Below, piece by piece: positions 1 through 64,000 of a stretch of DNA of 64,000 nucleotides. Within the stretch, counting starts at the first letter, position 1. Each line of letters opens with the position of its first letter. The position numbers and the translations under genes were made by a program. The DNA lies in the NCBI RefSeq assembly GCF_001438845.1, contig NZ_JQCL01000057.1, positions 62,001 through 126,000 of the forward strand. The letters run 5' to 3'. Under the pieces are notes generated by a model. The model saw only the letters and a list, made by a program, of their open reading frames with translations, had not been told where the DNA came from and ran no database searches. The stretch is from Lactiplantibacillus xiangfangensis (GTDB lineage: Bacteria > Bacillota > Bacilli > Lactobacillales > Lactobacillaceae).

Positions 1-184
1 TTGGATCCTTCATTAATAACCATAAAATCAAATAAACGATGATTCCTGGAAACACGGGTGTAATAGATAAAACAACAAATAGTAGCCGTGCGACGTTAGC
101 ATTCCAGTTGAAATGTTCAGCCAGTCCACCGACAACGCCAGCAAAGACGCGGTCGTGTGCTGAACGATGAATATTAATTTTCAT
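1..184 (-). CDS. PspC-domain envelope-stress protein (3' truncated by window edge)
   Basis: The first 61 codons of a minus-strand gene are visible, starting at an ATG at 184 behind a GGGG Shine-Dalgarno; no stop is reached before base 1. The N-terminus (R-S-x-x-D-R-x-F-A-G-V-x-G-G-L-A-E-H-F) followed by one hydrophobic helix ending at L-W-L-L-M is the classic PspC fold: a basic cytoplasmic strand and then a membrane segment. PspC family proteins are small inner-membrane stress proteins. Only the family is recognisable; the partner genes lie outside the window. Confidence 0.8.
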   Translation of the reverse strand, partial: MKINIHRSAHDRVFAGVVGGLAEHFNWNANVARLLFVVLSITPVFPGIIVYLILWLLMKDP

Positions 185-279
185 AGTTTAGTACCCCTTT
201 TTAAATTACTACACTTAATGTAGCAGGTTTACTTACAAACGGCCACTAATTCGCATAGGGTTTAAGAATTAACTAGCAA

Positions 280-306
280 TTAGCAGTCCAACATCTGGAG
301 TGCTAA
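280..306 (+). promoter_or_regulatory. CIRCE operator (HrcA site) upstream of hsp20
   Basis: TTAGCAGTC, nine bases, then GAGTGCTAA. This is the CIRCE inverted repeat (TTAGCACTC-N9-GAGTGCTAA) with a single mismatch in the left arm. It lies just upstream of a possible -35 (TTGCAT, 311-316) and about 120 bp before the hsp20 start. HrcA repression is inferred from the motif. Confidence 0.85.
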
Positions 307-348
307 TTGCTTGCATCGATAAATAAAGCTGGTAGTATATAAGTCGAA

Positions 349-365
349 GGTCAGGAAAGGTCAAA
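349..365 (+). promoter_or_regulatory. CtsR operator-like direct repeat
   Basis: GGTCAGG-AAA-GGTCAAA matches the CtsR heptad direct repeat (RGTCAAA-NAN-RGTCAAA), with two mismatches in the first heptad. It falls just after a plausible -10 (TAGTAT, 333-338), where a repressor would block transcription. With the CIRCE site upstream, the gene appears to be under dual class I and class III heat-shock control. Confidence 0.75.
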
Positions 366-427
366 TAAAATAAAACCGCCGGCCCGTATAATTAGCCAAG
401 CATTATGAATGAAAGGGGACTGTTAGT

Positions 428-850
428 ATGGCTAACACTTTAATGAACAAAAATGATTTTGGTATGTTGGATCCTTTTGCACGAATGGCGCAGGATTTCT
501 GGGCACCGTTTACTAGTATGGATCAAGCGTTGAAGACGGACATTGATGAAACGGATGACCGTTATCAAGTTAAGGTCGACGTTCCAGGAATTGATAAGCA
601 GGACGTTAAGTTAGATTACCGCGACAACGTATTGTCGATCAAAGTTCAAAAGAACAGCTTTGTTGATCATGAAGACAAAGATCAAAACGTTGTCTTGAAT
701 GAACGTCATGCTGGCACGTTACAACGTCAGTACGTTTTACCAAACGTCGCCGCTGATAAGATCAGTGCGACCCAAACGGCTGGTGTTTTGACGATCACGT
801 TACCTAAGACGGCACCCGCAAAAGATGCTGGTCACATTGAAATTCAGTAA
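428..850 (+). CDS. hsp20: Small heat-shock protein, Hsp20/alpha-crystallin family
   Basis: A 140-residue cytoplasmic holdase chaperone that binds unfolding proteins without using ATP. The N-terminal arm (about 1-37, with the lactobacillar start M-A-N-x-L-M-N and a D-P-F-A-R-M segment) is followed by an alpha-crystallin domain (about 38-128). That domain contains D-V-P-G-I at 51-55 and the conserved A-G-V-L-T-I-T-L-P-K near 118-127. The ATG follows AAAGGGGA at good spacing. A CIRCE and a CtsR-like site precede it and a strong hairpin terminator follows, so it is monocistronic. It resembles one of the several sHSPs of L. plantarum; which paralogue it is was not checked. Confidence 0.95.
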   Translation: MANTLMNKNDFGMLDPFARMAQDFWAPFTSMDQALKTDIDETDDRYQVKVDVPGIDKQDVKLDYRDNVLSIKVQKNSFVDHEDKDQNVVLNERHAGTLQRQYVLPNVAADKISATQTAGVLTITLPKTAPAKDAGHIEIQ

Positions 851-868
851 TTAACGTTATAGATAGTT

Positions 869-908
869 AAAAAGCACGCGTCCGTAATCACACGGACGCG
901 TGCTTTTT
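869..908 (+). terminator. Rho-independent terminator after hsp20
   Basis: A perfect 17-bp stem (869-885 with 892-908) has a six-base loop and ends in TTTTT. It is symmetrical enough to act in both directions. Confidence 0.95.
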
Positions 909-933
909 GCTGTCTCGGTGAACACACCCAAAA

Positions 934-947
934 ATTTCCCGGGAAAT
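934..947. promoter_or_regulatory. Perfect 14-bp palindrome ATTTCCCGGGAAAT, copy 1
   Basis: This palindrome is repeated exactly at 17134-17147. Each copy sits just downstream of a terminator and about 90 bp ahead of a plus-strand gene (MFS exporter here, SDR there). It is a candidate operator for a shared but unidentified regulator. Confidence 0.5.
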
Positions 948-1035
948 AGCTGTAATTTCGTGCAAAAAATATGATAAGCTAATTATCATGACACTTACTG
1001 AAAATTAGTTGTTACTAGATTTGGAGATGACAGAC

Positions 1036-2268
1036 GTGGATGACGCAGAACGTGAGCGCGGACCATGGCATCGTAATTTAATTGTTCTATGGTTTTGTAC
1101 GTTTGTTGCCGGGATGGCTTTTAGTGAAATTATGCCATTCCTTTCATTATTCGTTAGTCAATTAGGTGATTTTACTAAGGCGCAGGTCACGTTTTATAGT
1201 GGTTTGGCCTTTGCTGCGGACTACGCGATTTCTGCAATCTCAGCCCCGTTATGGGGAATCATTGCGGATAAAAAAGGCCGTAAGATTATGCTGTTACGGG
1301 CTTCACTCGGAATGGCCGTTGCGATGGGGTTAATGGGATTTGTGACCAGCGTTTGGCAATTGATTGCTTTACGGGCGCTTCAAGGCGTTTTTGCGGGCTT
1401 TATTTCTAACGCGCAGGCGCTAGTGGCCTCACAGACCCCGCGCCAATATAGTGGCCGGGCGCTCAGCACTTTGATTACTGGGGCCGTTAGTGGGCAATTG
1501 TTCGGACCAGTTATTGGTGGCTTTTTAGCTCAATTGTTTTCCATTCGCAATACCTTCTTCATTACGGCGGGCCTCTTGATGGTCGCATTTTTGATGAGCT
1601 TGATCTTTGTTCAGGAGCACTTTAAGCCGGTGGAACATCATCGGCAACCGGGTGAGAGTCGTAACCCGTTAGCGGCGTTTAAAAATCCAATGCTGATCAT
1701 CGTTATGCTTTGTTCAACGGCAATTGTTCAATTTGGGAATGCGTCAATTGCGCCCATCATTAGCCTGTATGTGCGAGAACTAATGAATTACCGTGGCCCC
1801 ATTACGGTGGTTGCGGGAATTATTGCCGCGCTTCCCGGGATTTCTAACATTATTGCTGCGCCCCGGTTAGGACGTTATGGCGATCATCATGGTTCGGGAC
1901 GTGTACTTGTCTTCGGCTATATTTTTGCGGTCATTATGTACTTCCCACAGGGGATTGTAACGAGTGTCATTGCACTTGGAATACTGCGATTTGCGATTGG
2001 AATTTCTGATGGTGCGTTGTACCCGGAGATTCAAACGGTTTTAACCAAAAATACGCCAGTCCACTTAACGTCGACGGTCTTTAGCTATAATCAATCGTTT
2101 CAAGCGATTGGGAATATGCTGGGGGCGTTACTAGGCGGGCTTGTCGCAGGTTGGTTTAATTATAATGCCGTCTTTATCATGACGGCGGTGTTGTTGTTGA
2201 TCAACTTGGGATTAGTCTTGTGGTTAGTACCCGATATTTGGAAAAGAGAAAAACGAAGTACCGAGTAA
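1036..2268 (+). CDS. MFS multidrug efflux transporter (MdtG/YfmO-like)
   Basis: A proton-driven major facilitator of 410 residues with about 12 hydrophobic segments. The cytoplasmic loop motif G-I-I-A-D-K-K-G-R-K near residues 74-83 is the MFS motif A; G-x-x-x-G-P-x-x-G-G-F in TM5 is the drug/proton antiporter signature. The frame stays open back to a TTG at 1009, but that codon has no Shine-Dalgarno. I chose GTG 1036 because GGAG at 1023-1026 sits nine bases ahead; ATG 1027 overlaps that site. A palindrome lies 89 bp upstream and a terminator follows. The substrate cannot be told from sequence. Confidence 0.85.
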   Translation: MDDAERERGPWHRNLIVLWFCTFVAGMAFSEIMPFLSLFVSQLGDFTKAQVTFYSGLAFAADYAISAISAPLWGIIADKKGRKIMLLRASLGMAVAMGLMGFVTSVWQLIALRALQGVFAGFISNAQALVASQTPRQYSGRALSTLITGAVSGQLFGPVIGGFLAQLFSIRNTFFITAGLLMVAFLMSLIFVQEHFKPVEHHRQPGESRNPLAAFKNPMLIIVMLCSTAIVQFGNASIAPIISLYVRELMNYRGPITVVAGIIAALPGISNIIAAPRLGRYGDHHGSGRVLVFGYIFAVIMYFPQGIVTSVIALGILRFAIGISDGALYPEIQTVLTKNTPVHLTSTVFSYNQSFQAIGNMLGALLGGLVAGWFNYNAVFIMTAVLLLINLGLVLWLVPDIWKREKRSTE

Positions 2269-2274
2269 ATGATG

Positions 2275-2309
2275 AGCGTTTGGGGAGCAACAGTCCCAAG
2301 CGCTTTTTT
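2275..2309 (+). terminator. Rho-independent terminator after MFS gene
   Basis: The stem AGCGTTTGGGG pairs with CCCAAGCGCT (one G-T pair) and is followed by TTTTTT. Confidence 0.85.
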
Positions 2310-2411
2310 GATGAGGATAATTTTTGGCAGAAAAAATCATTGTCTTCGAGTAGGTCGAAGGGGCTAAACTAGCCATATTTCAATTATAGAAGTTATGTAG
2401 AGGTGTTAAAT

Positions 2412-2537
2412 ATGGCAATTATTCAAATCTTAATGGTCGTACTAGTAGCAACTGGGTTACTTACTTTAGTGGGGGACCCCACCGTTCATGTGCAACCACA
2501 ACGGATCAAACAGCATCAATTAAATCACAAACACTAA
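2412..2537 (+). CDS. Tiny single-pass membrane peptide (41 aa)
   Basis: ATG at 2412 follows GAGGTG at seven bases. The product is 41 residues: a hydrophobic helix (about 3-20), then a short basic tail containing V-Q-P-Q-R-I-K-Q-H-Q. It stands alone between a terminator and an aldo/keto reductase gene. Architecture and tail resemble the 43-residue peptide at 48284-48415. I recognise no family. The good ribosome site and the hydrophobic/basic layout are the only coding evidence, so it could still be chance. Confidence 0.55.
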   Translation: MAIIQILMVVLVATGLLTLVGDPTVHVQPQRIKQHQLNHKH

Positions 2538-2664
2538 CGGATAACGATTGTTCTCCGGTAATGAGCAGTTCCCGTAGAGTGGGTAAAATGTTTGACCCAC
2601 TCAATACTGGGAGTAAACTGGGTTAGGATAACGAAATAATACTGATTATGATAGGAGCGATTGA

Positions 2665-3537
2665 ATGACAACAATTAATGCAGCTAATGCGGGAACGTAT
2701 TCGTTTGATGATCAGTTCAAGGTTAATCGGCTTGGGTACGGCACCATGCAATTAACGGGTCCTGGAACTTGGGGTCCCTATGCTGATCCTGAAAATGGAA
2801 TCAAGGTTATTAAAAAGGCTTTGGAATACGGCGTCAACTTCTTTGACACGGCGGATTCGTACGGGCCATGGTTTGCGGATCGGTACTTAGCAGCCGGCTT
2901 AAGTGGTGCGCAAAATCGCGATCAAATTTTTATTTCGGATAAGGTTGGTCAAACGCGGCAAGGGCCAAATATTTGGACGCCGCATGGTGAACCTAACTAT
3001 CTGCGGCAACAAGTAGAAGTTTCAATGATGACCTTAGGAATCGATCATGAAGACCTCGTATTCTTACACCGAATCGATGATCATTTTTCAATTGCGGATC
3101 AAGTTGGTGAATTGAAGCAGTTACAAGACGAAGGCAAGATTAAACATATCGGGTTGAGCCAGGTCACCGTGGACCAAATCAAAGAGGCTCAAAAAGTGGC
3201 TAAAATCGATGCGATTGAAAACTTGTTCAACGTTTCAGATCATCGTGATGACGACGTGGTTGATTACGCGGCTTCACAAAACATGGCGTTCTTGCCGTGG
3301 TTCCCGTTAGCAACCGGTGAACTGGCACAGCCAGGTAGTGTACTGAGTACCATGGCACAAAAATACCAAGTTAGTCCTGCGCAAATTGCGTTAGCTTGGT
3401 TGTTGAAGCGGTCGGATAATATTTTGCCAATTCCTGGGACGAGTTCCGTGGAACATTTGGCAGATAACGTTGCAGCCGCAAACGTTGAATTATCGACGGC
3501 CGACTTTAATGGGTTGAGCCAATTGAGTCAAAAATAA
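2665..3537 (+). CDS. Aldo/keto reductase family oxidoreductase
   Basis: A 290-residue cytoplasmic NADPH-dependent carbonyl reductase of TIM-barrel fold. The catalytic tetrad is visible as D61 and Y66 (D-T-A-D-S-Y), K93 (S-D-K-V-G) and H135 (F-L-H-R-I-D). The C-terminal P-I-P-G-T-S-S-V-E-H-L is the usual cofactor-binding strand. Start ATG 2665 follows AGGAG at a normal distance. The gene stands alone, with a hairpin terminator behind it. The substrate is unknown; the family reduces sugar-derived and aliphatic aldehydes and ketones. Confidence 0.9.
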   Translation: MTTINAANAGTYSFDDQFKVNRLGYGTMQLTGPGTWGPYADPENGIKVIKKALEYGVNFFDTADSYGPWFADRYLAAGLSGAQNRDQIFISDKVGQTRQGPNIWTPHGEPNYLRQQVEVSMMTLGIDHEDLVFLHRIDDHFSIADQVGELKQLQDEGKIKHIGLSQVTVDQIKEAQKVAKIDAIENLFNVSDHRDDDVVDYAASQNMAFLPWFPLATGELAQPGSVLSTMAQKYQVSPAQIALAWLLKRSDNILPIPGTSSVEHLADNVAAANVELSTADFNGLSQLSQK

Positions 3538-3558
3538 TCACAATATGAAATTATTATA

Positions 3559-3607
3559 ACCGCCCAAGATAAAGCCGTTCGCTGGTTTCATCTTGGACGG
3601 TTTGTTT
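3559..3607 (+). terminator. Rho-independent terminator after aldo/keto reductase
   Basis: ACCGCCCAAGAT pairs with ATCTTGGACGGT (one mismatch) and is followed by a T-rich tract. Confidence 0.75.
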
Positions 3608-3673
3608 GTGATGCTTGTTTTCAAAACGCCCTGTGGTTAAAATGGATAAACAGATTGAGAGAGGATCGATGAA

Positions 3674-4129
3674 ATGAGTACACGACTAATGAGTGACCAC
3701 CCAGCAATTTATTTGGCGGGTCCTTGGTTTACGCCGGGACAACCCGAACGATTAGCAAAAATCGAGCGGTTAATGGATGATATGGGGCTGACCTACTACA
3801 GTCCGCGACTGGACGGCATTGATTTGACGCCTGATGCGACTGAAGCAGACCGAAACACAGTCTTTGCGGACAACGTGTTGCATTTAAAACGGGCTAAGTT
3901 AGTGGTCGCCGTTGTTGATGGTTTTGACACTGGCACAATTTGGGAAACTGGAACAGCGTATGGTCTGGATATTCCAGTGGCCTACTATGGTGAAACTTTA
4001 GGTGAGGGCACCTTTAACGTGATGTTAGCAAAATCTGGGAAGGCCACGATTGAAAATATGACCGATTTAAAAGCTTTTTTACAAGATCCAACCTCGGATG
4101 CGTTTCAATATACGGGTACGATTCGTTAA
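3674..4129 (+). CDS. Nucleoside 2-deoxyribosyltransferase
   Basis: A 151-residue enzyme of the NDT family (usual length about 150-160) that swaps the base on 2'-deoxynucleosides for purine and pyrimidine salvage in lactobacilli. The N-terminal strand I-Y-L-A-G-P-W-F (12-19) is the family entry motif. D-G-x-D-T-G-T-I-W-E-T-G (82-93) carries the expected nucleophile at E91. GAGAGAGG lies about ten bases upstream of the ATG. The gene is convergent with the YczE-like gene, with a palindromic repeat between them. Base specificity (purine-only type I or general type II) cannot be assigned here. Confidence 0.88.
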   Translation: MSTRLMSDHPAIYLAGPWFTPGQPERLAKIERLMDDMGLTYYSPRLDGIDLTPDATEADRNTVFADNVLHLKRAKLVVAVVDGFDTGTIWETGTAYGLDIPVAYYGETLGEGTFNVMLAKSGKATIENMTDLKAFLQDPTSDAFQYTGTIR

Positions 4130-4153
4130 TCTTGAATGAACAGTCAAGATAAG

Positions 4154-4272
4154 AAACGTGGTCCAAAAGGCAGTTTGTTTCGCTTAACCCGAAATCAGCG
4201 ACCGTTCTAAACCCAAGAATAATCACTGATTTCACGTTAATGCTCACAAACTAACCGTCTTTTGGGCCACTC
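4154..4272. repeat. Dispersed hairpin repeat, type A, copy 1
   Basis: An element of about 120 bp whose reverse complement aligns along its whole length with the copy at 24295-24417. Outer arms (GTGGTCCAAAAGGC and its complement) enclose an inner inverted repeat. Between copies the inner stem changes in both arms (GAAATCAG/CTGATTTC here, GAAAGCAG/CTGCTTTC there), so pairing is kept. It lies between two convergent genes and could double as a bidirectional terminator. Confidence 0.8.
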
Positions 4273-4274
4273 TT

Positions 4275-4952
4275 TTATCGTGAATTGAATTTAAAGTTAT
4301 GAACGAGCTTTGGAAAGATATACTGATCAGCAGCGGCAATGATGACACCGTTCATCAGGATCGAGTAGAGGGTCCCAATGTTCACGGCCAAAACTCGATG
4401 GGTGATCACAAAGGTTATTAAAATAACGATAATTGGTGGGACGAAGTCGATCAACTGCGATGCGGTTGCGTTTTCCTTTAAATACATAAAACGCAAAATG
4501 TTCGTTGTATCATCGTTAGGGTGCATAAAGATGTTAGCGCGTTGGTACATCGAAATGGCAATGCAAAAGGCAGAGACACCTAAAATCGATAGAAGCATGC
4601 GCACAAACCATGGTAGCGCGGGCACCCCGAGCCATGTAAAACCTTTGATAAAAATATCAATAAAATAGCTAAAAACTAGCACGTAGACGATCTCGCCCCC
4701 GAAGCGAGGTAAGTCTATGTGCCGAATCAGCACTTGATTAGTCAGTGCGTTGATCAAGCCAATGATGAACAGCAAGATACCGACGTCCGGACCAAAGGCA
4801 GCGTGTAAGTTGACCGCTGCGGCCGTCCAAATGCCGCTGCCGACATTGGAAGTCACGCACAGTGCGTTACCGCAGGCGTTTAAAGCCAAACTAAAAATTA
4901 ATGCGATGATTCGGGTGGGTAACGTATTACGAGTAGGACCGTTTACCGGCAA
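4275..4952 (-). CDS. YczE/YitT-like integral membrane protein
   Basis: A 225-residue protein with about five hydrophobic segments (near 13-33, 50-72, 85-103, 112-132 and 168-205). The N-terminal L-x-x-N-A-x-G-N-A-L followed by G-S-G-I-W is typical of the YczE group of uncharacterised transporter-like proteins. The start is TTG at 4952: GGAGGG stands six bases upstream and no better ATG exists. It is monocistronic and convergent with the deoxyribosyltransferase. The function is unknown; only the family is proposed. Confidence 0.75.
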   Translation of the reverse strand: MPVNGPTRNTLPTRIIALIFSLALNACGNALCVTSNVGSGIWTAAAVNLHAAFGPDVGILLFIIGLINALTNQVLIRHIDLPRFGGEIVYVLVFSYFIDIFIKGFTWLGVPALPWFVRMLLSILGVSAFCIAISMYQRANIFMHPNDDTTNILRFMYLKENATASQLIDFVPPIIVILITFVITHRVLAVNIGTLYSILMNGVIIAAADQYIFPKLVHNFKFNSR

Positions 4953-5076
4953 AAAAATCCCTCCAAAAATAATGATTCGATAGTTAATCTTAAAGCATTT
5001 AATGGGCTGGTAAAAGGGGCACAGCTCATAATATTAATAGAAAGTTTAAATGGTTTTTGATTTTATGATTAAAATA

Positions 5077-5120
5077 ATTCAAACTTTGCGACTAAACTAA
5101 CGCTAACGTAAAGTTTGAAT
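5077..5120. promoter_or_regulatory. Inverted repeat ATTCAAACTTT/AAAGTTTGAAT upstream of oleate hydratase
   Basis: Perfect 11-bp arms (5077-5087 and 5110-5120) are separated by 22 bases, with a further near-copy AAAGTTTAAAT at 5041-5051. It lies in the 344-bp gap between the divergent YczE-like and oleate hydratase genes and is a candidate operator for either. Apart from this and the oleate hydratase promoter I see nothing else in the gap. Confidence 0.4.
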
Positions 5121-5217
5121 GGCAAGCGATGGCGTTAATAACTAACGGTGTTATAGGATTATCGTGACAACACTTATTAAGCTTTTATGAAAAGAAGTAA
5201 AAATTTTCAGTTCAAAC

Positions 5218-5264
5218 TGGACAAGCACTATCCAAGTTGTATAATGTACCTGTAAGCGTTATCA
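5218..5264 (+). promoter_or_regulatory. Oleate hydratase promoter with overlapping cre site
   Basis: The -35 TGGACA (5218-5223), a 16-bp spacer and a perfect -10 TATAAT (5240-5245) are followed by TGTAAGCGTTATCA at 5251-5264. That motif fits the CcpA consensus TGNAANCGNWNNCA at every position. The cre covers the expected start point, so carbon catabolite repression is predicted. Confidence 0.75.
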
Positions 5265-5296
5265 AACATTGAAAAACCTATTTTGGGGGCGTTATT

Positions 5297-6991
5297 ATGG
5301 TTAAAAGTAAAGCAATTATGATTGGTGCCGGGCTATCAAACATGGCCGCGGCTGTATATTTGATTCAAGATGGTCATTGGGATGGCAAGGACATCACTTT
5401 CTACGGCGTTGATATGCATGGTGCTAACGATGGTGGTTCTACCACTGATTTTACCAATGAGTATTGGAACAAGAATCATCCGATGGAAAACACAACGGGT
5501 TACGTTGCCCGTGGTGGTCGGATGCTGAACTACCGGACGTACGTTGACTTAATGGATTTATTGGACCGGATTCCTTCCGTAACGGAACCAGGGATGACGG
5601 CCGCTGAGGATACGCGTGATTTTGACTCGAAACATCGGACTTACGACATTGCACGTTTGATGCAAGGTGGTAAGGGCATTATTGATGCAGGCAAGTTGGG
5701 CATGAATAACAAGGACCGGACGTTACTAAGCAAGTTAGTTTTGATGCCAGATAGCGAAGAAACTAAGCTCGATAACGTTTCAATTGCGGACTACTTCAAA
5801 GAAGACCCACATATGTTCCAGACCAATTTCTGGTACATGTGGGAAACCACGTTTGCATTCAGAACCCAAAGCTCCGTTCAGGAACTGCGGCGTTATATGC
5901 ACCAAATGATTTATGAATTCACACAAATTGAACATTTGGTTGGGGTTAACCGGACCCGTTACAATCAATTTGAAAGCATGATTTTACCACTGATCAAATA
6001 CTTGGAAGCTCAAGATGTCACCTTCATCGATAACAAGATTGTTAAAGACTGGAAGTTCAAAGACACCGAAATGCAAGACGAGATCACGGTCACTGGCTTA
6101 GTCGTTGAGGATGTTAAGAGTGGTGATACCGAAGAAGTTGAAGTGGACGACGATACTGCCGTGATCTTCACGAACGGGTCAATCACCGACTCCGCAACGA
6201 TGGGTGATTTCAACACACCAGCACCAGAAAACATGGAATACGGGCTCAGTGCGGCACTCTGGAAGAAAGCTACTGAACGTTTCTACAACTTAGGGACGCC
6301 AGACAAGTTCTTCAATGACCGCAATGCGAGTGAATGGTCCAGCTTCACGTTGACGACTAAGAACCACTTGTTCTTAAACGAAATCGTGCGGATCACCACT
6401 CAGGAACCCGGAAATGCGTTGAACTCCTTCCTTTCAACCACGCCAATTACGCCGTTGAATCAAAAGGATGTTAACATGTCGATCGTGGTTCACCATCAAC
6501 CACACTTTACGACCCAGAAGCCAAATGAAACGGTTCTTTGGGGCTACTTCCTCTACCCACGTCGTAAGGGTGAATTTGTACACAAGCCTTACATTGAAAT
6601 GACTGGGAAAGAAATGGCCCAAGAATTGATTGGCCAGTTATCCAAGGTTGATCCTGGTCCTGGTAACATTAAGGATAAGGAAAAAGAAATCATGGATAGC
6701 ATCATTAACAACATTCCTGTTTACATGCCATATGCCTCCGCACTCTTCAACAACCGGGCAAAGTCCGATCGTCCAGAAGTTTTGCCAAAGCATTCGACTA
6801 ACTTGGCCTTCACGGGTGAATTTGCGGAACAACCTTACCAGATGATCTTCACAGAACAAAGTGCGGTTCGTTCTGGTGAAATTGCCGCTTACCACTTTGC
6901 CGGTGTACCAATGGAAAACTTGGTTAAGACACCACGTTACGACAAGGATCCTAAGACCTTGCTCAAAGCAACTAAGAAAATGTTTAGCTAA
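5297..6991 (+). CDS. ohyA: Oleate hydratase (myosin-cross-reactive antigen family)
   Basis: A 564-residue FAD enzyme that adds water to the cis-9 double bond of oleic and linoleic acid to give 10-hydroxy fatty acids. This step detoxifies unsaturated fatty acids and starts the lactobacillar linoleate saturation pathway. The dinucleotide-binding motif I-G-A-G-L-S-N-M-A-A-A lies at residues 8-18. Family blocks Y-V-A-R-G-G-R-M-L and W-Y-M-W-E-T-T-F-A-F-R are present, and full length agrees with the family. GGGGG precedes the ATG. It is monocistronic, with a catabolite-controlled promoter and a terminator. Confidence 0.95.
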   Translation: MVKSKAIMIGAGLSNMAAAVYLIQDGHWDGKDITFYGVDMHGANDGGSTTDFTNEYWNKNHPMENTTGYVARGGRMLNYRTYVDLMDLLDRIPSVTEPGMTAAEDTRDFDSKHRTYDIARLMQGGKGIIDAGKLGMNNKDRTLLSKLVLMPDSEETKLDNVSIADYFKEDPHMFQTNFWYMWETTFAFRTQSSVQELRRYMHQMIYEFTQIEHLVGVNRTRYNQFESMILPLIKYLEAQDVTFIDNKIVKDWKFKDTEMQDEITVTGLVVEDVKSGDTEEVEVDDDTAVIFTNGSITDSATMGDFNTPAPENMEYGLSAALWKKATERFYNLGTPDKFFNDRNASEWSSFTLTTKNHLFLNEIVRITTQEPGNALNSFLSTTPITPLNQKDVNMSIVVHHQPHFTTQKPNETVLWGYFLYPRRKGEFVHKPYIEMTGKEMAQELIGQLSKVDPGPGNIKDKEKEIMDSIINNIPVYMPYASALFNNRAKSDRPEVLPKHSTNLAFTGEFAEQPYQMIFTEQSAVRSGEIAAYHFAGVPMENLVKTPRYDKDPKTLLKATKKMFS

Positions 6992-7012
6992 TTAATTAGC
7001 CATTAAAATATG

Positions 7013-7044
7013 AAACGGCGTTGTGCAATTGCACGGCGCCGTTT
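7013..7044 (+). terminator. Rho-independent terminator after ohyA
   Basis: AAACGGCG pairs with CGCCGTTT around an inner palindrome GTGCAATTGCAC, then TTGTTGT. Confidence 0.75.
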
Positions 7045-7132
7045 TGTTGTGTCTTTGGGGGTTCTTTCTGAAGACGTGACGGTAAGATATGGTATGCTAG
7101 AACGGCACCTTTTTAAGAGGGGAGTGGGCGCC

Positions 7133-8653
7133 ATGCCAGCGATGACCACTTTAGTGACACCCGCAGAAAATCGCTTCTTTTTGTTAAGCGAGCGGGTACG
7201 GCGGCAAAGCAGTTTGCAGCAAATTAGTCCACTATTACGTGAACACGTCACAATCAAAGCGGACAGTGACTTTTTGAAGCCGACGGTCCGTAACTTAATT
7301 ATTCAAAAACACGCGGATTGGTTAACCGCTTGTAGTCACGAGTGGCAACTACTAGCTAGCTTGCCTTACGTGATTAATCCGAGTGAATCCCGGACTCAGT
7401 GGCGGCATTGCGAACTGTGCCACAAGCCGGTGCGCTATGAATATCACGTTCAAAATAAACACAACCACCAGGAATTAGTGGTGGGTTCGGAGTGCGTTAA
7501 AAAGTTCATGAACGCTGAAACCCGCTATTTGATGGTGATTACAACTGAAGATAACCGCAACGCGGTCCAGCAGTATCAGACTCTGACAGAGGCAGTGCCC
7601 GTTGTGCCAACAATTATGTTTAAGCAGCCGTGGCTACCGGATCTACCAGTGAGCCAGCGTCCGCAGGCACAACAGCTGCGGCAGACGACAACGGATACGG
7701 TGACGACGTACCTAAGACGCAGAACGACTAAGCTCCCGTTGCGTGAGTTGCGTCCGGCCGAGCAGACTTATCAGCGTCTGGCTGCCGACGAACAAGCCGT
7801 TGTGGCTGCTGAAAAGCACGCTGCCCAACAGCGATTAGTACAAGACCAGCAACAACGCCAAATCGATGCGCAACAGTCTGTGAATGCGGCCGAACAAAAG
7901 TTACGCAATAGCCGGGCATACCGCCGTTACTTGAGTCAGTTAGCCGCAATTATCGTGACGCGTCCTGAACGCCCAGAAGCCAAACAACGATTTGAAAAGT
8001 TAACGGTACCTGCCATGTCAAAAACGTTAGTCAATTCCTACCAATTTGGGCAAATGGTGATTGAGTACCGGCAGACGGGACGGATTCAAGTACGTCGGCT
8101 GGCCATGTTAGACCACCAATTCGTACAAGATCTCGACCAAACGACCCGTGAATTAGATCAGCGGCAAACGACCCGTTTCTACGACGACGTCTTCAACAGT
8201 TGTTGGGGATGGACTTATCATCAAGCAGCGAACCAGCGAGCGGATTGGCAACGATTGTTAACGACGCGCTGGGCGTCCCAACTGACGCTGACATGGTTTG
8301 AGCAATTGTGTGACCAGTCGACAGTGACGCAGATTGAAACGTGGTTAGGGGCTCACGCAACGGAAACGATGCAACGTGAACTTGGTCGGCGGTTGGCTGC
8401 CAATCCCGAGTTAGGGGTAATTGCACGGCAACGACTGACTAAGGGTGAGCTACAAACCTTTTGTCGGCGTGAACTGGCGACTAGCGAGACGATGGCAGAC
8501 TTTAACCAGCGCTTTGATCAGCAGTATCACTTAGCAATGGAACGACAAGCCGAATTACACGAAACGTTAAGTTACTTTTATGTGGCGCAACATAGTGAGA
8601 CTGACCACCAGACGGCGATTCGACGCTTCCAGTGGCTATTAGAACACCGGTAA
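7133..8653 (+). CDS. Uncharacterised protein with Cys-x2-Cys...Cys motif
   Basis: A 506-residue protein I do not recognise. Near the N-terminus, C93-x2-C96 and a later C121 with several intervening histidines (H-C-E-L-C-H-K-P and G-S-E-C-V-K-K-F) look like a small metal-binding knuckle. The middle (about 215-330) is rich in Q, A, R and E and is probably a long coiled coil; the C-terminus is helical. The frame is open back to 7010, but that start lies inside the ohyA terminator. ATG 7133 with AGAGGGGAG eight bases ahead is the sensible start. A parS site begins right after its stop codon. Confidence 0.7.
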   Translation: MPAMTTLVTPAENRFFLLSERVRRQSSLQQISPLLREHVTIKADSDFLKPTVRNLIIQKHADWLTACSHEWQLLASLPYVINPSESRTQWRHCELCHKPVRYEYHVQNKHNHQELVVGSECVKKFMNAETRYLMVITTEDNRNAVQQYQTLTEAVPVVPTIMFKQPWLPDLPVSQRPQAQQLRQTTTDTVTTYLRRRTTKLPLRELRPAEQTYQRLAADEQAVVAAEKHAAQQRLVQDQQQRQIDAQQSVNAAEQKLRNSRAYRRYLSQLAAIIVTRPERPEAKQRFEKLTVPAMSKTLVNSYQFGQMVIEYRQTGRIQVRRLAMLDHQFVQDLDQTTRELDQRQTTRFYDDVFNSCWGWTYHQAANQRADWQRLLTTRWASQLTLTWFEQLCDQSTVTQIETWLGAHATETMQRELGRRLAANPELGVIARQRLTKGELQTFCRRELATSETMADFNQRFDQQYHLAMERQAELHETLSYFYVAQHSETDHQTAIRRFQWLLEHR

Positions 8654-8656
8654 GAA

Positions 8657-8672
8657 TGTTTCACGTGAAACA
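8657..8672. other. parS: parS centromere site 1 (ParB/Spo0J binding)
   Basis: TGTTTCACGTGAAACA is an exact match to the 16-bp Bacillus-type parS palindrome (TGTTNCACGTGAAACA). It is intergenic, starting three bases after a stop codon. It should nucleate ParB spreading for chromosome segregation. Confidence 0.9.
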
Positions 8673-8718
8673 TCTTAATTGAGTGGCAAGATGCTTCTGA
8701 AACGATAAGACAAGCTAG

Positions 8719-8748
8719 AAAAAAGATGGCTGTAAGCCATCTTTTTTT
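8719..8748. terminator. Bidirectional terminator
   Basis: AAAAAAGATGGCT-gta-AGCCATCTTTTTTT separates the Cys-motif gene from the convergent unknown gene. Confidence 0.9.
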
Positions 8749-8793
8749 GACTGTTTTCATTATCCATTTTGAAAATTAGTAGATATTATGAAA

Positions 8794-9423
8794 TTAATAA
8801 CTAGTGTGTGATGATGCGTTGATAGCCCCATACGCGCGTACTATTTGTTCGCCAATTTGCGTTTCAACTTTGCTGATGTAATGAGTGTCATCTAAAGGAA
8901 ATTCAGAGTTGGCTTTAACAGGTATAATGACTGCACCTGCGATTTTTTGATTGATTTGCTCAACATAGTGTTCAGTTGTGTCCTGTTGAAGATGATAGTA
9001 TTCAGCTAAAGCCTTAGCCGTATCTCCCAGTGGAAACGTGTATTTTTTGAGCAGATCATTGTATCTTATCGTAGTTCTACCAACTACTACTACTTTTCCC
9101 ATATCTGATATTTCTACCCAGAGATAGCTATCCAGCAGTCTGCGATTGTTTTGCGAAAACTCTTTAAATTTATTTTTGATATACTGTTCCTTATCTTTCT
9201 GGTCTTGATTAGTAAGATCCAGTGAGACAGAAAAGATGTTTTCGACATCAGCAGCAGAAGGATTAACAAGACTGTTTGCCAAAGGCTCTAAATTTGTACA
9301 ACACAAGTCAGAATCTGCTTTCAGAGTATTACACCCCAGACCAAGTAGTTGTTTAATTTGATCCGCAGCTTCTTCTGGTGATCCAAGCGATACTAAATGA
9401 GTGCATTTTGGTGTAGTTGTCAT
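8794..9423 (-). CDS. Uncharacterised 209-aa protein between two parS sites
   Basis: I recognise no family. GAGGAG eight bases ahead of the ATG and a full-length frame support coding. The protein is hydrophilic, with no signal peptide or membrane segment. Four early cysteines include an adjacent pair (D-L-C-C-T-N). The middle is charged, and a strand-rich stretch V-V-V-V-G-R-T-T-I-R-Y lies near the centre. Base composition is visibly more AT-rich than the neighbouring genes, which hints at acquisition. It is monocistronic and flanked on both sides by parS and terminators. Confidence 0.75.
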   Translation of the reverse strand: MTTTPKCTHLVSLGSPEEAADQIKQLLGLGCNTLKADSDLCCTNLEPLANSLVNPSAADVENIFSVSLDLTNQDQKDKEQYIKNKFKEFSQNNRRLLDSYLWVEISDMGKVVVVGRTTIRYNDLLKKYTFPLGDTAKALAEYYHLQQDTTEHYVEQINQKIAGAVIIPVKANSEFPLDDTHYISKVETQIGEQIVRAYGAINASSHTSY

Positions 9424-9619
9424 ACCATTTTCTCCTCAGTAGTCGGTTTAATTTAGTAATCTGTTCTTAAAGCAACACAGGTTACAAAACTAACTATGCA
9501 ATAATAAATGTGAAAATTCCAAAATAAACACCTCTAGCATAAAGAAATTATATGGAATTATTTGGTAGTAGGAAAGTTGGGCCTTAGAAGGCCGGTGGCA
9601 CACTGAAATAGTATTGGAT

Positions 9620-9635
9620 TGTTCCACGTGAAACA
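9620..9635. other. parS: parS centromere site 2
   Basis: TGTTCCACGTGAAACA fits the parS consensus, with C at the one free position. It lies 963 bp from site 1, in the 286-bp gap before the ECF operon terminator. Confidence 0.88.
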
Positions 9636-9657
9636 TTATTTAGTTAGATTTTTGACT

Positions 9658-9700
9658 AAAATAGGGCCACCCAACAGCGTTTGCTGGGTGGCCCTATTTA
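9658..9700. terminator. Terminator of the ECF operon (bidirectional)
   Basis: AAATAGGGCCACCCA pairs with TGGGTGGCCCTATTT around a short loop, placed just after the stop of ecfT on the minus strand. Confidence 0.9.
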
Positions 9701-9709
9701 AAAGGTTAT

Positions 9710-10546
9710 TTATTTAAATGGATTCCAAAAACGTCCGCCGTTAACCTTAAACAGGGCAATGCCAAGTAAAATTAACAAGGCCACGACTAGTAACGCGAGG
9801 TAATCGTTACGCTTGAACTTCTGCGCCATGTACCACGTCCGTTTTTTGCCCTTACCAAAGCGGCGTAATTCCATCGCTTGGCTGATCACTTCAATCCGAT
9901 CCAGGCTGGAAAAAATCAGGGGTAGCATAATTTGAATACCACCTTTGACTCGAGTCATAAATTTCGCCTTTTTAGAAATTTCAAACCCACGGGCTTGTTG
10001 CGCTAAGCTGATTGTCCGGTAATCCGATTGAACATCCGGAATATAGCGGAGCGCAATGGCGACCGAGTAGCTGATACGATAGGAAATCCCAATCTTATTC
10101 AGACTAGCTGCGAATTCACTAGGGTTGGTCGTCATCAAAAAAATCAATGCCAACGGAACCGCGAACGTGTACTTAAGAAGTAAGTTGAACTCGTAAAAGA
10201 GTTGCTCCGTCGTCAAGTTAAAGTAGTGGTTAGAACTCCCTAGTAGTAGGTGTTCGGTGCCATAAATATCGACTCCATAATGGGGGGCAAAGACGTAGAC
10301 CATGACGAGGTTCAACACGGAAAAACCGATGATAACACTCATCACAAAGGATACGTCGCGATATTTGATTTTTGAAAATCGAAATAAGATTAACGAGAAG
10401 ACCATGATACCGAGCAAATAACGGGTATCGAATGTCATCATGCCAATGACGGATAAGCCGACAAAGCTAAGCAACTTGGTACTACCACTCAAACGGTTTA
10501 AGAAGGTGTGCCTGTCATCGTAACCAATCAATAGTTGATGTTGCAT
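9710..10546 (-). CDS. ecfT: ECF transporter transmembrane T component
   Basis: A 278-residue CbiQ/EcfT-type membrane scaffold that couples the ATPases to a substrate-binding S component. It has several membrane segments (near 25-75, 105-150 and 250-270). The cytoplasmic coupling-helix signature is visible as A-Q-Q-A-R-G-F-E, followed by the second helix with R-I-E-V-I-S-Q-A-M-E-L-R-R-F-G. Its ATG shares one base with the stop of the upstream ATPase gene (TGATG), so the two are translationally coupled. It is the last gene of the S-AA'-T operon read from the Met T-box. Confidence 0.92.
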   Translation of the reverse strand: MQHQLLIGYDDRHTFLNRLSGSTKLLSFVGLSVIGMMTFDTRYLLGIMVFSLILFRFSKIKYRDVSFVMSVIIGFSVLNLVMVYVFAPHYGVDIYGTEHLLLGSSNHYFNLTTEQLFYEFNLLLKYTFAVPLALIFLMTTNPSEFAASLNKIGISYRISYSVAIALRYIPDVQSDYRTISLAQQARGFEISKKAKFMTRVKGGIQIMLPLIFSSLDRIEVISQAMELRRFGKGKKRTWYMAQKFKRNDYLALLVVALLILLGIALFKVNGGRFWNPFK

Positions 10547-12246
10547 CAGCGCGCCTCCCGTTCAGCCTGAACAAACTTAGCCACAAATTCGGTTGGATTG
10601 ATCGCGTGGGCCGCCGCCAACGAATAGAGGCTCGTCTTGGCTAATGAAGCTTGGTCAATAATGGTGTCGTTTGTGAGAACGTCGGCCGGCGCTGCGTCCA
10701 TTAAAATATTCCCACTACCCAGAACAATCGTCCGGTCAGTGTATTCGAGCATGAGGTGCATGTCATGGGTAATCAACATGATGGTCATGTCCTTTTCATG
10801 GTTGATTTTCGTTAAAAAGCCCATCATTTCGGTATAGTGTTGTAGGTCTTGTCCCGCAGTAGGTTCATCAAGAATGAGCATCGCTGGTTCTAGGACTAAA
10901 ATTGCCGCAATCGTCACGCGTTTCTTTTGGCCAAAACTCAGTGCCGAAATGGGCCAGTGCCGGAATTCGTAAAGTCCACAGACTTTTAAAACGTCGTAAA
11001 CGCGTTGCTCAATGGTATCAGGATCAACACCCCGTAAAACTAGTCCGGCCGCGACTTCATCGTAGATCAGTGTTTTTGAAATCATCTGGTTAGGGTCTTG
11101 CAAAATGTAACCGATCTGATCGGCCCGTTCTTTGACGGATTGGTGTTCCAACGGTTGCCCGTTGAAGGTCATGTGACCCTGTTGAGGGGTCAAAAAGCCA
11201 GTAATCAAGTTACTGAGCGTCGATTTACCAGTCCCGTTTTGGCCAACGAGGCTGACCATCTCACCCCGATTGAGGGTAGTCGAGAGGTCATTAATGATGG
11301 GTGCCTTGGGGTCGTATCCAAAGGTCAAGTGGTCGATGGTTAGTAGTGGGTCCGGGTGCTGGACGGGTGCCTTTAAGGTTACCCCCGCTGTCCAGCGTTG
11401 TAGCTGGTCCGTTAAATCTGGAACCTGTAAATTGGCTAAAGAATCGATGTGTTGGCACGTGTCGAGATCAACGCCAGCAAGCTTTAAAGCCGATAAATAT
11501 AACGGCTCACGCAATCCAAGCTGGGCCATTAAGGACTGCCGCAAAATGGCTTCGGGCTTGTCATCGGCCACAATGGCACCGTCTTGCATGACGATTAAGC
11601 GGTCGATTGGCTGTTGCAACACATCTTCAATTCGGTGTTCGATAATCACCACGGTCAAATCTTGCGTATGGGTCAAGTGATCGATCAAGGCCATCGACGC
11701 CTTACCAGAAGCGGGATCGAGGCTTGCCAACGGTTCGTCAAACAGCAAGATTTTACTGTTGTCGATTAAGACGCCGGCCATGGAGACCCGTTGTTTTTGA
11801 CCACCGGAGAGTTCCTGTGGCCGATGGGTCAATAAGTCCTTTAAATCTAACGTCGTTGCCCATTTTGCGGTTGCTTTTTGCATCTCGTCCTGCGATTGTT
11901 GGTCGTTTTCCAGTGAGAACGCCATGTCTTCGACAACGGTCAGGCCAACAAATTGGCTGTCGGGGTCTTGGAGGACGGTACCGACGTTCATGGAGAGGTC
12001 AAAAATAGAACTCTTCGTCACTTCTTTGCCGGCGACCATGGCAGTTCCAGCCACTTTTCCAGGATAGGATTGTGGAATGAGTCCGTTCAAACATCGCCCT
12101 AAGGTGGACTTTCCAGAACCGGATGGTCCCGCGATCAGAACCTTTTCACCGGGATAAATATCCAGATTGATATGGCGTAACGTCGGTTCAGTTTGGCTGT
12201 TATATTGAAATGAAAAGTCTTTAAAGCTAATGATTGGTGCGGTCAT
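10546..12246 (-). CDS. ECF transporter ATPase, two ABC domains fused
   Basis: A 566-residue protein with two complete ABC cassettes in tandem. The first has Walker A G-P-S-G-S-G-K-S at 40-47, signature L-S-G-G-Q-K-Q-R and Walker B L-L-F-D-E-P. The second has Walker A G-Q-N-G-T-G-K-S (about 337), signature L-S-F-G-Q-K-K-R and Walker B L-I-L-D-E-P. It stands for the EcfA-EcfA' heterodimer of the housekeeping ECF module, here fused into one chain as in YkoD. It powers import together with the T and S proteins on either side. Start ATG 12246 lies four bases after the S-component stop. Confidence 0.93.
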   Translation of the reverse strand: MTAPIISFKDFSFQYNSQTEPTLRHINLDIYPGEKVLIAGPSGSGKSTLGRCLNGLIPQSYPGKVAGTAMVAGKEVTKSSIFDLSMNVGTVLQDPDSQFVGLTVVEDMAFSLENDQQSQDEMQKATAKWATTLDLKDLLTHRPQELSGGQKQRVSMAGVLIDNSKILLFDEPLASLDPASGKASMALIDHLTHTQDLTVVIIEHRIEDVLQQPIDRLIVMQDGAIVADDKPEAILRQSLMAQLGLREPLYLSALKLAGVDLDTCQHIDSLANLQVPDLTDQLQRWTAGVTLKAPVQHPDPLLTIDHLTFGYDPKAPIINDLSTTLNRGEMVSLVGQNGTGKSTLSNLITGFLTPQQGHMTFNGQPLEHQSVKERADQIGYILQDPNQMISKTLIYDEVAAGLVLRGVDPDTIEQRVYDVLKVCGLYEFRHWPISALSFGQKKRVTIAAILVLEPAMLILDEPTAGQDLQHYTEMMGFLTKINHEKDMTIMLITHDMHLMLEYTDRTIVLGSGNILMDAAPADVLTNDTIIDQASLAKTSLYSLAAAHAINPTEFVAKFVQAEREAR

Positions 12247-12250
12247 AGTA

Positions 12251-12811
12251 TTAACGTTCCTTTTTTAGGCTCCCACGTTGGGTCCGAGTCCGTGAGTATA
12301 AAACTAGTAGGATGGTCCCAATGATGGCAACTGAGATTGAGTCGATGATCCAGGTTGTGACGCCTTGCACGTACACTTTCGTTGCTGGTTCATGATAAAT
12401 AATGATATCACCGGTTGGTGCCAAAAGCACCCACCCAACAAAGTTAACGACGACTTGGTAAATGTTGAACCAAACTAATTTTGATGTGGAAAGGGCGCCG
12501 TTAGCGATTTTGAGCCGGTTTTTTGCTAACCCGAATGCGACTCCGATTAAACCATCAACGATGACCCATGTCCACCATGGTGAACCATAAGTGACGAAAT
12601 CGTTTAAAGCGTGGCCGATGAATACGGCTAGGCCGGCAGCGACTGGCCCAAAGATGGCGCCGAGTAAGGCCAGAAAACCAATGGAGACGTTGACCTGGGT
12701 ATTAGGAATCCCGGTTGGAATGGCCACGAACTTCATTAAAACAAAGATGACGGCGGCGCCAATCCCAGTAGCGACGACGGTACGGATTGAATTAGATTGC
12801 TGATTTTGCAT
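12251..12811 (-). CDS. ECF transporter S component, UPF0397 family
   Basis: A 186-residue membrane protein with five to six helices that supplies substrate specificity to the dedicated ECF module. The UPF0397 pattern is clear: an early A-x-G-A-A-x-x-x-x-L-M-K-F-V-A-I-P-T-G-I-P-N-T, then G-F-L-A-L-L-G-A-I-F-G-P-V-A. A GTG at 12820 overlaps the ribosome site, so I use ATG 12811, which has AGGAG at eight bases. The upstream Met-specifier T-box makes methionine or a precursor the most likely substrate. That is an inference from regulation, not from the protein. Confidence 0.88.
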   Translation of the reverse strand: MQNQQSNSIRTVVATGIGAAVIFVLMKFVAIPTGIPNTQVNVSIGFLALLGAIFGPVAAGLAVFIGHALNDFVTYGSPWWTWVIVDGLIGVAFGLAKNRLKIANGALSTSKLVWFNIYQVVVNFVGWVLLAPTGDIIIYHEPATKVYVQGVTTWIIDSISVAIIGTILLVLYSRTRTQRGSLKKER

Positions 12812-12873
12812 GCAAAACACTCCTTAGATATGAATAATAATGGCAAACAACGGTGATGAGCGGTATGGCAACG

Positions 12874-13107
12874 AAAAAAACGCGCCTGAAAGTTTACACT
12901 TTCAAGGACGCGTTTGTGCGTGTTACCACCTAGATTTTCCCCAAAGGGACTCGTCTTGATGTTAACGGATCGCTCCGACTAAGGTTGATTAGTGGCCCTA
13001 GTAGCTTCTTCGAGACCATCTTCGATTAACGTTGTCACCGTTTTGCACCAAACACGGCTCTCTAAAGGCAAAGGTTAATCTACTCATCTCGTCACAGCTT
13101 TTTCTCA
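12874..13107 (-). promoter_or_regulatory. T-box riboswitch, ATG (Met) specifier
   Basis: Read on the minus strand. Stem I contains AGTA (loop E, 5' side), the distal AGAGAG...TGGTG block, and on the 3' side GAA-G-ATG-G, placing the specifier codon ATG at 13019-13017. The T-box sequence AGGTGGTAACACG lies at 12931-12919, able to pair with an uncharged tRNA end. A terminator hairpin AACGCGTCC...GGCGCGTT with seven T's covers 12915-12874. Uncharged tRNA-Met should switch on the ECF operon. Confidence 0.9.
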
Positions 13108-13369
13108 TCTGAATTTAACTTATTACAGCATACGCCAAACCGTAAACCATCGCAAGCAAAACCAAGCGAAGGGCAGCGGTTACATGGGATTGGTCAGTAA
13201 TTACTTTATGTCTGCAACGTAAAGTAATCAAACTATTATAGTAGGTATTAAAGGACAACGACGGTTCGACAGCACTAATTGAACAAAGATAATAAAAGTA
13301 TATACAAATGATTTCATTTAGCTATTAAAAGGGGTAAACTAGTTACCAAGAACTTATTAAAGAAAGAAT

Positions 13370-14095
13370 GTGACTAATTTGGCTTACAAGTATGAAACGA
13401 TTGCCGACAGCTTACGAAACGATATCAAGTCCGGCAAATATACACCAGGTGAATTAATGCCGGATCAAAATAAGCTAGCGGCAAAGTTTGATACGACCCG
13501 GATTACGATCCACAAAGCGATTCAATTATTGATCATTGAAGGCATGGTCTACTCGAAACGGGGCGCCGGGACCTTTGTACGCAAAGACTTCAGTTTAACG
13601 GAGCATCGGCAAGAAACGCAAGTTGACCGCCCGCTGGGAACGACCCGGACGCATGAGGGAAAAAAGGTCACGAGTAAGGTTTTGGAACTAGAAGCCCGTT
13701 TACCGACCAAACGTGAAGCCGAACAGCTGATGATTGACGAAATGGATCCCGTTTACGTGATTCGGCGGACACGGTTCGTTGATGGCAAAATTTGGGCCTA
13801 CGAGCACACGATTATGCCAACTGGCCTGGTCACATTGACGAAGAAAGTTTTGGAAGGTTCTATTTATGGCTATTTGGAACGGGAGCACGGCATGAAGATT
13901 GCCGGCTCCCACCGGATCATCTCTGCGGCCAAGGCAACGGATGAGGATGTCGAAGCCATGGGTGCGACCTTAAATGAGCCCGTTTTAGTCATTAACCAGG
14001 TCAGTTACATGGATGATGGTCAACCGTTTGAAGTTTCGGAATCACATTTTCCGTACGCAACGAGTACCGTGGTTGCGGACATTCAAGTGCATTAA
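13370..14095 (+). CDS. GntR-family transcriptional regulator with UTRA domain (HutC type)
   Basis: A 241-residue DNA-binding regulator. The N-terminal winged helix (about 5-75) shows Y-E-T-I-A-D-S-L-R-N-D-I and R-I-T-I-H-K-A-I-Q-L-L, then the G-A-G-T-F-V wing. A UTRA effector domain fills 95-235. The start is GTG 13370 with only a weak AAAGAA site; TTG 13379 is an alternative. A TATATACAA half-palindrome near 13298 might be its own operator. Divergent from the T-box ECF operon and not obviously tied to a catabolic gene. The ligand is unknown. Confidence 0.88.
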   Translation: MTNLAYKYETIADSLRNDIKSGKYTPGELMPDQNKLAAKFDTTRITIHKAIQLLIIEGMVYSKRGAGTFVRKDFSLTEHRQETQVDRPLGTTRTHEGKKVTSKVLELEARLPTKREAEQLMIDEMDPVYVIRRTRFVDGKIWAYEHTIMPTGLVTLTKKVLEGSIYGYLEREHGMKIAGSHRIISAAKATDEDVEAMGATLNEPVLVINQVSYMDDGQPFEVSESHFPYATSTVVADIQVH

Positions 14096-14140
14096 AAAGA
14101 CGTTAGTACGACCAAAGAATAGTGAAATAACGCTTCTAAG

Positions 14141-14172
14141 AAGTCACCGCAGATTTCCGCGGTGACTTTTTT
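14141..14172 (+). terminator. Terminator after gntR
   Basis: AAGTCACCGC pairs with GCGGTGACTT and is followed by TTTT. Confidence 0.92.
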
Positions 14173-14293
14173 GATATGCAGTGTGATTATACCGCCTAAA
14201 ACACTGGTGTAGATTGCATTAGATTACTAAGAGCGTCATAATTAAGTTAGTGAAAGTAAGCGCTTTATTTAGCCTAATTAGGGGGGAACGCAT

Positions 14294-14629
14294 ATGCCAG
14301 AAAATTTTTACCAACGGCTGATCGATAAGTATGAACCAATGACGGAAGCCGCTTTTTTAACGCTCGTGAGTGTTCGTAAGCCAATCAAAAGTGAAGATAT
14401 TCCCGCAAAGATTGCGGCGTTGACGGACAACAAGCTACAACTTGGTTTGGGGACGCTATTCACTAATTTACATGCCATGACAAGGGACTATCTCATGACC
14501 GAACAAGTGGATGATGACGATGTACACACGTACGAAATCACGGGGAGTGGTGAATCCGTTTTGGAAGCGGAATACGCACGTTTAAAGCTACTCAATCAAA
14601 TCTGCGAGAATGAAAAGATTCAGGAATAA
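14294..14629 (+). CDS. PadR-like winged-helix regulator
   Basis: A 111-residue protein beginning M-P-E-N-F-Y-Q-R-L. A compact winged helix can be seen: E-A-A-F-L-T-L-V-S-V, then a helix and L-G-T-L-F-T-N-L in the recognition position. A short C-terminal helix follows (about 85-108). GGGGGG lies about ten bases ahead of the ATG. It opens an operon with two DUF2812 membrane proteins. That pairing is common in Firmicutes, where the PadR-like member is thought to control its partners. Similarity is distant, so the family call is tentative. Confidence 0.7.
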   Translation: MPENFYQRLIDKYEPMTEAAFLTLVSVRKPIKSEDIPAKIAALTDNKLQLGLGTLFTNLHAMTRDYLMTEQVDDDDVHTYEITGSGESVLEAEYARLKLLNQICENEKIQE

Positions 14630-14670
14630 CCGACAAATAATCGGGGGAGTATTGGAAAGAAGGGGATTCA

Positions 14671-15459
14671 ATGCGTCGGTATAAATTGATAATCAAGGGT
14701 TCAGAGACTGAATTAAAATGGTTGAACCACTTGGCTAAAAAGGGGTGGCTCTTAACAAGTGTTCGCGGCAACTGGTACCAGTTTACCAAGACGTCCAAAA
14801 CGTACCGCCTGTTTAGTGAGTACGTCACGGATGACGTGGCCACTGATTTGAAGCAGCCACAAGGACCGTTTCAAGTGTTAACAACGGTTCATTTAACGAA
14901 TCCAGAGATTTGGGTTTGTTACTCGGGAACGACTGAGCCGCAATTACAAGCAACCAGGGTCGATGCGGGTGATGCGGAATTGCAATTAAAAATTGCCTTA
15001 GCGATGCGAGCACACCTGTTAAATAGGATGAACATTCTCTTTGCGTTAGGATTGCTCCTCGTTATCGGGTTAATCTACTTTAACGTTTTCACGGATGACG
15101 GTATGGAGTGGATCGTTTTCTTTTGGTTAGTGATTAGCTTTACACCGGCCTTTATGGCGGGAAAAGTGCACCGGCAGTCCAATGCTTTGCGCGTCCGCAC
15201 CGGTGACTATCGGGGCGCTTGGCGACCAACTCAGCACGTCTTTTTGAATCATATGTCACATGATTTGGACTTAGATAAGGTCAAAGATATTGGTGAATGG
15301 ACGTTGGTCGGCCATGATCAAAAGGGGATGTACTGGTATGACGTGCGGTCATTAGCCAGTTTAGCTGAAATTAAGAAAACGCTACAGCCAATTGTTGGTG
15401 ATAGCGTTGACATATCGGTTATGAGCTACTTAGGCTTAGCGCCAATCGGGTATATTTAA
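14671..15459 (+). CDS. DUF2812 membrane protein, paralogue 1
   Basis: 262 residues of unknown function. The N-terminal soluble part starts R-Y-K-L-I-I-K-G-S-E-T-E-L-K-W-L and has the DUF2812 signature of an aromatic W-Y-x-F pair and a Y-R-L-F-S-E-Y strand. Two membrane helices lie near 115-165. A second soluble part ends W-T-L-V-G-H-D-x-K-G-M-Y-W-Y-D. It lies 41 bp after the PadR-like gene and 21 bp before its paralogue, in one operon. The pair clearly arose by tandem duplication. Confidence 0.8.
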   Translation: MRRYKLIIKGSETELKWLNHLAKKGWLLTSVRGNWYQFTKTSKTYRLFSEYVTDDVATDLKQPQGPFQVLTTVHLTNPEIWVCYSGTTEPQLQATRVDAGDAELQLKIALAMRAHLLNRMNILFALGLLLVIGLIYFNVFTDDGMEWIVFFWLVISFTPAFMAGKVHRQSNALRVRTGDYRGAWRPTQHVFLNHMSHDLDLDKVKDIGEWTLVGHDQKGMYWYDVRSLASLAEIKKTLQPIVGDSVDISVMSYLGLAPIGYI

Positions 15460-15480
15460 CCATTACAGGGAAGTGATTTT

Positions 15481-16293
15481 ATGTGGAAGCATCGGTTTAT
15501 GATCAAGGGGTCCAAGGAAGAGTTGGCGTGGCTGAATCGGGAAGCTAAACGCCATTATTTGTTAGTCGGTATTTGGAACAGTTGGTACCACTTTAAGCGG
15601 GTCACAACGACCTACCAAATTTTTAGCGAGTACGTCGCTACGGATTTTGTGCCAGAGTTGGCGAAGGCGAATCAACAGTTCAAGGTGTTGGCAACTTATG
15701 AAGTGTCCAATCCAGATATTCAAGTTGTCTACACGGGGACGGATCGAGCGACCACCACTAAGGTGTTACCTGGCGACCCTCAAATGCGGTTAAAAGTGGG
15801 CCTTCGAATGCGTGATCAGGCCATGAATACCGTCAACGTGGTGATCTATTCGGCGGTGGCACTCTTAGGAATTGTGATATTCCTGATTTTAAATATCGAT
15901 GATGCAAATCAGGGTGAAAATGCGATGACCATTTGGTTCTTTGCGGCGGTGATCATCGGGGTGGTCGTCTTTCGACTTTACCGGGCAGCTAAGCAACTTC
16001 AAGATCAAATTGTTATCTTGAGACGGGATACGGAAAACTATGATGGCGCGTGGATGCCGACGATGCACGTGTTCATCGATCCGTTGACGACGGATTTGGA
16101 TACCGAAGCGTTAAAGAGCCTTGGTCGGTGGTCGTTAGTTAATCGGACGAGTAAAGGGGCTTACTGGTACGACCTGCAGACGTTGGCCAGTGCGTCAGAT
16201 ATTAAAGCGAGTTTAAAGCCATATACCACGCCAACAACGCGTGTCAGCGTTGTCAGCTGGCTGGGCTTGGCACCATTAGGGTGGTTTATGTAA
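15481..16293 (+). CDS. DUF2812 membrane protein, paralogue 2
   Basis: 270 residues, collinear with the gene upstream: start W-K-H-R-F-M-I-K-G-S-K-E-E-L-A-W-L, a central pair of membrane helices (about 118-165), and the same end W-S-L-V-N-R-T-S-K-G-A-Y-W-Y-D. The N- and C-terminal soluble parts are better conserved between paralogues than the membrane pair. AGGGAAG precedes the ATG and a terminator closes the operon. No function is known; the context suggests a PadR-controlled envelope response. Confidence 0.8.
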   Translation: MWKHRFMIKGSKEELAWLNREAKRHYLLVGIWNSWYHFKRVTTTYQIFSEYVATDFVPELAKANQQFKVLATYEVSNPDIQVVYTGTDRATTTKVLPGDPQMRLKVGLRMRDQAMNTVNVVIYSAVALLGIVIFLILNIDDANQGENAMTIWFFAAVIIGVVVFRLYRAAKQLQDQIVILRRDTENYDGAWMPTMHVFIDPLTTDLDTEALKSLGRWSLVNRTSKGAYWYDLQTLASASDIKASLKPYTTPTTRVSVVSWLGLAPLGWFM

Positions 16294-16295
16294 TC

Positions 16296-16335
16296 AAAAG
16301 TGAGACTAGGATAACGACCTGGTCTCACTTTTTTT
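16296..16335 (+). terminator. Terminator of the padR-DUF2812 operon
   Basis: AAAAGTGAGAC pairs with GTCTCACTTTT and continues into T's. Confidence 0.92.
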
Positions 16336-16584
16336 ACTTTTTCTTATAAATTAAATAATATCAAATGACAATAAATAAAATAAGTAGTATTCTGAATTAG
16401 AAGACAAAGCCGGAATGTGTGGTATGTTTATTAAGTTATTTTTGATTATTAAAATGAAAATAAATTATACTATGAATATTTTTGTATTCATCACATTATT
16501 TTCACAAAATCAGTTTACCTTATAGATATAAACAATCAGTCAAAGCTGGCTGAAGAGTCGTCAAAACTTAGCGAGGTGATTTTG

Positions 16585-17076
16585 ATGCGACTAAAAGATT
16601 TAACAGGAGAGACCTTTAGCCGTTTAACAGTGGTTGAACGTGCTGAAAGTGCGCCTAACGGTAATGCGCGGTGGTTGTGTCAATGTTCATGCGGTCGGCA
16701 GGTCGTTGTTGACAGCTACCGGTTGCGAAAAGGAATCACAAAGAGTTGTGGCTGTTTGCGCGCCGATGTGAGTCGGAAAAATATTTTTGAAAATCCTAAG
16801 ACCCGTAAGAATATGGGCCGTAGTGATAATTTACCCCTATATCAAGGAACGTCGGTTGATCGTTTGAAGCCCAATAGTCGGAATCGTAGCGGCGTGATTG
16901 GCGTATCGTTTGATCGTTGCTCACAAAAGTGGGTCGCACGCTTAATGTATCGCGGTCGGTTAGTGTTGAACCAACAATTCGCCGATATGGATGATGCCAT
17001 CTTGGCGCGTCGGCAGGCTGAAAAGCGCTATGTGATGCCCGTTTTGGCAGAATACGAGAAAAGCAGTGCAGAATAG
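16585..17076 (+). CDS. AP2-domain DNA-binding protein with N-terminal Cys knuckle
   Basis: 163 residues. The N-terminus has a Cys cluster C-Q-C-S-C-G and then S-C-G-C-L, likely binding one zinc. After a basic linker, the C-terminal half (about 105-155) reads S-G-V-I-G-V-S-F-D-R...K-W-V-A-R-L and matches the AP2/ERF-like fold found in phage HNH homing nucleases. No HNH catalytic motif is visible. GTG 16576 overlaps the GAGGTG ribosome site, so ATG 16585 is used. The upstream 290 bp is AT-rich and empty. It may be a leftover of a phage or homing element, or a regulator. Confidence 0.78.
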   Translation: MRLKDLTGETFSRLTVVERAESAPNGNARWLCQCSCGRQVVVDSYRLRKGITKSCGCLRADVSRKNIFENPKTRKNMGRSDNLPLYQGTSVDRLKPNSRNRSGVIGVSFDRCSQKWVARLMYRGRLVLNQQFADMDDAILARRQAEKRYVMPVLAEYEKSSAE

Positions 17077-17088
17077 TTTGGTACATAG

Positions 17089-17125
17089 AAGCCACCAGTT
17101 AAATTTTTTGACTGGTGGCTTTTTT
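17089..17125 (+). terminator. Terminator after AP2 gene
   Basis: AAGCCACCAGT pairs with ACTGGTGGCTT and is followed by TTTT. Confidence 0.9.
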
Positions 17126-17133
17126 GCATTGAA

Positions 17134-17147
17134 ATTTCCCGGGAAAT
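17134..17147. promoter_or_regulatory. Perfect 14-bp palindrome ATTTCCCGGGAAAT, copy 2
   Basis: Identical to 934-947 and in the same position relative to a preceding terminator and a following plus-strand gene (94 bp to the SDR start). The wider 16 bases AATTTCCCGGGAAATA are also shared. Confidence 0.5.
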
Positions 17148-17240
17148 AATCCGCTTAATTTTAACAAGCCGATAAAATTGAGTTGCTTTAAGGAATCATT
17201 TAGACTTAGCAGTAGTCAAAATGAACGGAGGATGTAACGG

Positions 17241-18035
17241 ATGGAAATGGGATTGGAACATAAGCGGGTGTTAGTAACTGGTTCGACTAAAGGAATTGGG
17301 CGCGCCATTGCGACCGCCTTTGCTAAAGAAGGTGCGGACGTCGTCATTAATGGTCGGCGGGCGGACACGGTCCAAGCAGTCGTTGAGCAACTAGCAGCTG
17401 CGTATCCAGAAACGACGCCAGTGGCAGCGCCGTTTGATATTAGCGACCCAACGGAAGCTGAAAAGTTATTCAAGTCAGTGTCGACGGTCGACGTTTTGGT
17501 CAACAACATGGGGATTTTTGCCCCCATGGCGTATGCCGATATTGATGATGCAACTTGGGACCGCTTCTTTAAGGTCAACGTCTTGTCTGGTAACCGCCTA
17601 GCGAAACATTATTTGCCATCGATGTTAGCTAATGACTTTGGACGCATTATTTTTATTGCGAGTGAAGAGGCGGTCATGCCGTCCGGTGAAATGCCCCAGT
17701 ATTCAATGACCAAGTCCATGAATTTATCATTAGCAAAAAGCTTGTCCAAGTTAACCGTGGGAACGCACGTGACGGTGAACACGGTCATGCCCGGTTCGAC
17801 TTTGACGGAAGGCGTTCAGCATATGTTGGACGAAATGTACGCGGATTCTGATTTACCAAAGGATCAGTGGGAACATGACTTTATGGTAAATCACCGGCCG
17901 TTGTCTCAGATCCAGCGGTTGATCCGTCCCGAAGAGATTGGCCGGTTAACGGTGTTTGTAGCCAGTCCGTTTGCTAGTAGCTTTTCCGGCGAAGCGTTGC
18001 GTGCCGACGGTGGCTTGGTCCCAACTTTGTATTAA
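17241..18035 (+). CDS. Short-chain dehydrogenase/reductase (SDR)
   Basis: 264 residues, a classical Rossmann oxidoreductase using NAD(P)H. Visible motifs: T-G-S-T-K-G-I-G at 13-20, N-N-M-G at 88-91, catalytic S141, Y154 and K158 (Y-S-M-T-K), and the P-G motif in V-M-P-G-S-T. The R-R at 39-40 after the second strand suggests a preference for NADPH. ATG 17241 has GGAGG nine bases upstream. It is monocistronic, with a short hairpin after it (about 18046-18080). The substrate is unknown. Confidence 0.9.
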   Translation: MEMGLEHKRVLVTGSTKGIGRAIATAFAKEGADVVINGRRADTVQAVVEQLAAAYPETTPVAAPFDISDPTEAEKLFKSVSTVDVLVNNMGIFAPMAYADIDDATWDRFFKVNVLSGNRLAKHYLPSMLANDFGRIIFIASEEAVMPSGEMPQYSMTKSMNLSLAKSLSKLTVGTHVTVNTVMPGSTLTEGVQHMLDEMYADSDLPKDQWEHDFMVNHRPLSQIQRLIRPEEIGRLTVFVASPFASSFSGEALRADGGLVPTLY

Positions 18036-18141
18036 AATAGTCAACAGTAAGCGTTTGGAAATTATCCAAACGCTTTTTTGGTGCGTAAAAAGCGGTTATA
18101 GCGGGGAATCTGGCATGTTAGTAAATAGAAATTTAAAATAT

Positions 18142-18184
18142 TGACTGGTCAGTCATTGACTTATGAGTCAATGACGATTATGAT
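18142..18184 (+). promoter_or_regulatory. Promoter with TetR-type operators for the ABC-2 export operon
   Basis: The -35 TTGACT (18156-18161), a 17-bp spacer and -10 TATGAT (18179-18184) form a strong promoter. It is covered by a perfect inverted repeat GTCATTGACT-TATG-AGTCAATGAC (18152-18175) and preceded by TGACTG-GT-CAGTCA (18142-18155). The operon's last gene is a TetR regulator, the obvious candidate ligand-responsive repressor. Confidence 0.75.
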
Positions 18185-18237
18185 TGCTTTTGAATTTAAA
18201 CGGACGGCAAATTGCCGCCGTGATGGGAGTGAAAAAT

Positions 18238-19158
18238 ATGTCAAAACAAGCACCAGTACTAGAAGTAACCCATTTACAGAAACGCTTTGGTAAGTTTAAC
18301 GCATTGAAAGATATTGATTTTGCAATTTATCCCGGAGAAGTTTTTGGTTTTATTGGCCCCAACGGCGCCGGTAAATCGACGACGATTCGGATTTTATTAG
18401 GAATTTTACGGGCCAGTGGGGGTTCAGCGACCATCTTTGGTCAGGACGTCTGGCATGACAGTGTTGCAATTCACCAACGGATTGCGTACGTTCCCGGCGA
18501 CGTTTATCTGTGGCCTAATTTGAGTGGGGGCGAAGTCATTGACCTCTTCTTAAAGTTAAACGGTGAAAAGCATAGCGCCCATACCGACGAACTAATTAAA
18601 AAGTTCGCACTTGATCCACGCAAAAAAGCGCGCACTTATTCGAAGGGTAACCGGCAAAAAGTCGCGTTGATTGCGGCGTTTTCAACGGATGCGGATTTCT
18701 ATATTTTTGACGAACCAACCTCTGGGCTAGATCCGTTGAACGAGCAGACGTTCCAAAATGAAGTCTTGAAGCTAAAACAACGGGGAAAGAGTGTGCTGCT
18801 ATCGAGTCATATTCTTTCCGAAGTGGAAAAAATGTGTGATCGGATCGGCATTATTCGTGAAGGTCAAGTCGTTGAGACCGGGACCTTGGCCGAGATGCGT
18901 CATTTGACCCGAACAACCGTCGACGTTCAAACGAAGCAGGTCCTAGATGGTATTGACCAACTACCCGGTGTTCATGGCATGACGGTTAAATCAGGTCCTA
19001 ACCACGTCAGTCTAGCGGTTGATGCTGATCAGCTCACAGCCGTGATGGCATTTCTAACGGCACGGGAACTCGTTAGCTTAACGACGACGCCCCCAACGTT
19101 GGAAGACTTGTTCATGCGCTATTATGAGAAGAACGGGCAAACGCCGGATGGGAAGTGA
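18238..19158 (+). CDS. ABC exporter ATP-binding protein
   Basis: 306 residues, one ABC cassette. Walker A is G-P-N-G-A-G-K-S, the signature region reads Y-S-K-G-N-R-Q-K-V-A-L (a degenerate signature usual in this exporter class), and Walker B F-D-E-P-T-S-G-L-D is present. A C-terminal extension follows, typical of ABC-2 drug exporters. The frame is open from TTG 18184, but that codon overlaps the -10 box; ATG 18238 with GGGAG upstream is used. It is first of a three-gene operon with its permease and a TetR gene. The probable role is export of a toxic lipophilic compound. Confidence 0.9.
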   Translation: MSKQAPVLEVTHLQKRFGKFNALKDIDFAIYPGEVFGFIGPNGAGKSTTIRILLGILRASGGSATIFGQDVWHDSVAIHQRIAYVPGDVYLWPNLSGGEVIDLFLKLNGEKHSAHTDELIKKFALDPRKKARTYSKGNRQKVALIAAFSTDADFYIFDEPTSGLDPLNEQTFQNEVLKLKQRGKSVLLSSHILSEVEKMCDRIGIIREGQVVETGTLAEMRHLTRTTVDVQTKQVLDGIDQLPGVHGMTVKSGPNHVSLAVDADQLTAVMAFLTARELVSLTTTPPTLEDLFMRYYEKNGQTPDGK

Positions 19159-20783
19159 TGGTGATGAATTTAACACAACTATTTCAGCGGACTGGCTTGC
19201 TAATTCGTTTTAATCTCAAACGCGACTGGGTCAAACTGGTTTTGTGGATCGTCATTATGGCGAGCCTATTAACGGCAGTTGCAGCTAAATTTGATACCAT
19301 TTACAGTGATCAAACGGCTATTAATGAAATTATTAAAACTTTGAAGACGCCTGCCATGGTTTCACTCTTTGGGGCGTTTACGGCGCAACATCCGTACACG
19401 ACGGCCAAGGTATTTGCGACTGAAATGGTCGTCTTTATGGCCCTGTTTATGGTCATTATGAATATTATGATTGGGGTCGCGGCAACTCGTGGGGACGAAG
19501 ATGACGGATTACTAGAATTGATCCGTGCACACGCAGTTGGTCGGGGGGCGCCCCTGCTGGCTGGTGCGGTTGAATTGACCCTGCTTAATGGGTTGATTGG
19601 CTTACTCTTTAGCTTGGGATTACAAGTTGCGGGGATGCCCGGTGCGGATACGACCGGTAACTGGTTAATTGGTTTGGCGTTAGCAGCGTTGGGCTGGGCA
19701 TTTGGTATGCTGACCCTAGTCGTTGCGCAGTTGGCCAACAACGCGAGTGGGGCAACCATGCTAAGTTACGCTATTTTAGGTGTGATGTACGTGGTTCGAA
19801 TGAGTACCGATGTCAGCCATCCAAAATTGACGTGGTGGATTCCATTTGGCTGGATCGAAAAAATCAGCGCCTATCAAGCTAACCATTGGCTACCAGTCAT
19901 TGCGTACGTCCTATTTGGATTAGTTTGCCTAGTCTTAGCGCTAGGATTGAGTCTTCAGCGTGACCTCGGTGCGGGGCTAATTACCGTGCGTCAAGGCCGG
20001 CAACGCGCTAGTCGCTGGCTTCGGGGGCCCGTTAGCCTGTTATGGCGGCAATCACGGGGCGTAATAATTGCCTGGATCATCGGGAATCTTATCCTCGGGG
20101 TGGCCTATGGATCGGTCTTTAATACCATTGGTGACCTGGCAAAAAGTAACCCAATGATTAAGCAATTATTGGGAGCGACGGCCCTTGCATCCGCGAACCG
20201 ACTCATTGTGAAAAACTTTATTGCTATTTTGGCGGTTGTGATGGTAATCGTGGCACTCATTGCCGCAGTTCAGCTCATGTTGAAGCTGGTCAGTGATGAA
20301 AATAAAGGCTATTTACACCAAATTTCTGCAACGGCAACCTCACGTTGGCACGTCTGGGCTAGTTATACTGGTTGGGCCATGTTGACGAGCATCGTGGTTC
20401 TGTTTGCTGGTCTTGGCGGGATGTATCTGATGGGTGCCGCTGATATGAAGGACCCGATTAGCTGGTTGACTTACTGGCACGTCTTTTTGGCGTATGTCCC
20501 AGCAATGTTAGTAATGATCGCCTTTGCCAGCCTATTGACGGGGTGGCTACCAAAGTGGCGGTACTTAGCCTGGGCCTGGGTGGCCTACGCCTTTTTCTCC
20601 CTGTATTTAGGCAACTTGATTGACCTGCCGAAGTGGGCGAAGCATTTGACCCCGTTAGGCTTTGTGAATAAAGTTCCGCTTAAAGCCGTTGTTTGGTCAA
20701 CCAACTGGTGGTGCCTTGCGCTGACTGTGCTAATATTAGTTGTAGCAGCAATTGGCTACCGGCGACGTGATTTAGCCCAGTAG
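19158..20783 (+). CDS. ABC exporter permease, large two-module type
   Basis: About 541 residues with some twelve hydrophobic segments in two blocks (about 15-280 and 295-540). It looks like a duplicated ABC-2 permease, as in tetronasin/polyketide-antibiotic exporters. The stop of the ATPase gene overlaps ATG 19158 (TGATG), so translation is coupled; ATG 19164, with GGGAAG eight bases ahead, is an alternative start. It forms the membrane channel for the upstream ATPase. The TetR gene lies 18 bp downstream. Confidence 0.88.
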   Translation: MVMNLTQLFQRTGLLIRFNLKRDWVKLVLWIVIMASLLTAVAAKFDTIYSDQTAINEIIKTLKTPAMVSLFGAFTAQHPYTTAKVFATEMVVFMALFMVIMNIMIGVAATRGDEDDGLLELIRAHAVGRGAPLLAGAVELTLLNGLIGLLFSLGLQVAGMPGADTTGNWLIGLALAALGWAFGMLTLVVAQLANNASGATMLSYAILGVMYVVRMSTDVSHPKLTWWIPFGWIEKISAYQANHWLPVIAYVLFGLVCLVLALGLSLQRDLGAGLITVRQGRQRASRWLRGPVSLLWRQSRGVIIAWIIGNLILGVAYGSVFNTIGDLAKSNPMIKQLLGATALASANRLIVKNFIAILAVVMVIVALIAAVQLMLKLVSDENKGYLHQISATATSRWHVWASYTGWAMLTSIVVLFAGLGGMYLMGAADMKDPISWLTYWHVFLAYVPAMLVMIAFASLLTGWLPKWRYLAWAWVAYAFFSLYLGNLIDLPKWAKHLTPLGFVNKVPLKAVVWSTNWWCLALTVLILVVAAIGYRRRDLAQ

Positions 20784-20801
20784 CGGAAGGGAGTCAGGGA
20801 G

Positions 20802-21449
20802 ATGACCAAACAAAAAACGTCTAAGGATCCCCAAAAAGAGGCCCGTATAATGCAGGCCGCACTCCACGCTTTTGCGGAAGCTGGTTATCGGGATGCTAAA
20901 ACGGATCTGATTGCGGAAAAAGCCCAGGTCTCTAAAGGGTTGATCTTCCACTATTATGGCAGTAAACAAGCGCTATACGTACTCACCGTACAGACCGCCA
21001 CGCAGACGATTATGGACAGTATTGATCCCCGGGCGTACGAAGCACCCAGTGACTTAGTGGCATTGGTCGTGCGGGGCACTAAATATAAGAGTGCGTTCGG
21101 TCGCACCCATCCAGACGAGATGCAGTTATTAATTAACGCATACGGTGAGGTCGATCAATTACCAGCGAAGGTCCAGACACAGATCAAAGAACTGTATACG
21201 CAAAGTATTGCGGTCACTCAGCATTTGATTCAAGACGTTTTGGCGCAGATGAAATTACGTCCGGAATTGAAGCAAGACGATGTCGTTGATTTGATTGTGG
21301 GTGTCTATAATCAGATTTTTGCGGAATTTCAAGTCCACATGGCTAAAAATCATGACGTTAAGTCGATGGACGATGTGCAATGGATCGTTGAGCGGGCTAA
21401 AACCTACATGGGAATTTTAGAATATGGCTTTACTGAACCAAAGCAGTAA
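20802..21449 (+). CDS. TetR/AcrR-family transcriptional regulator
   Basis: 215 residues. The N-terminal helix-turn-helix (about 12-58) reads I-M-Q-A-A-L-H-A-F-A-E-A-G-Y, then V-S-K-G-L-I-F-H-Y-Y-G-S-K-Q-A-L-Y, a textbook TetR recognition helix. The rest is an all-helical ligand-binding domain. It is co-transcribed with the exporter and probably binds the palindromes over the operon promoter, releasing them when the export substrate is present. GGGAG lies shortly before the ATG and a terminator follows. Confidence 0.92.
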   Translation: MTKQKTSKDPQKEARIMQAALHAFAEAGYRDAKTDLIAEKAQVSKGLIFHYYGSKQALYVLTVQTATQTIMDSIDPRAYEAPSDLVALVVRGTKYKSAFGRTHPDEMQLLINAYGEVDQLPAKVQTQIKELYTQSIAVTQHLIQDVLAQMKLRPELKQDDVVDLIVGVYNQIFAEFQVHMAKNHDVKSMDDVQWIVERAKTYMGILEYGFTEPKQ

Positions 21450-21470
21450 TTAATTTTAGAGTTTGGATAC

Positions 21471-21522
21471 AAAAAATGAACGGCTAACTGGCGATAATCG
21501 TCGGTTAGCCGTTCATTTTTTA
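21471..21522. terminator. Bidirectional terminator
   Basis: AAAAAATGAACGGCTAAC pairs with GTTAGCCGTTCATTTTTT (one bulge). It separates tetR from the convergent acetyltransferase gene. Confidence 0.93.
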
Positions 21523-21663
21523 GTTGAGCTCTAAGGGTTAAAAGTCATAAAAAATTGATACCAGCAATATACCAACAAATTTGGTGAACTTGCCGTTTCC
21601 GGCCGGCCATGATTTCACCTTGAGTTGAGATGTTAAAGGTTTCAAGCTGAAATATTGGATCAG

Positions 21664-22524
21664 CTATTCGACGGTGATGAGGACTTCTTCCGAAATTACT
21701 TGGTCAAAGTTAGGTTGAATAAAGAGAACGGTGACTTTGGCTTGGCCGCGTTGAAGGCCCTTGATAACCCCCGCATGTGAGACGGACAAAATAGTGTCGT
21801 CTTCAGAAGTAAAACTATAGTGGCCCCCGCGAGTGTTTGCTGGGAGGGTCATCGCGGCAATTTGGACACTTTCGTTAACTTTAAGGTGTTGGTCAACTTT
21901 AATAATCAGTTGGCGTGCTTTAAATTCGTCTTCGGGAATGTCCGAATTGACGTCATCAGTTGGTCGAATAACACTGGCCGGATTCCCGCCAAGAATAACT
22001 GAACCGTCAACGTAAGAACGGGTCACGACGGCCCCAGCACCAACGATGGTTTTGTTTCCCAGGGTGACGCCACCCATGATGGTTGCGCCAGCGCCAATCC
22101 AGCAATCGGCCCCGATTTTAATGGGCTTGGTGAACATTTTACCCAGCTGGCGGCTGTCCGCGTGTAGGGGATGGTAGTCAGTAATCAGTTGGCAGCGTGG
22201 GCCAATTAAAGTTCGGCTACCAATTTCAATTTTGGCATGGTCCATAAAATCACAGTCGTAATTGATCATGGCACCTTCACCGAGAAAGGTATTGATGCCC
22301 GTACTCATCCGAATGGGACCAAACACTAAGTTGGACTCGTCGGCCTGACCGAATAAATGTTGTTTAACCGTTTCCGGATCCATTTCTTGATCCCCGTAAT
22401 TAAATTTAAACGTTAATTGACTAGCTCGTGTCATGACGCGGGCAATTTCTGGGTCTGCGACGTCGTACCACCCGCCATTTTTCATTTTATTAAATTCTGT
22501 TTGATCTAACGTATGCTCCTCCAT
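21664..22524 (-). CDS. Hexapeptide sugar O-acetyltransferase with extra C-terminal Ig-like domain
   Basis: 286 residues. Residues 1-60 form the Mac helical cap (E-F-N-K-M-K-N-G-G-W-Y-D). Residues 70-195 are a left-handed beta helix like maltose/galactoside acetyltransferases, with the catalytic histidine in Y-H-P-L-H and I-G-A-G-A-T-I-M-G-G coils ending in G-N-P-A. Normal family members stop near 190-200. Here about 85 further residues run to the end, strand-rich with S-V-S-H-A-G-V-I-K-G-L-Q-R-G-Q-A-K-V-T-V, a bacterial Ig-like group 2 pattern. GAGGAGG precedes the ATG. Acetyl-CoA should be the donor; the acceptor is unknown. Confidence 0.85.
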   Translation of the reverse strand: MEEHTLDQTEFNKMKNGGWYDVADPEIARVMTRASQLTFKFNYGDQEMDPETVKQHLFGQADESNLVFGPIRMSTGINTFLGEGAMINYDCDFMDHAKIEIGSRTLIGPRCQLITDYHPLHADSRQLGKMFTKPIKIGADCWIGAGATIMGGVTLGNKTIVGAGAVVTRSYVDGSVILGGNPASVIRPTDDVNSDIPEDEFKARQLIIKVDQHLKVNESVQIAAMTLPANTRGGHYSFTSEDDTILSVSHAGVIKGLQRGQAKVTVLFIQPNFDQVISEEVLITVE

Positions 22525-22732
22525 GCGTGTTCCTCCTCAAATCCTCAGGAATAAGTCCTGTGTAAAGTATAGCAGTGCACGGGACCTATTTGGCTTGACT
22601 AAATAATACAGTTATCTTTTTATAGTATGTCGTTATTTTTGATCAAGGTGATCAATGAACGCTTTTTAACCCTTGAAGGGGGCCAAAATGTGGTAAGTTA
22701 GAGGTAATAAATTAACGAGGTGAAAAACCAGG

Positions 22733-24274
22733 ATGAATTTGAATTTAACCGCTAAACAGAGCCAACAGTGGCGGCAACTGCTGAGCTTAATGGATGATAA
22801 TTTAATGGCCCTGGTGGCCGATATGGAAGCGTCAGGTAAAATGGCGCCTACCGTTTTGACGGCGCTACAAAAACGTGGCTTGCCACGAACAGGATTGTCC
22901 GCCGACGCGGACCGGTTGAGTGAGCAGACCTTGGGTGTTCTTGCAATGGCACAGCAATCGGCTAGTTTGGCCACGCTACTGGCAACTTGGTGGCAAGTGG
23001 TTGATGCCGTTACAACTTACGGAACGGCACAACAAAAACACGATTACTTAGAAACGCTACAGCTAATGGGATTACCCGCTATGGGTGCACCCGCAACGGC
23101 TGCCGTTACGGCCATGCCAGTGGCCGACGGTTGGCAGTTGACGGGGACGGTGACACACGTAATTAATACGGGAATGGCACAGACGTACTTAGTTTTAGCT
23201 CAAACGCCACCTGACGTGCCAAGTGCCTTCTTAGTGCGGGCGGATCAACCTGGGGTGAAAGTCGTCAATCAGCTTGAAACGTTAGGCTTGCGGGGCTTAG
23301 CACTGGCGGATTTAACGCTTGAACAGGTCAAAGTGACGGCTAGTGATCGGCTAGGCGCCATTGGGCAGGGCTTGGCGATCTTTCAGCGGGTTCAAGCCGT
23401 TGGTCAGATGATGCTCAGTGCCGTTGGTGCGGGGATTTTAGAGCATGCGGGTCGGCAGATTCAACAACTGGCCCTGATGGAACAACCCCCGTTAGCCGAA
23501 TTAACGCCACTGCTGGCAACGTCCCGTGCGTTGACCCTGGGTGCTTTATCAACGGCCAGTCAGGCTGATGAAAATGACGCCTTTTTCCAGTCAGCTGCTC
23601 TGACGGCTTGGCAAACGGTGAGTCAAAGTACGCCCCAGTTGCTCAGCGTGACGACCTTGATTGGGGACTTAGCGTACGGTGTGCGATCACCAATGATGGC
23701 ACTCACACAGGACCTAGAAATGCTGCCACTATTAGTCGGAACGGCGCATCACCTGGCCACCACATTTGCGACCCATACGTTGAACGCCCCAGCGGTTGAA
23801 GCGGCTACTAGTGAAGCTCACAAGGAGCCCGAACAGTTAGCCGTATCAGATCTGCACCGGGTTGTTAAGAAGCTGAATTTGACCAAGGACGTTCCCGTTA
23901 ACGTAGGGAGTATTGCGACGGCCAAACGGATTGTGACTTTGGGCCGGGGCGCACTGGATCCTGCCGTATTATTACAAGCACAACAGCTAGCTAAGTGGAT
24001 TGGGGCGGCCATTGCGGTCACTCAACCATTGACGAGCTTGGAGCAGTTCAGTATTGATCAACAGATCGGTGGGGACGCGGTGTCCGTAGCTCCCGAAGTC
24101 TTGATCAATCTAGGCGTATCGGGTGATGACCAATATTTAGCTGGTATCGCGGGTGCGCGGCACGTCCTATCCGTTAATCGCGATGCGACTGCACCGATTA
24201 TGGCGGCGTCACACCAAGTATTTGTAGGCGACGTGACAACGTTTTTAGACGGAATGGTCGCCGCGTTGAATTAA
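22733..24274 (+). CDS. Acyl-CoA dehydrogenase-like / ETF alpha FAD-domain fusion
   Basis: 513 residues. Residues 1-350 follow an acyl-CoA dehydrogenase: an N-terminal helical part, a middle beta domain with W-Q-L-T-G-T-V-T-H-V-I-N-T, then a shortened C-terminal helical part. Residues from about 395 to the end match the C-terminal FAD domain of electron transfer flavoprotein alpha: G-R-G-A-L, Q-Q-I-G, I-N-L-G-V-S-G-D-D-Q-Y-L-A-G-I, S-V-N-R-D-A-T-A-P-I and V-G-D-V. No ETF beta subunit is nearby. ATG 22733 follows GAGGTG at about ten bases. A type A repeat follows. The reaction is unknown; electron transfer between two flavins in one chain is inferred. Confidence 0.82.
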   Translation: MNLNLTAKQSQQWRQLLSLMDDNLMALVADMEASGKMAPTVLTALQKRGLPRTGLSADADRLSEQTLGVLAMAQQSASLATLLATWWQVVDAVTTYGTAQQKHDYLETLQLMGLPAMGAPATAAVTAMPVADGWQLTGTVTHVINTGMAQTYLVLAQTPPDVPSAFLVRADQPGVKVVNQLETLGLRGLALADLTLEQVKVTASDRLGAIGQGLAIFQRVQAVGQMMLSAVGAGILEHAGRQIQQLALMEQPPLAELTPLLATSRALTLGALSTASQADENDAFFQSAALTAWQTVSQSTPQLLSVTTLIGDLAYGVRSPMMALTQDLEMLPLLVGTAHHLATTFATHTLNAPAVEAATSEAHKEPEQLAVSDLHRVVKKLNLTKDVPVNVGSIATAKRIVTLGRGALDPAVLLQAQQLAKWIGAAIAVTQPLTSLEQFSIDQQIGGDAVSVAPEVLINLGVSGDDQYLAGIAGARHVLSVNRDATAPIMAASHQVFVGDVTTFLDGMVAALN

Positions 24275-24294
24275 AGATACGTGTCATTATAAAG

Positions 24295-24417
24295 AGAGTG
24301 GTCCAAAAGGCGGTTAATTTGCGAGCATTAACGTGAAAGCAGTGATTATTCCTGGGTTTTGGAATAGTCACTGCTTTCGGGTTAAGCGGAACAAATTGCC
24401 TTTTGGCCCACGTTTCG
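24295..24417. repeat. Dispersed hairpin repeat, type A, copy 2
   Basis: The same element as 4154-4272 in opposite orientation. Its right end plus about 25 further bases (cacgttt...gaccata..aat.ggaaaaacca) are shared with 59579-59640. The inner arms GAAAGCAGTGA and TCACTGCTTTC pair perfectly. It fills most of the 345-bp gap between the fusion gene and the flavoprotein gene and is followed by a weaker hairpin (24430-24466). Confidence 0.8.
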
Positions 24418-24619
24418 ACCATAACAATAGGAAAAACCAACCATTTTCTGATTGGCTTTTTGAGTTTTGTCCCAAACGCTTTTTATATTGTGAAGGCTTA
24501 TCAATCTGATGGGTAAGAAGTTGATTAGGATTTACGCTTAGGGGTTATTAAGCTAAAGCTGGCATGTTAAACTAAAATAATAAATTCACAATATCTTATT
24601 TATCGAGGGGGAACAGATA

Positions 24620-26131
24620 ATGAAGACACGCTTATTTTCAGTCATTGCCAGCTTAACGTTGGTGACTGCTAGTTTGGCAGGATGTGGTAATGCCAACACG
24701 ACCAAGAAGAGTAGCAGTAGTAGCAGTTCCAAAAAAACGGAGGTGACTACGGGGGCGTCAAAGACCCAGTATTCAGCCGTTAAAGACCTGAAGTCGAAGT
24801 ACGACGTCGTCATCGTTGGTGCCGGTGGTGCTGGGATGTCTGCCGCATTAGCTGCGAAAGAAAAAGGACTCAAACCCGTTATCTTAGAAAAGATGCCGGT
24901 CGCTGGCGGGAACACGTTAAAGGCTTCCTCCGGGATGAACGCTTCGGAAACGAAGGTTCAAAAGAAAGCGGGCGTCAAGGACTCTAACGATAAGTTCTAC
25001 AAAGAGACGCTTGAAGGTGGCCACGGGACGAACGACAAGAAGATGTTACGCTTCTTCGTTGACCATTCCGCCAGTGCTGTTGATTGGTTAGACGGCATGG
25101 GCATCAAGCTGAATAACTTAACGATTACCGGTGGGATGAGCGTTAAACGGACGCACCGCCCAGCGGATGGTTCCGCGGTCGGGGGTTACTTAGTCAGTGG
25201 TTTACTCCGCAACGTTAAGAAAAATAACATACCAATTTATGTCAATGCCGACGTCACTAAAATCAATGAAAAGTCGGGTAAAGTTGACGGTGTCAAAGTT
25301 AAGTTTAACCAAGATAAGACAAAAACAATTAGTTCTAAAGCAGTTATTGTGACAACCGGTGGCTTTGGTGCAAGCAAGGCCATGATTAAGAAATACCGTC
25401 CGGACCTGTCCAAGTACGTCACGACCAACCAAGCCGGGAGTACTGGTGACGGAATCAAAATGATCCGGTCACTGGGTGGCTACACGGTTGATATGGACAA
25501 GATTCAAATTCACCCAACGGTTTACCAAAAGCCGCCATACTTAGTTGGTGAAGCAGTACGTGGTGAAGGTGGTATCCTGGTCAACAAACAAGGGAAACGG
25601 TTCACCAACGAAATGGGGACCCGTGACGTGGTTTCCGCAGCCATTAACAAGCAATCCGGCAAGTACGCTTACGTGCTCTTTGACGGCGGCGTTAAGAAGC
25701 GGGTCACGGCTATCAACCAGTACCAGAAGAAGGGTATGGTCGTTTCAGCCGACAGTCTCGCGGGCTTAGCTAAGAAGCTTGGCGTTTCCAGTGACAACTT
25801 AGCCACAACCGTTAAAACGTGGAATAAGGACGTCAAGAACAAGAAGGATGGCCAATTCAAACGGACGACTGGGATGGATCATCAGCTGAATACACCGAAG
25901 CATTACGCAATTAAGATTGCACCTGGGATTCACTACACAATGGGTGGGGTCAAAATCAATCCACAGACCGAAGTATTGAAGAAGTCTGGTCAAGCAATCC
26001 CTGGTCTCTACGCTGCTGGTGAAGTCACCGGTGGACTGCACGGGGACAACCGGATCGGTGGGAACTCCGTTGCGGAAATCGTGATCTTTGGTCGCCAAGC
26101 TGGGACGCAGGTCGCAAAATACGTTAAATAA
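24620..26131 (+). CDS. Exported lipoprotein flavoprotein, fumarate reductase/urocanate reductase-like
   Basis: 503 residues. The signal peptide ends in lipobox L-A-G-C (Cys at 21), followed by a serine-rich linker, so the protein is anchored outside the membrane. The body is a FAD_binding_2 flavoprotein: V-V-I-V-G-A-G-G-A-G-M-S-A-A-L-A-A near 69-85, H-Y-T-M-G-G-V, and the C-terminal G-L-Y-A-A-G-E-V-T-G-G. No FMN_bind domain is present, unlike many relatives. The family reduces enoates such as fumarate, urocanate or acrylates with electrons from membrane carriers. The acceptor is not predictable. GAGGGGGA precedes the ATG. Confidence 0.9.
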   Translation: MKTRLFSVIASLTLVTASLAGCGNANTTKKSSSSSSSKKTEVTTGASKTQYSAVKDLKSKYDVVIVGAGGAGMSAALAAKEKGLKPVILEKMPVAGGNTLKASSGMNASETKVQKKAGVKDSNDKFYKETLEGGHGTNDKKMLRFFVDHSASAVDWLDGMGIKLNNLTITGGMSVKRTHRPADGSAVGGYLVSGLLRNVKKNNIPIYVNADVTKINEKSGKVDGVKVKFNQDKTKTISSKAVIVTTGGFGASKAMIKKYRPDLSKYVTTNQAGSTGDGIKMIRSLGGYTVDMDKIQIHPTVYQKPPYLVGEAVRGEGGILVNKQGKRFTNEMGTRDVVSAAINKQSGKYAYVLFDGGVKKRVTAINQYQKKGMVVSADSLAGLAKKLGVSSDNLATTVKTWNKDVKNKKDGQFKRTTGMDHQLNTPKHYAIKIAPGIHYTMGGVKINPQTEVLKKSGQAIPGLYAAGEVTGGLHGDNRIGGNSVAEIVIFGRQAGTQVAKYVK

Positions 26132-26135
26132 TAGT

Positions 26136-26175
26136 GCATCAAAAAAAGAGCTGAATTTCAGCTCTTTTTTGATGC
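26136..26175. terminator. Bidirectional terminator
   Basis: GCATCAAAAAAAGAGCTGAA pairs with TTCAGCTCTTTTTTGATGC. It lies between the flavoprotein gene and the convergent FolT-like gene. Confidence 0.95.
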
Positions 26176-26272
26176 GCTAAATTTAAAGTTCCGACGCCTC
26201 CGCTCAACACAGTCTTGCTAGTGTAACTATGGTTAGCGGTGATTGAGTAGTCATTTAGCATTAGCTTCTTAG

Positions 26273-26791
26273 TTATTGCAGGTTAAATTTACTTGTGAGT
26301 TGGTTGAGTACTGGAATCTTGAAGAGCGCCAGTAGAACCGCGGTGTAGATCACGTACGTCACGATTTCTTGAATGAAGCGAGTCGTCAAGAGCGCCGCCC
26401 ACGGTGTGAGGTACATGATATGTAACCACAAGCTGTTTAAAATGAAATTCCAGATGAAGACGACAATGAAGTTGGCGAGTAGTATTCGGGGCAAGGTCGC
26501 TTTGTGTTGAAACGTAATGCCGAAGGTTAACCCCGTCAAGAAGGCAGTCAGAATGAATCCCGGGAAAAAGGTAAATTTCGGGAAGAGGAGCATGCCTAAA
26601 AAATAGGCAAGAGCGGTGCTACCAGCCGTGACCAGTGGTGAAAAGAGGCGAGCCGTCAACGCAACGATGATAAAGGCAAAGGCAATTTTAGTCGTTAAAA
26701 ATTGAATGGATAGCAAACTCCCCAGCACAATCTGCATAGCGGTGAGCACGCCTAGCGTTGTGATCTTTTTGACAATAGTTTGTGAGCCCAT
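26273..26791 (-). CDS. ECF transporter S component, FolT-like
   Basis: 172 residues with about six membrane helices. The stretches F-F-P-G-F-I-L-T-A-F-L-T-G-L and F-I-L-N-S-L-W-L...T-T-R-F-I-Q-E resemble folate-family S components (FolT), which borrow the shared EcfAA'T module. The shared module is not adjacent. GGGGGA precedes the ATG at about ten bases. No THF riboswitch was seen upstream. Folate is the likely substrate, but related S components for other vitamins look similar. Confidence 0.75.
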   Translation of the reverse strand: MGSQTIVKKITTLGVLTAMQIVLGSLLSIQFLTTKIAFAFIIVALTARLFSPLVTAGSTALAYFLGMLLFPKFTFFPGFILTAFLTGLTFGITFQHKATLPRILLANFIVVFIWNFILNSLWLHIMYLTPWAALLTTRFIQEIVTYVIYTAVLLALFKIPVLNQLTSKFNLQ

Positions 26792-26982
26792 AGCGAATTG
26801 TTTCCCCCTAAGTGATGAATTAACTAGTATTGTAAGGGAAAAGGTGGGGTATTACTAGTCTAAATTATCTTTTTACGAGTGATATTGAGTTGAACGATAT
26901 GGATTCAATGGTGACTAAGCTAGTCATGCTCGTAGTTAGTTGGTCGCTGGTAGCGTATTGTGAGTAAATTACGCAATACTTA

Positions 26983-27017
26983 TGCAATCGCTTGCAATAA
27001 TGTTGAAAACGTTTTAT
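26983..27017 (+). promoter_or_regulatory. Two cre sites before the first lacI gene
   Basis: TGCAATCGCTTGCA (26983-26996) fits the CcpA consensus at every position and is itself palindromic. TGAAAACGTTTTAT (27004-27017) matches except at the end. LacI-family operators look alike, so either CcpA or autoregulation is possible. Confidence 0.7.
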
Positions 27018-27055
27018 ATTTAAGCCTGTAGAAACATTCGATTGGAGGGGACAAC

Positions 27056-28075
27056 ATGGCAACAATCAAAGATGTTGCCAAGCGCGCGGGGGTTTCGCCA
27101 TCAACGGCGTCCCGTGCAATGCATGGTAGCAAAGTCATCAGTAAGCCAACGCGGGATAAGGTTATTAAAGCTGCTCGTGAATTGAACTACGCACCGGATT
27201 TCAATGCGCAAAATTTAGCCACTAAAGCTAGTAATACGATTGGCGTCGTTTTACCAGTTGATCATCATGAAATTTTTTCAAACCCATTTTTCTTGGAAAT
27301 GATTCGGGGAATTAACGAAGTTTGTAGCAAGAACGGGTCAATGACGACCCTCGCCACGGGGATTTCCAGTGACGAACTCGTGCATAATATTGACGTCATG
27401 ATTGCGCAAGGCCACATTCGCAATTTTATTTTGTTGTACTCAGAAAAAAATGATCCGGTGGTCGAACGACTGAATCATTTTGACGTGCAGTACGTCATTA
27501 TTGGTAAGCCCTATCAGGAAGTCAATAAAACGTCCTACGTCGATAACGACAACGTACAAGCCGGAACGGACGCGGCCCAGTACTTAGTTGATCGCGGTCA
27601 TCAGCGGATTTGTTTTCTATATTCAGACTTGTCCAAAATGGTTCAGGGTGACCGGATGCTCGGGTACCAGCGGACAATGATGCAACACCAATTACCAAGC
27701 ATTTTATTAGAAGCGCGATTCGAAGACCATGCCTCGGGAGTCAAATCCATGAAGCATTTCTTTGAACAATATCCAGATGTGACCGGTTTTGTGGCGGTCG
27801 ATGATATGATGGCGCTTAAGCTGCAACAAGTGTTACATAACGATCCGGAATGGAAGGTCAAGCAGTTCTCACTGATTGGGTTCAATAATTCGATCTTTTC
27901 AGAGTTAGCGCACCCGACCTTGACGTCAGTTGCGGTCTTTCCACAACGCTTAGGCGAAGAAGCGGCTAAAATCGTGATGACTGACCGGCCGGCTGAAGAG
28001 TTATCAACGGCTGTGATTGTGCCCCACCAAATCGTTACCAGACATTCGGTGCACCCAATCAGGTCATTAAAATAA
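27056..28075 (+). CDS. LacI-family regulator of maltose genes, copy 1
   Basis: 339 residues. The N-terminal helix-turn-helix and hinge A-T-I-K-D-V-A-K-R-A-G-V-S-P-S-T-A-S-R-A (2-21) is followed by a periplasmic-binding-protein-like effector domain (about 60-335), including G-F-N-N-S near the end. GGAGGGG precedes the ATG. A second lacI gene follows after 43 bp and then a glucosidase gene, so this is the regulatory head of the maltodextrin cluster. It resembles MalR; maltose or a maltodextrin is the likely inducer. Confidence 0.93.
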   Translation: MATIKDVAKRAGVSPSTASRAMHGSKVISKPTRDKVIKAARELNYAPDFNAQNLATKASNTIGVVLPVDHHEIFSNPFFLEMIRGINEVCSKNGSMTTLATGISSDELVHNIDVMIAQGHIRNFILLYSEKNDPVVERLNHFDVQYVIIGKPYQEVNKTSYVDNDNVQAGTDAAQYLVDRGHQRICFLYSDLSKMVQGDRMLGYQRTMMQHQLPSILLEARFEDHASGVKSMKHFFEQYPDVTGFVAVDDMMALKLQQVLHNDPEWKVKQFSLIGFNNSIFSELAHPTLTSVAVFPQRLGEEAAKIVMTDRPAEELSTAVIVPHQIVTRHSVHPIRSLK

Positions 28076-28118
28076 AGCATCGGGATTGAGCGGCAGCTAA
28101 AGAGGGGGAATTTAGTCG

Positions 28119-29081
28119 ATGGCAACGTTAAACGACGTCGCTAAGCGGGCCAACGTTTCTAAAATGACGGTTTCGCGAGCGATCAATCATCCAGAACAGG
28201 TCCGACCAGAATTACGAGATAGTATTTTGCACGTGATGGCTGAGTTAAATTATCAGCCCAATGCGGCTGCGCGAGCGCTGGTCAGTCGGCGGACCCGTGT
28301 GGTCAAATTAACGATTTTTGAAGATATGGACACCACTGAGCCTTATTACATGATGTTATTAGCAGGAATCGCGAATGAGTTAAACCAACATCAATACGCG
28401 CTACAATTGGCGACTCGCAATAGTTACGAGGTCGGCGAATGTGACGGCTACATCTTAACGGGAATTCGGCAAAAAAATTACGCCTGGGTCGAGCAACTCA
28501 AACAACCAGTTGTCTTTTTTGGCCGTAATCAGCAGGGTTATGACTACGTTGATACGAATAACTACCAAGCGATTCAAGATAGTTCGGCGTATGCCATTCA
28601 AAGTGGGTACACTAACCTCGTCTTTGTTGGCATTGCAGTAGATGAGCCTTTTGAACAGGACCGTGAACGGGGATTCCGTGATTTTATCACGGCTAATCAG
28701 GTTAGCGGCCAGTTGGTTCAGTTGGCCAATCACTGCCACGTCGCAACGGACTATGTGCGGCAACACTGGGCCGATTTTCCTAGCAATACGGCGTTTATTT
28801 GCGCAAGTGACCGTTTAGGAATTGGCATTGAAGACGGCATTATCCTGCAAGGAAAGCGGGTCCCTGAAGATTACGGCGTGATTGGGTTTGATGGGGTCCT
28901 ACTGAATCAAATTGCGTCGAAACGCCTAACAACAATGAAGCAACCTTTGGAAGCAATGGGTCGAGCTGCGGTCAGACTACTTTTGGCAAACATTGCCAAT
29001 CCTGGTTCACCCGCTACCCCCCATGACCAAGAAAAAATTATTATTAATTCACGGTTGTCGATTGCAGAATCGACCCGGTGA
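28119..29081 (+). CDS. LacI-family regulator of maltose genes, copy 2
   Basis: 320 residues with helix-turn-helix A-T-L-N-D-V-A-K-R-A-N-V-S-K-M-T-V-S-R-A, hinge N-A-A-A-R-A-L and effector domain. It is clearly different from the copy upstream (shorter, with different ligand-pocket residues), so it probably senses another effector or binds another operator. AGAGGGGG precedes the ATG by nine or so bases. It ends 15 bp before the glucosidase start, with which it is probably co-transcribed. Confidence 0.92.
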   Translation: MATLNDVAKRANVSKMTVSRAINHPEQVRPELRDSILHVMAELNYQPNAAARALVSRRTRVVKLTIFEDMDTTEPYYMMLLAGIANELNQHQYALQLATRNSYEVGECDGYILTGIRQKNYAWVEQLKQPVVFFGRNQQGYDYVDTNNYQAIQDSSAYAIQSGYTNLVFVGIAVDEPFEQDRERGFRDFITANQVSGQLVQLANHCHVATDYVRQHWADFPSNTAFICASDRLGIGIEDGIILQGKRVPEDYGVIGFDGVLLNQIASKRLTTMKQPLEAMGRAAVRLLLANIANPGSPATPHDQEKIIINSRLSIAESTR

Positions 29082-29096
29082 TAGAGGAGCTTAGTA

Positions 29097-30770
29097 ATGA
29101 GTAAACACTGGTATGACCAACAAACGATTTATCAAATTTATCCTAAAAGTTTTAACGATAGTAACCACGATGGCATTGGGGATATCCCCGGTATCACGGC
29201 GAAAGTGCCCTATTTAAAAAAACTAGGAATTACGACGCTGTGGTTGAATCCGATTTATCAGTCACCGCAAGTCGATAACGGTTACGACGTCTCGGATTAT
29301 TACCAAGTTGATCCAAGCCTGGGGACGATGGCTGAAGTTGAAGAACTCATCAAGACGGTCCACGCAAACGGGATGTACATTCTGTTTGATTTCGTTTTAA
29401 ACCACACTTCTGATCAACACCCGTGGTTTAAAAAAGCGGTAGCTGATCCGAATAGCCCGTACCGGGATTACTACTTATGGGAAGATCCAGCCGCGGATGG
29501 CGGCCGTCCTAATAATTGGGGGTCCTTCTTCGGCGGGAGCGTCTGGGAAAAAGATCCTGCGGGCGGGCCACAATATTATTTCCACTTATTTGATAAGCGG
29601 ATGCCCGATTTAAATTGGAAAAATCCAGCCGTCCAGCAGGCGATGCGCGATGTCGCTGAGTTCTGGGTGGAAAAGGGAATCGATGGCTTACGGTTGGACG
29701 CCTTTATCCACTTAGCTAAGGCTGATTTTCGTCAGAATTATCCGAGTGCGACTGGGGATCAAACGCCAATTATTAGTGACATGTTTTACGCGCATCTTCC
29801 TAAGGTACATCAATATTTACATGACTTTGTCGCGGGAATCAAAGCAAAACATCCTGAAACTTACGTTGTGGGCGAAGCGTCGTCAGCCGATGCCCATTTG
29901 ATGGTCGATTACACGAAGCCGGGGACGGACGAATGTGATAACGTCATCACGTTTAAGACGTTTGCGGATGATAATTCGGGGGATGACCCAACGTTCTCTG
30001 ACATGTTCCAACCACGACCAATGGATGTGACGACTTATAAACAGCATACGGTTGGGATTCAAGCCGCCTTGGCAGATACCAGTTTACCAACGCTTTATTG
30101 GAATAATCATGACATGGCGCGGGTGGCAACGCGTTATGGCGATGCTAATTATCCACTGGCAAGTGCCAAATCGTTAGCGACGGCGCTGTACTTGCAGCGC
30201 GGAATTCCAATCATCTATTATGGTGAGGAATTGGGCTTAACGAATATTCGTTACGATAACGTGGCCGACTTTGAAGACCAAACGGTACCGGGATTTGTTG
30301 CCAGTGCTAAAGCGGCGGGTAAGTCACAGGCTGCCATAATGGACATGCTCAACCGCACCCATAAGATGGCGGGCCGCGGTCCGATGCAATGGGATGACAG
30401 CCAGTATCACGGTTTCTCAGATCACTTGCCATGGAAACACGGTGCAACCGATCGCATGAATGCACATGATGAGATGACCGATGAGAACAGTGTGTTCAAT
30501 TACTACCGTGAATTGCTTAAATTGAAACGGCAAGCACCGTTCACAAGTGGCCAGTTCATCATGTTACCGAGTGATCAACGGTTCTTTACTTACTTGATCG
30601 ATGATACGAGCGAACGCGCTGCGGTCATCTGTAACTTAACGGATCAACCACAAACTTATACGTTACCGTTTGCAGGGAAGCGGGTCTTGCTCGTGCAGGG
30701 CGGGGCAACCGTTGCGGCTGACCAAGTGACCTTACCCGCTTGGAGTAACATCGTTGTCCAAGCAAAGTAA
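29097..30770 (+). CDS. Alpha-glucosidase / oligo-1,6-glucosidase, GH13
   Basis: 557 residues, cytoplasmic (no signal peptide). The GH13 catalytic triad is visible: nucleophile D201 (G-L-R-L-D-A-F), acid/base E260 (V-G-E-A-S) and D339 (N-N-H-D-M-A). Region I is D-F-V-L-N-H-T-S-D. The overall order matches the GH13 exo-glucosidases that trim maltose, isomaltose and short dextrins to glucose. GAGGAG precedes the ATG. It sits after two LacI regulators and before the MalEFG importer. Linkage preference cannot be fixed by eye. Confidence 0.92.
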   Translation: MSKHWYDQQTIYQIYPKSFNDSNHDGIGDIPGITAKVPYLKKLGITTLWLNPIYQSPQVDNGYDVSDYYQVDPSLGTMAEVEELIKTVHANGMYILFDFVLNHTSDQHPWFKKAVADPNSPYRDYYLWEDPAADGGRPNNWGSFFGGSVWEKDPAGGPQYYFHLFDKRMPDLNWKNPAVQQAMRDVAEFWVEKGIDGLRLDAFIHLAKADFRQNYPSATGDQTPIISDMFYAHLPKVHQYLHDFVAGIKAKHPETYVVGEASSADAHLMVDYTKPGTDECDNVITFKTFADDNSGDDPTFSDMFQPRPMDVTTYKQHTVGIQAALADTSLPTLYWNNHDMARVATRYGDANYPLASAKSLATALYLQRGIPIIYYGEELGLTNIRYDNVADFEDQTVPGFVASAKAAGKSQAAIMDMLNRTHKMAGRGPMQWDDSQYHGFSDHLPWKHGATDRMNAHDEMTDENSVFNYYRELLKLKRQAPFTSGQFIMLPSDQRFFTYLIDDTSERAAVICNLTDQPQTYTLPFAGKRVLLVQGGATVAADQVTLPAWSNIVVQAK

Positions 30771-30880
30771 TGCAAGTATTGGTTGATTATTCAACGATTG
30801 GTATAGTATTAACTACACTAATGTTTGTAAACAAAAATCGTTAACATTTTATAAATTGGTATAAATGTTGATATGACAGT

Positions 30881-30917
30881 AAATCCCAGCTAATTATCTA
30901 GCTGGGATTTATTTTTT
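30881..30917 (+). terminator. Terminator after first glucosidase
   Basis: AAATCCCAGCTA pairs with TAGCTGGGATTT and is followed by ATTTTTT. Confidence 0.9.
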
Positions 30918-30926
30918 AACAAATAT

Positions 30927-30969
30927 TGTTAACGTTAACATTACGAAAACGCTTGCGAAAGCGTTTGCA
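30927..30969 (+). promoter_or_regulatory. Operator cluster at the malE promoter (LacI/MalR-type and cre)
   Basis: Perfect palindrome TGTTAACGTTAACA (30927-30940), then two overlapping cre-like boxes CGAAAACGCTTGCG (30944-30957) and CGAAAGCGTTTGCA (30956-30969). A possible -35 TTGCAC (30965-30970) overlaps the last. The set suggests joint control by the local LacI proteins and CcpA. Confidence 0.75.
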
Positions 30970-31026
30970 CAGTTGCATAATAAATTATGGTAAATGAATT
31001 AAGATACTTCGCAAGGAGGAAGCACT

Positions 31027-32283
31027 ATGAGTACTTGGAAAAAGTTGGGGATGGGTGTTTTAGCCACGGGCTTAGCACTCACGCTTGTAGGTTGTGGTAA
31101 TAGTAAGTCTTCATCCAGCTCTTCATCAAAGATGGGTAAGACATTAAAGGTTTCTGCGGACCCTTCATATAAATCATATATGAAGTCTGTGATTCCTGCG
31201 TTTGAAAAGAAGAACAACGTTAAGGTGAAGGTTTCATACAAGGCCATGCTTGATGAAGACGACGCTTTGAAGTTGGACGGTCCTTCAGGTAAGGGTCCTG
31301 ATGTTTTGATGGCACCATACGACCGGGTTGGTCAAATGGCGTCACAGGGACAATTAGCAACGGCCAAGTTAGTTAACGGTCGTTACAATGCAACGGGTAA
31401 GAAATCCGTTACCTATAAAGGTAAGGTTTACGCCGCACCCGTTACGATCGAATCTGATGTGCTCTACTACAACAAGAAGTTGATCAAGAACGCACCTAAG
31501 TCATTCACTGAACTTGAAAAGTTAACTAAGGATAAGAAGTATGCTTACGCTAACGACAAGTCGAAGTCAGTTGCTTTCTTAACACAATGGACTAACTTCT
31601 ATAACTCATTCGGTGTGATCAAGGGTTACGGTGGCTACGTCTTCGGTTATAACAACACCAACGCTAAGAAGATGGGCTTGAACAACTCTGGCGCCGTTGA
31701 AGGGTTAAGCTACATGACCAAATGGTTCACGAAGTACTGGCCAAGTGGGATGCAAAACGTCACTTCAAACGAAAACTTTGTAACGTCACAATTTACTTCT
31801 GGCAAGACCGCTGCCGTTATCGATGGTCCTTGGATGGCTGCAACTTACAAGAAGTCTAAGATTGATTACGGGGTTGCCGTTTTACCTACTTTGAACAATG
31901 GTAAGGATTATCAAGCGTTTGCCGGTGGGAAAGCTTGGGCGGTTTCTAACTACTCTAAGAACAAGACCGCAGCACAAGCTTGGTTAGACTACATTTCAAA
32001 CGATGCTAGTCAAAAGAGTCTTTACAAGTCTGCTAGTGAAATTCCAGCAAACACCGCTGCACGTAAGTCAGCTGTTGCGACTGGTAATGACATGGCAAGC
32101 GCTGTTTCCAAACAATATGACAAGGATGTTCCTTTGATCAACTTGCCACAAATGTCTGAAGTTTGGACCCCAGCACAAACAATGGTTACTAACGCTGCTA
32201 GTGGCAAGATGACACCAAAACAAGCTGCTAACAAAGCACAAAAGACCATTTTAACTAATATTTCTCAGAAATATGATAAATAG
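31027..32283 (+). CDS. malE: Maltose/maltodextrin ABC transporter substrate-binding lipoprotein
   Basis: 418 residues. The signal peptide has lipobox L-V-G-C (Cys at 23), a serine-rich linker, then a family 1 solute-binding fold (K-V-S-A-D-P-S-Y-K...F-E-K-K-N-N-V-K-V-K). It is anchored on the outer face of the membrane and hands maltodextrins to MalF-MalG. AAGGAGGA stands ahead of the ATG. A hairpin after its stop separates it from malF, probably allowing more binding protein than permease. Confidence 0.95.
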   Translation: MSTWKKLGMGVLATGLALTLVGCGNSKSSSSSSSKMGKTLKVSADPSYKSYMKSVIPAFEKKNNVKVKVSYKAMLDEDDALKLDGPSGKGPDVLMAPYDRVGQMASQGQLATAKLVNGRYNATGKKSVTYKGKVYAAPVTIESDVLYYNKKLIKNAPKSFTELEKLTKDKKYAYANDKSKSVAFLTQWTNFYNSFGVIKGYGGYVFGYNNTNAKKMGLNNSGAVEGLSYMTKWFTKYWPSGMQNVTSNENFVTSQFTSGKTAAVIDGPWMAATYKKSKIDYGVAVLPTLNNGKDYQAFAGGKAWAVSNYSKNKTAAQAWLDYISNDASQKSLYKSASEIPANTAARKSAVATGNDMASAVSKQYDKDVPLINLPQMSEVWTPAQTMVTNAASGKMTPKQAANKAQKTILTNISQKYDK

Positions 32284-32304
32284 TCATTATTTTAAATAGC
32301 GTTT

Positions 32305-32345
32305 AAGGGGGCTGAAACAAAATTCGTTTTGTCTCAGCCTTTTTA
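32305..32345 (+). terminator. Partial terminator / processing hairpin between malE and malF
   Basis: AAGG-GGGCTGAAACAAAA pairs with TTTTGTCTCAGCC-TTTT. It lies within the operon, so read-through is expected; it would give a malE excess. Confidence 0.8.
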
Positions 32346-32397
32346 AAAGAAAAAAAGCACTTAATTTAGGATTTATTAGGAAAGGGGTACGGGCGAC

Positions 32398-33687
32398 ATG
32401 CAGAAAAAAGATGCAAAAAAAGCGCAACGCCTGTCAATTATTCCCGGGTTGGGTCAGTTCTATAATGGCCAAACAATCAAGGGTGTCCTCTTTATCATCA
32501 TTTTATTGGCATTCGTAGCAGAGTTTGCCTTAGTTGGGGTTAGCGCGTTCGCTAACTTGTTCACATTGGGTTCTGTCTCAATGGAAGACAACTCATTGTT
32601 CATGATGATTTATGGGACGTTACAGATTTTACTGACCATTGTGTTCCTAGTATTTTGGATCGCGAACATGTACGATGCCAAGCACGTAGCACAATTGATC
32701 AACAATGGTAAAAAAGTTTCACACACGTTTAAAGAATTAGGCGCGAACTTGTTGGACGGTGGGTTTGCTTACTTACTGACCACACCAGCTTACTTCCTGA
32801 TGATTTTCACGATCGTGTTCCCGGTACTGGTTACCTTACTGATGGCCTTTACCAACTATGACTTTGCCCACATTCCACCAGCAATGTTGCTGGACTGGAT
32901 TGGCTTCAAGAACTTCACGTCAATGTTCTTCTTGAGTAGTTACCGGGCAACGTTTAACGCCGTCTTTGGCTGGACCGTTATTTGGACGGTCTGCGCGACG
33001 ACTTTACAAATCATCATTGGGATCGCAACGGCGGTTATTGCCAACCAAAACTTTATCAAGGGCAAGCGGCTATTTGGGGTTATCTTCTTACTCCCATGGG
33101 CCATTCCAGCCTTCGTTTCCATCATGAGTTTTTCAAACATTTTCAACGATTCAGCCGGTGCCATCAACGTGCAAGTCATTGGCTTATGGAACACCTTGGT
33201 TCCATTTGCCCACATTGCACCGATCCACTGGATGACCGATACGTTCTGGACGAAAGTTGCCATTATTATGATTCAAGGCTGGCTTGGATTCCCATACATC
33301 TATGTGATGATTACCGGGATCTTGCAAGCCATTCCCGAAGATTTATACGAAGCCGCAACTTTGGATGGGGCGACCGTGATGCAAAAGTTCAACAAAATCA
33401 CGTTACCAACCATCTTTGCGATTGCAGCACCAATCTTCGTGACACAATACACGTTTAACTTCAATAATTTCTCGATGATCTACCTGTTCAACCAAGGTGG
33501 TCCCGGTGATGTCGGTGCAAATGCCGGTGGGACTGATATCTTGATTTCATGGATTTACAAATTAACGACTGGGACGTCACCACAGTACTCACTTGCGGCT
33601 GCCGTTACGTTAATTATTTCCGTACTGGTTATTGGGATTTCACTGATCGTCTTCAAGAAGACGCACGCGTTCGAAATGGGGGACTAG
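32398..33687 (+). CDS. malF: Maltodextrin ABC transporter permease MalF
   Basis: 429 residues with about eight membrane helices. The N-terminal block R-L-S-I-I-P-G-L-G-Q-F-Y-N is typical of Gram-positive MalF/MdxF. The coupling loop E-A-A-T-L-D-G-A (EAA motif) is near residue 320. It pairs with MalG, and MsmK supplies ATP hydrolysis. ATG 32398 has AGGAAAGGGG upstream. malG begins four bases after its stop. Confidence 0.95.
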   Translation: MQKKDAKKAQRLSIIPGLGQFYNGQTIKGVLFIIILLAFVAEFALVGVSAFANLFTLGSVSMEDNSLFMMIYGTLQILLTIVFLVFWIANMYDAKHVAQLINNGKKVSHTFKELGANLLDGGFAYLLTTPAYFLMIFTIVFPVLVTLLMAFTNYDFAHIPPAMLLDWIGFKNFTSMFFLSSYRATFNAVFGWTVIWTVCATTLQIIIGIATAVIANQNFIKGKRLFGVIFLLPWAIPAFVSIMSFSNIFNDSAGAINVQVIGLWNTLVPFAHIAPIHWMTDTFWTKVAIIMIQGWLGFPYIYVMITGILQAIPEDLYEAATLDGATVMQKFNKITLPTIFAIAAPIFVTQYTFNFNNFSMIYLFNQGGPGDVGANAGGTDILISWIYKLTTGTSPQYSLAAAVTLIISVLVIGISLIVFKKTHAFEMGD

Positions 33688-33690
33688 GTT

Positions 33691-34572
33691 ATGGAAAATG
33701 CAACTGCACCAACTAAAAATGTAAATTCCAAACAAAATAGCGCCCGGCGGCATCGTTTTTGGAAAGAGTTCTTCACGTATTTTTACATGGCGATCTTAGC
33801 GATTATTATTATCTATCCGGTATTAATTACCTTCATTACCGCCTTCAAGGATGCCAACGTATCCGCGTTCGTTCTTGATTTCGGCGGCAAATGGACCTTA
33901 GCCAACTTCAAAGACCTCTTTACCACGACGCTGTACGGTAGCTGGTACTTGAACACCATGGTGATTTCAATTTCATGTATGGTCATTCAAGTTATCGTTG
34001 TAACCTTAGCGGGTTACGTTTACAGTCGTTACCGTTTTGCTGGTAAGAAATTCAGTTTAACTTTCTTCATCGTTATCCAAATGGTGCCAACCATGGCTGC
34101 CTTGACCGCTTACTACGTCTTGGCCAACATGTTAAATGCGTTGGACCACTACTGGTTCTTGACCGCCATTTACATTGGTGGTGGGATTCCACAAAACACT
34201 TGGTTGATGAAGGGTTACTTTGATAACGTTCCTTATGACTTGGATGAATCAGCTAAGTTGGACGGGGCCGGAAACTTCAAGATCTTCTGGTCAATCGTCT
34301 TACCACTAGTTAAACCAATGATCGCGGTTCAAGCGCTCTGGGCCTTCATGTCACCAGTTCAAGATTACCTGATGGCGAAGTTCTTATTGACGTCTGAATC
34401 ACATTACACGGTTGCCGTGGGGTTACAAACATTCATTAATAACGCTCAAAATCAACAAGTCGTCTTATTCTCGGCCGGTGCGATTCTAGTGGCGTTACCA
34501 ATTGCCTGCCTGTTCTTCTACCTACAACGGTTCTTCGTTTCTGGACTACTTGCCGGTGGGAGCAAAGGTTAA
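33691..34572 (+). CDS. malG: Maltodextrin ABC transporter permease MalG
   Basis: 293 residues with six membrane helices. The EAA loop reads [10 protein letters not shown] (about 184-193). The C-terminus ends [12 protein letters not shown], as in other MalG proteins, where it inserts into the MalE/MalF pathway. It is translated directly after malF, with a four-base gap, and followed 27 bp later by malA. Confidence 0.95.
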
Positions 34573-34599
34573 AACAAATTTTAGTAGGGGTGAATTTAG

Positions 34600-35436
34600 A
34601 TGCAGATTTCAGCAAAAAAGGAAGGATCCATCGCATTTCCGGTCCGGTTTTTTGGCAGCCTCTTCTCACCTCGAAGAATGTTTGCGAACCGTGACAAATA
34701 TAACTGGTTACAAATCATCGTGATTTTTCTATTCTTAACCGCGGTGATGTTGATGCCAATTCCGTTTTATTATAATCATCAAACCAACTTCAACTTAAAG
34801 CCGTTTTTACCAACGATTGATCGCATGGCTGACAGTTCGGCGATGCAGACGGCCTTTAAGCAAGCAACGTTTAAAGATCAACAATTTACCAACGTGAAAC
34901 ACCAAGTGATCCTGAGCAATCAGCATGAAGTGGCGGGCTTTAACTTAACCGCTGCGGACGTGGCCGGACGTAAAAGCGTGATTAATTTACACGCCAAAAC
35001 GTTCCAAGTCAAAGCAGTCGGTAGTGAGTTTAGTGCTAAGTACGTACCAACGTACAATTTAAAGACCAATGCGCATGACTTCTTGGTGGACTCTTGGTAT
35101 CAAAGTAACAAAGTGATGATTGGGCTCTTTATGTTAATGACGCTTGGCCTAATCATCGTGGGGGTCAACTTGATCCTCGTTAATGGCGCGGCGTTCTTCT
35201 TATTCTTGTCGCGACATAACAAAATCACTCATATTCGCAACTACCGTGAAGCTGTCAACCTGTCATTAATGATGATGGGGATTGGTAGTTTGCTTGCGAT
35301 GGTCATTGGCTTGATTCACTTTGACGTGACGATCGAGCTAACGGTCCAGTCGTTGAGCTTAGCCTTCGTTGTGTTATGGGTTTACCTTAAGACTAAATTT
35401 AAAGATCCAGAAGTTGATGAAGCCGGTGTCTTTTAA
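34600..35436 (+). CDS. malA: MalA-like membrane protein (DUF1189)
   Basis: 278 residues. One membrane helix near 45-60 and a cluster of three to four helices after 180 flank an extracytoplasmic stretch (about 65-175). This fits the DUF1189/MalA proteins found in lactobacillar and streptococcal maltodextrin operons. The role is unproven; an accessory to the importer or a sensor has been suggested by context. AGGGG precedes the ATG. It is co-transcribed with malG and the amylase gene. Confidence 0.85.
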   Translation: MQISAKKEGSIAFPVRFFGSLFSPRRMFANRDKYNWLQIIVIFLFLTAVMLMPIPFYYNHQTNFNLKPFLPTIDRMADSSAMQTAFKQATFKDQQFTNVKHQVILSNQHEVAGFNLTAADVAGRKSVINLHAKTFQVKAVGSEFSAKYVPTYNLKTNAHDFLVDSWYQSNKVMIGLFMLMTLGLIIVGVNLILVNGAAFFLFLSRHNKITHIRNYREAVNLSLMMMGIGSLLAMVIGLIHFDVTIELTVQSLSLAFVVLWVYLKTKFKDPEVDEAGVF

Positions 35437-35473
35437 CGGCTGGTCAACAATCAAAGAGAAATGAGGAAGATTA

Positions 35474-36796
35474 ATGGCACGCGATACGCAAACGAATTTA
35501 CGCAACGACATGATTTATTCCGTGTTCGTACGTAACTACTCAAAATCTGGTAAATTCGCCGCAGTCACTGCTGATCTACAACGGATCAAGGACCTCGGTA
35601 CTGATATCTTGTGGTTATTACCAATTTATCCAATTGGTGAAGCCAACCGTAAAGGGACCCTCGGATCACCTTACGCCATTAAAGATTATCGCGGAATCAA
35701 CCCAGAATATGGGACCTTGGACGACTTCAAAGCGTTGACGGACCGAGCACATGAACTCGGGATGAAGGTAATGTTAGACATCGTCTATAATCACACGTCA
35801 CCCGATTCCGTACTGGCGACAAAGCATCCAGAATGGTTCTATCATGATGCTGATGGTCAGTTGATGAACAAAGTCGGTGACTGGAGCGACGTAAAGGATT
35901 TGGATTATGGTCAGCATGATTTATGGCAATACCAGATCGACACCTTACTTTACTGGAGCCAGTTCGTTGATGGGTTCCGTTGCGACGTTGCGCCATTAGT
36001 CCCACTCGATTTTTGGCTAGAAGCTCGTCGACAAGTTAACGCCAAACATCCTGGTACGTTGTGGTTAGCTGAATCAGCCGGAAGTGGCTTTATTCAGGAA
36101 CTACGGGCACAAGGGTACGTAGGGTTATCTGATAGTGAACTGTACCAAGCCTTTGATATGACTTACGATTACGACGTCTTCGGTGATTTCAAGGATTACT
36201 GGCAAGGACGGCGCACGGTGGATGGCTACGTGGACTTGCTTCAACGGCAAGACGCGACCTTCCCCGCAAACTATATCAAGATGCGTTTCTTAGAAAATCA
36301 CGACAACGCCCGAATGATGAGCTTGTTACACAGTCAGCCGGAAGCCGTCAATAATTTGACGTGGATCTTCTTGCAGCGCGGGATTCCGCTAATTTACAAC
36401 GGGCAAGAATTTTTAGCCGAACACGAACCGTCACTCTTTGATAAGGATGACATCGTGGACGACAAGCATGGTGACATCACGGCATTGATTCAAAAGCTCG
36501 TTGCAATTAAGAAGTTGCCAATTATGCGTGCCGCTGATTATCAGCTTGCGGTGGTTGAAGATGGCATCATCAAAGTGACGTATCGTGGTGCGGGTGAAGC
36601 ACTCGTTGCCTGGATTCCGTTAAAGGGCCAAGTAAGTGAAGTTGCAACGACCTTGCAAGCCAACACTTATCAGAACTTATTAACGGAAACCGCCGTTAAA
36701 GTCAGTGACGGTAAAATTGCGGTTAACGGCCAACCCGTTTTAATTAAATATGCCACGGATACAGCGGCCACTAAGGTTGCTGATCAATCTAACTAG
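35474..36796 (+). CDS. amy: Alpha-amylase family hydrolase, GH13 (intracellular maltodextrin hydrolase)
   Basis: 440 residues, no signal peptide. Catalytic residues D171 (F-R-C-D-V-A), E200 (L-A-E-S-A) and D277 (N-H-D-N-A-R) are visible, with region I D-I-V-Y-N-H-T. The protein is short for the family and lacks starch-binding modules, so it probably cleaves imported maltodextrins in the cytoplasm. GAGGAAG precedes the ATG. Weak hairpins follow before msmK. Confidence 0.9.
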   Translation: MARDTQTNLRNDMIYSVFVRNYSKSGKFAAVTADLQRIKDLGTDILWLLPIYPIGEANRKGTLGSPYAIKDYRGINPEYGTLDDFKALTDRAHELGMKVMLDIVYNHTSPDSVLATKHPEWFYHDADGQLMNKVGDWSDVKDLDYGQHDLWQYQIDTLLYWSQFVDGFRCDVAPLVPLDFWLEARRQVNAKHPGTLWLAESAGSGFIQELRAQGYVGLSDSELYQAFDMTYDYDVFGDFKDYWQGRRTVDGYVDLLQRQDATFPANYIKMRFLENHDNARMMSLLHSQPEAVNNLTWIFLQRGIPLIYNGQEFLAEHEPSLFDKDDIVDDKHGDITALIQKLVAIKKLPIMRAADYQLAVVEDGIIKVTYRGAGEALVAWIPLKGQVSEVATTLQANTYQNLLTETAVKVSDGKIAVNGQPVLIKYATDTAATKVADQSN

Positions 36797-36850
36797 CTGA
36801 AAGTCAGCTTTAATTTTTGAACGTAAAAGCAACCGGTTGCAGTCGGTTGC
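36795..36850 (+). terminator. Two weak intra-operon hairpins between amy and msmK
   Basis: AGCTGA-aag-TCAGCT followed by TTAATTTTT, then GCAACCG-N8-CGGTTGC. Either could act as a partial terminator or an RNA processing site. Confidence 0.45.
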
Positions 36851-36897
36851 GTATTAGGACGTAGCTTAGTAGTGAGAAAATAGGGGAGTGGATTTCG

Positions 36898-38004
36898 ATG
36901 GTTGAAATGAATCTCGAACACATTTACAAAAAATACGAAGGTAACGAAAAGTACTCCGTTACTGATATGAACTTAGATATTAAAGATGGGGAATTCATCT
37001 TCTTCATTGGCCCATCTGGTTGTGGGAAGTCAACCACGTTACGTATGATTGCCGGACTAGAAGACATCACAAAGGGTGACTTCAAGATGAACGGTCAAGT
37101 CATGAACGACGTGGAACCTAAGAACCGAGACATTGCGATGGTTTTCCAAACTTACGCTTTGTACCCAAACATGTCCGTTTTCGACAACATGGCCTTCGGG
37201 TTAAAGATTCGGAAGACGTACAGCAATACTGAAATTAAGAAACGGGTCGACAACGCTGCTGAACAACTTGGTTTGACCGACTTCTTGCAACGGCGCCCCG
37301 CTAACCTTTCCGGTGGGCAACGTCAACGGGTTGCTTTAGGCCGAGCAATTGTTCGGGATGCCGGCACGTTCTTACTTGATGAACCACTATCTAACTTGGA
37401 TGCCAAGTTACGGGTCGACATGCGGACCACGATTGCCCAAATGCACCAGCGTTTAAAGACTAACATGATTTACGTCACCCATGACCAAATTGAAGCGATG
37501 ACCATGGCTGACCGGATCGTGATTATGAACGATGGTAAGATCATGCAAGTTGGGACCCCGCATCAACTTTATAATGAACCAGTTAACCAATTCGTGGCTG
37601 GTTTCATGGGGTCGCCATCAATGAACTTCTTTAACGCAACCTTACACGATGGTCGCGTGACGGATGGCGAAGGCTTGGACGTTGCCGTACCAGAAGGGCA
37701 ATTAAAGACTTTGAAGGCCCAAGGTTACGACCAAAAAGAAATGATTGTCGGGATTCGTCCAGAAGATATTCACGCTGAACGGATTGCGCTTGAAGCAATG
37801 CCAGATTCAATCGTTAACACGAAAGTCGTCGTTTCAGAATTCTTAGGTGCCGAAAGCATGCTTTATTGCAAAGCTGGCAAGTCTAAGTTTACGGCCCAAG
37901 TTGATGCGCGTGATTACCACAATCCTGGTGAAAACGTCGAAGTTGCTTTTGAAATGGCCAAGGCACATTTCTTCGATCCAGAAACAAAGGATGTTATTCG
38001 TTAA
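36898..38004 (+). CDS. msmK: Multiple-sugar ABC transporter ATPase MsmK/MsmX type
   Basis: 368 residues. Walker A is G-P-S-G-C-G-K-S-T (about 38-46), signature L-S-G-G-Q-R-Q-R-V-A-L and Walker B F-L-L-D-E-P-L-S-N-L-D, with a C-terminal TOBE-like domain (about 240-368). This class of ATPase energises maltodextrin and other CUT1 importers. GGGGAG lies upstream of the start. It is followed after 24 bp by the phosphorylase gene. Confidence 0.95.
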   Translation: MVEMNLEHIYKKYEGNEKYSVTDMNLDIKDGEFIFFIGPSGCGKSTTLRMIAGLEDITKGDFKMNGQVMNDVEPKNRDIAMVFQTYALYPNMSVFDNMAFGLKIRKTYSNTEIKKRVDNAAEQLGLTDFLQRRPANLSGGQRQRVALGRAIVRDAGTFLLDEPLSNLDAKLRVDMRTTIAQMHQRLKTNMIYVTHDQIEAMTMADRIVIMNDGKIMQVGTPHQLYNEPVNQFVAGFMGSPSMNFFNATLHDGRVTDGEGLDVAVPEGQLKTLKAQGYDQKEMIVGIRPEDIHAERIALEAMPDSIVNTKVVVSEFLGAESMLYCKAGKSKFTAQVDARDYHNPGENVEVAFEMAKAHFFDPETKDVIR

Positions 38005-38028
38005 TTCGTCCAAGGAGGAGCAATTCTA

Positions 38029-40299
38029 ATGAAACGTATTTTTGAAGTGAATCCGTGGCACGTGGTCAGTCATGAACTGGTTCCAACGGATAAACGATTA
38101 CAAGAAAGCATGACGAGCATCGGCAACGGCTACATGGGGATGCGCGGTATGTTTGAAGAACACTACTCTAACGATACTTTGAAAGGTATCTATGTCGGGG
38201 GCGTTTGGTACCCTGACAAGACGCGTGTTGGCTGGTGGAAGAATGGTTATCCCGATTATTTCGGTAAGGTCGTCAATGCGGTTAACTTCATTAAAGTTAA
38301 CTTGACGATCGACGGGGACCAGGTTGATTTAGCTAAGGACGACATTAGCGACTTTATGGTCGATTTGGACATGCACACCGGTGTTCTCCGGCGTTCGTTC
38401 ATCGTGACTAAGGGTGAAAAGAAAGTCCAATTCTTGATTGATCGTTTTGTCAGTGCCGCTCAAAAGGAATTATTTGACGTCCACTATAGCGTTCACAACT
38501 TGAGTGCGGAACCCGTCCAAATTGGCTTTATTTCCCAAATTGACGCCGACGTTTTCAACGAAGACGCTAACTACGACGAACAATTCTGGCAAGTTCTCGA
38601 TAAAAGTCACGCGCTGACTGGCGGGAGTATGGTCGCTGAAACTAAACCAAATGATTTTGGCACCCCACGCTTTACACTAGGCATGCAAATGTTGCACGTG
38701 ACGGATCTCCGCGGTGTGGATGCACCGGAAACGGAAAAAGCTGTTACGAACATTTTCCGCGGGACTTTAGCGCCTGATGAGACCAAGAACTTTGAAAAAC
38801 GAGTCATCGTGGTCACTTCCCGTGATTATAAAGATATCAAAACGCTACGTAGCGGTTTGGCAACATTGACAGAAAACGTCAATGCGCAATCATACGAAGA
38901 ATTATTGCAAGCGCACCAAGCAGTCTGGGCGAAGCGCTGGGAATTGGCTGACGTGGTCATTGATGGTGACGACGCGGCCCAACAGGGGATTCGTTTCAAC
39001 CTCTTCCAGTTATTCTCAACGTACTATGGTGAAGACAAACGCTTGAACTTAGGACCAAAGGGCTTTACCGGTGAAAAATACGGTGGTGCGACTTACTGGG
39101 ATACCGAAGCTTTCGGGGTACCATTCTACTTGTCATTAGCCAAGCCGAAAGTTACCGAAAACTTATTGGAATACCGCTACAACCAGCTGGCAGGTGCGTT
39201 CCATAACGCTAAGCAGCAAGGGTTGGCAGGGGCACTCTACCCAATGGTGACCTTTAATGGGATCGAATGTCATAACGAATGGGAAATCACCTTTGAAGAA
39301 ATTCATCGGAACGGTTCCATTGCTTATGCCATCTTTAACTACACCCGCTATACCGGTGATGAGACATACTTGAAGACCAAAGGGATCGACGTTTTGACGG
39401 CCATCTCACGTTTTTGGGCCGACCGGGTACACTTCTCAGAACGTAAGCAAATGTACATGATTCATGGTGTGACTGGGCCCAATGAGTATGAAAATAATGT
39501 CAATAACAACTGGTATACCAACCTGATGGCACGTTGGACATTGAAATACACATTGGCTAGCTTAAAGAAGGTCAGTGCTGAAAAGCAACAAGCCCTAGAC
39601 GTCACCGACGCTGAACTGGCGAAATGGCAAGATATCGTGGACCGGATGTATTTGCCACACGATGACAAACTCGGCATCTTTGTTCAACACGATACGTTCC
39701 TGGATAAGGATTTGAAGCCCGTTTCGACGATTCCAGCGGATCAACGTCCAATCAACCAACACTGGTCATGGGACCATATTTTGCGGTCACCATACATCAA
39801 GCAGGCGGACGTCTTACAAGGTATCTACTACTTCATGGACCGGTTCACACCGGAACAGAAGAAGGCCAACTTTGACTTCTACGAACCGTTAACGGTCCAC
39901 GAATCCAGCTTGTCGCCCGCAGTTCACGCTGTATTAGCGGCGGACCTGCACTACGAAGACAAAGCGGTTGAAATGTATCAACGGACTGCTCGGTTGGACC
40001 TTGATAACTACAACAACGACACGGTCGACGGCTTACACATTACGTCGATGACCGGTTCGTGGTTAGCAATCGTACAAGGCTTTGCTGGAATGCGTGTTAA
40101 GGACGATACGTTGGCGTTTGCACCATTTGTCCCTAACGCTTGGACACATTATCAGTTCCACGTTAACTTCCGTGGTCGGCTCTTAAAAGTCGACGTCAAT
40201 CAACAAGGAACGACAGTGACACTCGTCTCTGGTGAACCATTGACCATTGAATTGAACGGTAACGCGGTGAAGGTTGCCGATACCGTTTCAACGAAATAA
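38029..40299 (+). CDS. map: Maltose phosphorylase, GH65
   Basis: 756 residues, the usual length for GH65 phosphorylases. It splits maltose with phosphate into beta-glucose-1-phosphate and glucose, saving ATP. The catalytic acid is E486 in G-P-N-E-Y-E-N-N-V, in close register with the known L. brevis enzyme. The N-terminal domain starts W-H-V-V-S-H-E-L, and the (alpha/alpha)6 barrel core follows from about 320. AAGGAGGAG precedes the ATG. It is the last gene of the operon. Confidence 0.95.
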
Positions 40300-40387
40300 A
40301 CACACTTGACCCTAACCTGGCCGAAACTGGTTAAGGTCAAGTCCTAACCCTAGAATGATTAACCCTCATTCTAACCTACTCCTAAAT

Positions 40388-40418
40388 AGACGCCCATCTG
40401 CGAATGGACGTCTTTTTT
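40388..40418 (+). terminator. Terminator of the maltodextrin operon
   Basis: AGACGCCCAT pairs with ATGGACGTCT (one mismatch) and is followed by TTTTTT. Two more hairpins without T runs lie just before it (40306-40375). Confidence 0.85.
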
Positions 40419-40450
40419 GAGTTCTATGGATGGCAAATAATATCCGCTCC

Positions 40451-40608
40451 GTCAGTCAGCGTCGGTGTGCTGTGGGGCCGGTCGCAGCCACAGTGCGGTC
40501 TGCTCCCTCAATTCCAAGCCGATAACCCGCGTCTTGGAATCGTCCCGCAACATCCAGCCGGTGCCCTCCGGCTGATGTTGCCGGCACAGCACATCAACGC
40601 TGACTGAC
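40451..40608. repeat. Multi-branched inverted-repeat element, type B, copy 1
   Basis: Long outer arms (40451-40474 and 40585-40608) pair over 24 bases with one mismatch and one wobble. Inside are three hairpins; two are clear: ATTCCAAG/CTTGGAAT (40511-40540) and CAACAT...ATGTTG (40548-40580). Compared with copy 2 at 45846, stems differ by paired changes, while the loop CCGATA-x-CCC-x-CGT stays the same. A shared tail GCTAAAT follows. Frames are open on both strands only because of the palindromes. Confidence 0.8.
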
Positions 40609-40619
40609 TGCGCTAAATA

Positions 40620-41160
40620 TAGTCCTGCTATCATGAGTGACTGACATTTATTGAATATTGATAGTATCAGGGGAGGTTGAAAATTAAATTTCGAGATTGA
40701 TTACGGTTGTATCAGTATTAGACTAATACAAATTAACTACTTGTGAGTTAGCCCGGTTACCACTGAGCATCCGATTAAAGCTACATTTATAGGCAACTTT
40801 CAGCTATGCTTTGGTTGCTGACAAACTTAACCGGTTTGTTTTAAAGCAATCTTAGCGTAGCCGGCAGAACCAGCGGGCCGTGTTGGCACTGTTAGCTGGC
40901 GTTGTTTGCCAGGTTATAGTTGAAAGACTCGTCCTTTGAGGCTTTCAAGCGAGGCGGAAGACCGTTCTTTGTCTGTAGCCGACCCCATGGCCCACTGATT
41001 CTGCCGGCGAAGCGCCGAAAATACTAATCTTCTAACGATAAGTAGTGTGATGGCAACGATTGAACTAGTTTTCGCACTTTCAACCTTCAGATAAATAACA
41101 TTAAAAAAACAGCTTGTAGGATCAAATATGACCTTATAAGCTGATTCTATTTGGAAATGA
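40620..41160. other. Gene-free stretch with further inverted repeats
   Basis: No credible gene on either strand. Imperfect dyads are present, for example ACTTTCAGCTAT near 40797 with ATAGTTGAAAG near 40917, and CGGCGAAGCGCCG near 41003. They look like a decayed relative of the adjacent structured element. I see no promoter or terminator that stands out. Confidence 0.45.
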
Positions 41161-42075
41161 TTATTTCGCGACAATTAATTGGCCGCTGTACGGTTCATCC
41201 AGCAACGTGTGCCCCTGAATGAAGCCATCCAGTGTAAAGGGTAGCTGCTGCGCAATGTCGACGGTTAACTGCCCCGTTCTGAGTAACTTGAATAGCATCT
41301 GCAAGGTGGCCTGATCCGAAATCACATTCGTTGGATGCAGTACCTGGAACCGGATCGACTTACTAGTTGCGGGTAGGTGGGTCGCAAATGACGCGATGGT
41401 CGCGTTAAACTTTGCCATTGCGAGATCGTCCTTACCGTTAGTGTTGTCGTGACTGACGTTGATAATCACGTCGCCCCGGTCTGCTAAAACGTGGACCGGA
41501 TTTTGACGGTCGGGCGCGACAACTTGTTCAACCCCGAGTGCGGTCAACTTGTCAGTAAAGTGCGACGGGGCAATGGCAATGACGTTTGCACCTAGACGCT
41601 GTGCCAACTGGATCGTTAACATTCCGACCATACTGCCGGCACCTTGGACGATCACGGTCTGATCCTTCTGGACGTCCGCAAAGTAACGGACGGCTTTATA
41701 GGCGGTGATCCCCGGCGTAATTAAACTGGCTGCTTGTGCGGGAGTAACGTCGTTTGGCACCGTCACGGCTAAGTCGCTATCCAGCGTAACTTGCTCAGCG
41801 TAGGTGTGTTGAGCGTGGGCCGCAACGAGGGTTCCAATGTCCAACCCCGTTACCCCGGGACCGACTTTGAGCACCTTGCCCACGACGTCGTGTCCAGGAA
41901 TGGTTGGTAAAACTAAGTCGGTTCCCGTGCCTAGACGTTCGCGGCGGTCCTGGTCGTTCAAATTGACAGCGAGTGTTTCAATAGTAATTTGATTATTAGC
42001 TGGTTCAAGTACCGGTTGAGTAATCGTTTCAAAAACGGCGGGTCCCCCAAATTTACGATAACCATATGCAAGCAT
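41161..42075 (-). CDS. Zinc-type alcohol dehydrogenase-like quinone/enone oxidoreductase
   Basis: 304 residues, medium-chain dehydrogenase fold without the zinc-binding cysteines, so a quinone-oxidoreductase-type enzyme using NADPH. G-H-D-V-V-G-K-V (near 67) is the structural G-H-E-like motif. V-Q-G-A-G-S-M-V-G-M-L-T-I-Q-L-A-Q is the nucleotide-binding helix. The frame runs back to 42153, but ATG 42075 has AAGGAGGGG six bases ahead and gives the family N-terminus M-L-A-Y-G-Y-R-K-F-G-G. It is monocistronic. Substrate unknown; quinones or enones are typical. Confidence 0.88.
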   Translation of the reverse strand: MLAYGYRKFGGPAVFETITQPVLEPANNQITIETLAVNLNDQDRRERLGTGTDLVLPTIPGHDVVGKVLKVGPGVTGLDIGTLVAAHAQHTYAEQVTLDSDLAVTVPNDVTPAQAASLITPGITAYKAVRYFADVQKDQTVIVQGAGSMVGMLTIQLAQRLGANVIAIAPSHFTDKLTALGVEQVVAPDRQNPVHVLADRGDVIINVSHDNTNGKDDLAMAKFNATIASFATHLPATSKSIRFQVLHPTNVISDQATLQMLFKLLRTGQLTVDIAQQLPFTLDGFIQGHTLLDEPYSGQLIVAK

Positions 42076-42195
42076 TAATATCCCCTCCTTGGCAAAAGCA
42101 TGCTTTCGCTTAATTGTAGCGGGGAACCTGCTGAAATCACAAGCGGGTACCATTACTTTCCGGTTTGTGTTTAGTCAATAATAAAAGAAGTGTTT

Positions 42196-43602
42196 TTAGT
42201 TGCTTTGATTGGTAACAGGCGTTTGACGCTTAAGTCCCACACCAGTGAAGCCACTGATGATTGAAAAGATTGGCGATAGTAGGCTAAAGAAGCAGAACGG
42301 CAAGTAAGCCAGCGTTGAAACGCCAAGCGTGTTAGCGGCAAAGGCCCCCGCAACGCCCCATGGAATGAGGTAGTTGATCACTGTACCACCATCTTCTAGT
42401 ACCCGGCTAAGGGCTAAGTTTGCTAGCCCCCGTTGGTTAAAGGTCGATTTAAATGCTTTACCCGGAAGAATAACGGAGAGGTATTGTTCACCGACAAAGA
42501 TATTGACTCCGATTCCGGCTAGGATAGCAGCGGTGACGGTCGCGCCGGTGCCCTTTAAACGTTTAGCTAGTGGGACCATGGCCGTTTGAATCAAGTTGAA
42601 TTTCATTAACAGGCCACCGAGTGAGAGCGTCAGCAAAATGAGTGAAACGGTGCCCATCATGGCGCTAATGCCGCCCCGTGATAAGAGGGCGTCGACACTG
42701 GCATTACCCGTTTTAGCGACAAAGCCGGTTTCAATCATGCCGGCAATTTTGCTCAGCGCAATGTGGGGTTGTTCAATAAAAATCATGACGATGGCCAAGC
42801 CAATGTTCATCAGTAAAGTTGGGATGGCTGGAATTTTAAGTAGGGCGCATGCAAACATCACAATGAGTGGTAAAGCGGCCCACCAACTGATCGTGAAGTT
42901 CTGGTTCAGCACCGTTAAGGTCGTTTGGATTTTACCCAGGTTGTTGCCCGTCGCTGCCCCCGTTCCTAAAACGGTGTACAAGATCAAAGAGACGATGAAG
43001 GCGGGAATTGTAGACCACATTAAGTTGCGAATGTGACTGAATAAGTCGCTTTCAGCGATGGCTGACGCTAAGTTAGTTGAATCGGACAGTGGGGAGGTTT
43101 TATCCCCAAAGATGGCGCCGGAAATAATGGCACCGGCGACTAACGCTGGGTCGATCCCCATGGTGGTCCCGATACCAAATAAGGCAATCCCGATGGTCGA
43201 GATAATGGTAAAGGCGCTCCCGATAGACGTTCCGATGATGGCACAAACGAGGAAAACGGACGGAACGAACCACTTCACGGAAATCAGGTTAAACCCAAAA
43301 ACCATCATGGAAGGGATGATTCCGGCAGCAATCCAGACGCTGATTAGCGCTCCGATTAGTAAGAAAATAAAGATGGGGATGATCCCGGTCTTGATCCCGT
43401 CGACGATGCCACTGTGAATGTCGTCCCAGTGGGCGCCCCGAATGCGAGCCCAGAGAATGACTAAGGCAATAACTAAGATAACAGGGGTCTGTGGTGAGAG
43501 CCCGAATTTAATTACGCCGAGTCCCATAATTGCTAACATGATGAGTAAGACGGTTAAGGATTCTGGTAGGTGAACTGGCCGCCATCGTTTTGAATTTTCC
43601 AT
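42196..43602 (-). CDS. NhaC-family antiporter-like transporter, probable tyrosine transporter
   Basis: 468 residues with about eleven membrane helices. G-D-K-T-S-P-L-S-D-S-T-N-L-A is the NhaC family signature. The open frame extends into the leader, but ATG 43602 with AAGGAGTG six bases ahead is the start. NhaC members are named Na+/H+ antiporters, but those behind tyrosine T-boxes in Firmicutes have been proposed as tyrosine transporters. The T-box directly upstream here has a TAC specifier. So amino-acid transport is the better inference; direct evidence is lacking. Confidence 0.88.
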   Translation of the reverse strand: MENSKRWRPVHLPESLTVLLIMLAIMGLGVIKFGLSPQTPVILVIALVILWARIRGAHWDDIHSGIVDGIKTGIIPIFIFLLIGALISVWIAAGIIPSMMVFGFNLISVKWFVPSVFLVCAIIGTSIGSAFTIISTIGIALFGIGTTMGIDPALVAGAIISGAIFGDKTSPLSDSTNLASAIAESDLFSHIRNLMWSTIPAFIVSLILYTVLGTGAATGNNLGKIQTTLTVLNQNFTISWWAALPLIVMFACALLKIPAIPTLLMNIGLAIVMIFIEQPHIALSKIAGMIETGFVAKTGNASVDALLSRGGISAMMGTVSLILLTLSLGGLLMKFNLIQTAMVPLAKRLKGTGATVTAAILAGIGVNIFVGEQYLSVILPGKAFKSTFNQRGLANLALSRVLEDGGTVINYLIPWGVAGAFAANTLGVSTLAYLPFCFFSLLSPIFSIISGFTGVGLKRQTPVTNQSN

Positions 43603-43630
43603 AATTAACACTCCTTTTATTTGGCTATAA

Positions 43631-43870
43631 AAAAATCGTCCCCGTTGCAATTATTGCAACAGGGACGATTGATTAGACCGTGGTACCACCCAGCTTGAGC
43701 CGCAAAATCGGCTCCACTCACTAGCAGTTAACGGGTCTAGTTATTATCCGCCGGGCGTACCCGGACTGTACCTACCGTATTTCATCGTAATTAGCCTGAT
43801 CGGTTCGCAGCAACCACCGACTTTCTGACACACAGCTAATCCGCTACTTAAGAGTAGGGTTATCGTTCGT
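43631..43870 (-). promoter_or_regulatory. T-box riboswitch, TAC (Tyr) specifier
   Basis: On the minus strand, stem I shows AGTA on the 5' side and GAA-A-TAC-G on the 3' side, placing the specifier TAC at 43779-43777. The T-box core TGGGTGGTACCACGG is at 43692-43678. The terminator hairpin AATCGTCCCTGTTGCAA / TTGCAACGGGGACGATT with a T run ends at 43631. Uncharged tRNA-Tyr should allow read-through into the NhaC-type gene. Confidence 0.92.
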
Positions 43871-44052
43871 TATTTGATTATTGTGTGATGATAGCATGCT
43901 TGATTTGAAACGTCAACTAACGAATAAATTTATTAATTTTAAAATGGCTAGTCGTGGAGGCGCCCGATAGTTGATAAATATGGTAAATAACCGTTAAGTA
44001 ATGGCTGATAGACAGTACGTGAGTATAGGTAAAATGATAAAATAGCCGTAAG

Positions 44053-44066
44053 TGTAAGCGGTTTAA
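44053..44066 (+). promoter_or_regulatory. cre-like site before the second glucosidase
   Basis: TGTAAGCGGTTTAA matches the CcpA consensus except at the two last positions. It lies about 50 bp ahead of the start codon. The rest of the gap from the T-box shows no gene. Confidence 0.55.
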
Positions 44067-44117
44067 AATAAAGAATTAAAGCGTACGCCAGTATAAAAAA
44101 TTTAAGGAGTGATTGTA

Positions 44118-45791
44118 ATGACTAACCCATGGTGGCAATCAGCCGTCGTTTATCAAATTTATCCCCGTTCATTTCAAGATTCAAACGGTGACGGTATCGG
44201 TGACTTGCCCGGGATTACGCAACGTCTGAACTATGTGAAACGGTTAGGGGCCGATGTGATTTGGCTCAACCCAATCTACCGGTCGCCCGGTGTTGATAAC
44301 GGGTATGATATTAGCGATTATTACGACATTAACCCGGAATTTGGCACGATGGCTGACTTTGATCAGCTTCTAGCGACCGCCCACGAGAAGGGCTTGAAGA
44401 TCATGATGGATATCGTGGTCAACCACTCTTCTAATCAGAATAAGTGGTTCAAAGAGAGTGCTAAGAGCCGTGATAATGCATATTCCGATTATTACATTTG
44501 GCGTGATCCAGTCGATGGTCACGCGCCCAATAATTGGGGTGGCTTCTTTGGCGGTTCCGTCTGGGAATACGTCGAAAGTCGTCAACAGTACTATCTGCAT
44601 TCATTTGCCGTGGAACAACCCGACCTGAATTGGGAAAATCCAAAATTGCGGCAATCCGTGTACGACATGATGAATTTTTGGGTCAATAAAGGTGTCGATG
44701 GTTTTCGCCTCGACGTCATTAACTTGATTTCCAAACCCGCCAGCTTTGCGGACGGTCAGCCAAACGACGGTGAACCGTACGCGGACATTGGTCCAATCAT
44801 CGCTAATGGTCCCCGTTTGAACGAATATTTACAGGAAATGAATAAACAAGTCTTTGCGGGTCACGATTTAATCACGGTTGGTGAGACACCGAACGCTACT
44901 GTAAGCGACGCACAACGGCTCGCAGGCTTAAACGAACATGAACTGAACATGGTATTTGAATTTGAACACATGGGTCTGGATGGCAATCCTAATCCACAGT
45001 TAGGCAAGTGGAATGATCAACCCGTCAAGTTAGTTGACCTCAAGCAGTCAATGACCAAGTGGCAAAACGGATTACACGGCACCGCGTGGAATAGCCTCTA
45101 TTGGAATAATCATGATCAGCCCCGGATTGTTTCCCGGTTTGGTGACGAACGGCCAGCTTACCGGCAACGTTCTGCTAAGATGCTAGCGACGTTGCTGCAC
45201 TTCTTACAGGGGACCCCTTATGTCTACGAGGGTGAAGAATTAGGGATGACTAACGCCCATTTCACCAAGCTGTCCGATTACCAAGATTTGGAATCAATCA
45301 ACGCTTATCACCATTTTGTGGATGAAGAGGGCGTCCTTTCGGCGGATACGATGTTACGTTATTTGGCCAATTGTTCACGGGATAACGCACGGACACCGAT
45401 GCAGTGGAATGGGGCGTTAAACGCCGGTTTCTCGAATGCTAAGCCGTGGCTACCAGTTAACCCAAATCACAACCACATCAACGCAGAGGCGGCCCAGGTG
45501 ACCCCCAATTCGACGTTTAGTTATTACCAGCACTTAATCAAGCTACGTCATCAGTTACCGGTTATCACCACGGGTAAGTATCAATTGTTATTAGCTGACG
45601 ACACTTCGGTTTATGCTTATACGCGTCAAACGGATGATCAGACCTTACTAGTCATCTGTAATTTCACGCCGGAAACCCAAACGCGTCACTTTGAACAACT
45701 ACCAGCGGATGCAAGGTTACTCATCAGTAATTACGATGATGACCACGGTGATACGTTACGTGCTTACGAAGCTAAGGTTTACTATTATTAA
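44118..45791 (+). CDS. Alpha-glucosidase / oligo-1,6-glucosidase, GH13, second copy
   Basis: 557 residues. Catalytic residues are D199 (F-R-L-D-V), E256 (V-G-E-T-P) and D333 (N-N-H-D-Q-P); region I reads D-I-V-V-N-H-S-S. The same family as the gene at 29097, with different loop sequences (V-I-N in place of F-I-H after the nucleophile), so linkage preference may differ. GTG 44109 overlaps AAGGAG, hence ATG 44118 is used. It is monocistronic with a cre-like site, followed by a type B structured element. Confidence 0.92.
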   Translation: MTNPWWQSAVVYQIYPRSFQDSNGDGIGDLPGITQRLNYVKRLGADVIWLNPIYRSPGVDNGYDISDYYDINPEFGTMADFDQLLATAHEKGLKIMMDIVVNHSSNQNKWFKESAKSRDNAYSDYYIWRDPVDGHAPNNWGGFFGGSVWEYVESRQQYYLHSFAVEQPDLNWENPKLRQSVYDMMNFWVNKGVDGFRLDVINLISKPASFADGQPNDGEPYADIGPIIANGPRLNEYLQEMNKQVFAGHDLITVGETPNATVSDAQRLAGLNEHELNMVFEFEHMGLDGNPNPQLGKWNDQPVKLVDLKQSMTKWQNGLHGTAWNSLYWNNHDQPRIVSRFGDERPAYRQRSAKMLATLLHFLQGTPYVYEGEELGMTNAHFTKLSDYQDLESINAYHHFVDEEGVLSADTMLRYLANCSRDNARTPMQWNGALNAGFSNAKPWLPVNPNHNHINAEAAQVTPNSTFSYYQHLIKLRHQLPVITTGKYQLLLADDTSVYAYTRQTDDQTLLVICNFTPETQTRHFEQLPADARLLISNYDDDHGDTLRAYEAKVYYY

Positions 45792-45845
45792 AAATAAAGG
45801 TCGAAAGATTTACTGCGTGACGGTCGATTTTGAAATTGCCGCTCT

Positions 45846-46005
45846 GCCGAGCAGAATCGGTGTGCTGTGAGGGACGGTCTCAGCCAAAGGACGGTCTGAG
45901 ACCTCAATTCAAAGCCGATAGCCCACGTCTTTGAATTGCCCGGCAACATTGGCCGTAAGACCCGCTGGTCAATGTTGCCGCCACTGCACATCAATCCTGC
46001 TCGAC
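45846..46005. repeat. Multi-branched inverted-repeat element, type B, copy 2
   Basis: Outer arms 45846-45869 and 45982-46005 pair along 24 bases with a few mismatches. Inner hairpins: GTCTCAG/CTGAGAC, ATTCAAAG/CTTTGAAT (45917-45946) and CAACATT/AATGTTG (45954-45977). Relative to copy 1, stems have compensating changes (C-G to A-T in the middle hairpin) and loops are conserved. The same C-A mismatch and G-T wobble occur in both outer stems. Confidence 0.8.
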
Positions 46006-46060
46006 TTCGCTAAATTCAGTTTTACTATTGTGAATAGGTTAAATTTGTTGAATGCTCGGA

Positions 46061-46232
46061 GGTTGCCACTGATAGCATCGATCGTGATGGTGGCGTTTGG
46101 GCGGTGGCTTTTCCGGCCTTACGCCACGGACGGTCCGGAACAATTGTGGTCTTTGCAATTGATCCGGGCGAGGGTTAAGACCGTTTCTCAGGCTTAACCC
46201 GGTCCCACGACCGCATGTTATCAGTGGCAGCC
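46061..46232. repeat. Multi-branched inverted-repeat element, type C
   Basis: Outer arms GGTTGCCACTGATA and TATCAGTGGCAGCC (ends 46061 and 46232) pair with one wobble and extend further. Internal hairpins are GTGGCGT/ACGCCAC, CCGGAaCAATTG/CAATTGaTCCGG, and a perfect GGGTTAAG/CTTAACCC (46172-46200). The layout is like type B, but the sequence is different. Confidence 0.7.
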
Positions 46233-46293
46233 GGACTAGGTAATTGATACTGTGGGATTAATTCAAATTTTTATCTTACAATGTTTAGAAACT

Positions 46294-46343
46294 AAAAATC
46301 GTGCGTTCAGAATTGTCATAATGATTCTGAACGCACGATTTTT
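46294..46343. terminator. Terminator of the LysR gene (bidirectional)
   Basis: AAAAATCGTGCGTTCAGAAT pairs with ATTCTGAACGCACGATTTTT around a short loop. Confidence 0.95.
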
Positions 46344-46353
46344 AAATGTTAAA

Positions 46354-47259
46354 TTATTGTTCTTGAACGGCTTCATCGGCCTCGAAAGTTTTTTCGATAA
46401 TATCCATGACTTGTTTGAATAAGCCAATTGGAAATTGGTGGGCCCGGCGAATCAAATTGATATGAACACTTGGAACTTGAACATCCTCAATTGGAATTTC
46501 AACCAAGTCGCTCTGTGCTGGGGCAGTGATGTCCGAGACAAAACCGAGGGCTAAGTCTTCTTGAACTAGGCCACTGACAAGCGTGCTACTATCGGATTCA
46601 AAGAGCACTTGTGGTTTGATGGAGAGTTGTTCAGCTAATTGATGGAAAACTAATTTGTTTAGATAAGTAGCGTTTAAAATAACAAAGGGTGATTTTAAAG
46701 CCTCTTCAAACGTTGGGTGTTCCATTTTTGCTAATGGATGTTCAGGACTGGCAAGAATTTTGAACTTAAATGGTCGTAACGGGGTGACCGCTAGTCGTTC
46801 ATCTAAAGTTTGATCCAGGTTACCGCTGATTGCTAAGTCGAGTTGACCACCTAAAACTTGTTTGACCAGTTGGTTAGCGCCCATTTCAACGGTATGGACG
46901 CTACTAAGTAAGTCTTGTTCCAAAATTGGCTTGGTCAGGGCCGGTAAGTAATGTTCACTGACGGAAGGTTCAATGCCGAGCCGAAGCGTATGTTGACGCA
47001 AGTGGCTGATCGATTCATTGACGTGCTGCCAGTTAGAAATAATATCGTTAGCGGCTAATAAAAGTTGTTGACCACTAGGCGTTAGCACTAGCGCCTTGGT
47101 CTTAGCTTGACGAAAGAAGAGCGTTGTTTGGAAATGCCGTTCGAGACGCTTGATTGCTTGCGAAATGGTTGGCTGGCTTACATGAAAATCGGCCGCCGTT
47201 TGCGTGTAACTTTGTGTACTAATTAAACGTTGAAAATAGTACAGATCCTTAATATTCAT
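46354..47259 (-). CDS. LysR-family transcriptional regulator
   Basis: 301 residues. N-terminal winged helix: L-Y-Y-F-Q-R-L-I-S-T-Q-S-Y-T-Q-T-A, V-S-Q-P-T-I-S-Q-A-I-K-R-L-E. A two-lobed effector domain covers about 90-295. It resembles the malolactic regulator MleR group in its N-terminus, but no mle genes are near. Upstream lies GTTAATCAT-aac-ATGATTAAC (47369-47389), a good autoregulatory site candidate. The target is unknown because the far side of that site is a gene-free region. Confidence 0.9.
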   Translation of the reverse strand: MNIKDLYYFQRLISTQSYTQTAADFHVSQPTISQAIKRLERHFQTTLFFRQAKTKALVLTPSGQQLLLAANDIISNWQHVNESISHLRQHTLRLGIEPSVSEHYLPALTKPILEQDLLSSVHTVEMGANQLVKQVLGGQLDLAISGNLDQTLDERLAVTPLRPFKFKILASPEHPLAKMEHPTFEEALKSPFVILNATYLNKLVFHQLAEQLSIKPQVLFESDSSTLVSGLVQEDLALGFVSDITAPAQSDLVEIPIEDVQVPSVHINLIRRAHQFPIGLFKQVMDIIEKTFEADEAVQEQ

Positions 47260-47368
47260 GAAAATGTAGCTTCCATAAAAATTATTAATGTTGTTTTAGC
47301 AATTAATAATCACAAATAAGCAGGCCTCAACCCGAAGATGATTATCAAATAGATTTATCATATGACAA

Positions 47369-47389
47369 GTTAATCATAACATGATTAAC
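47369..47389. promoter_or_regulatory. Perfect inverted repeat GTTAATCAT-aac-ATGATTAAC
   Basis: Nine-base arms stand 110 bp upstream of the lysR start, with a half-site GTTAATCAT again at 47407-47415. A candidate LysR operator. Confidence 0.5.
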
Positions 47390-47419
47390 GATTCGAAAGT
47401 GGTACCGTTAATCATAGTC

Positions 47420-48218
47420 GTAATGATTGGGTGCTGTCAACGATAATGGTTGAGGTATTGAAACTATTATGATTATTAATAATACCAAAAACATCGATTG
47501 GTCTAGGTGCCGTTACAATAGGATTTACCTTTTTTTACCATAGCTTTGGTTTATTAGTTGAGGTGTTGTTGGATCATCATTTACTTTTAAGAGCCAAATG
47601 GTGGAATAACAAGCTAATAAAGCGGTAATTAGGTGAAAACTGAACTTAAAGTTAAGGTGTTCAACGGATAAACGAAATTTATAATGATAATTTATAAATT
47701 AAAGTCTTTAAGCTTATGAATTTTAAGCAACAAGGACTTTGTATAAAAATTAGTTATCAGTTAAGGTGGTGTCATATATCAGCTGATAAACGAAACAGTG
47801 GGCTAAAAAGTTGAATACTGATTGGAGCCGTGCGGTTTCAGACGAACATCCGCGATTATAGTGAAATTAAAGTTAACCCCTTTAAACTATAAACCGAACG
47901 AATAAGAACAAGCGCCATTATTTTTGATAATTGCAACTGAACAATAACTTGCGCAAAAGATTATAAAAAACAGTTATCGGTTAAGGGGCTGTTTTAGTTT
48001 TGAAATGGCCGCTGGGACAATTAATGTCCCAATAGCAAACTAGTCAAATTTAGCGATGAACCCCAGGTAACTATTTCAACTTAACATAATTAATTATAAT
48101 ACTAAAGGAATTAAAAAGGTTAAAAATGCCGAAATAACAGTCGGTTAGTTAATTGGGTATAATTATTACTTATACAAGTGACTGAACGAACGTCAAATTA
48201 CTAGTAACGACGCGTGTA
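47420..48218. other. Gene-free region of about 0.8 kb with degenerate direct repeats
   Basis: No reading frame with a plausible ribosome site. The stretch TATAAAAA...AGTTATC-GTTAAGG occurs twice (about 47742 and 47961), and GATAAACGAAA twice (about 47667 and 47784). A 60-bp piece at about 47998-48058 has the left end TTTTGAAAT-GCCGCT and the TTTAGCG tail seen around the type B element, so it may be a remnant of one. AT-rich throughout. Confidence 0.5.
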
Positions 48219-48270
48219 AACTAAAACGCTTAGCAAATCCGATCTGGGATCTGCTAAGCGTTTTAGTTTT
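48219..48270. terminator. Strong bidirectional terminator
   Basis: AACTAAAACGCTTAGCA (48219-48235) pairs perfectly with TGCTAAGCGTTTTAGTT (48252-48268). It ends the tiny-peptide gene on the minus strand. Confidence 0.92.
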
Positions 48271-48283
48271 TATAACGGTCAGC

Positions 48284-48415
48284 CTAACGACGGTTTTGCG
48301 GACGACGTTGATCGTGTTTGATTCTGACTGATTGGGCAGCGGGTACGCGATTACTGGCAGCAACACCAGCAACGGCTGCTAAGCCGGCTGCGACTAAAAG
48401 ACCTGCTAATAACAT
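48284..48415 (-). CDS. Tiny single-pass membrane peptide (43 aa)
   Basis: ATG 48415 has a near-ideal AAGGAGGGG upstream, and a strong terminator follows the stop. The product is a hydrophobic helix (M-L-L-A-G-L-L-V-A-A-G-L-A-A-V-A-G-V), then a basic tail with Q-S-V-R-I-K-H-D-Q-R-R. The layout and tail resemble the peptide at 2412-2537. It is 91 bp downstream of an HTH-TPR regulator in the same direction. It could be a membrane peptide, a type I-toxin-like peptide or a signal; no family is recognised. Confidence 0.7.
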   Translation of the reverse strand: MLLAGLLVAAGLAAVAGVAASNRVPAAQSVRIKHDQRRPQNRR

Positions 48416-48506
48416 GGACAGCCCCTCCTTAATTGTTCAAACCACGTCTTTGATACTTGCAAGTTTAGGTGATTAACTTAACAAATGCAATTATTTTGCC
48501 GGGTTC

Positions 48507-49349
48507 TTAAATTGAACTTGAATAACTTGAAATTTTCTTAAGTAATTGCTTGTTATTGTTGATACGTGCAAAGGCAGTTGCGTCGTTCAGGTATTCTTGA
48601 ACTTTGCTTGGCTCGCCGATGAGTTGTGCTTGTAAAAACTTGATCCAAGCAGCGTAGTAGGTCACGTGAAAACGGGAACAGATGTTAATGCCGTAATCCA
48701 ACAGTTTCAAACTTTGGGTCGGCTGGTCAATGCTGGCGTAGAAGTTACCAGTATAGTAGGCCAAGTTAATGACCCGCCAGACGCTCGCCGTGGTTTCTAA
48801 GGGCAGGTTAGGTAAAGCGTGTCGGACTTTTTCAAAGTAGTACTGGGCCTTGTTAGGGTCATGGTTAAACTGATAAGCAATCCCAGTGCCACAGTAAGCT
48901 AACTGGGTATAGATTGTTGTGTGCGATTCGTCAAGATCAGTAATAATCTGATCGAAGTTGAACAGGACGTCGCTGATCGGGTGATGGTTCAAAGCGGCCA
49001 CGTATCCCTTTAAATAACAATATTGGAGCTTTGTTTCGCGGTCATGCCGGGGATCATCAGCAATTTTAGCTAATAAAGTTTCGGCATCACGATATTCACT
49101 GGTAATTAAATCAAATTCAATTTTTTCAAGCACCTTTAATACCGCTGCGTCAGCAACCCGTTCCGTTGGAAAAACATCTTCTAATTGGAGATTTAAGCGC
49201 TGACAGAGTTGTGCCACAATCCGAATTGCGGGCGCTTTGCCGTTGTTTTCAAACTTACTGAGGGTGGCTTGGGTACAAATGCCCTCAGCTAAGGCTTTTT
49301 GGGATAAACCCAAAGCTTTGCGGCGGGCAATAAATAGTTCGATATTCAA
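48507..49349 (-). CDS. XRE-type HTH regulator with TPR-like C-terminus (Rgg/RNPP-like)
   Basis: 280 residues. The N-terminal helix-turn-helix (1-60) reads R-K-A-L-G-L-S-Q-K-A-L-A-E-G-I-C-T-Q-A-T-L-S-K-F-E-N. Residues 70-280 are helical repeats of the TPR kind. This is the layout of Rgg/PlcR-like cytoplasmic peptide-responsive regulators, though many non-peptide sensors share it. The start follows AAGGAAG. The tiny peptide gene downstream is a possible, unproven partner. Confidence 0.82.
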   Translation of the reverse strand: MNIELFIARRKALGLSQKALAEGICTQATLSKFENNGKAPAIRIVAQLCQRLNLQLEDVFPTERVADAAVLKVLEKIEFDLITSEYRDAETLLAKIADDPRHDRETKLQYCYLKGYVAALNHHPISDVLFNFDQIITDLDESHTTIYTQLAYCGTGIAYQFNHDPNKAQYYFEKVRHALPNLPLETTASVWRVINLAYYTGNFYASIDQPTQSLKLLDYGINICSRFHVTYYAAWIKFLQAQLIGEPSKVQEYLNDATAFARINNNKQLLKKISSYSSSI

Positions 49350-49510
49350 GTTGACACTTCCTTTTTACCAAACTAAAGCAGTTTTGTAAAACGCTTTCAA
49401 TGTCAATTTAACACCGTTAATATAATCTTGTCAATATTTATACGTAATAAAAATTATTCTTAAAATATATAAATCTAATTACAAATAATATAATCAAAGC
49501 GTGCCAACGG

Positions 49511-49945
49511 TTAGCGGTGCCAGCGCATTGTGTATTCAGGTTGATTCGTCGCTTTATCAATCTGTTGCTCGTGAACGTGAAAACCGCTGTGGTGATAAAA
49601 GGCGACTGCGGGTCGGTTAGCGACGTAGACGGAAAGTTGCAGCTTATGGGTCAGTTCTTTGGCAGCGGCTAGTAACGCCGTCCCGACGCCTTGCTGTTGG
49701 GCACCTGCTTGCACGAAGATTCCCGCAACGTAGTGCCCTTGTAAGCCAATAAAACCGACGATTTTTTCGGCGGTTGTGGCAATAATCAGTTGGGCTTGTG
49801 GTAGGGCGGTCCGGACTGCTGGTGCCTGCTTACGCCAATAGTCAGCCTTGATAAATGGGTGGGCCTTCAGGTTGCCGTGGAGCCAAATCGTCATCAGTTG
49901 ATCGAGTTGTTCAGTGGTGGGGTGGTGCAATAAATAGGTTTGCAT
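49511..49945 (-). CDS. GNAT-family N-acetyltransferase
   Basis: 144 residues. The acetyl-CoA binding block is visible as I-F-V-Q-A-G-A-Q-Q-Q-G-V-G-T-A-L-L (Q-x-x-G-V-G motif), and the C-terminal strand A-V-A-F-Y-H-H-S-G-F-H-V is typical of GNATs. The frame is open to 50080, but ATG 49945 has AAGGAAG four bases upstream and yields the normal N-terminus. It resembles the small YjaB/YafP-like group. The substrate is unknown. Confidence 0.88.
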   Translation of the reverse strand: MQTYLLHHPTTEQLDQLMTIWLHGNLKAHPFIKADYWRKQAPAVRTALPQAQLIIATTAEKIVGFIGLQGHYVAGIFVQAGAQQQGVGTALLAAAKELTHKLQLSVYVANRPAVAFYHHSGFHVHEQQIDKATNQPEYTMRWHR

Positions 49946-50065
49946 AGGTCTTCCTTGTTCATAAATTAGCGGTATTGATAATAAAAATCGCTTGTGTGGT
50001 TTTAAAAAATAGGATTCATCAACTAAATACGTAATTAGTAGTAGCAATCCGTTTAATTCTTGAAA

Positions 50066-50122
50066 ATAAATAAGGTGCATTCACGCTATCCTGAACAACG
50101 GATGGGTGAATACACCTTATTC
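50066..50122. terminator. Terminator of oppA
   Basis: AATAAGGTGCATTCAC pairs with GTGAATACACCTTATT (one mismatch) downstream of the minus-strand oppA stop. Confidence 0.8.
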
Positions 50123-50155
50123 ATTATTAAATGTTAAATCGTTGTGTGCTGGACT

Positions 50156-51823
50156 TTATTTGGCCATGTAAGCACCCTTGAAGTTGTAGTTGATACCGGC
50201 TGTGTTGTAAACGAGCCCTTTCAACTTAGGGTTGACCATTTGTGCAATGACGTTTTGAGAAAGTGGGGCGACGCCTTGATCAGTACCGATGATTTTTTCA
50301 GCTTTAGCAAGTTGTTCCCAACGGGTCGCGGTGCTGGTCGTTGCGTTAGCGGCGCTGATAGCACTGTCGTAATCAGAATTTGTCCATTTCCCAAAGTTGT
50401 AGTCGTTCTTAGACGTCATGATGCCTAAGTCAGAGATTGGGTCGGAGAAGTCGGCTTGCCATGCGGAGATAACTAACTGGAAGTTCCCAGCGGTTTCACG
50501 TGCAATCCGAGTCTTGTAAGGAACGGTAACGCTATTGACCTTCAAACCAGGCAATTCCTTTTCCAATTGACCTTGGACGTATTCGGAGATGGCCTTCATT
50601 TGATCGGTATCGTCGTGCGTCAACGTAACGGTCAACGACTTCTTACCGACTTCCTTAAGACCTTCTTGCCAGAGTTTTTTAGCCTTGGCGTTATCTTGAG
50701 TGACTGAATCGGCAACGGTATTTTCAGTTGCGAAGTCTTTTCCAGTTGTTGGATCCTTCGCTAAGCCACTAGTGGCGAAGCCCTTTGGTGTAACGGAACC
50801 GTCACCGAGGACGTCGTTAACGAGTTGCTTACGGTCTAACGTTAATGACATGGCTTGACGAAGTTTCGTGTTAGCCAAAGCCTTGACTTTCTTTTGGTTG
50901 AATTCAAGGTAGTTCAAACGTGAAGACTTACGGATGACCAACTTACTGTTGTTCTTTTCGTTTTTAACTTGTTGACCTGAAAGGACGGCGGCATCAAGCT
51001 TGCCACTCTGGAATAAGTTAAATGCGGTCGTTGTTGATTTAACCACTTGGTCGTTGATCTTTGTTAAGTAGACGTGTTTCTTGTCCCAGTAGTCCGTGTT
51101 ACGAACAAGGGTCCAAGTTGAGTTAGTCCCTTTCCAACCAGTCATCTTAAATGGCCCGTCATAGACCATCTTGCTGGCGCTAGTCCCGTATTGCTTGCCA
51201 TATTTTTGAACGGCGTGTTGGTTTTGTGGGAAGAAGACCACGAAGCCCATCAGGAGTTTAAAGTATTGCATTGGTTTTTCCAGCGTGACGGTCAACTTGT
51301 ACTTGCCATCCGCCTTGATGCCTAAAGTAGAAGGACTCGCTTTCCCTGCAGTGATCTTATCAGCGTTCTTGATGCCAGAATACAGGTAAGCGTATTGAGA
51401 AGCGGTCTTAGGGTTAACGGTGCGGCGCCAACCATAAACGAAGTCTTGGGCGGTTACTTTATCACCGTTGCTCCATTTGGCATTTTTACGTAATGTGAAG
51501 GTATAAGTTTTCTTATCCTTCGAGACCGTGGTCCCCGTTGCAATCCCTGGTGTGACCTTGCTATCTTTGCCTAAACGGTACAGGCCTTCTTGCGAGTTAC
51601 TGATCATGGTCCCACTAATAACATCGGTTGCCATTGACGGGTCAAGTGTTGTAATGTCTTGCCCGTTTTCAGACCAATTTAAAACCTGGGTCTTGGCCAT
51701 GCCAGCGGTGGTATTACCCGCGTTTGCTGCATTAGAATCTGCCGACTTGCTACCACAACCAACCAATAAGCCACCAGCTGTGACGGTAACTGCTGCTGCT
51801 GTTGCTAAAAATTTCCATTTCAT
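50156..51823 (-). CDS. oppA: Oligopeptide ABC transporter substrate-binding lipoprotein
   Basis: 555 residues. The signal peptide has lipobox L-V-G-C (Cys at 23), then a family 5 solute-binding protein: T-L-D-P-S-M-A-T-D, N-A-K-W-S-N-G-D-K-V-T-A-Q-D-F-V-Y-G-W-R-R. It captures peptides at the cell surface. No permease or ATPase genes are adjacent, so it is an orphan receptor that probably shares a distant Opp system. GGGGGC precedes the ATG by about ten bases. Confidence 0.93.
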   Translation of the reverse strand: MKWKFLATAAAVTVTAGGLLVGCGSKSADSNAANAGNTTAGMAKTQVLNWSENGQDITTLDPSMATDVISGTMISNSQEGLYRLGKDSKVTPGIATGTTVSKDKKTYTFTLRKNAKWSNGDKVTAQDFVYGWRRTVNPKTASQYAYLYSGIKNADKITAGKASPSTLGIKADGKYKLTVTLEKPMQYFKLLMGFVVFFPQNQHAVQKYGKQYGTSASKMVYDGPFKMTGWKGTNSTWTLVRNTDYWDKKHVYLTKINDQVVKSTTTAFNLFQSGKLDAAVLSGQQVKNEKNNSKLVIRKSSRLNYLEFNQKKVKALANTKLRQAMSLTLDRKQLVNDVLGDGSVTPKGFATSGLAKDPTTGKDFATENTVADSVTQDNAKAKKLWQEGLKEVGKKSLTVTLTHDDTDQMKAISEYVQGQLEKELPGLKVNSVTVPYKTRIARETAGNFQLVISAWQADFSDPISDLGIMTSKNDYNFGKWTNSDYDSAISAANATTSTATRWEQLAKAEKIIGTDQGVAPLSQNVIAQMVNPKLKGLVYNTAGINYNFKGAYMAK

Positions 51824-51929
51824 AAAATAAGTGCCCCCTACTCAAGTGACTATGTACGATATAAAAATGAGAATACATTAAAAACAGATTAAAATCAATA
51901 TTTAATTTTTAATGTTTTGAACAGAAACA

Positions 51930-51971
51930 CCAAAAAAGCAGTCCTATCAAGGGTTGATAGGACTGCTTTGG
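51930..51971. terminator. Terminator of serCA
   Basis: CCAAAAAAGCAGTCCTATCA pairs with TGATAGGACTGCTTTGG; on the minus strand it ends in a T run just after serA. Confidence 0.9.
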
Positions 51972-52002
51972 TTAGAAAGTTTTTTATCCAAATTGGAAAA
52001 GA

Positions 52003-53172
52003 CTAGGCGTTAGCAATCAACCGAACACGGGTCACTGCTGGAATAGCGTTGAGCGCCGTAATCAATTGTTGGCTATTTTGATGGTCTAAAGCGTCGACGT
52101 CGATAATCGTGTAGGCCGTTTGGTGTTTAGCCGCGTTCGCCATGGTAGCGATGTTCAAGTTGGCAGCCGCCAACTTAGACGTAATCTGGCTCACCATGTT
52201 AGGGACGTTGTCGTGAATTACGGTAAAACGGTAGGCGGCGTTAAACGGGACGGTTAAGTCGGGTAAATTAATGGCTGACTTGACGTTACCGGTTTCTAAG
52301 TAAGTCATGATCGTCTTGGCGGCCTGGGTTGCCCCGTTGACCTCCGCTTCAATCGTGGAGCCGCCGATGTGAGGCGTGACCGTTACGTCATCGCGGTTAG
52401 CCAGCTGGGGTTCGCCAAAGTCGGTGTAGTAGTGCGTGAGGTGGTGCGCGTCCAGCGCTGCCACGGCCGCTGCATTATTGACGATGCCAATGCGTGAGTA
52501 GTTGAACAGGTTGGCGCCGGCGGGCATTGCCGCCAACTCGTCGGGACCAATCAAATTTAAAGTGTCCTCATTTTTAGGCACATGCACGGTGACGTAGTCC
52601 GCATGTTTGACCGCATCTTTAAGCGTTGCAGCGCGTTGAACTTGTTTCGCAATGTTCCAAGCGGCGTCTGCGGATAAGTAGGGATCGTAGCCAATCACGT
52701 TCATACCAAGCGTCAACGCGGCGTTAGCCACTAATGACCCGACGTGCCCCAGACCAATCACGGCCAAGGTTTTACCTAACAGTTCCGTGCCATTAAACTT
52801 CGTTTTGTCATGTTCGGTCCGCTGAGAAACGTCTGCCTCAGTGTGTTTGGCGGAGTAGCTGGTCGCGGCCATCAAGTTCCGTGAAGAGATAATTAACAGC
52901 GCAATGACCAGTTCTTTGACGGCGTTAGCGTTACTACCGGGAGTATTGAACACGGCGGTACCGTTGGCGGTCGCCTGGTCGACGGGGACGTTGTTGACGC
53001 CGGCGCCCGCCCGGACGATCACTTTCAGTGATTCGGGTAAGGTCTGTTGGTGCAAATTAACCGAGCGAATTAAGTAGGCATCGGGATGCTCGGACTGATT
53101 TAACGTGTAATTTTGAGTGAACGTATTGAGCCCAGCTTGGGCAATCGCATTATAAGTTTTAACTTGATACAT
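52003..53172 (-). CDS. serA: D-3-phosphoglycerate dehydrogenase with ACT domain
   Basis: 389 residues. It oxidises 3-phosphoglycerate to 3-phosphohydroxypyruvate, the first step of serine synthesis. The NAD fold has G-L-G-H-V-G-S-L-V-A, the catalytic Arg is in V-R-A-G-A-G-V-N-N and the His in P-H-I-G-G-S-T. A C-terminal ACT-like regulatory domain (about 318-389) fits feedback by serine. Its ATG overlaps the serC stop (TAATG). A serine-codon leader peptide lies upstream of the operon. Confidence 0.95.
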   Translation of the reverse strand: MYQVKTYNAIAQAGLNTFTQNYTLNQSEHPDAYLIRSVNLHQQTLPESLKVIVRAGAGVNNVPVDQATANGTAVFNTPGSNANAVKELVIALLIISSRNLMAATSYSAKHTEADVSQRTEHDKTKFNGTELLGKTLAVIGLGHVGSLVANAALTLGMNVIGYDPYLSADAAWNIAKQVQRAATLKDAVKHADYVTVHVPKNEDTLNLIGPDELAAMPAGANLFNYSRIGIVNNAAAVAALDAHHLTHYYTDFGEPQLANRDDVTVTPHIGGSTIEAEVNGATQAAKTIMTYLETGNVKSAINLPDLTVPFNAAYRFTVIHDNVPNMVSQITSKLAAANLNIATMANAAKHQTAYTIIDVDALDHQNSQQLITALNAIPAVTRVRLIANA

Positions 53173-54263
53173 TAGTTCAGCACTCCTTTGGCATGAGTGG
53201 CTTCAAAAGTAGCGAGATAATCGACGAGGGCGTCGACGCCAGCTAGTGGCATGGCGTTATACAGACTAGCGCGCATCCCGCCAACTAGTCGGTGGCCCTT
53301 TAGATTTAGGAGACCTTGATCCGTGGCGCCAGCAATGAATTGGGCATCTAACGCAGGGTCACCCGTCATGAACGGCACGTTCATCGTGGAACGGTCGCTG
53401 GGTATAACCGGGTTATTGAATAATTGAGATTGATCCAAGAAGTCGTACAGCCGGGCCGCTTTTTCTTGGTTGCGTTGGGCCATTGCGGCAAGTCCGCCTT
53501 GAGCCTTTAACCACTTGAGGACGAGTCCCGCTGCGTAAATGGCAAAGACCGGTGGCGTGTTAAACATTGATTGTTTCTCCGCAAAGAGCTGGTAGTCGAG
53601 CATGCTTGGTAAATTCTTGGCGTGGCCAATCAAATCGTCACGGACGATCACAATGGTTAAGCCGGCAGGACCTAAGTTCTTTTGAGCCCCGGCAAAAATC
53701 ATACCGAAGTCGGTGACGTTATAAGGTTGACCCAAGAAATTGGACGACATGTCGGCGACTAACGGGACGTGACCAGTATCTGGAAGTTTTGTGTACATTG
53801 TTCCTTCAATGGTGTTGTTCGTGGTAAGGTGAACGTAGTCTAAATTTTGGTCGACTGGTCCTTGTAGTTGCGGTAGCGCCGTGAAGTGGTTATCAGTGCC
53901 CGTTGCTAAAATGTCGACTTGGGTGGCCACTCGCCGGGCTTCATCAGCAGCCCGGCTGGCCCAATGCCCGCTATCAAGTAAGCCGATGTGGTGGTGGGCG
54001 GTGGCTAGGTTAAGTGGTGCGGCTGTAAATTGCAACGTCCCGCCGCCTTGGAAAAAGAGGACGCGGTAGTTGTTTGGAATTTGCATTAAGTCGCGCAAAT
54101 CTTGTTCGGCGTCGTTGATGACTTGTTCAAACAGTTGCGAGCGGTGGGAGATTTCCATGATGCTCATTCCTGAGTCTTGAAACGACGGTAATTCAGCTTG
54201 AATCTGATCAATGACCGGTTTCGGCATGACGGCTGGACCGGCAGAAAAGTTATACGTTGGCAT
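53172..54263 (-). CDS. serC: Phosphoserine aminotransferase
   Basis: 363 residues, PLP-dependent, converting 3-phosphohydroxypyruvate and glutamate to phosphoserine. The N-terminus Y-N-F-S-A-G-P-A-V-M-P and the PLP lysine in A-G-A-Q-K-N-L-G-P-A-G are diagnostic. GTGGGGA precedes the ATG. It is first of the serC-serA pair, 52 bp after an attenuator terminator. No serB is adjacent; the divergent histidine phosphatase is a candidate. Confidence 0.95.
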   Translation of the reverse strand: MPTYNFSAGPAVMPKPVIDQIQAELPSFQDSGMSIMEISHRSQLFEQVINDAEQDLRDLMQIPNNYRVLFFQGGGTLQFTAAPLNLATAHHHIGLLDSGHWASRAADEARRVATQVDILATGTDNHFTALPQLQGPVDQNLDYVHLTTNNTIEGTMYTKLPDTGHVPLVADMSSNFLGQPYNVTDFGMIFAGAQKNLGPAGLTIVIVRDDLIGHAKNLPSMLDYQLFAEKQSMFNTPPVFAIYAAGLVLKWLKAQGGLAAMAQRNQEKAARLYDFLDQSQLFNNPVIPSDRSTMNVPFMTGDPALDAQFIAGATDQGLLNLKGHRLVGGMRASLYNAMPLAGVDALVDYLATFEATHAKGVLN

Positions 54264-54306
54264 AAAAAAATCCCCACTTTCAAATTAGTGACTAACCAAA
54301 TGACTA

Positions 54307-54345
54307 TAAAAAAGCCCTCGTAGTCAATTCGACTACCAGGACTGT
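54307..54345 (-). terminator. Attenuator terminator upstream of serC
   Basis: Minus strand: AGTCCTGGTAGTC-gaatt-GACTACGAGGGCT followed by TTTTTT. Its arms contain TCCTGGT (54341-54335) and ACGAGGG (54321-54315). Both words also occur once earlier in the leader, so alternative pairing is possible. Confidence 0.88.
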
Positions 54346-54425
54346 TAATTAATCAGTATTATAACCGCCCTCGTCATCGAATGTGATTGAACATCCGTGC
54401 TGGGGCTTGATTTGCTCACGCGAAA

Positions 54426-54494
54426 TTAGGCCAACACAGATGGGTGTGTAGACCAGGAGGAGACGATTAAATTAGCATTACGATTAATAGTCAT
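54426..54494 (-). CDS. Serine-rich leader peptide of serCA (22 aa)
   Basis: ATG 54494 lies seven bases after AAGGAGTG and encodes M-T-I-N-R-N-A-N-L-I-V-S-S-W-S-T-H-P-S-V-L-A. Four serine codons sit between positions 12 and 19. The double-Ser codons overlap the first TCCTGGT word (54458-54452), which can pair with ACGAGGG at 54374-54368. This is the arrangement of a classical leader-peptide attenuator: ribosome stalling for lack of Ser-tRNA frees the second segment to pair with the third and prevents the terminator. Function is inferred from sequence only. Confidence 0.75.
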   Translation of the reverse strand: MTINRNANLIVSSWSTHPSVLA

Positions 54495-54633
54495 AAAACT
54501 CACTCCTTGATTTCAATGACTACAATTTATCAAGAGAAACTTATTTTGTCAAGTCAACAAATGAGAAAAATTATGTCATAATTAAGAAAAGCACAGCGTC
54601 GTTCATAAATATTTAATTTTACAGGAGACTAGT

Positions 54634-55257
54634 ATGACAACCTTTTACATCGTTCGCCACGGACAAACGACGGCGAACGCCCAAAATTTGAAACAGGGCA
54701 CCATTAATACGGCAGTTACCCAGCTAAATAAGGTGGGACAACGGCAAGCGCAGGAGCTGCACGCGACGTTTGACATTAGTTTTGCCGACCGACTGATTTG
54801 TAGCCCGTTGGATCGAACCCGGGCGACGGCCGCGATTTTAAACCGGGGGCGGGATTTGCCACTGACCACGGATGAACGGTTATTAGAGATTTCATACGGT
54901 CAGTGGGACGGTCAAGATAACGCAAAGTTATTGGCAACGTACCCTCAGTACTTTGATCCATTTTTAAAAGACGTCTTACCGACCTACGTTTCGGTAGCGA
55001 CGGCGGGCGAGACGTTTGACCACGTCATTCAACGGGCCCAAGCCTTTTTGACAACCACGGCGGCGCAGTATCCCGATGACAAGATTATTGTGGTGACCCA
55101 CGGTTTTACCGTCAAAGCCATGGCGCTAGCCGTATTGCAACCGCAAGACCCAATGAGCTTACCGGAACCAGAAAATACTAGCGTCACTAAAATCACGGTG
55201 GACGTAGCCACGCAACGGGAATTTTTGAGCTATTATAATCGGCATAGTAGTTTTTAA
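54634..55257 (+). CDS. Histidine phosphatase family protein (phosphoglycerate mutase-like)
   Basis: 207 residues. The phosphohistidine motif V-R-H-G-Q-T-T-A-N gives H9 as nucleophile. A second histidine is in V-V-T-H-G-F-T-V-K, and E-I-S-Y-G-Q-W-D-G is the usual third block. It could be a broad phosphatase or a cofactor-dependent mutase. It is divergent from serC with a shared 370-bp control region. Since no serB is seen nearby, a phosphoserine phosphatase role, as shown for some members of this family, is plausible. Confidence 0.88.
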   Translation: MTTFYIVRHGQTTANAQNLKQGTINTAVTQLNKVGQRQAQELHATFDISFADRLICSPLDRTRATAAILNRGRDLPLTTDERLLEISYGQWDGQDNAKLLATYPQYFDPFLKDVLPTYVSVATAGETFDHVIQRAQAFLTTTAAQYPDDKIIVVTHGFTVKAMALAVLQPQDPMSLPEPENTSVTKITVDVATQREFLSYYNRHSSF

Positions 55258-55265
55258 TGTCCCCC

Positions 55266-55294
55266 TTAACGAATACGCGATTTCGGCCTACAAT
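55266..55294 (+). promoter_or_regulatory. Orphan promoter for candidate sRNA
   Basis: TTAACG (55266-55271), a 17-bp spacer, TACAAT (55289-55294). No open frame follows before the terminator at 55393-55428. Confidence 0.5.
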
Positions 55295-55300
55295 GGAAAG

Positions 55301-55428
55301 TAGTTTGGGGTAATCACGCACTGTTGCTCCTTACCCCAAACGGCGTATCAATCAGGCAGCAACAGCAGACATCACATATAAACTCCTAAGTGAGGCAATC
55401 CTGGCGACTTGCGAGGACTGCCTTTTTT
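55301..55428 (+). ncRNA. Candidate small RNA of about 128 nt
   Basis: Begins about seven bases after the -10 and ends at a clean terminator (AGGCAATCCT...AGGACTGCCTTTTTT). The first hairpin is GTTTGGGGTAA/TTACCCCAAAC (about 55304-55343) with CTGTTGCTCC in its loop. AGCAACAG at about 55363 could pair with that loop. The single-stranded ACTCCT before the terminator is complementary to a Shine-Dalgarno, a common sRNA seed. No coding frame is seen. It could instead be a leader of the next gene. Confidence 0.5.
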
Positions 55429-55439
55429 GTGTTTAAGGT

Positions 55440-55458
55440 TATAATGTAACCGTTAACT
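55440..55458 (+). promoter_or_regulatory. -10 with overlapping cre before aldo/keto reductase
   Basis: TATAAT (55440-55445) runs into TGTAACCGTTAACT (55445-55458), which matches the CcpA consensus at all but the last position. Confidence 0.6.
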
Positions 55459-55482
55459 AAAATTATTTAAGGTGGTATTAGT

Positions 55483-56475
55483 ATGACATATTCAGCAGCA
55501 AGTACCCGCTATGATGAACTACCGATTCGCCGGGTTGGTAGGACTGGATTGCAGTTACCAATTGTTTCGTTAGGATTGTGGCGGAACTTTGGTGACGAAC
55601 AACCCTATGCGAATTCGCGTAAAGTTGTGCTCGATGCGTTTGATCACGGGGTCTTTAGTTTTGACCTCGCCAATAATTATGGGCCGTCTAAAGGATCGGC
55701 AGAACAAACCTTTGGGAAAATTTTCCAAGACGACTTAAAACCTTATCGTGATGAATTGGTGATTACAACGAAGGCTGGCTATCCGGCATGGCCAGGACCA
55801 TACGGCGCTTTTGGGTCACGTAAGACGTTGATCAGTTCATTGGACCGTAGCTTGAAACGGATGCATTTGGATTATGTCGATTTATACTACTCACACCGGC
55901 CAGATCCAGACATTGATTTACAAGAAACTGCGCAGGCTCTCGATCAAGTTGTACGGCAGGGGAAGGCCATGTACGTCGGAATCTCAAATTACGACCGGGA
56001 CCAAACCGCAGAAATGATCGGCTACTTTAAGGACATGCACACGCCGTTCACCGTTAACCAATTTTCTTACAACATGTTGCATGAAACAGCCCAAACGACT
56101 GGGTTGATTGATTTGTTGGCGCAAAATGGGGCCGGTTTAGTCGCGTATGGTCCGTTGGCGGAAGGCTTGCTAACGCAACGTTACTTAGACGGAATCCCCG
56201 CTGACTTTCCAATTCACCGGACCAATAAATACTTGCTAGCTAACGGGACCGATGCGGTTGTCAAGCGGCTAAATGACTTGAACGCCGTGGCGCAACACCG
56301 TGGCCAAACGTTAGCCCAGATGGCGTTAGCTTGGCTGTTGCGATCTGAAGCTGTTACCAGTGTCATTATCGGGACGACTAGCATCGCGCACTTACACGCA
56401 AACTTGGACGCCGCTAAACAGTTGATGTTCAGCGATGAAGAGGTCGCAACAATCAAACAAATTTTGAAAAAATAG
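55483..56475 (+). CDS. Aldo/keto reductase, YghZ/glyceraldehyde-3-P reductase-like
   Basis: 330 residues. Catalytic D-L-A-N-N-Y (Asp and Tyr), T-T-K-A-G-Y (Lys) and Y-Y-S-H-R-P (His) are visible. The length and the insertion around A-W-P-G-P-Y-G match the AKR14/YghZ branch, which reduces L-glyceraldehyde-3-phosphate and methylglyoxal in E. coli. AAGGTGG lies ahead of the ATG. It is monocistronic, with predicted catabolite control and a strong terminator. The physiological substrate here is unknown. Confidence 0.9.
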   Translation: MTYSAASTRYDELPIRRVGRTGLQLPIVSLGLWRNFGDEQPYANSRKVVLDAFDHGVFSFDLANNYGPSKGSAEQTFGKIFQDDLKPYRDELVITTKAGYPAWPGPYGAFGSRKTLISSLDRSLKRMHLDYVDLYYSHRPDPDIDLQETAQALDQVVRQGKAMYVGISNYDRDQTAEMIGYFKDMHTPFTVNQFSYNMLHETAQTTGLIDLLAQNGAGLVAYGPLAEGLLTQRYLDGIPADFPIHRTNKYLLANGTDAVVKRLNDLNAVAQHRGQTLAQMALAWLLRSEAVTSVIIGTTSIAHLHANLDAAKQLMFSDEEVATIKQILKK

Positions 56476-56494
56476 TGACTGAGTTTAACCAGAA

Positions 56495-56545
56495 TAAAAA
56501 CCACGTCCCAACGCCCCCTTCGACGAGGGAGGTTGGGACGTGGTT
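56495..56545. terminator. Terminator after aldo/keto reductase
   Basis: AAAAACCACGTCCCAAC pairs with GTTGGGACGTGGTTTT. Confidence 0.93.
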
Positions 56546-56697
56546 TTCGTTAGCACACGAAACGTGCAATGTGATGTTCAGATTCTAAAAATGTTCGGTT
56601 ACTCGGGTAGTTAACTGGGTGATTGGTTTTAACGTGAAAACATTCAAATGCCGGAAATCCCGTCCTAGCAACGTCATCAAATTGTAATAGTTTATTA

Positions 56698-56727
56698 CGA
56701 ACGTACGTTCTAAAAGTGTGCTATGAT
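56698..56727 (+). promoter_or_regulatory. LexA (DinR) SOS box over a promoter
   Basis: CGAACGTACGTTCT (56698-56711) differs from the Gram-positive consensus CGAACRNRYGTTYG at one end position. It covers the -35 region of a promoter whose -10 is TATGAT (56722-56727). DNA-damage induction of the next gene is predicted. Confidence 0.8.
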
Positions 56728-56757
56728 AAAGCTACTATTTTCGATGAGGTGATCTGA

Positions 56758-56979
56758 ATGGAACAGCTGAAACCAATTGAAGCTTCGTTGTTACAAGCTT
56801 ATGAATTAAATTGTGTGGTGCGATTGACCTTAGCGGACGGCGAACGTCCGAGTGGGTTGATTGCCGCCGTCAACGCGTCGGCGCTCTTTTTGAACCAGCA
56901 GGCCGGCGTCGTTAACCAAATTGCGCTCAGTGACGTTACCGCCATTGATTTCTTAAAAGAGTCGTGGTGGCAGCGTTAA
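56758..56979 (+). CDS. Small SOS-controlled protein, possibly YolD-like
   Basis: 73 residues. GAGGTG six bases ahead of the ATG supports the start. The core C-V-V-R-L-T-L-A-D-G...G-L-I-A-A-V-N, then I-A-L-S-D-V-T-A-I-D looks like the small barrel of YolD-like proteins, which often accompany Y-family (UmuC) polymerases. No polymerase gene is adjacent. The LexA box over its promoter supports a DNA-damage role. The family call is tentative. Confidence 0.7.
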   Translation: MEQLKPIEASLLQAYELNCVVRLTLADGERPSGLIAAVNASALFLNQQAGVVNQIALSDVTAIDFLKESWWQR

Positions 56980-57034
56980 TCCTGAAGATCAGATAAGGTG
57001 TCTGTAATCCAGCGCGATTTTGGCGCAAAATCAT

Positions 57035-57072
57035 AAAAAAGTTGTCCAGCAGGCTTGCTGAACAACTTTTTT
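57035..57072. terminator. Bidirectional terminator
   Basis: AAAAAAGTTGTCCAGCA pairs with TGCTGAACAACTTTTTT (one mismatch). It separates the SOS gene from the convergent NFACT gene; a GATTTTG/CAAAATC hairpin precedes it. Confidence 0.9.
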
Positions 57073-57097
57073 AGTGGACAGACGATACTGACAACGT

Positions 57098-57958
57098 TTA
57101 GTTTTCGGGGTCACGGAGCTCGTTAACGAGTTCGGGATCGGGACTGACCGTAATTGTCCGGGCCGGGCCGCTAAACGTTACTAGGCCCGATTTAGCGCCC
57201 TTAGGTTTATGCATTTGACCAACTTTTAAGCAGTCGACTGGAACTCGGCGCATCTTCTTACCCTTGCTGTAATAGGCGGTCAAAACGGCGGCTTCTTGTA
57301 AGGTGCGCTCACTAGGGTTGGTACTGTGAATGACGACGTGTGAGCCGGGAATTTCACCGCCAGCGTGCATCCAGTAATAATCTTTCCGCGCGGTCATCGT
57401 TAAGTGGTCGTTTTGGTAACTATTTTTGCCGACCTCGACTAAAACGTGGTCGTGCGTGTGGAACCGCCGTGGGTGGGCTGGTTCGGGTGCTTTGGATGAG
57501 TGCAAAACTTGGGTGTGAATGACGCTCTGCTCAATCAGACTTTGTTTTAATTGGGCCACTTGATCAGGGTCAGTGGGGTCAAACGCGGCCTGCTGGGCCA
57601 GTTGTTGCTGCAATTCAGCTTCGGCTAATTCACGGTTATGAATGACCGTGTTCAGGCCGCGCTTACTCTTACGGTAACGATGAAAGTATTCTTCGGCGTT
57701 GGCGATAATGGATTTAGTCGCGTCGAGTTTGATCGTTAACTTTGTTTCGGGTTGACGGTAGTCGGGTAATTCGACAAAATTATGGTGGCCGTCAATTTGA
57801 CTTGCATACGTTTTTAACAACGTCCCCTTAACTTGGAGTTCAGTTGCGTCGGGCATGTGGTCGATGGCCTTACTTAGAGATTCAATTTGTTTTTTAGTGT
57901 GATGAAGCTGGTGTGCAAGGCCTTTTTGCACCAGTTCAGCGTCGGTAATATCGGGCAT
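57098..57958 (-). CDS. Half-length NFACT protein (coiled coil plus NFACT-R)
   Basis: 286 residues. Full RqcH/FbpA proteins are about 560 residues with an N-terminal NFACT-N domain. Here only the helical coiled-coil middle (about 1-150) and the C-terminal NFACT-R domain remain: V-G-K-N-S-Y-Q-N-D-H-L-T-M, W-M-H-A, G-S-H-V-V-I-H, A-Y-Y-S-K-G-K-K. The start has AAGGAAC upstream, so it is a gene in its own right and not a broken frame. NFACT-R is thought to bind RNA. The role without NFACT-N is unknown. Confidence 0.85.
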   Translation of the reverse strand: MPDITDAELVQKGLAHQLHHTKKQIESLSKAIDHMPDATELQVKGTLLKTYASQIDGHHNFVELPDYRQPETKLTIKLDATKSIIANAEEYFHRYRKSKRGLNTVIHNRELAEAELQQQLAQQAAFDPTDPDQVAQLKQSLIEQSVIHTQVLHSSKAPEPAHPRRFHTHDHVLVEVGKNSYQNDHLTMTARKDYYWMHAGGEIPGSHVVIHSTNPSERTLQEAAVLTAYYSKGKKMRRVPVDCLKVGQMHKPKGAKSGLVTFSGPARTITVSPDPELVNELRDPEN

Positions 57959-58068
57959 GAGAAGTTCCTTTCTGTAAAACTTGATTAGTTTTATTATACA
58001 TCTTGAAAATTAGTTCACTATTTTTCAGAAAAGTTCGGTATTCTATTAGAGGGAGAGTGATCATTGAG

Positions 58069-59256
58069 ATGCAAAAAACATTAATTATTAACGCAGGTAG
58101 CTCATCGTTAAAGTGGCAATTATTTGAAATGCCCGCTGAAACGGTGGTTGCTAGTGGCTTGGTTGAACGAATCAGTATGCCAGGCTCGATTTTTACAATT
58201 AAGTATGGTGACCATCAGAAGTATGAAACAACGGTTGATAACTTGGATCAAAACCACGCGGCCAAGTTGATGCTGACGGAATTACAACGGTTAGCAATCA
58301 TTCAGTCGTTGGATGAGATTACGGCGGTAGCGCACCGGGTCGTTGCGGGTGGCGAAACGTTCAAACACGCCGTCGAAGTGACGCCGGATGTTTTACAAGC
58401 CATCAAAGATTTGAGTAACTTTGCACCACTGCATAATCCGATGGAAGCAAAGGGAATCGAAACGATGGCCCAAGCTTTGCCAAACGTGAAGCAGTACGCC
58501 GTCTTTGACAGCCAATTCTTTACCGATTTACCTGAAAAGAATGCCATCTACAGCTTACCGTATGAATTGACGAATAAGTATCATATTCGGCGCTACGGTG
58601 AACACGGTATCTCACACGGTTACTTAACTGGCCGGGCCGCCGAATTATTGGGTCAATCTAAGGAATCCCTTGATTTAGTCACGTTACACTTAGGGAGCGG
58701 GGCCTCGTTAGCCGCTGTCAAAGATGGTAAGGCCTTCGATACATCAATGGGCTTTACACCGTTGACCGGGGTAACGATGGGAACGCGGGCCGGTGACGTT
58801 GACCCGTCAATTTTACCGTTCTTAATGCAGGCTGAAAATATTAGTGACCCTAATGAAATTATGATGATGCTTAATAATGAATCTGGCTTATTAGGGGTTT
58901 CAGGAATTTCACCCGATATGCGTGAGATTCGGGCCCAAGCAGCGACGAATCCACGGGCGAAGTTGGCCATTGAAATCTTTGTTAACCGGATCGTCAAATA
59001 CGCTGGGAGCTACTTAACCGAATTAAACGGTGCCGATGCCATTATTTTTGCTGGGGGCATTGGGGAACACAACGCACCGTTGCGGCAACAAATCGTTGAC
59101 GGGCTACAGATCTTTGGGGTGAAATTAGACACCCAGTTGAATGATGCTGGTCAAGAAGGCGTCATCAGTAGTGCTGATTCCAAGATCAAGGTCTTGTTAA
59201 TTCCAACCAATGAAGAGCTAGCGATGGTTCGACAGGTTGCGGCGTTACAAGATTAA
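58069..59256 (+). CDS. ackA: Acetate kinase
   Basis: 395 residues, the normal length. It makes ATP from acetyl phosphate and ADP at the end of heterolactic or mixed-acid metabolism. The N-terminal L-I-I-N-A-G-S-S-S-L-K-W, the T-G-V-T-M-G-T-R-A-G-D-V-D block and the C-terminal F-A-G-G-I-G-E-H motif are diagnostic. The frame is open from 58003, but ATG 58069 gives the family N-terminus; the nearest GGGAG is about twelve bases upstream, a longer spacing than usual. No pta gene is adjacent. Confidence 0.95.
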   Translation: MQKTLIINAGSSSLKWQLFEMPAETVVASGLVERISMPGSIFTIKYGDHQKYETTVDNLDQNHAAKLMLTELQRLAIIQSLDEITAVAHRVVAGGETFKHAVEVTPDVLQAIKDLSNFAPLHNPMEAKGIETMAQALPNVKQYAVFDSQFFTDLPEKNAIYSLPYELTNKYHIRRYGEHGISHGYLTGRAAELLGQSKESLDLVTLHLGSGASLAAVKDGKAFDTSMGFTPLTGVTMGTRAGDVDPSILPFLMQAENISDPNEIMMMLNNESGLLGVSGISPDMREIRAQAATNPRAKLAIEIFVNRIVKYAGSYLTELNGADAIIFAGGIGEHNAPLRQQIVDGLQIFGVKLDTQLNDAGQEGVISSADSKIKVLLIPTNEELAMVRQVAALQD

Positions 59257-59377
59257 TTAAGCTTCCGTTAATTTGGGACAAGTCACTAGGCGTTCATCAG
59301 ACAGCATGCTAGACTACTTGCTAAGAAGACAGTTAATGTCGACCGTAAGGAGGGAAGCTCCTGTTTGGGGCGCAACA

Positions 59378-59572
59378 ATGATCGGTTTTTTGATTGCTTT
59401 AGTGATTGGCTTTTGGTTACTAAAAGTTTTCTTTAAAATTGGGTTTAAATTAATCGGTTTAATTTTTACCGTCATCATCGGGCTATTCTTGCTTAAAATG
59501 GCGCTGTGGATTGGCGTGGCCGTTTTGGCACTCGGAGGAATCGCTTTATTTGCGAGTCCGTTTCAAAATTAA
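59378..59572 (+). CDS. Small two-helix membrane protein
   Basis: 64 residues, almost entirely hydrophobic, with two membrane helices around a short K-I-G-F-K-L loop. The frame runs back to 59273, but only ATG 59378, with GGGG seven bases ahead, gives a plain membrane peptide; ATG 59336 is an alternative. It lies 121 bp after ackA and is probably part of its transcript. No function is recognised. Confidence 0.55.
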   Translation: MIGFLIALVIGFWLLKVFFKIGFKLIGLIFTVIIGLFLLKMALWIGVAVLALGGIALFASPFQN

Positions 59573-59578
59573 AATAAT

Positions 59579-59682
59579 AGCGTGGGACAAAGGGCGAAAC
59601 AGACTACCCTTTTGCCCACGTTTTGACCATAGTAATGGGAAAAACCATGCAGAAATAGTTGATATTTCTACATGGTTTTTTG
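59579..59682. repeat. Dispersed repeat type A, partial copy 3, followed by terminator
   Basis: GTGGGACAAAGGGC...CCTTTTGCCCACGTTTTGACCATA shares the outer arms and the right flank of the copy at 24295, but has a much shorter centre. It is followed directly by AAAAACCATGCAGAAAT/ATTTCTACATGGTTTTTT, a bidirectional terminator between convergent genes. Confidence 0.7.
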
Positions 59683-59691
59683 TCTCTCGTT

Positions 59692-60048
59692 TTAAATTAA
59701 GGTGCCAATTAAGGTTAAGCCAAGTCCACCCAGCAGGCTGAGACCTAAATAGGACCAGGCTGTTTGTCGGTGATGGTTACGACTGAGTAAGACGACCTCG
59801 TTAATCATGGTGGAGAAAGTCGTGTACCCGCCCATAATGCCAGTCCCTAAGAAGACTTGCCAGTTTAATGGTAGGTGGTGCGTCAAGATCATGCCTAATA
59901 GTAATGAGCCGGTCAAGTTGATAAAGAGGGTGGCAACGGGCAGCGGCCACCGACCGTTGAGTGGTTGGGCGAGGCGCATCAGGCCAAAGCGACACAGTGC
60001 CCCGACTGCGGCGCCACTGCCGGCTAATATGATGAGTGTTAGCATCAA
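59692..60048 (-). CDS. crcB2: Fluoride channel CrcB/Fluc, second subunit
   Basis: 118 residues with four membrane helices. G-A-L-C-R-F (GxxxR), N-L-T-G-S-L-L-L-G and G-G-Y-T-T-F-S-T are Fluc family motifs. It exports fluoride passively as a dual-topology dimer. Its start overlaps the stop of the companion gene by four bases (ATGA), so the pair is likely to form a heterodimer, as in other lactobacilli. Confidence 0.93.
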   Translation of the reverse strand: MMLTLIILAGSGAAVGALCRFGLMRLAQPLNGRWPLPVATLFINLTGSLLLGMILTHHLPLNWQVFLGTGIMGGYTTFSTMINEVVLLSRNHHRQTAWSYLGLSLLGGLGLTLIGTLI

Positions 60049-60437
60049 GCATCGTCCCCCGATAACCAGTTCTCACTGAGTAAATTACCAGCTAATCCAG
60101 CAAGTAATCCTAAGCCGAGACTGACACCGATATATAGTATTGCCAAAACGCTATGGTCGTTTTGCAAGAGCTGTAGCGTTTCACTGGTGAAAGTTGAAAA
60201 GGTCGTAAAACTGCCAACCAGGCCAACGCTCATCCCCGTTACAACGGCTTCCGAAAGGGACAGTCGAGCGGGCAAGAGGCCCGTAATTAAGCTTAAAATA
60301 AAGGCACCGGTAATATTAATAATGGCGGTGATCCAAAAATGCTGGGGCCAAGTCACGATTAAGCTAAGTAACTCCCGTAAGCCGCCACCTAGCATAGCAA
60401 AAACCGTAATGGCAAGGACCTTTTTCAAATATGACAC
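60045..60437 (-). CDS. crcB1: Fluoride channel CrcB/Fluc, first subunit
   Basis: 130 residues with four membrane helices. G-G-G-L-R-E-L, N-I-T-G-A-F-I-L-S and G-S-F-T-T-F-S-T-F-T are the Fluc signatures. The start is GTG 60437 with a weak AAAGTGG site. No fluoride riboswitch consensus was found upstream, although one is common before crcB genes in Firmicutes. It is translationally coupled to the second subunit. Confidence 0.92.
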   Translation of the reverse strand: MSYLKKVLAITVFAMLGGGLRELLSLIVTWPQHFWITAIINITGAFILSLITGLLPARLSLSEAVVTGMSVGLVGSFTTFSTFTSETLQLLQNDHSVLAILYIGVSLGLGLLAGLAGNLLSENWLSGDDA

Positions 60438-60497
60438 CCACTTTCAGAAAGTGATTTAAGTTTACTGAAAGTCAGCGGGAAATTCAACTGGAGCTAG

Positions 60498-60526
60498 TTG
60501 CAAAATTATTTTAAACATGCTATTGT
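60498..60526 (+). promoter_or_regulatory. Promoter of the ABC-F leader
   Basis: TTGCAA (60498-60503), a 17-bp spacer, TATTGT (60521-60526). Transcription would begin about 30 bases before the uORF. Confidence 0.6.
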
Positions 60527-60563
60527 ATAAATCAACTTATGAAAGTACGGAGGATTTCAGCCA

Positions 60564-60575
60564 ATGCGCAACTAA
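60564..60575 (+). CDS. Three-codon leader uORF (Met-Arg-Asn)
   Basis: GGAGGA (60549-60554), nine bases, then ATG CGC AAC TAA. The strong ribosome site and its place ahead of a terminator and an ABC-F gene fit the ribosome-sensing leaders of antibiotic-inducible ABC-F genes. Confidence 0.65.
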   Translation: MRN

Positions 60576-60650
60576 TTAATTCTGGTAACTGAACAGTCAT
60601 TGACCCAATAAATAAGGGGTGGACTGTCGTTTTTGGGATTAATTAGTGGT

Positions 60651-60700
60651 GCTGGCGAAATCTAAATGCCAGCGCTCCTGGATGCAGGAACGCTTTTTTT
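60651..60700 (+). terminator. Attenuator: antiterminator and terminator before the ABC-F gene
   Basis: Terminator AGCGCTCCTG-gatg-CAGGAACGCT with a T run (60671-60700). GCTGGC (60651-60656) can pair with GCCAGC (60668-60673), which overlaps the terminator's left arm, so the two structures compete. A further dyad ACAGTC/GACTGT lies at about 60593-60627. Confidence 0.75.
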
Positions 60701-60757
60701 GTGTTTATATTTAGCGCGCACACCGCGAATGTCCCACGAGTTAAAGGGGATTTTGAT

Positions 60758-62278
60758 ATGACAGAAATAAAATTAACGAACATTGAAAAGTTAGTGGCGG
60801 GCCGGCCACTATTTACGATTAAAGATTTAACGGCATCGGATGGTGCGCACATTGGGATTGTTGGCCGCAACGGGGCGGGAAAGTCGACCTTAGCGCACAT
60901 TTTAACGGGGACGGATCACGACTATCAGGGCCAACTAATCATTGATGCACCGGTAGTGTACGTGCCGCAGATTGCACCGACCTTTGACCAAAGTGGGGGT
61001 CAGGCGATGTTGGCCCGAGTTCGGGAAGCCTTAAGTCAACGCCCAGAAATTTTGATTTTAGACGAACCGTCGTCGAACTTGGATGAAGCCCATCAGGATT
61101 GGTTAGCCAAAAAACTGAAGCGATTTAGGGGTATTTTACTGTTGATCTCACATGATCGGCAATTGTTAAATGCGGTGACCACGACAACTTGGGCGGTCGT
61201 TCATCAGGAATTCAAGATGTATCCGGGTAACTATGCGCACTACCATGCGATTGAGCAACAACAGTTAGTGACCCAAGAAGCCGCGTATACGCGCCAAGCT
61301 CGCCACCTGCAGGATCTGAAAAAGGCGACCCAGGCGCGACATGAAAAGGCCCAACGCATCCGCAAAGGAAACAAGCGCATGACCGCGGCTGAACGTGCGA
61401 ACTCCAAGTCGTTGCGGGAAGCGACGGCAGCCAAGATGGACCGGAGCGCCAAGAAGTTAGTTGAACGTGGCGAACGGGAGGCGACGGTGGCTAAGCCGTT
61501 CACGCAAACCGGTTTTAAGTTAGTAGCAACTGATTTTCCTCATTTTACCGGAAAAGCGGTCGTGACCGCCTTGGACATGCAACTGGTGGAATATGGCAAA
61601 ACGTTGCTAAAGCCAACGACGTTTCAGATTAAACCACAATCACGGGTGACGCTGGTTGGTCCTAATGGTAGTGGTAAAACGACCTTGTTAAAGGCCATTT
61701 TAGCGGGTCAGACACCGGGATTGACCTTGGCACCCGCAGCGAAAGCTGGTGTCTTCAATCAGGATATGACGGCTCTAGATGGTCATTTGACCGTCTGGCA
61801 AACGGTGCGTGCCGCGAGTCACTTACCCGATCAGACCATCCGAAACGTGATGGGCGCGCTCGGGTTACCCGCCCGCTTTTACCCGCAGCTGGTCGCTGAA
61901 CTTAGCGGTGGCGAACTGGTCAAACTACAATTGGTTCGAATCTTAGTTGGTGACTACAACGTGCTGATGCTAGATGAACCGACTAACTATTTAGACGTTG
62001 ACGCCCTTGATGCGTTAGCGGATTATTTACAGCATTATCCGGGGACGGTCATTTTCGTTTCCCATGATGATCCGTTTAGAGAAGCCGTGGCGACCCGGAC
62101 CCTAGTATTTAAAGGTCACGAGTTAATCGATCCAGACAAAGAAGTGCAGGCGCCCAAGCAGTCGGTTGACTTGCCACTGTTGCAATTCAAGTACGACCAA
62201 ATGATGGCTGACCCTAACGCTAAGACGGCTGATATTCAGGCCCTTAAGCAGCAGATTGACGCAGCTAAAGCACACTAA
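60758..62278 (+). CDS. ABC-F ribosome-protection ATPase (antibiotic-resistance type)
   Basis: 506 residues, soluble, with two ABC cassettes and no membrane part. The first has Walker A G-R-N-G-A-G-K-S and a short cassette with Q-S-G-G-Q. The second has G-P-N-G-S-G-K-T and L-S-G-G-E with L-D-E-P-T-N-Y-L-D. The linker (about 180-260) is long, basic and helical, as in proteins that reach the peptidyl-transferase centre. The sequence resembles the Vga/Lsa/VmlR group. The frame opens at 60701 inside the attenuator, so ATG 60758 with AAAGGGGA is used. The drug range is unknown. Confidence 0.88.
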   Translation: MTEIKLTNIEKLVAGRPLFTIKDLTASDGAHIGIVGRNGAGKSTLAHILTGTDHDYQGQLIIDAPVVYVPQIAPTFDQSGGQAMLARVREALSQRPEILILDEPSSNLDEAHQDWLAKKLKRFRGILLLISHDRQLLNAVTTTTWAVVHQEFKMYPGNYAHYHAIEQQQLVTQEAAYTRQARHLQDLKKATQARHEKAQRIRKGNKRMTAAERANSKSLREATAAKMDRSAKKLVERGEREATVAKPFTQTGFKLVATDFPHFTGKAVVTALDMQLVEYGKTLLKPTTFQIKPQSRVTLVGPNGSGKTTLLKAILAGQTPGLTLAPAAKAGVFNQDMTALDGHLTVWQTVRAASHLPDQTIRNVMGALGLPARFYPQLVAELSGGELVKLQLVRILVGDYNVLMLDEPTNYLDVDALDALADYLQHYPGTVIFVSHDDPFREAVATRTLVFKGHELIDPDKEVQAPKQSVDLPLLQFKYDQMMADPNAKTADIQALKQQIDAAKAH

Positions 62279-62299
62279 TTTGATCAAACATACGGAACG

Positions 62300-62352
62300 A
62301 TTAAAAAAGACGTACCATCCATTTAAGCAAAAGTGGATAGTGCGTCTTTTTA
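62300..62352. terminator. Bidirectional terminator
   Basis: AAAAAAGACG...CACTATCC pairs with GGATAGTGCGTCTTTTT imperfectly (about 62303-62352), between ABC-F and the convergent ecfT-like gene. Confidence 0.6.
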
Positions 62353-62354
62353 GG

Positions 62355-63014
62355 TTAACGCCACGGCATAACGAACACGCCGACTTGTAGTAGTAGGACG
62401 CCGCCAATTAAAATGACCCAGTCACTGGTACGTATCTGGATTTGACGGTAATGTGTCCGGGGCGCGTCTTCCACAAAACCGTGTGAGGACATCGCCTGGG
62501 CAAGGTTTTGTGACCAGTTAATGGCGATTAAAATGGCTTTGAAGTAAAGCTGGGGTGACCAAAATGAAAGGGTCTGTCCCCGCATTAAGCCCGCGGCACG
62601 AATGACCTGCACCTCGTGTTTGATCTTTGGGGCCAAATTATAGGCAGCTAGGACCCCGTAAGCGAACTTAGAAGGTAAATGGCAGTTCTGTTCTAAGGAA
62701 TCAGCCAAGGCTAAGACGTCGGTCGTCAGGGTCAGCGTGGCACCGGTAAAGACAAACGCGTAGATTCGGGTGAACAGGACCCACGCCATCAGTTCCTTTT
62801 GCCCGGTACCGTTGATGTACTGAGTGCTCCAGAGCCCAATCGCTGGAATTAACGGCACAATTAGGAGCCAGAGGAGCGTTCGGAGCTTAACGCGACAGGC
62901 TAGTAGGTAAATAATTGATAGAACGACTAGTGCGACGTTTAAGCTAACGATATTTGTAAACGAAATTTCAAGTGCCACGATCAGTAGTAGCAATAATTTC
63001 AGGCTAGGATTCAT
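62355..63014 (-). CDS. ECF-type T component (CbiQ/YkoC-like)
   Basis: 219 residues, about five membrane helices. R-A-A-G-L-M-R-G-Q (coupling helix) and A-M-S-S-H-G-F identify it as EcfT-like. GTG 63023 is possible, but ATG 63014 has GGGGGTG six bases ahead. It overlaps the end of the ATPase gene by 11 bases. With the double ATPase upstream it forms a second ECF module; the substrate component must lie beyond the window. Confidence 0.88.
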   Translation of the reverse strand: MNPSLKLLLLLIVALEISFTNIVSLNVALVVLSIIYLLACRVKLRTLLWLLIVPLIPAIGLWSTQYINGTGQKELMAWVLFTRIYAFVFTGATLTLTTDVLALADSLEQNCHLPSKFAYGVLAAYNLAPKIKHEVQVIRAAGLMRGQTLSFWSPQLYFKAILIAINWSQNLAQAMSSHGFVEDAPRTHYRQIQIRTSDWVILIGGVLLLQVGVFVMPWR

Positions 63015-64000
63015 GAGTCGCACCCCCGTATTGTAATCGGTGATCAGCCAGTCGCAGGTGATAGTCGATTAGTGGGGTTAACCCGGTGAGTTGGTGACTA
63101 ATAATAATCAAAGTCTGATGAGTTTCCCGCAAAGTTGTTTGGAGCAGTCCAACGAGAGCGTGAATGGACTTTAAATCCAATCCCTTCAGTGGTTCATCCA
63201 TTAACAAGACCGGTGACTGCATAATGAGCATTAATAAGATTTGTAACTTCTTTTTTTGCCCCTCACTCAGGGTATAAATGACCTGACCATCACGGCCCGC
63301 CAAGTTAAGTTGCGTCAGGGCCGCTTGGATGCGTGCGGGTGTAAAGTAATCGCTGTACGCGTACTTTTGGCTCTGTGCGAGTTCTTCCGCCACGGTGATG
63401 TTAAAAAATTGAGCTTCGGCGTCTTGAAATAGTAACGCAACTTGCCGCGCGTAGCGTTTTTGCCGGAACTTTTGAATGTCTCGGCCCTGATAGCTGATGG
63501 TGCCGTCGTAAGGATTTAAACGCACGAGGGCCTCGAACAAGGTGGATTTACCAGTCCCATTTGCCCCCGTAATTAGCGTGTTGTGGTGGGCATGAAGTTG
63601 TAGGTCGGTCGGGGTCAGCAAGGTATGTTCACCTTGACTGAGGCCCACCTGGTGGAGGTCAAATAACGGTTGTTCAACAACTGATGGTACCGGCCACGTT
63701 GGCAGCGCTTGCGGTTGAAAGGCCGCAAATAACTGCGCCCAGTCTGTCTGGGGGAGCATCTTCAATTGGTGTTCTGGCGTAATTTGAACCACGTGATCGA
63801 CGAGCTCATCATAGCCCGCGTAGTCGTGGTCAGCCAAAATAATGGTTTTACCACGGTGATCACGCAATTCGACCAACCGCCGCAATAAGCCGGCCCGAGC
63901 AATTGGATCAACACTCGCAAACGGTTCGTCTAGCAAAATGACGTCGCTATCCATCGCAACGATGACCGCTAAGGCGACTTTTTGTTTTTCACCGCCAGAT
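63004..64000 (-). CDS. ECF-type double ATPase (5' end outside window)
   Basis: 332 codons are visible. The first base of the frame lies beyond base 64000. The sequence opens inside the signature of a first ABC domain (S-G-G-E-K-Q-K-V-A-L-A), followed by Walker B V-I-L-L-D-E-P. A complete second domain follows with Walker A G-A-N-G-T-G-K-S, signature L-S-E-G-Q-K-K-K and L-L-M-D-E-P. The layout is that of YkoD-like fused EcfA-EcfA'. An ATG at 63954 is internal, not the start. It is the partner of the downstream T component. Confidence 0.88.
   Translation of the reverse strand, partial: SGGEKQKVALAVIVAMDSDVILLDEPFASVDPIARAGLLRRLVELRDHRGKTIILADHDYAGYDELVDHVVQITPEHQLKMLPQTDWAQLFAAFQPQALPTWPVPSVVEQPLFDLHQVGLSQGEHTLLTPTDLQLHAHHNTLITGANGTGKSTLFEALVRLNPYDGTISYQGRDIQKFRQKRYARQVALLFQDAEAQFFNITVAEELAQSQKYAYSDYFTPARIQAALTQLNLAGRDGQVIYTLSEGQKKKLQILLMLIMQSPVLLMDEPLKGLDLKSIHALVGLLQTTLRETHQTLIIISHQLTGLTPLIDYHLRLADHRLQYGGATHES

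Follow-up and report, generated by a model that had tools for sequence, protein, structure and literature searches.

The serC-serA operon of Lactiplantibacillus xiangfangensis is preceded by a short open reading frame (ORF) with a run of serine codons, by a terminator and by a set of alternative RNA helices, all of which are conserved in relatives; the helices covary in part. We propose that these elements form a serine-responsive, ribosome-mediated transcription attenuator with the layout known from the his operon, and that it governs serC-serA; we put the probability of this reading at about 0.87. In such an attenuator, the ORF would be translated, the ribosome would stall at the Ser codons when serine is short, and this would turn the operon on, serine being the likely signal.

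The leader of serC-serA

The window (the whole stretch of 64,000 nucleotides that was analyzed) carries on its minus strand, in this order, a promoter-like site, a ribosome-binding site, a 22-codon ORF, about 120 nt of structured RNA, a T-tailed hairpin, serC and serA (Table 1). A preliminary description of this DNA had reported a 22-residue ORF with four Ser codons, and this was confirmed: the codons are TCC for S12 and S13 and TCT for S15 and S19, and the sequence that precedes the ORF, TCAAGGAGTG, carries a Shine-Dalgarno motif. GGAG or GGGAG is found 5' of the ORF in all 20 leaders of the genus. The motif TTGACAA...TTGNTA(A/G)(A/G)TT lies directly 5' of the ORF in 15 of the 19 Lactiplantibacillus leaders inspected and is displaced or beyond view in L016-L019. 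As the start of the leader transcript is placed by the promoter-like site only, the ORF and its ribosome-binding site would lie near the 5' end of the transcript, as expected for an attenuator.

The T-tailed terminator previously described ahead of serC-serA was borne out, as a hairpin (54343-54313, -18.4 kcal/mol) followed by a T run; a scan for consensus terminators reported none and missed this hairpin. The folding energy of the RNA from 54500 to 54300 was 4.2 SD under that of dinucleotide shuffles, with 0/200 as stable. No further copy of the leader was found in the window's genome except for a 31-nt partial match (E 7e-4), and TCNTCNTGGTCNAC had six matches outside the leader, i.e. 7 in total versus 4 in the reversed control, which is about the control level.

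A divergent gene of the histidine-phosphatase family (plus strand, 54634-55257; no NCBIfam cut-off reached) adjoins serCA. Such a gene lies within 600 nt of serC at 28 of the 37 leader-bearing Lactobacillaceae loci versus 1 of the 38 leaderless ones. No serB exceeded its cut-off in the window's genome, a cut-off that was passed in just 7 of 14 control genomes, and the gene at 54634-55257 may be the missing phosphoserine phosphatase.

Table 1. Features of the serC-serA leader region (window coordinates)
Feature	Position	Strand	Basis
Sigma-70-type promoter-like site, TTGACA-17-TAAATT	54524..54552	-	motif scan
Shine-Dalgarno AAGGAG of the leader ORF	54503..54508	-	sequence
Leader peptide ORF MTINRNANLIVSSWSTHPSVLA, 22 aa, stop included	54426..54494	-	ORF reading
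Tandem Ser codons TCC TCC (S12, S13), predicted stall site	54456..54461	-	invariant in 20/20 genus leaders
Segment 1 GGTCTACACA, OFF partner segment 2	54445..54454	-	segment swaps, alignment
Segment 2 CATCTGTGTTGGCC, end of ORF; partner 1 (OFF) or 3 (ON)	54429..54442	-	swaps, alignment, energies
Segment 3 GCCCCAGCACGGATGT; partner 2 (ON) or 4 (OFF)	54391..54406	-	swaps, alignment, energies
Segment 4 ACATTCGATGACGAGGGC; partner 3 (OFF) or 5 (ON, antiterminator)	54367..54384	-	folding, swaps, alignment, energies
Segment 5 AGTCCTGGTAGTC, terminator 5' arm, antiterminator partner of 4	54331..54343	-	hairpin search, swaps, alignment
Segment 6 GACTACGAGGGCT and T run, terminator 3' arm and tail	54308..54325	-	hairpin search, alignment
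serC, phosphoserine transaminase	53172..54263	-	TIGR01364, 476 bits, above cut-off
serA-type D-3-phosphoglycerate dehydrogenase	52003..53172	-	TIGR01327 best match, 240 bits, under its cut-off

Alternative pairing of the leader RNA

The attenuator of the enterobacterial his operon has a six-segment layout. Comparison of the 20 Lactiplantibacillus leaders points to a his-like arrangement of six segments, in which helices 1:2, 3:4 and 5:6 would make up the OFF state and helices 2:3 and 4:5 the ON state. Helix 1:2 joins GGTCTACACA to TGTGTTGGCC, helix 2:3 joins the end of the ORF, CATCTGTGTTGG, to the downstream sequence CCAGCACGGATG, and helix 3:4 joins GCCC...GGATGT to ACATTC...GGGC. As in the enterobacterial his attenuator, the segments alternate in the same two combinations, tandem regulatory codons stand just 5' of the first switching helix, and the terminator is T-tailed. 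Unlike there, the codons are for serine rather than histidine, the lineage is that of the Firmicutes, and no match to the Rfam His leader was found at this site; the leader would work like a His leader, of which it is no homologue by the Rfam covariance test.

With ample serine, the ribosome would pass the Ser codons, reach the stop codon and cover segment 2; segments 3 and 4 would then pair, leaving 5 free for 6, and the terminator would form. With a shortage of seryl-tRNA, mainly of the UCN box, the ribosome would stall with TCC TCC in its A site and cover segment 1; segments 2 and 3 would pair, 4 would be free for 5, the terminator would be prevented and serCA transcribed.

The mutually exclusive helices have evolutionary support, which is weaker for those of the ON state. 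Swapping segments between species weakened helices 2:3 (p 0.003), 3:4 (0/5000), 4:5 and 5:6 (p 0.0002 each); these p-values are uncorrected for kinship and, the species being related, too small. The OFF helices contain 9 pairs with double changes versus a mean of 2.8 in shuffles (0/500 reach 9). Seven of the nine are in the terminator, the position of which is presupposed by our trimming of the genus sequences at the first T run, two are in helix 3:4 and none in 1:2. The four double-change pairs of the ON helices (one in 2:3, three in 4:5) are matched by 113/500 shuffles, and the covariation score of these helices is reached by 0 of 500. The double changes in 2:3 and 3:4 come from a single pair of related genomes (L014 and L015).

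Pairing energies were compared with 50 shuffles per leader. Among the 20 genus leaders, p ≤ 0.05 was obtained in 14 for the energy of helix 2:3, in 14 for that of 4:5 and in 13 for the folding of the stretch from ORF to terminator; the corresponding numbers among 37 leaders of other genera (see below) were 21, 29 and 25. Direct pairing between the partners of segments 2 and 5, in a single hairpin, reached this threshold in only 14/37 leaders of other genera and 6/20 of the genus. The four leaders of genera g7 and g17 fail all three energy tests and may use a shorter layout; the four of g13 fail that for helix 2:3.

Helix 1:2 contains an internal mismatch (54450/54433 in the window), which is T-T, A-C or T-C across the 20 genomes and never A-T, and its energy is constant within 0.4 kcal/mol, so that pairing is more stable with swapped partners than with the cognate ones, as though the helix were kept at a fixed stability.

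We considered the possibility, put forward in the preliminary description, that the leader is a four-segment attenuator of the trp type, in which TCCTGGT within the Ser codons pairs with ACGAGGG, which otherwise pairs with the 5' arm of the terminator. Both words are present, alternating as described (TCCTGGT starting at 54458 and 54341, ACGAGGG at 54374 and 54321), and each word pair can form 6 of 7 pairs, one G-U among them, with one G-G mismatch. With segment 1 extended, a segment-swap test preferred the cognate partners (p 0.0004), and some leaders of g7 and g17 resemble a shortened form with the end of the ORF paired to the 5' arm of the terminator. However, no double change was found in the TCCTGGT-ACGAGGG helix: its segment 1 is invariant in 20/20 leaders while its partner varies, so that this helix cannot show covariation. 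Moreover, only 77.7% of its cells are able to pair, versus 94.7% and 86.4% for the OFF and ON helices of the six-segment arrangement; a swap signal is impossible inside a 7-nt word, and that obtained with the longer segment comes from L016-L020, in which the flank differs; and the predicted pairs of this helix average at most about 1.0 at any position of the ribosome. We therefore consider the four-segment scheme very unlikely. The switch is better explained through helix 2:3, the downstream strand of which is absent from that description. Of the peptide attenuation proposed there, the kind is supported (a Ser-codon peptide, attenuation, serine as the likely signal) and the four-segment detail is not; partial covariation is seen in the six-segment helices, mostly the terminator.

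The effect of a ribosome on the six-segment RNA was modeled by equilibrium folding of partial transcripts, with an assumed footprint from -14 to +15 of the P site as the single setting. In the 20 genus leaders, antiterminator pairs were most numerous with the A site at GTC/TCC/TCC/TGG (means 6.6 to 7.7); the mean was 5.9 in the ribosome-free RNA and fell to 3.6 to 5.2 with the A site at ACA or beyond. The 2:3 pairs were maximal at these same codons (8.9 to 11.4). Over 57 leaders (20 of the genus and 37 others), the fraction of the terminator 5' arm paired upstream was 0.66 with the ribosome at the Ser run versus 0.42 with the ribosome at the stop codon (37/57 up, 8 down; Wilcoxon p 1e-7, uncorrected for kinship). 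The ribosome-free state (0.64) did not differ from the stalled one (17 up, 17 down); models without a ribosome thus give antitermination on average, which is not what superattenuation would demand unless hairpin 1:2 were to fold first. For the window's own leader, the upstream-pairing measure scarcely changes (0.74 with the ribosome at the Ser run, 0.72 with it at the stop codon), although the number of antiterminator pairs falls from 8.8 to 4.6. Five Apilactobacillus leaders (g24) were mostly antiterminated in all states modeled (0.74 to 0.99).

Conservation of the serine run

The leader was matched in 20 of 21 Lactiplantibacillus genomes, the exception (G007) being without serC; it thus accompanies serC in 20/20 genomes of the genus that have this gene. 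The ORF lies 217 to 362 nt upstream of serC in 19 of them. In G002 (contig C10; L010, L021), leader and terminator are intact and set apart from serC by about 600 nt of extra DNA. All 20 leaders share the core SSWST and the codons TCC TCC TGG without change, and the Ser codons are thereby kept in relatives, as the preliminary description would lead one to expect; S19 is replaced by Ala in one leader and by Thr in two, which leaves just three of the four Ser positions of the window as serine in every leader.

A search with the exact pattern in 301 genomes of the family gave 14 matches, all in Lactiplantibacillus. This result was misleading about the family: the search missed other genera because the sequence of the leader has diverged. 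We therefore looked for the ORF itself. serC is present in 84 of 201 sampled Lactobacillaceae genomes, 76 of them outside Lactiplantibacillus, and the 600 nt 5' of serC were read at 75 of these 76 loci (G027, a serC fragment, was left out). A filter for a short ORF led by a Shine-Dalgarno sequence (which the filter itself demands) with at least 3 Ser within six residues found a Ser-run ORF at 37/75 loci, which represent 12 of 20 genera; the ORF ends 93 to 191 nt ahead of serC. The reverse strand yielded 0/75, dinucleotide shuffles a mean of 1.4 and a maximum of 3 of 75, and the identical count for other residues 14 for Asn and at most 2 for the rest.

An intrinsic terminator, i.e. a hairpin followed by T's, stands between the ORF and the first structural gene in 57/57 leaders. 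With a threshold of -13 kcal/mol or lower and a following TTTT, the hairpin was found at 37/37 leader loci outside the genus, versus 7/38 leaderless loci (last 150 nt) and 19/740 shuffles.

Among species-labelled loci (the best 80, which overlap the sample of 75), the leader is present in 25 of 32 Lactobacillaceae and 2 of 48 others. It occurs in Lentilactobacillus, Secundilactobacillus, Companilactobacillus, Apilactobacillus, Ligilactobacillus equi and Lactobacillus equicursoris, and is absent from the named loci of Paucilactobacillus (3), Liquorilactobacillus (2), Lacticaseibacillus pantheris and Companilactobacillus zhongbaensis; the named loci L223 and L231 were still leaderless under relaxed rules. 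In other families of the order, where 63 of 102 serC loci outside Lactobacillaceae were examined, 2/63 passed a slightly looser filter and 1 the matched filter, which is the level of chance. serA was not found within 600 nt 5' of serC at any of 138 loci.

The Ser-run leader is lacking at 38/75 family loci outside the genus. Eighteen leaderless loci were viewed by eye, and some in g2, g39 and g17 show a terminator-like hairpin and a non-Ser ORF. L105, L107, L109, L110, L115 and L116 (g2, g39) share similar upstream sequence with a terminator-like hairpin and no Ser-run ORF; these six regions are perhaps another kind of leader.

We also considered that the leader might be a riboswitch or be bound by a protein, the ORF being incidental or only tuning the folding of the RNA. 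Nucleotide conservation within the ORF is indeed strong across the genus. Across genera, however, the Ser run is maintained with differing nucleotides (TCA TCC TCC, TCT TCC, TCC TCA TCA, AGC TCA and others), and the ORF starts with ATG in 37/37 leaders. Furthermore, no Rfam family matched the leader above chance; a match to NsiR1 (E 0.57, below cut-off) was taken as fortuitous. Such an RNA-only device is therefore highly improbable. That the leader senses something other than serine, be it tryptophan (TGG) or, through an arrest peptide, a general slowdown of translation, can practically be dismissed: the TGG codon does not vary within the genus, and the model is permissive for a ribosome with its A site at TGG as well, yet in 14 of the 37 leaders from other genera Trp is absent from the eight residues beginning with the Ser run (SSKST, SSLST, SSSRS, SSSTQ and others), and this run is retained where Trp is lost, so that tryptophan was rejected as the signal, and the peptide outside the Ser run is scarcely conserved between genera, which speaks against an arrest peptide.

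A run of codons for the amino acid made by the operon, conserved in relatives, is what attenuation by serine predicts, and the choice of codons within it is biased. Of the 96 codons that make up the first Ser runs of these 37 leaders, 56 are UCC and 92 UCN; among 842 background Ser codons (ORFs of at least 200 aa, at 19 of those 37 loci), UCC makes up 10.8%, UCN about 62% and AGY 38%. Serine starvation of Bacillus subtilis is described as raising ribosome density at UCN, not at AGC/AGU (PMC3862929). The preference for UCC may be due in part to RNA pairing.

T-boxes and known attenuators

The preliminary description had stated that no T-box is present. This holds for the leader, at which neither the covariance model (RF00230) nor the core motif GGTGGNACC gave a match; the core motif was also not found 5' of the 75 family serC loci, nor a T-box in the 20 loci scanned with Rfam. 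It does not hold for the window, which has a T-box match at another gene (43658-43872, minus strand; 64 bits, under the Rfam gathering score of 93). The ORF that follows it, at about 43601, is by eye a candidate NhaC-type transporter. The genome has 32 T-box matches, 13 of them above the Rfam cut-off. Two lie just 5' of its two serS genes, one above the cut-off (L191, G000 C100 323257-323457, 106 bits) and one below it (L209, C98 93224-93413, 76 bits); the specifier of the former may be UCC. With T-box matches at both serS genes, serCA is an exception within its own amino acid.

Two known regulators of serine genes differ from this leader in kind. The Ser T-box of Paenibacillus polymyxa serA, as presented in PMC8002221, likewise places a gene of serine biosynthesis under serine control via transcription antitermination; it binds tRNA, involves no peptide and has AGC as its specifier, in contrast to the UCN run found here. 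The alphaproteobacterial serC motif (RF00517) also precedes serC-serA. Its description in PMC1273637 is of two short stems, proposed to mask the ribosome-binding site of serC, and includes no leader peptide, and its covariance model gave no match at the leader.

Leader peptides with codons for the product of their operon are known in Firmicutes, e.g. Rli60 of Listeria monocytogenes ilv-leu, with a terminator and an antiterminator, which was tested by directed mutation in Listeria (PMC5864092), and the Leu-rich attenuator peptide of Staphylococcus aureus ilv-leu, for which selected mutants in S. aureus are reported (PMC5794164). Both concern branched-chain amino acids and a different operon. 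Bacillus hisS*/hisZ (PMC2965389) and some Firmicute his operons (PMC9413887) have His leader peptides, with attenuation predicted where relatives use T-boxes; the amino acid and the lineage are different. The statement in the preliminary description that peptide attenuation would be unusual for Lactobacillales is tempered by PMC5794164, which cites predictions of ilv peptide attenuators for Lactococcus and Streptococcus. Among the leader-peptide attenuators encountered in the literature, the amino acids sensed are His, Trp, Leu, Ile/Val, Thr, Phe (PMC3766115) and Cys (PMC8632094). A serine leader peptide was not found among the matches listed in the open-access literature, nor is there an Rfam family. 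The kind of attenuation is thus known, also in Firmicutes, and its specificity for serine would be new.

We see an even chance that the sensor reads the UCN box of seryl-tRNA (mostly UCC), which on the analogy of B. subtilis is the one slowed by serine starvation, and not serine generally, and that it originated in Lactobacillaceae, at a single serCA locus, and is now present in at least 13 genera, both serS genes of the cell having T-boxes. If true, two unrelated RNA sensors would monitor one aminoacyl-tRNA, divided between synthetase and biosynthesis genes. A serine leader in a family that makes heavy use of T-boxes bears on why one system replaces the other, and the strong choice of UCN makes isoacceptor-selective starvation testable in food bacteria, in which the leader would be a ready sensor of serine limitation.
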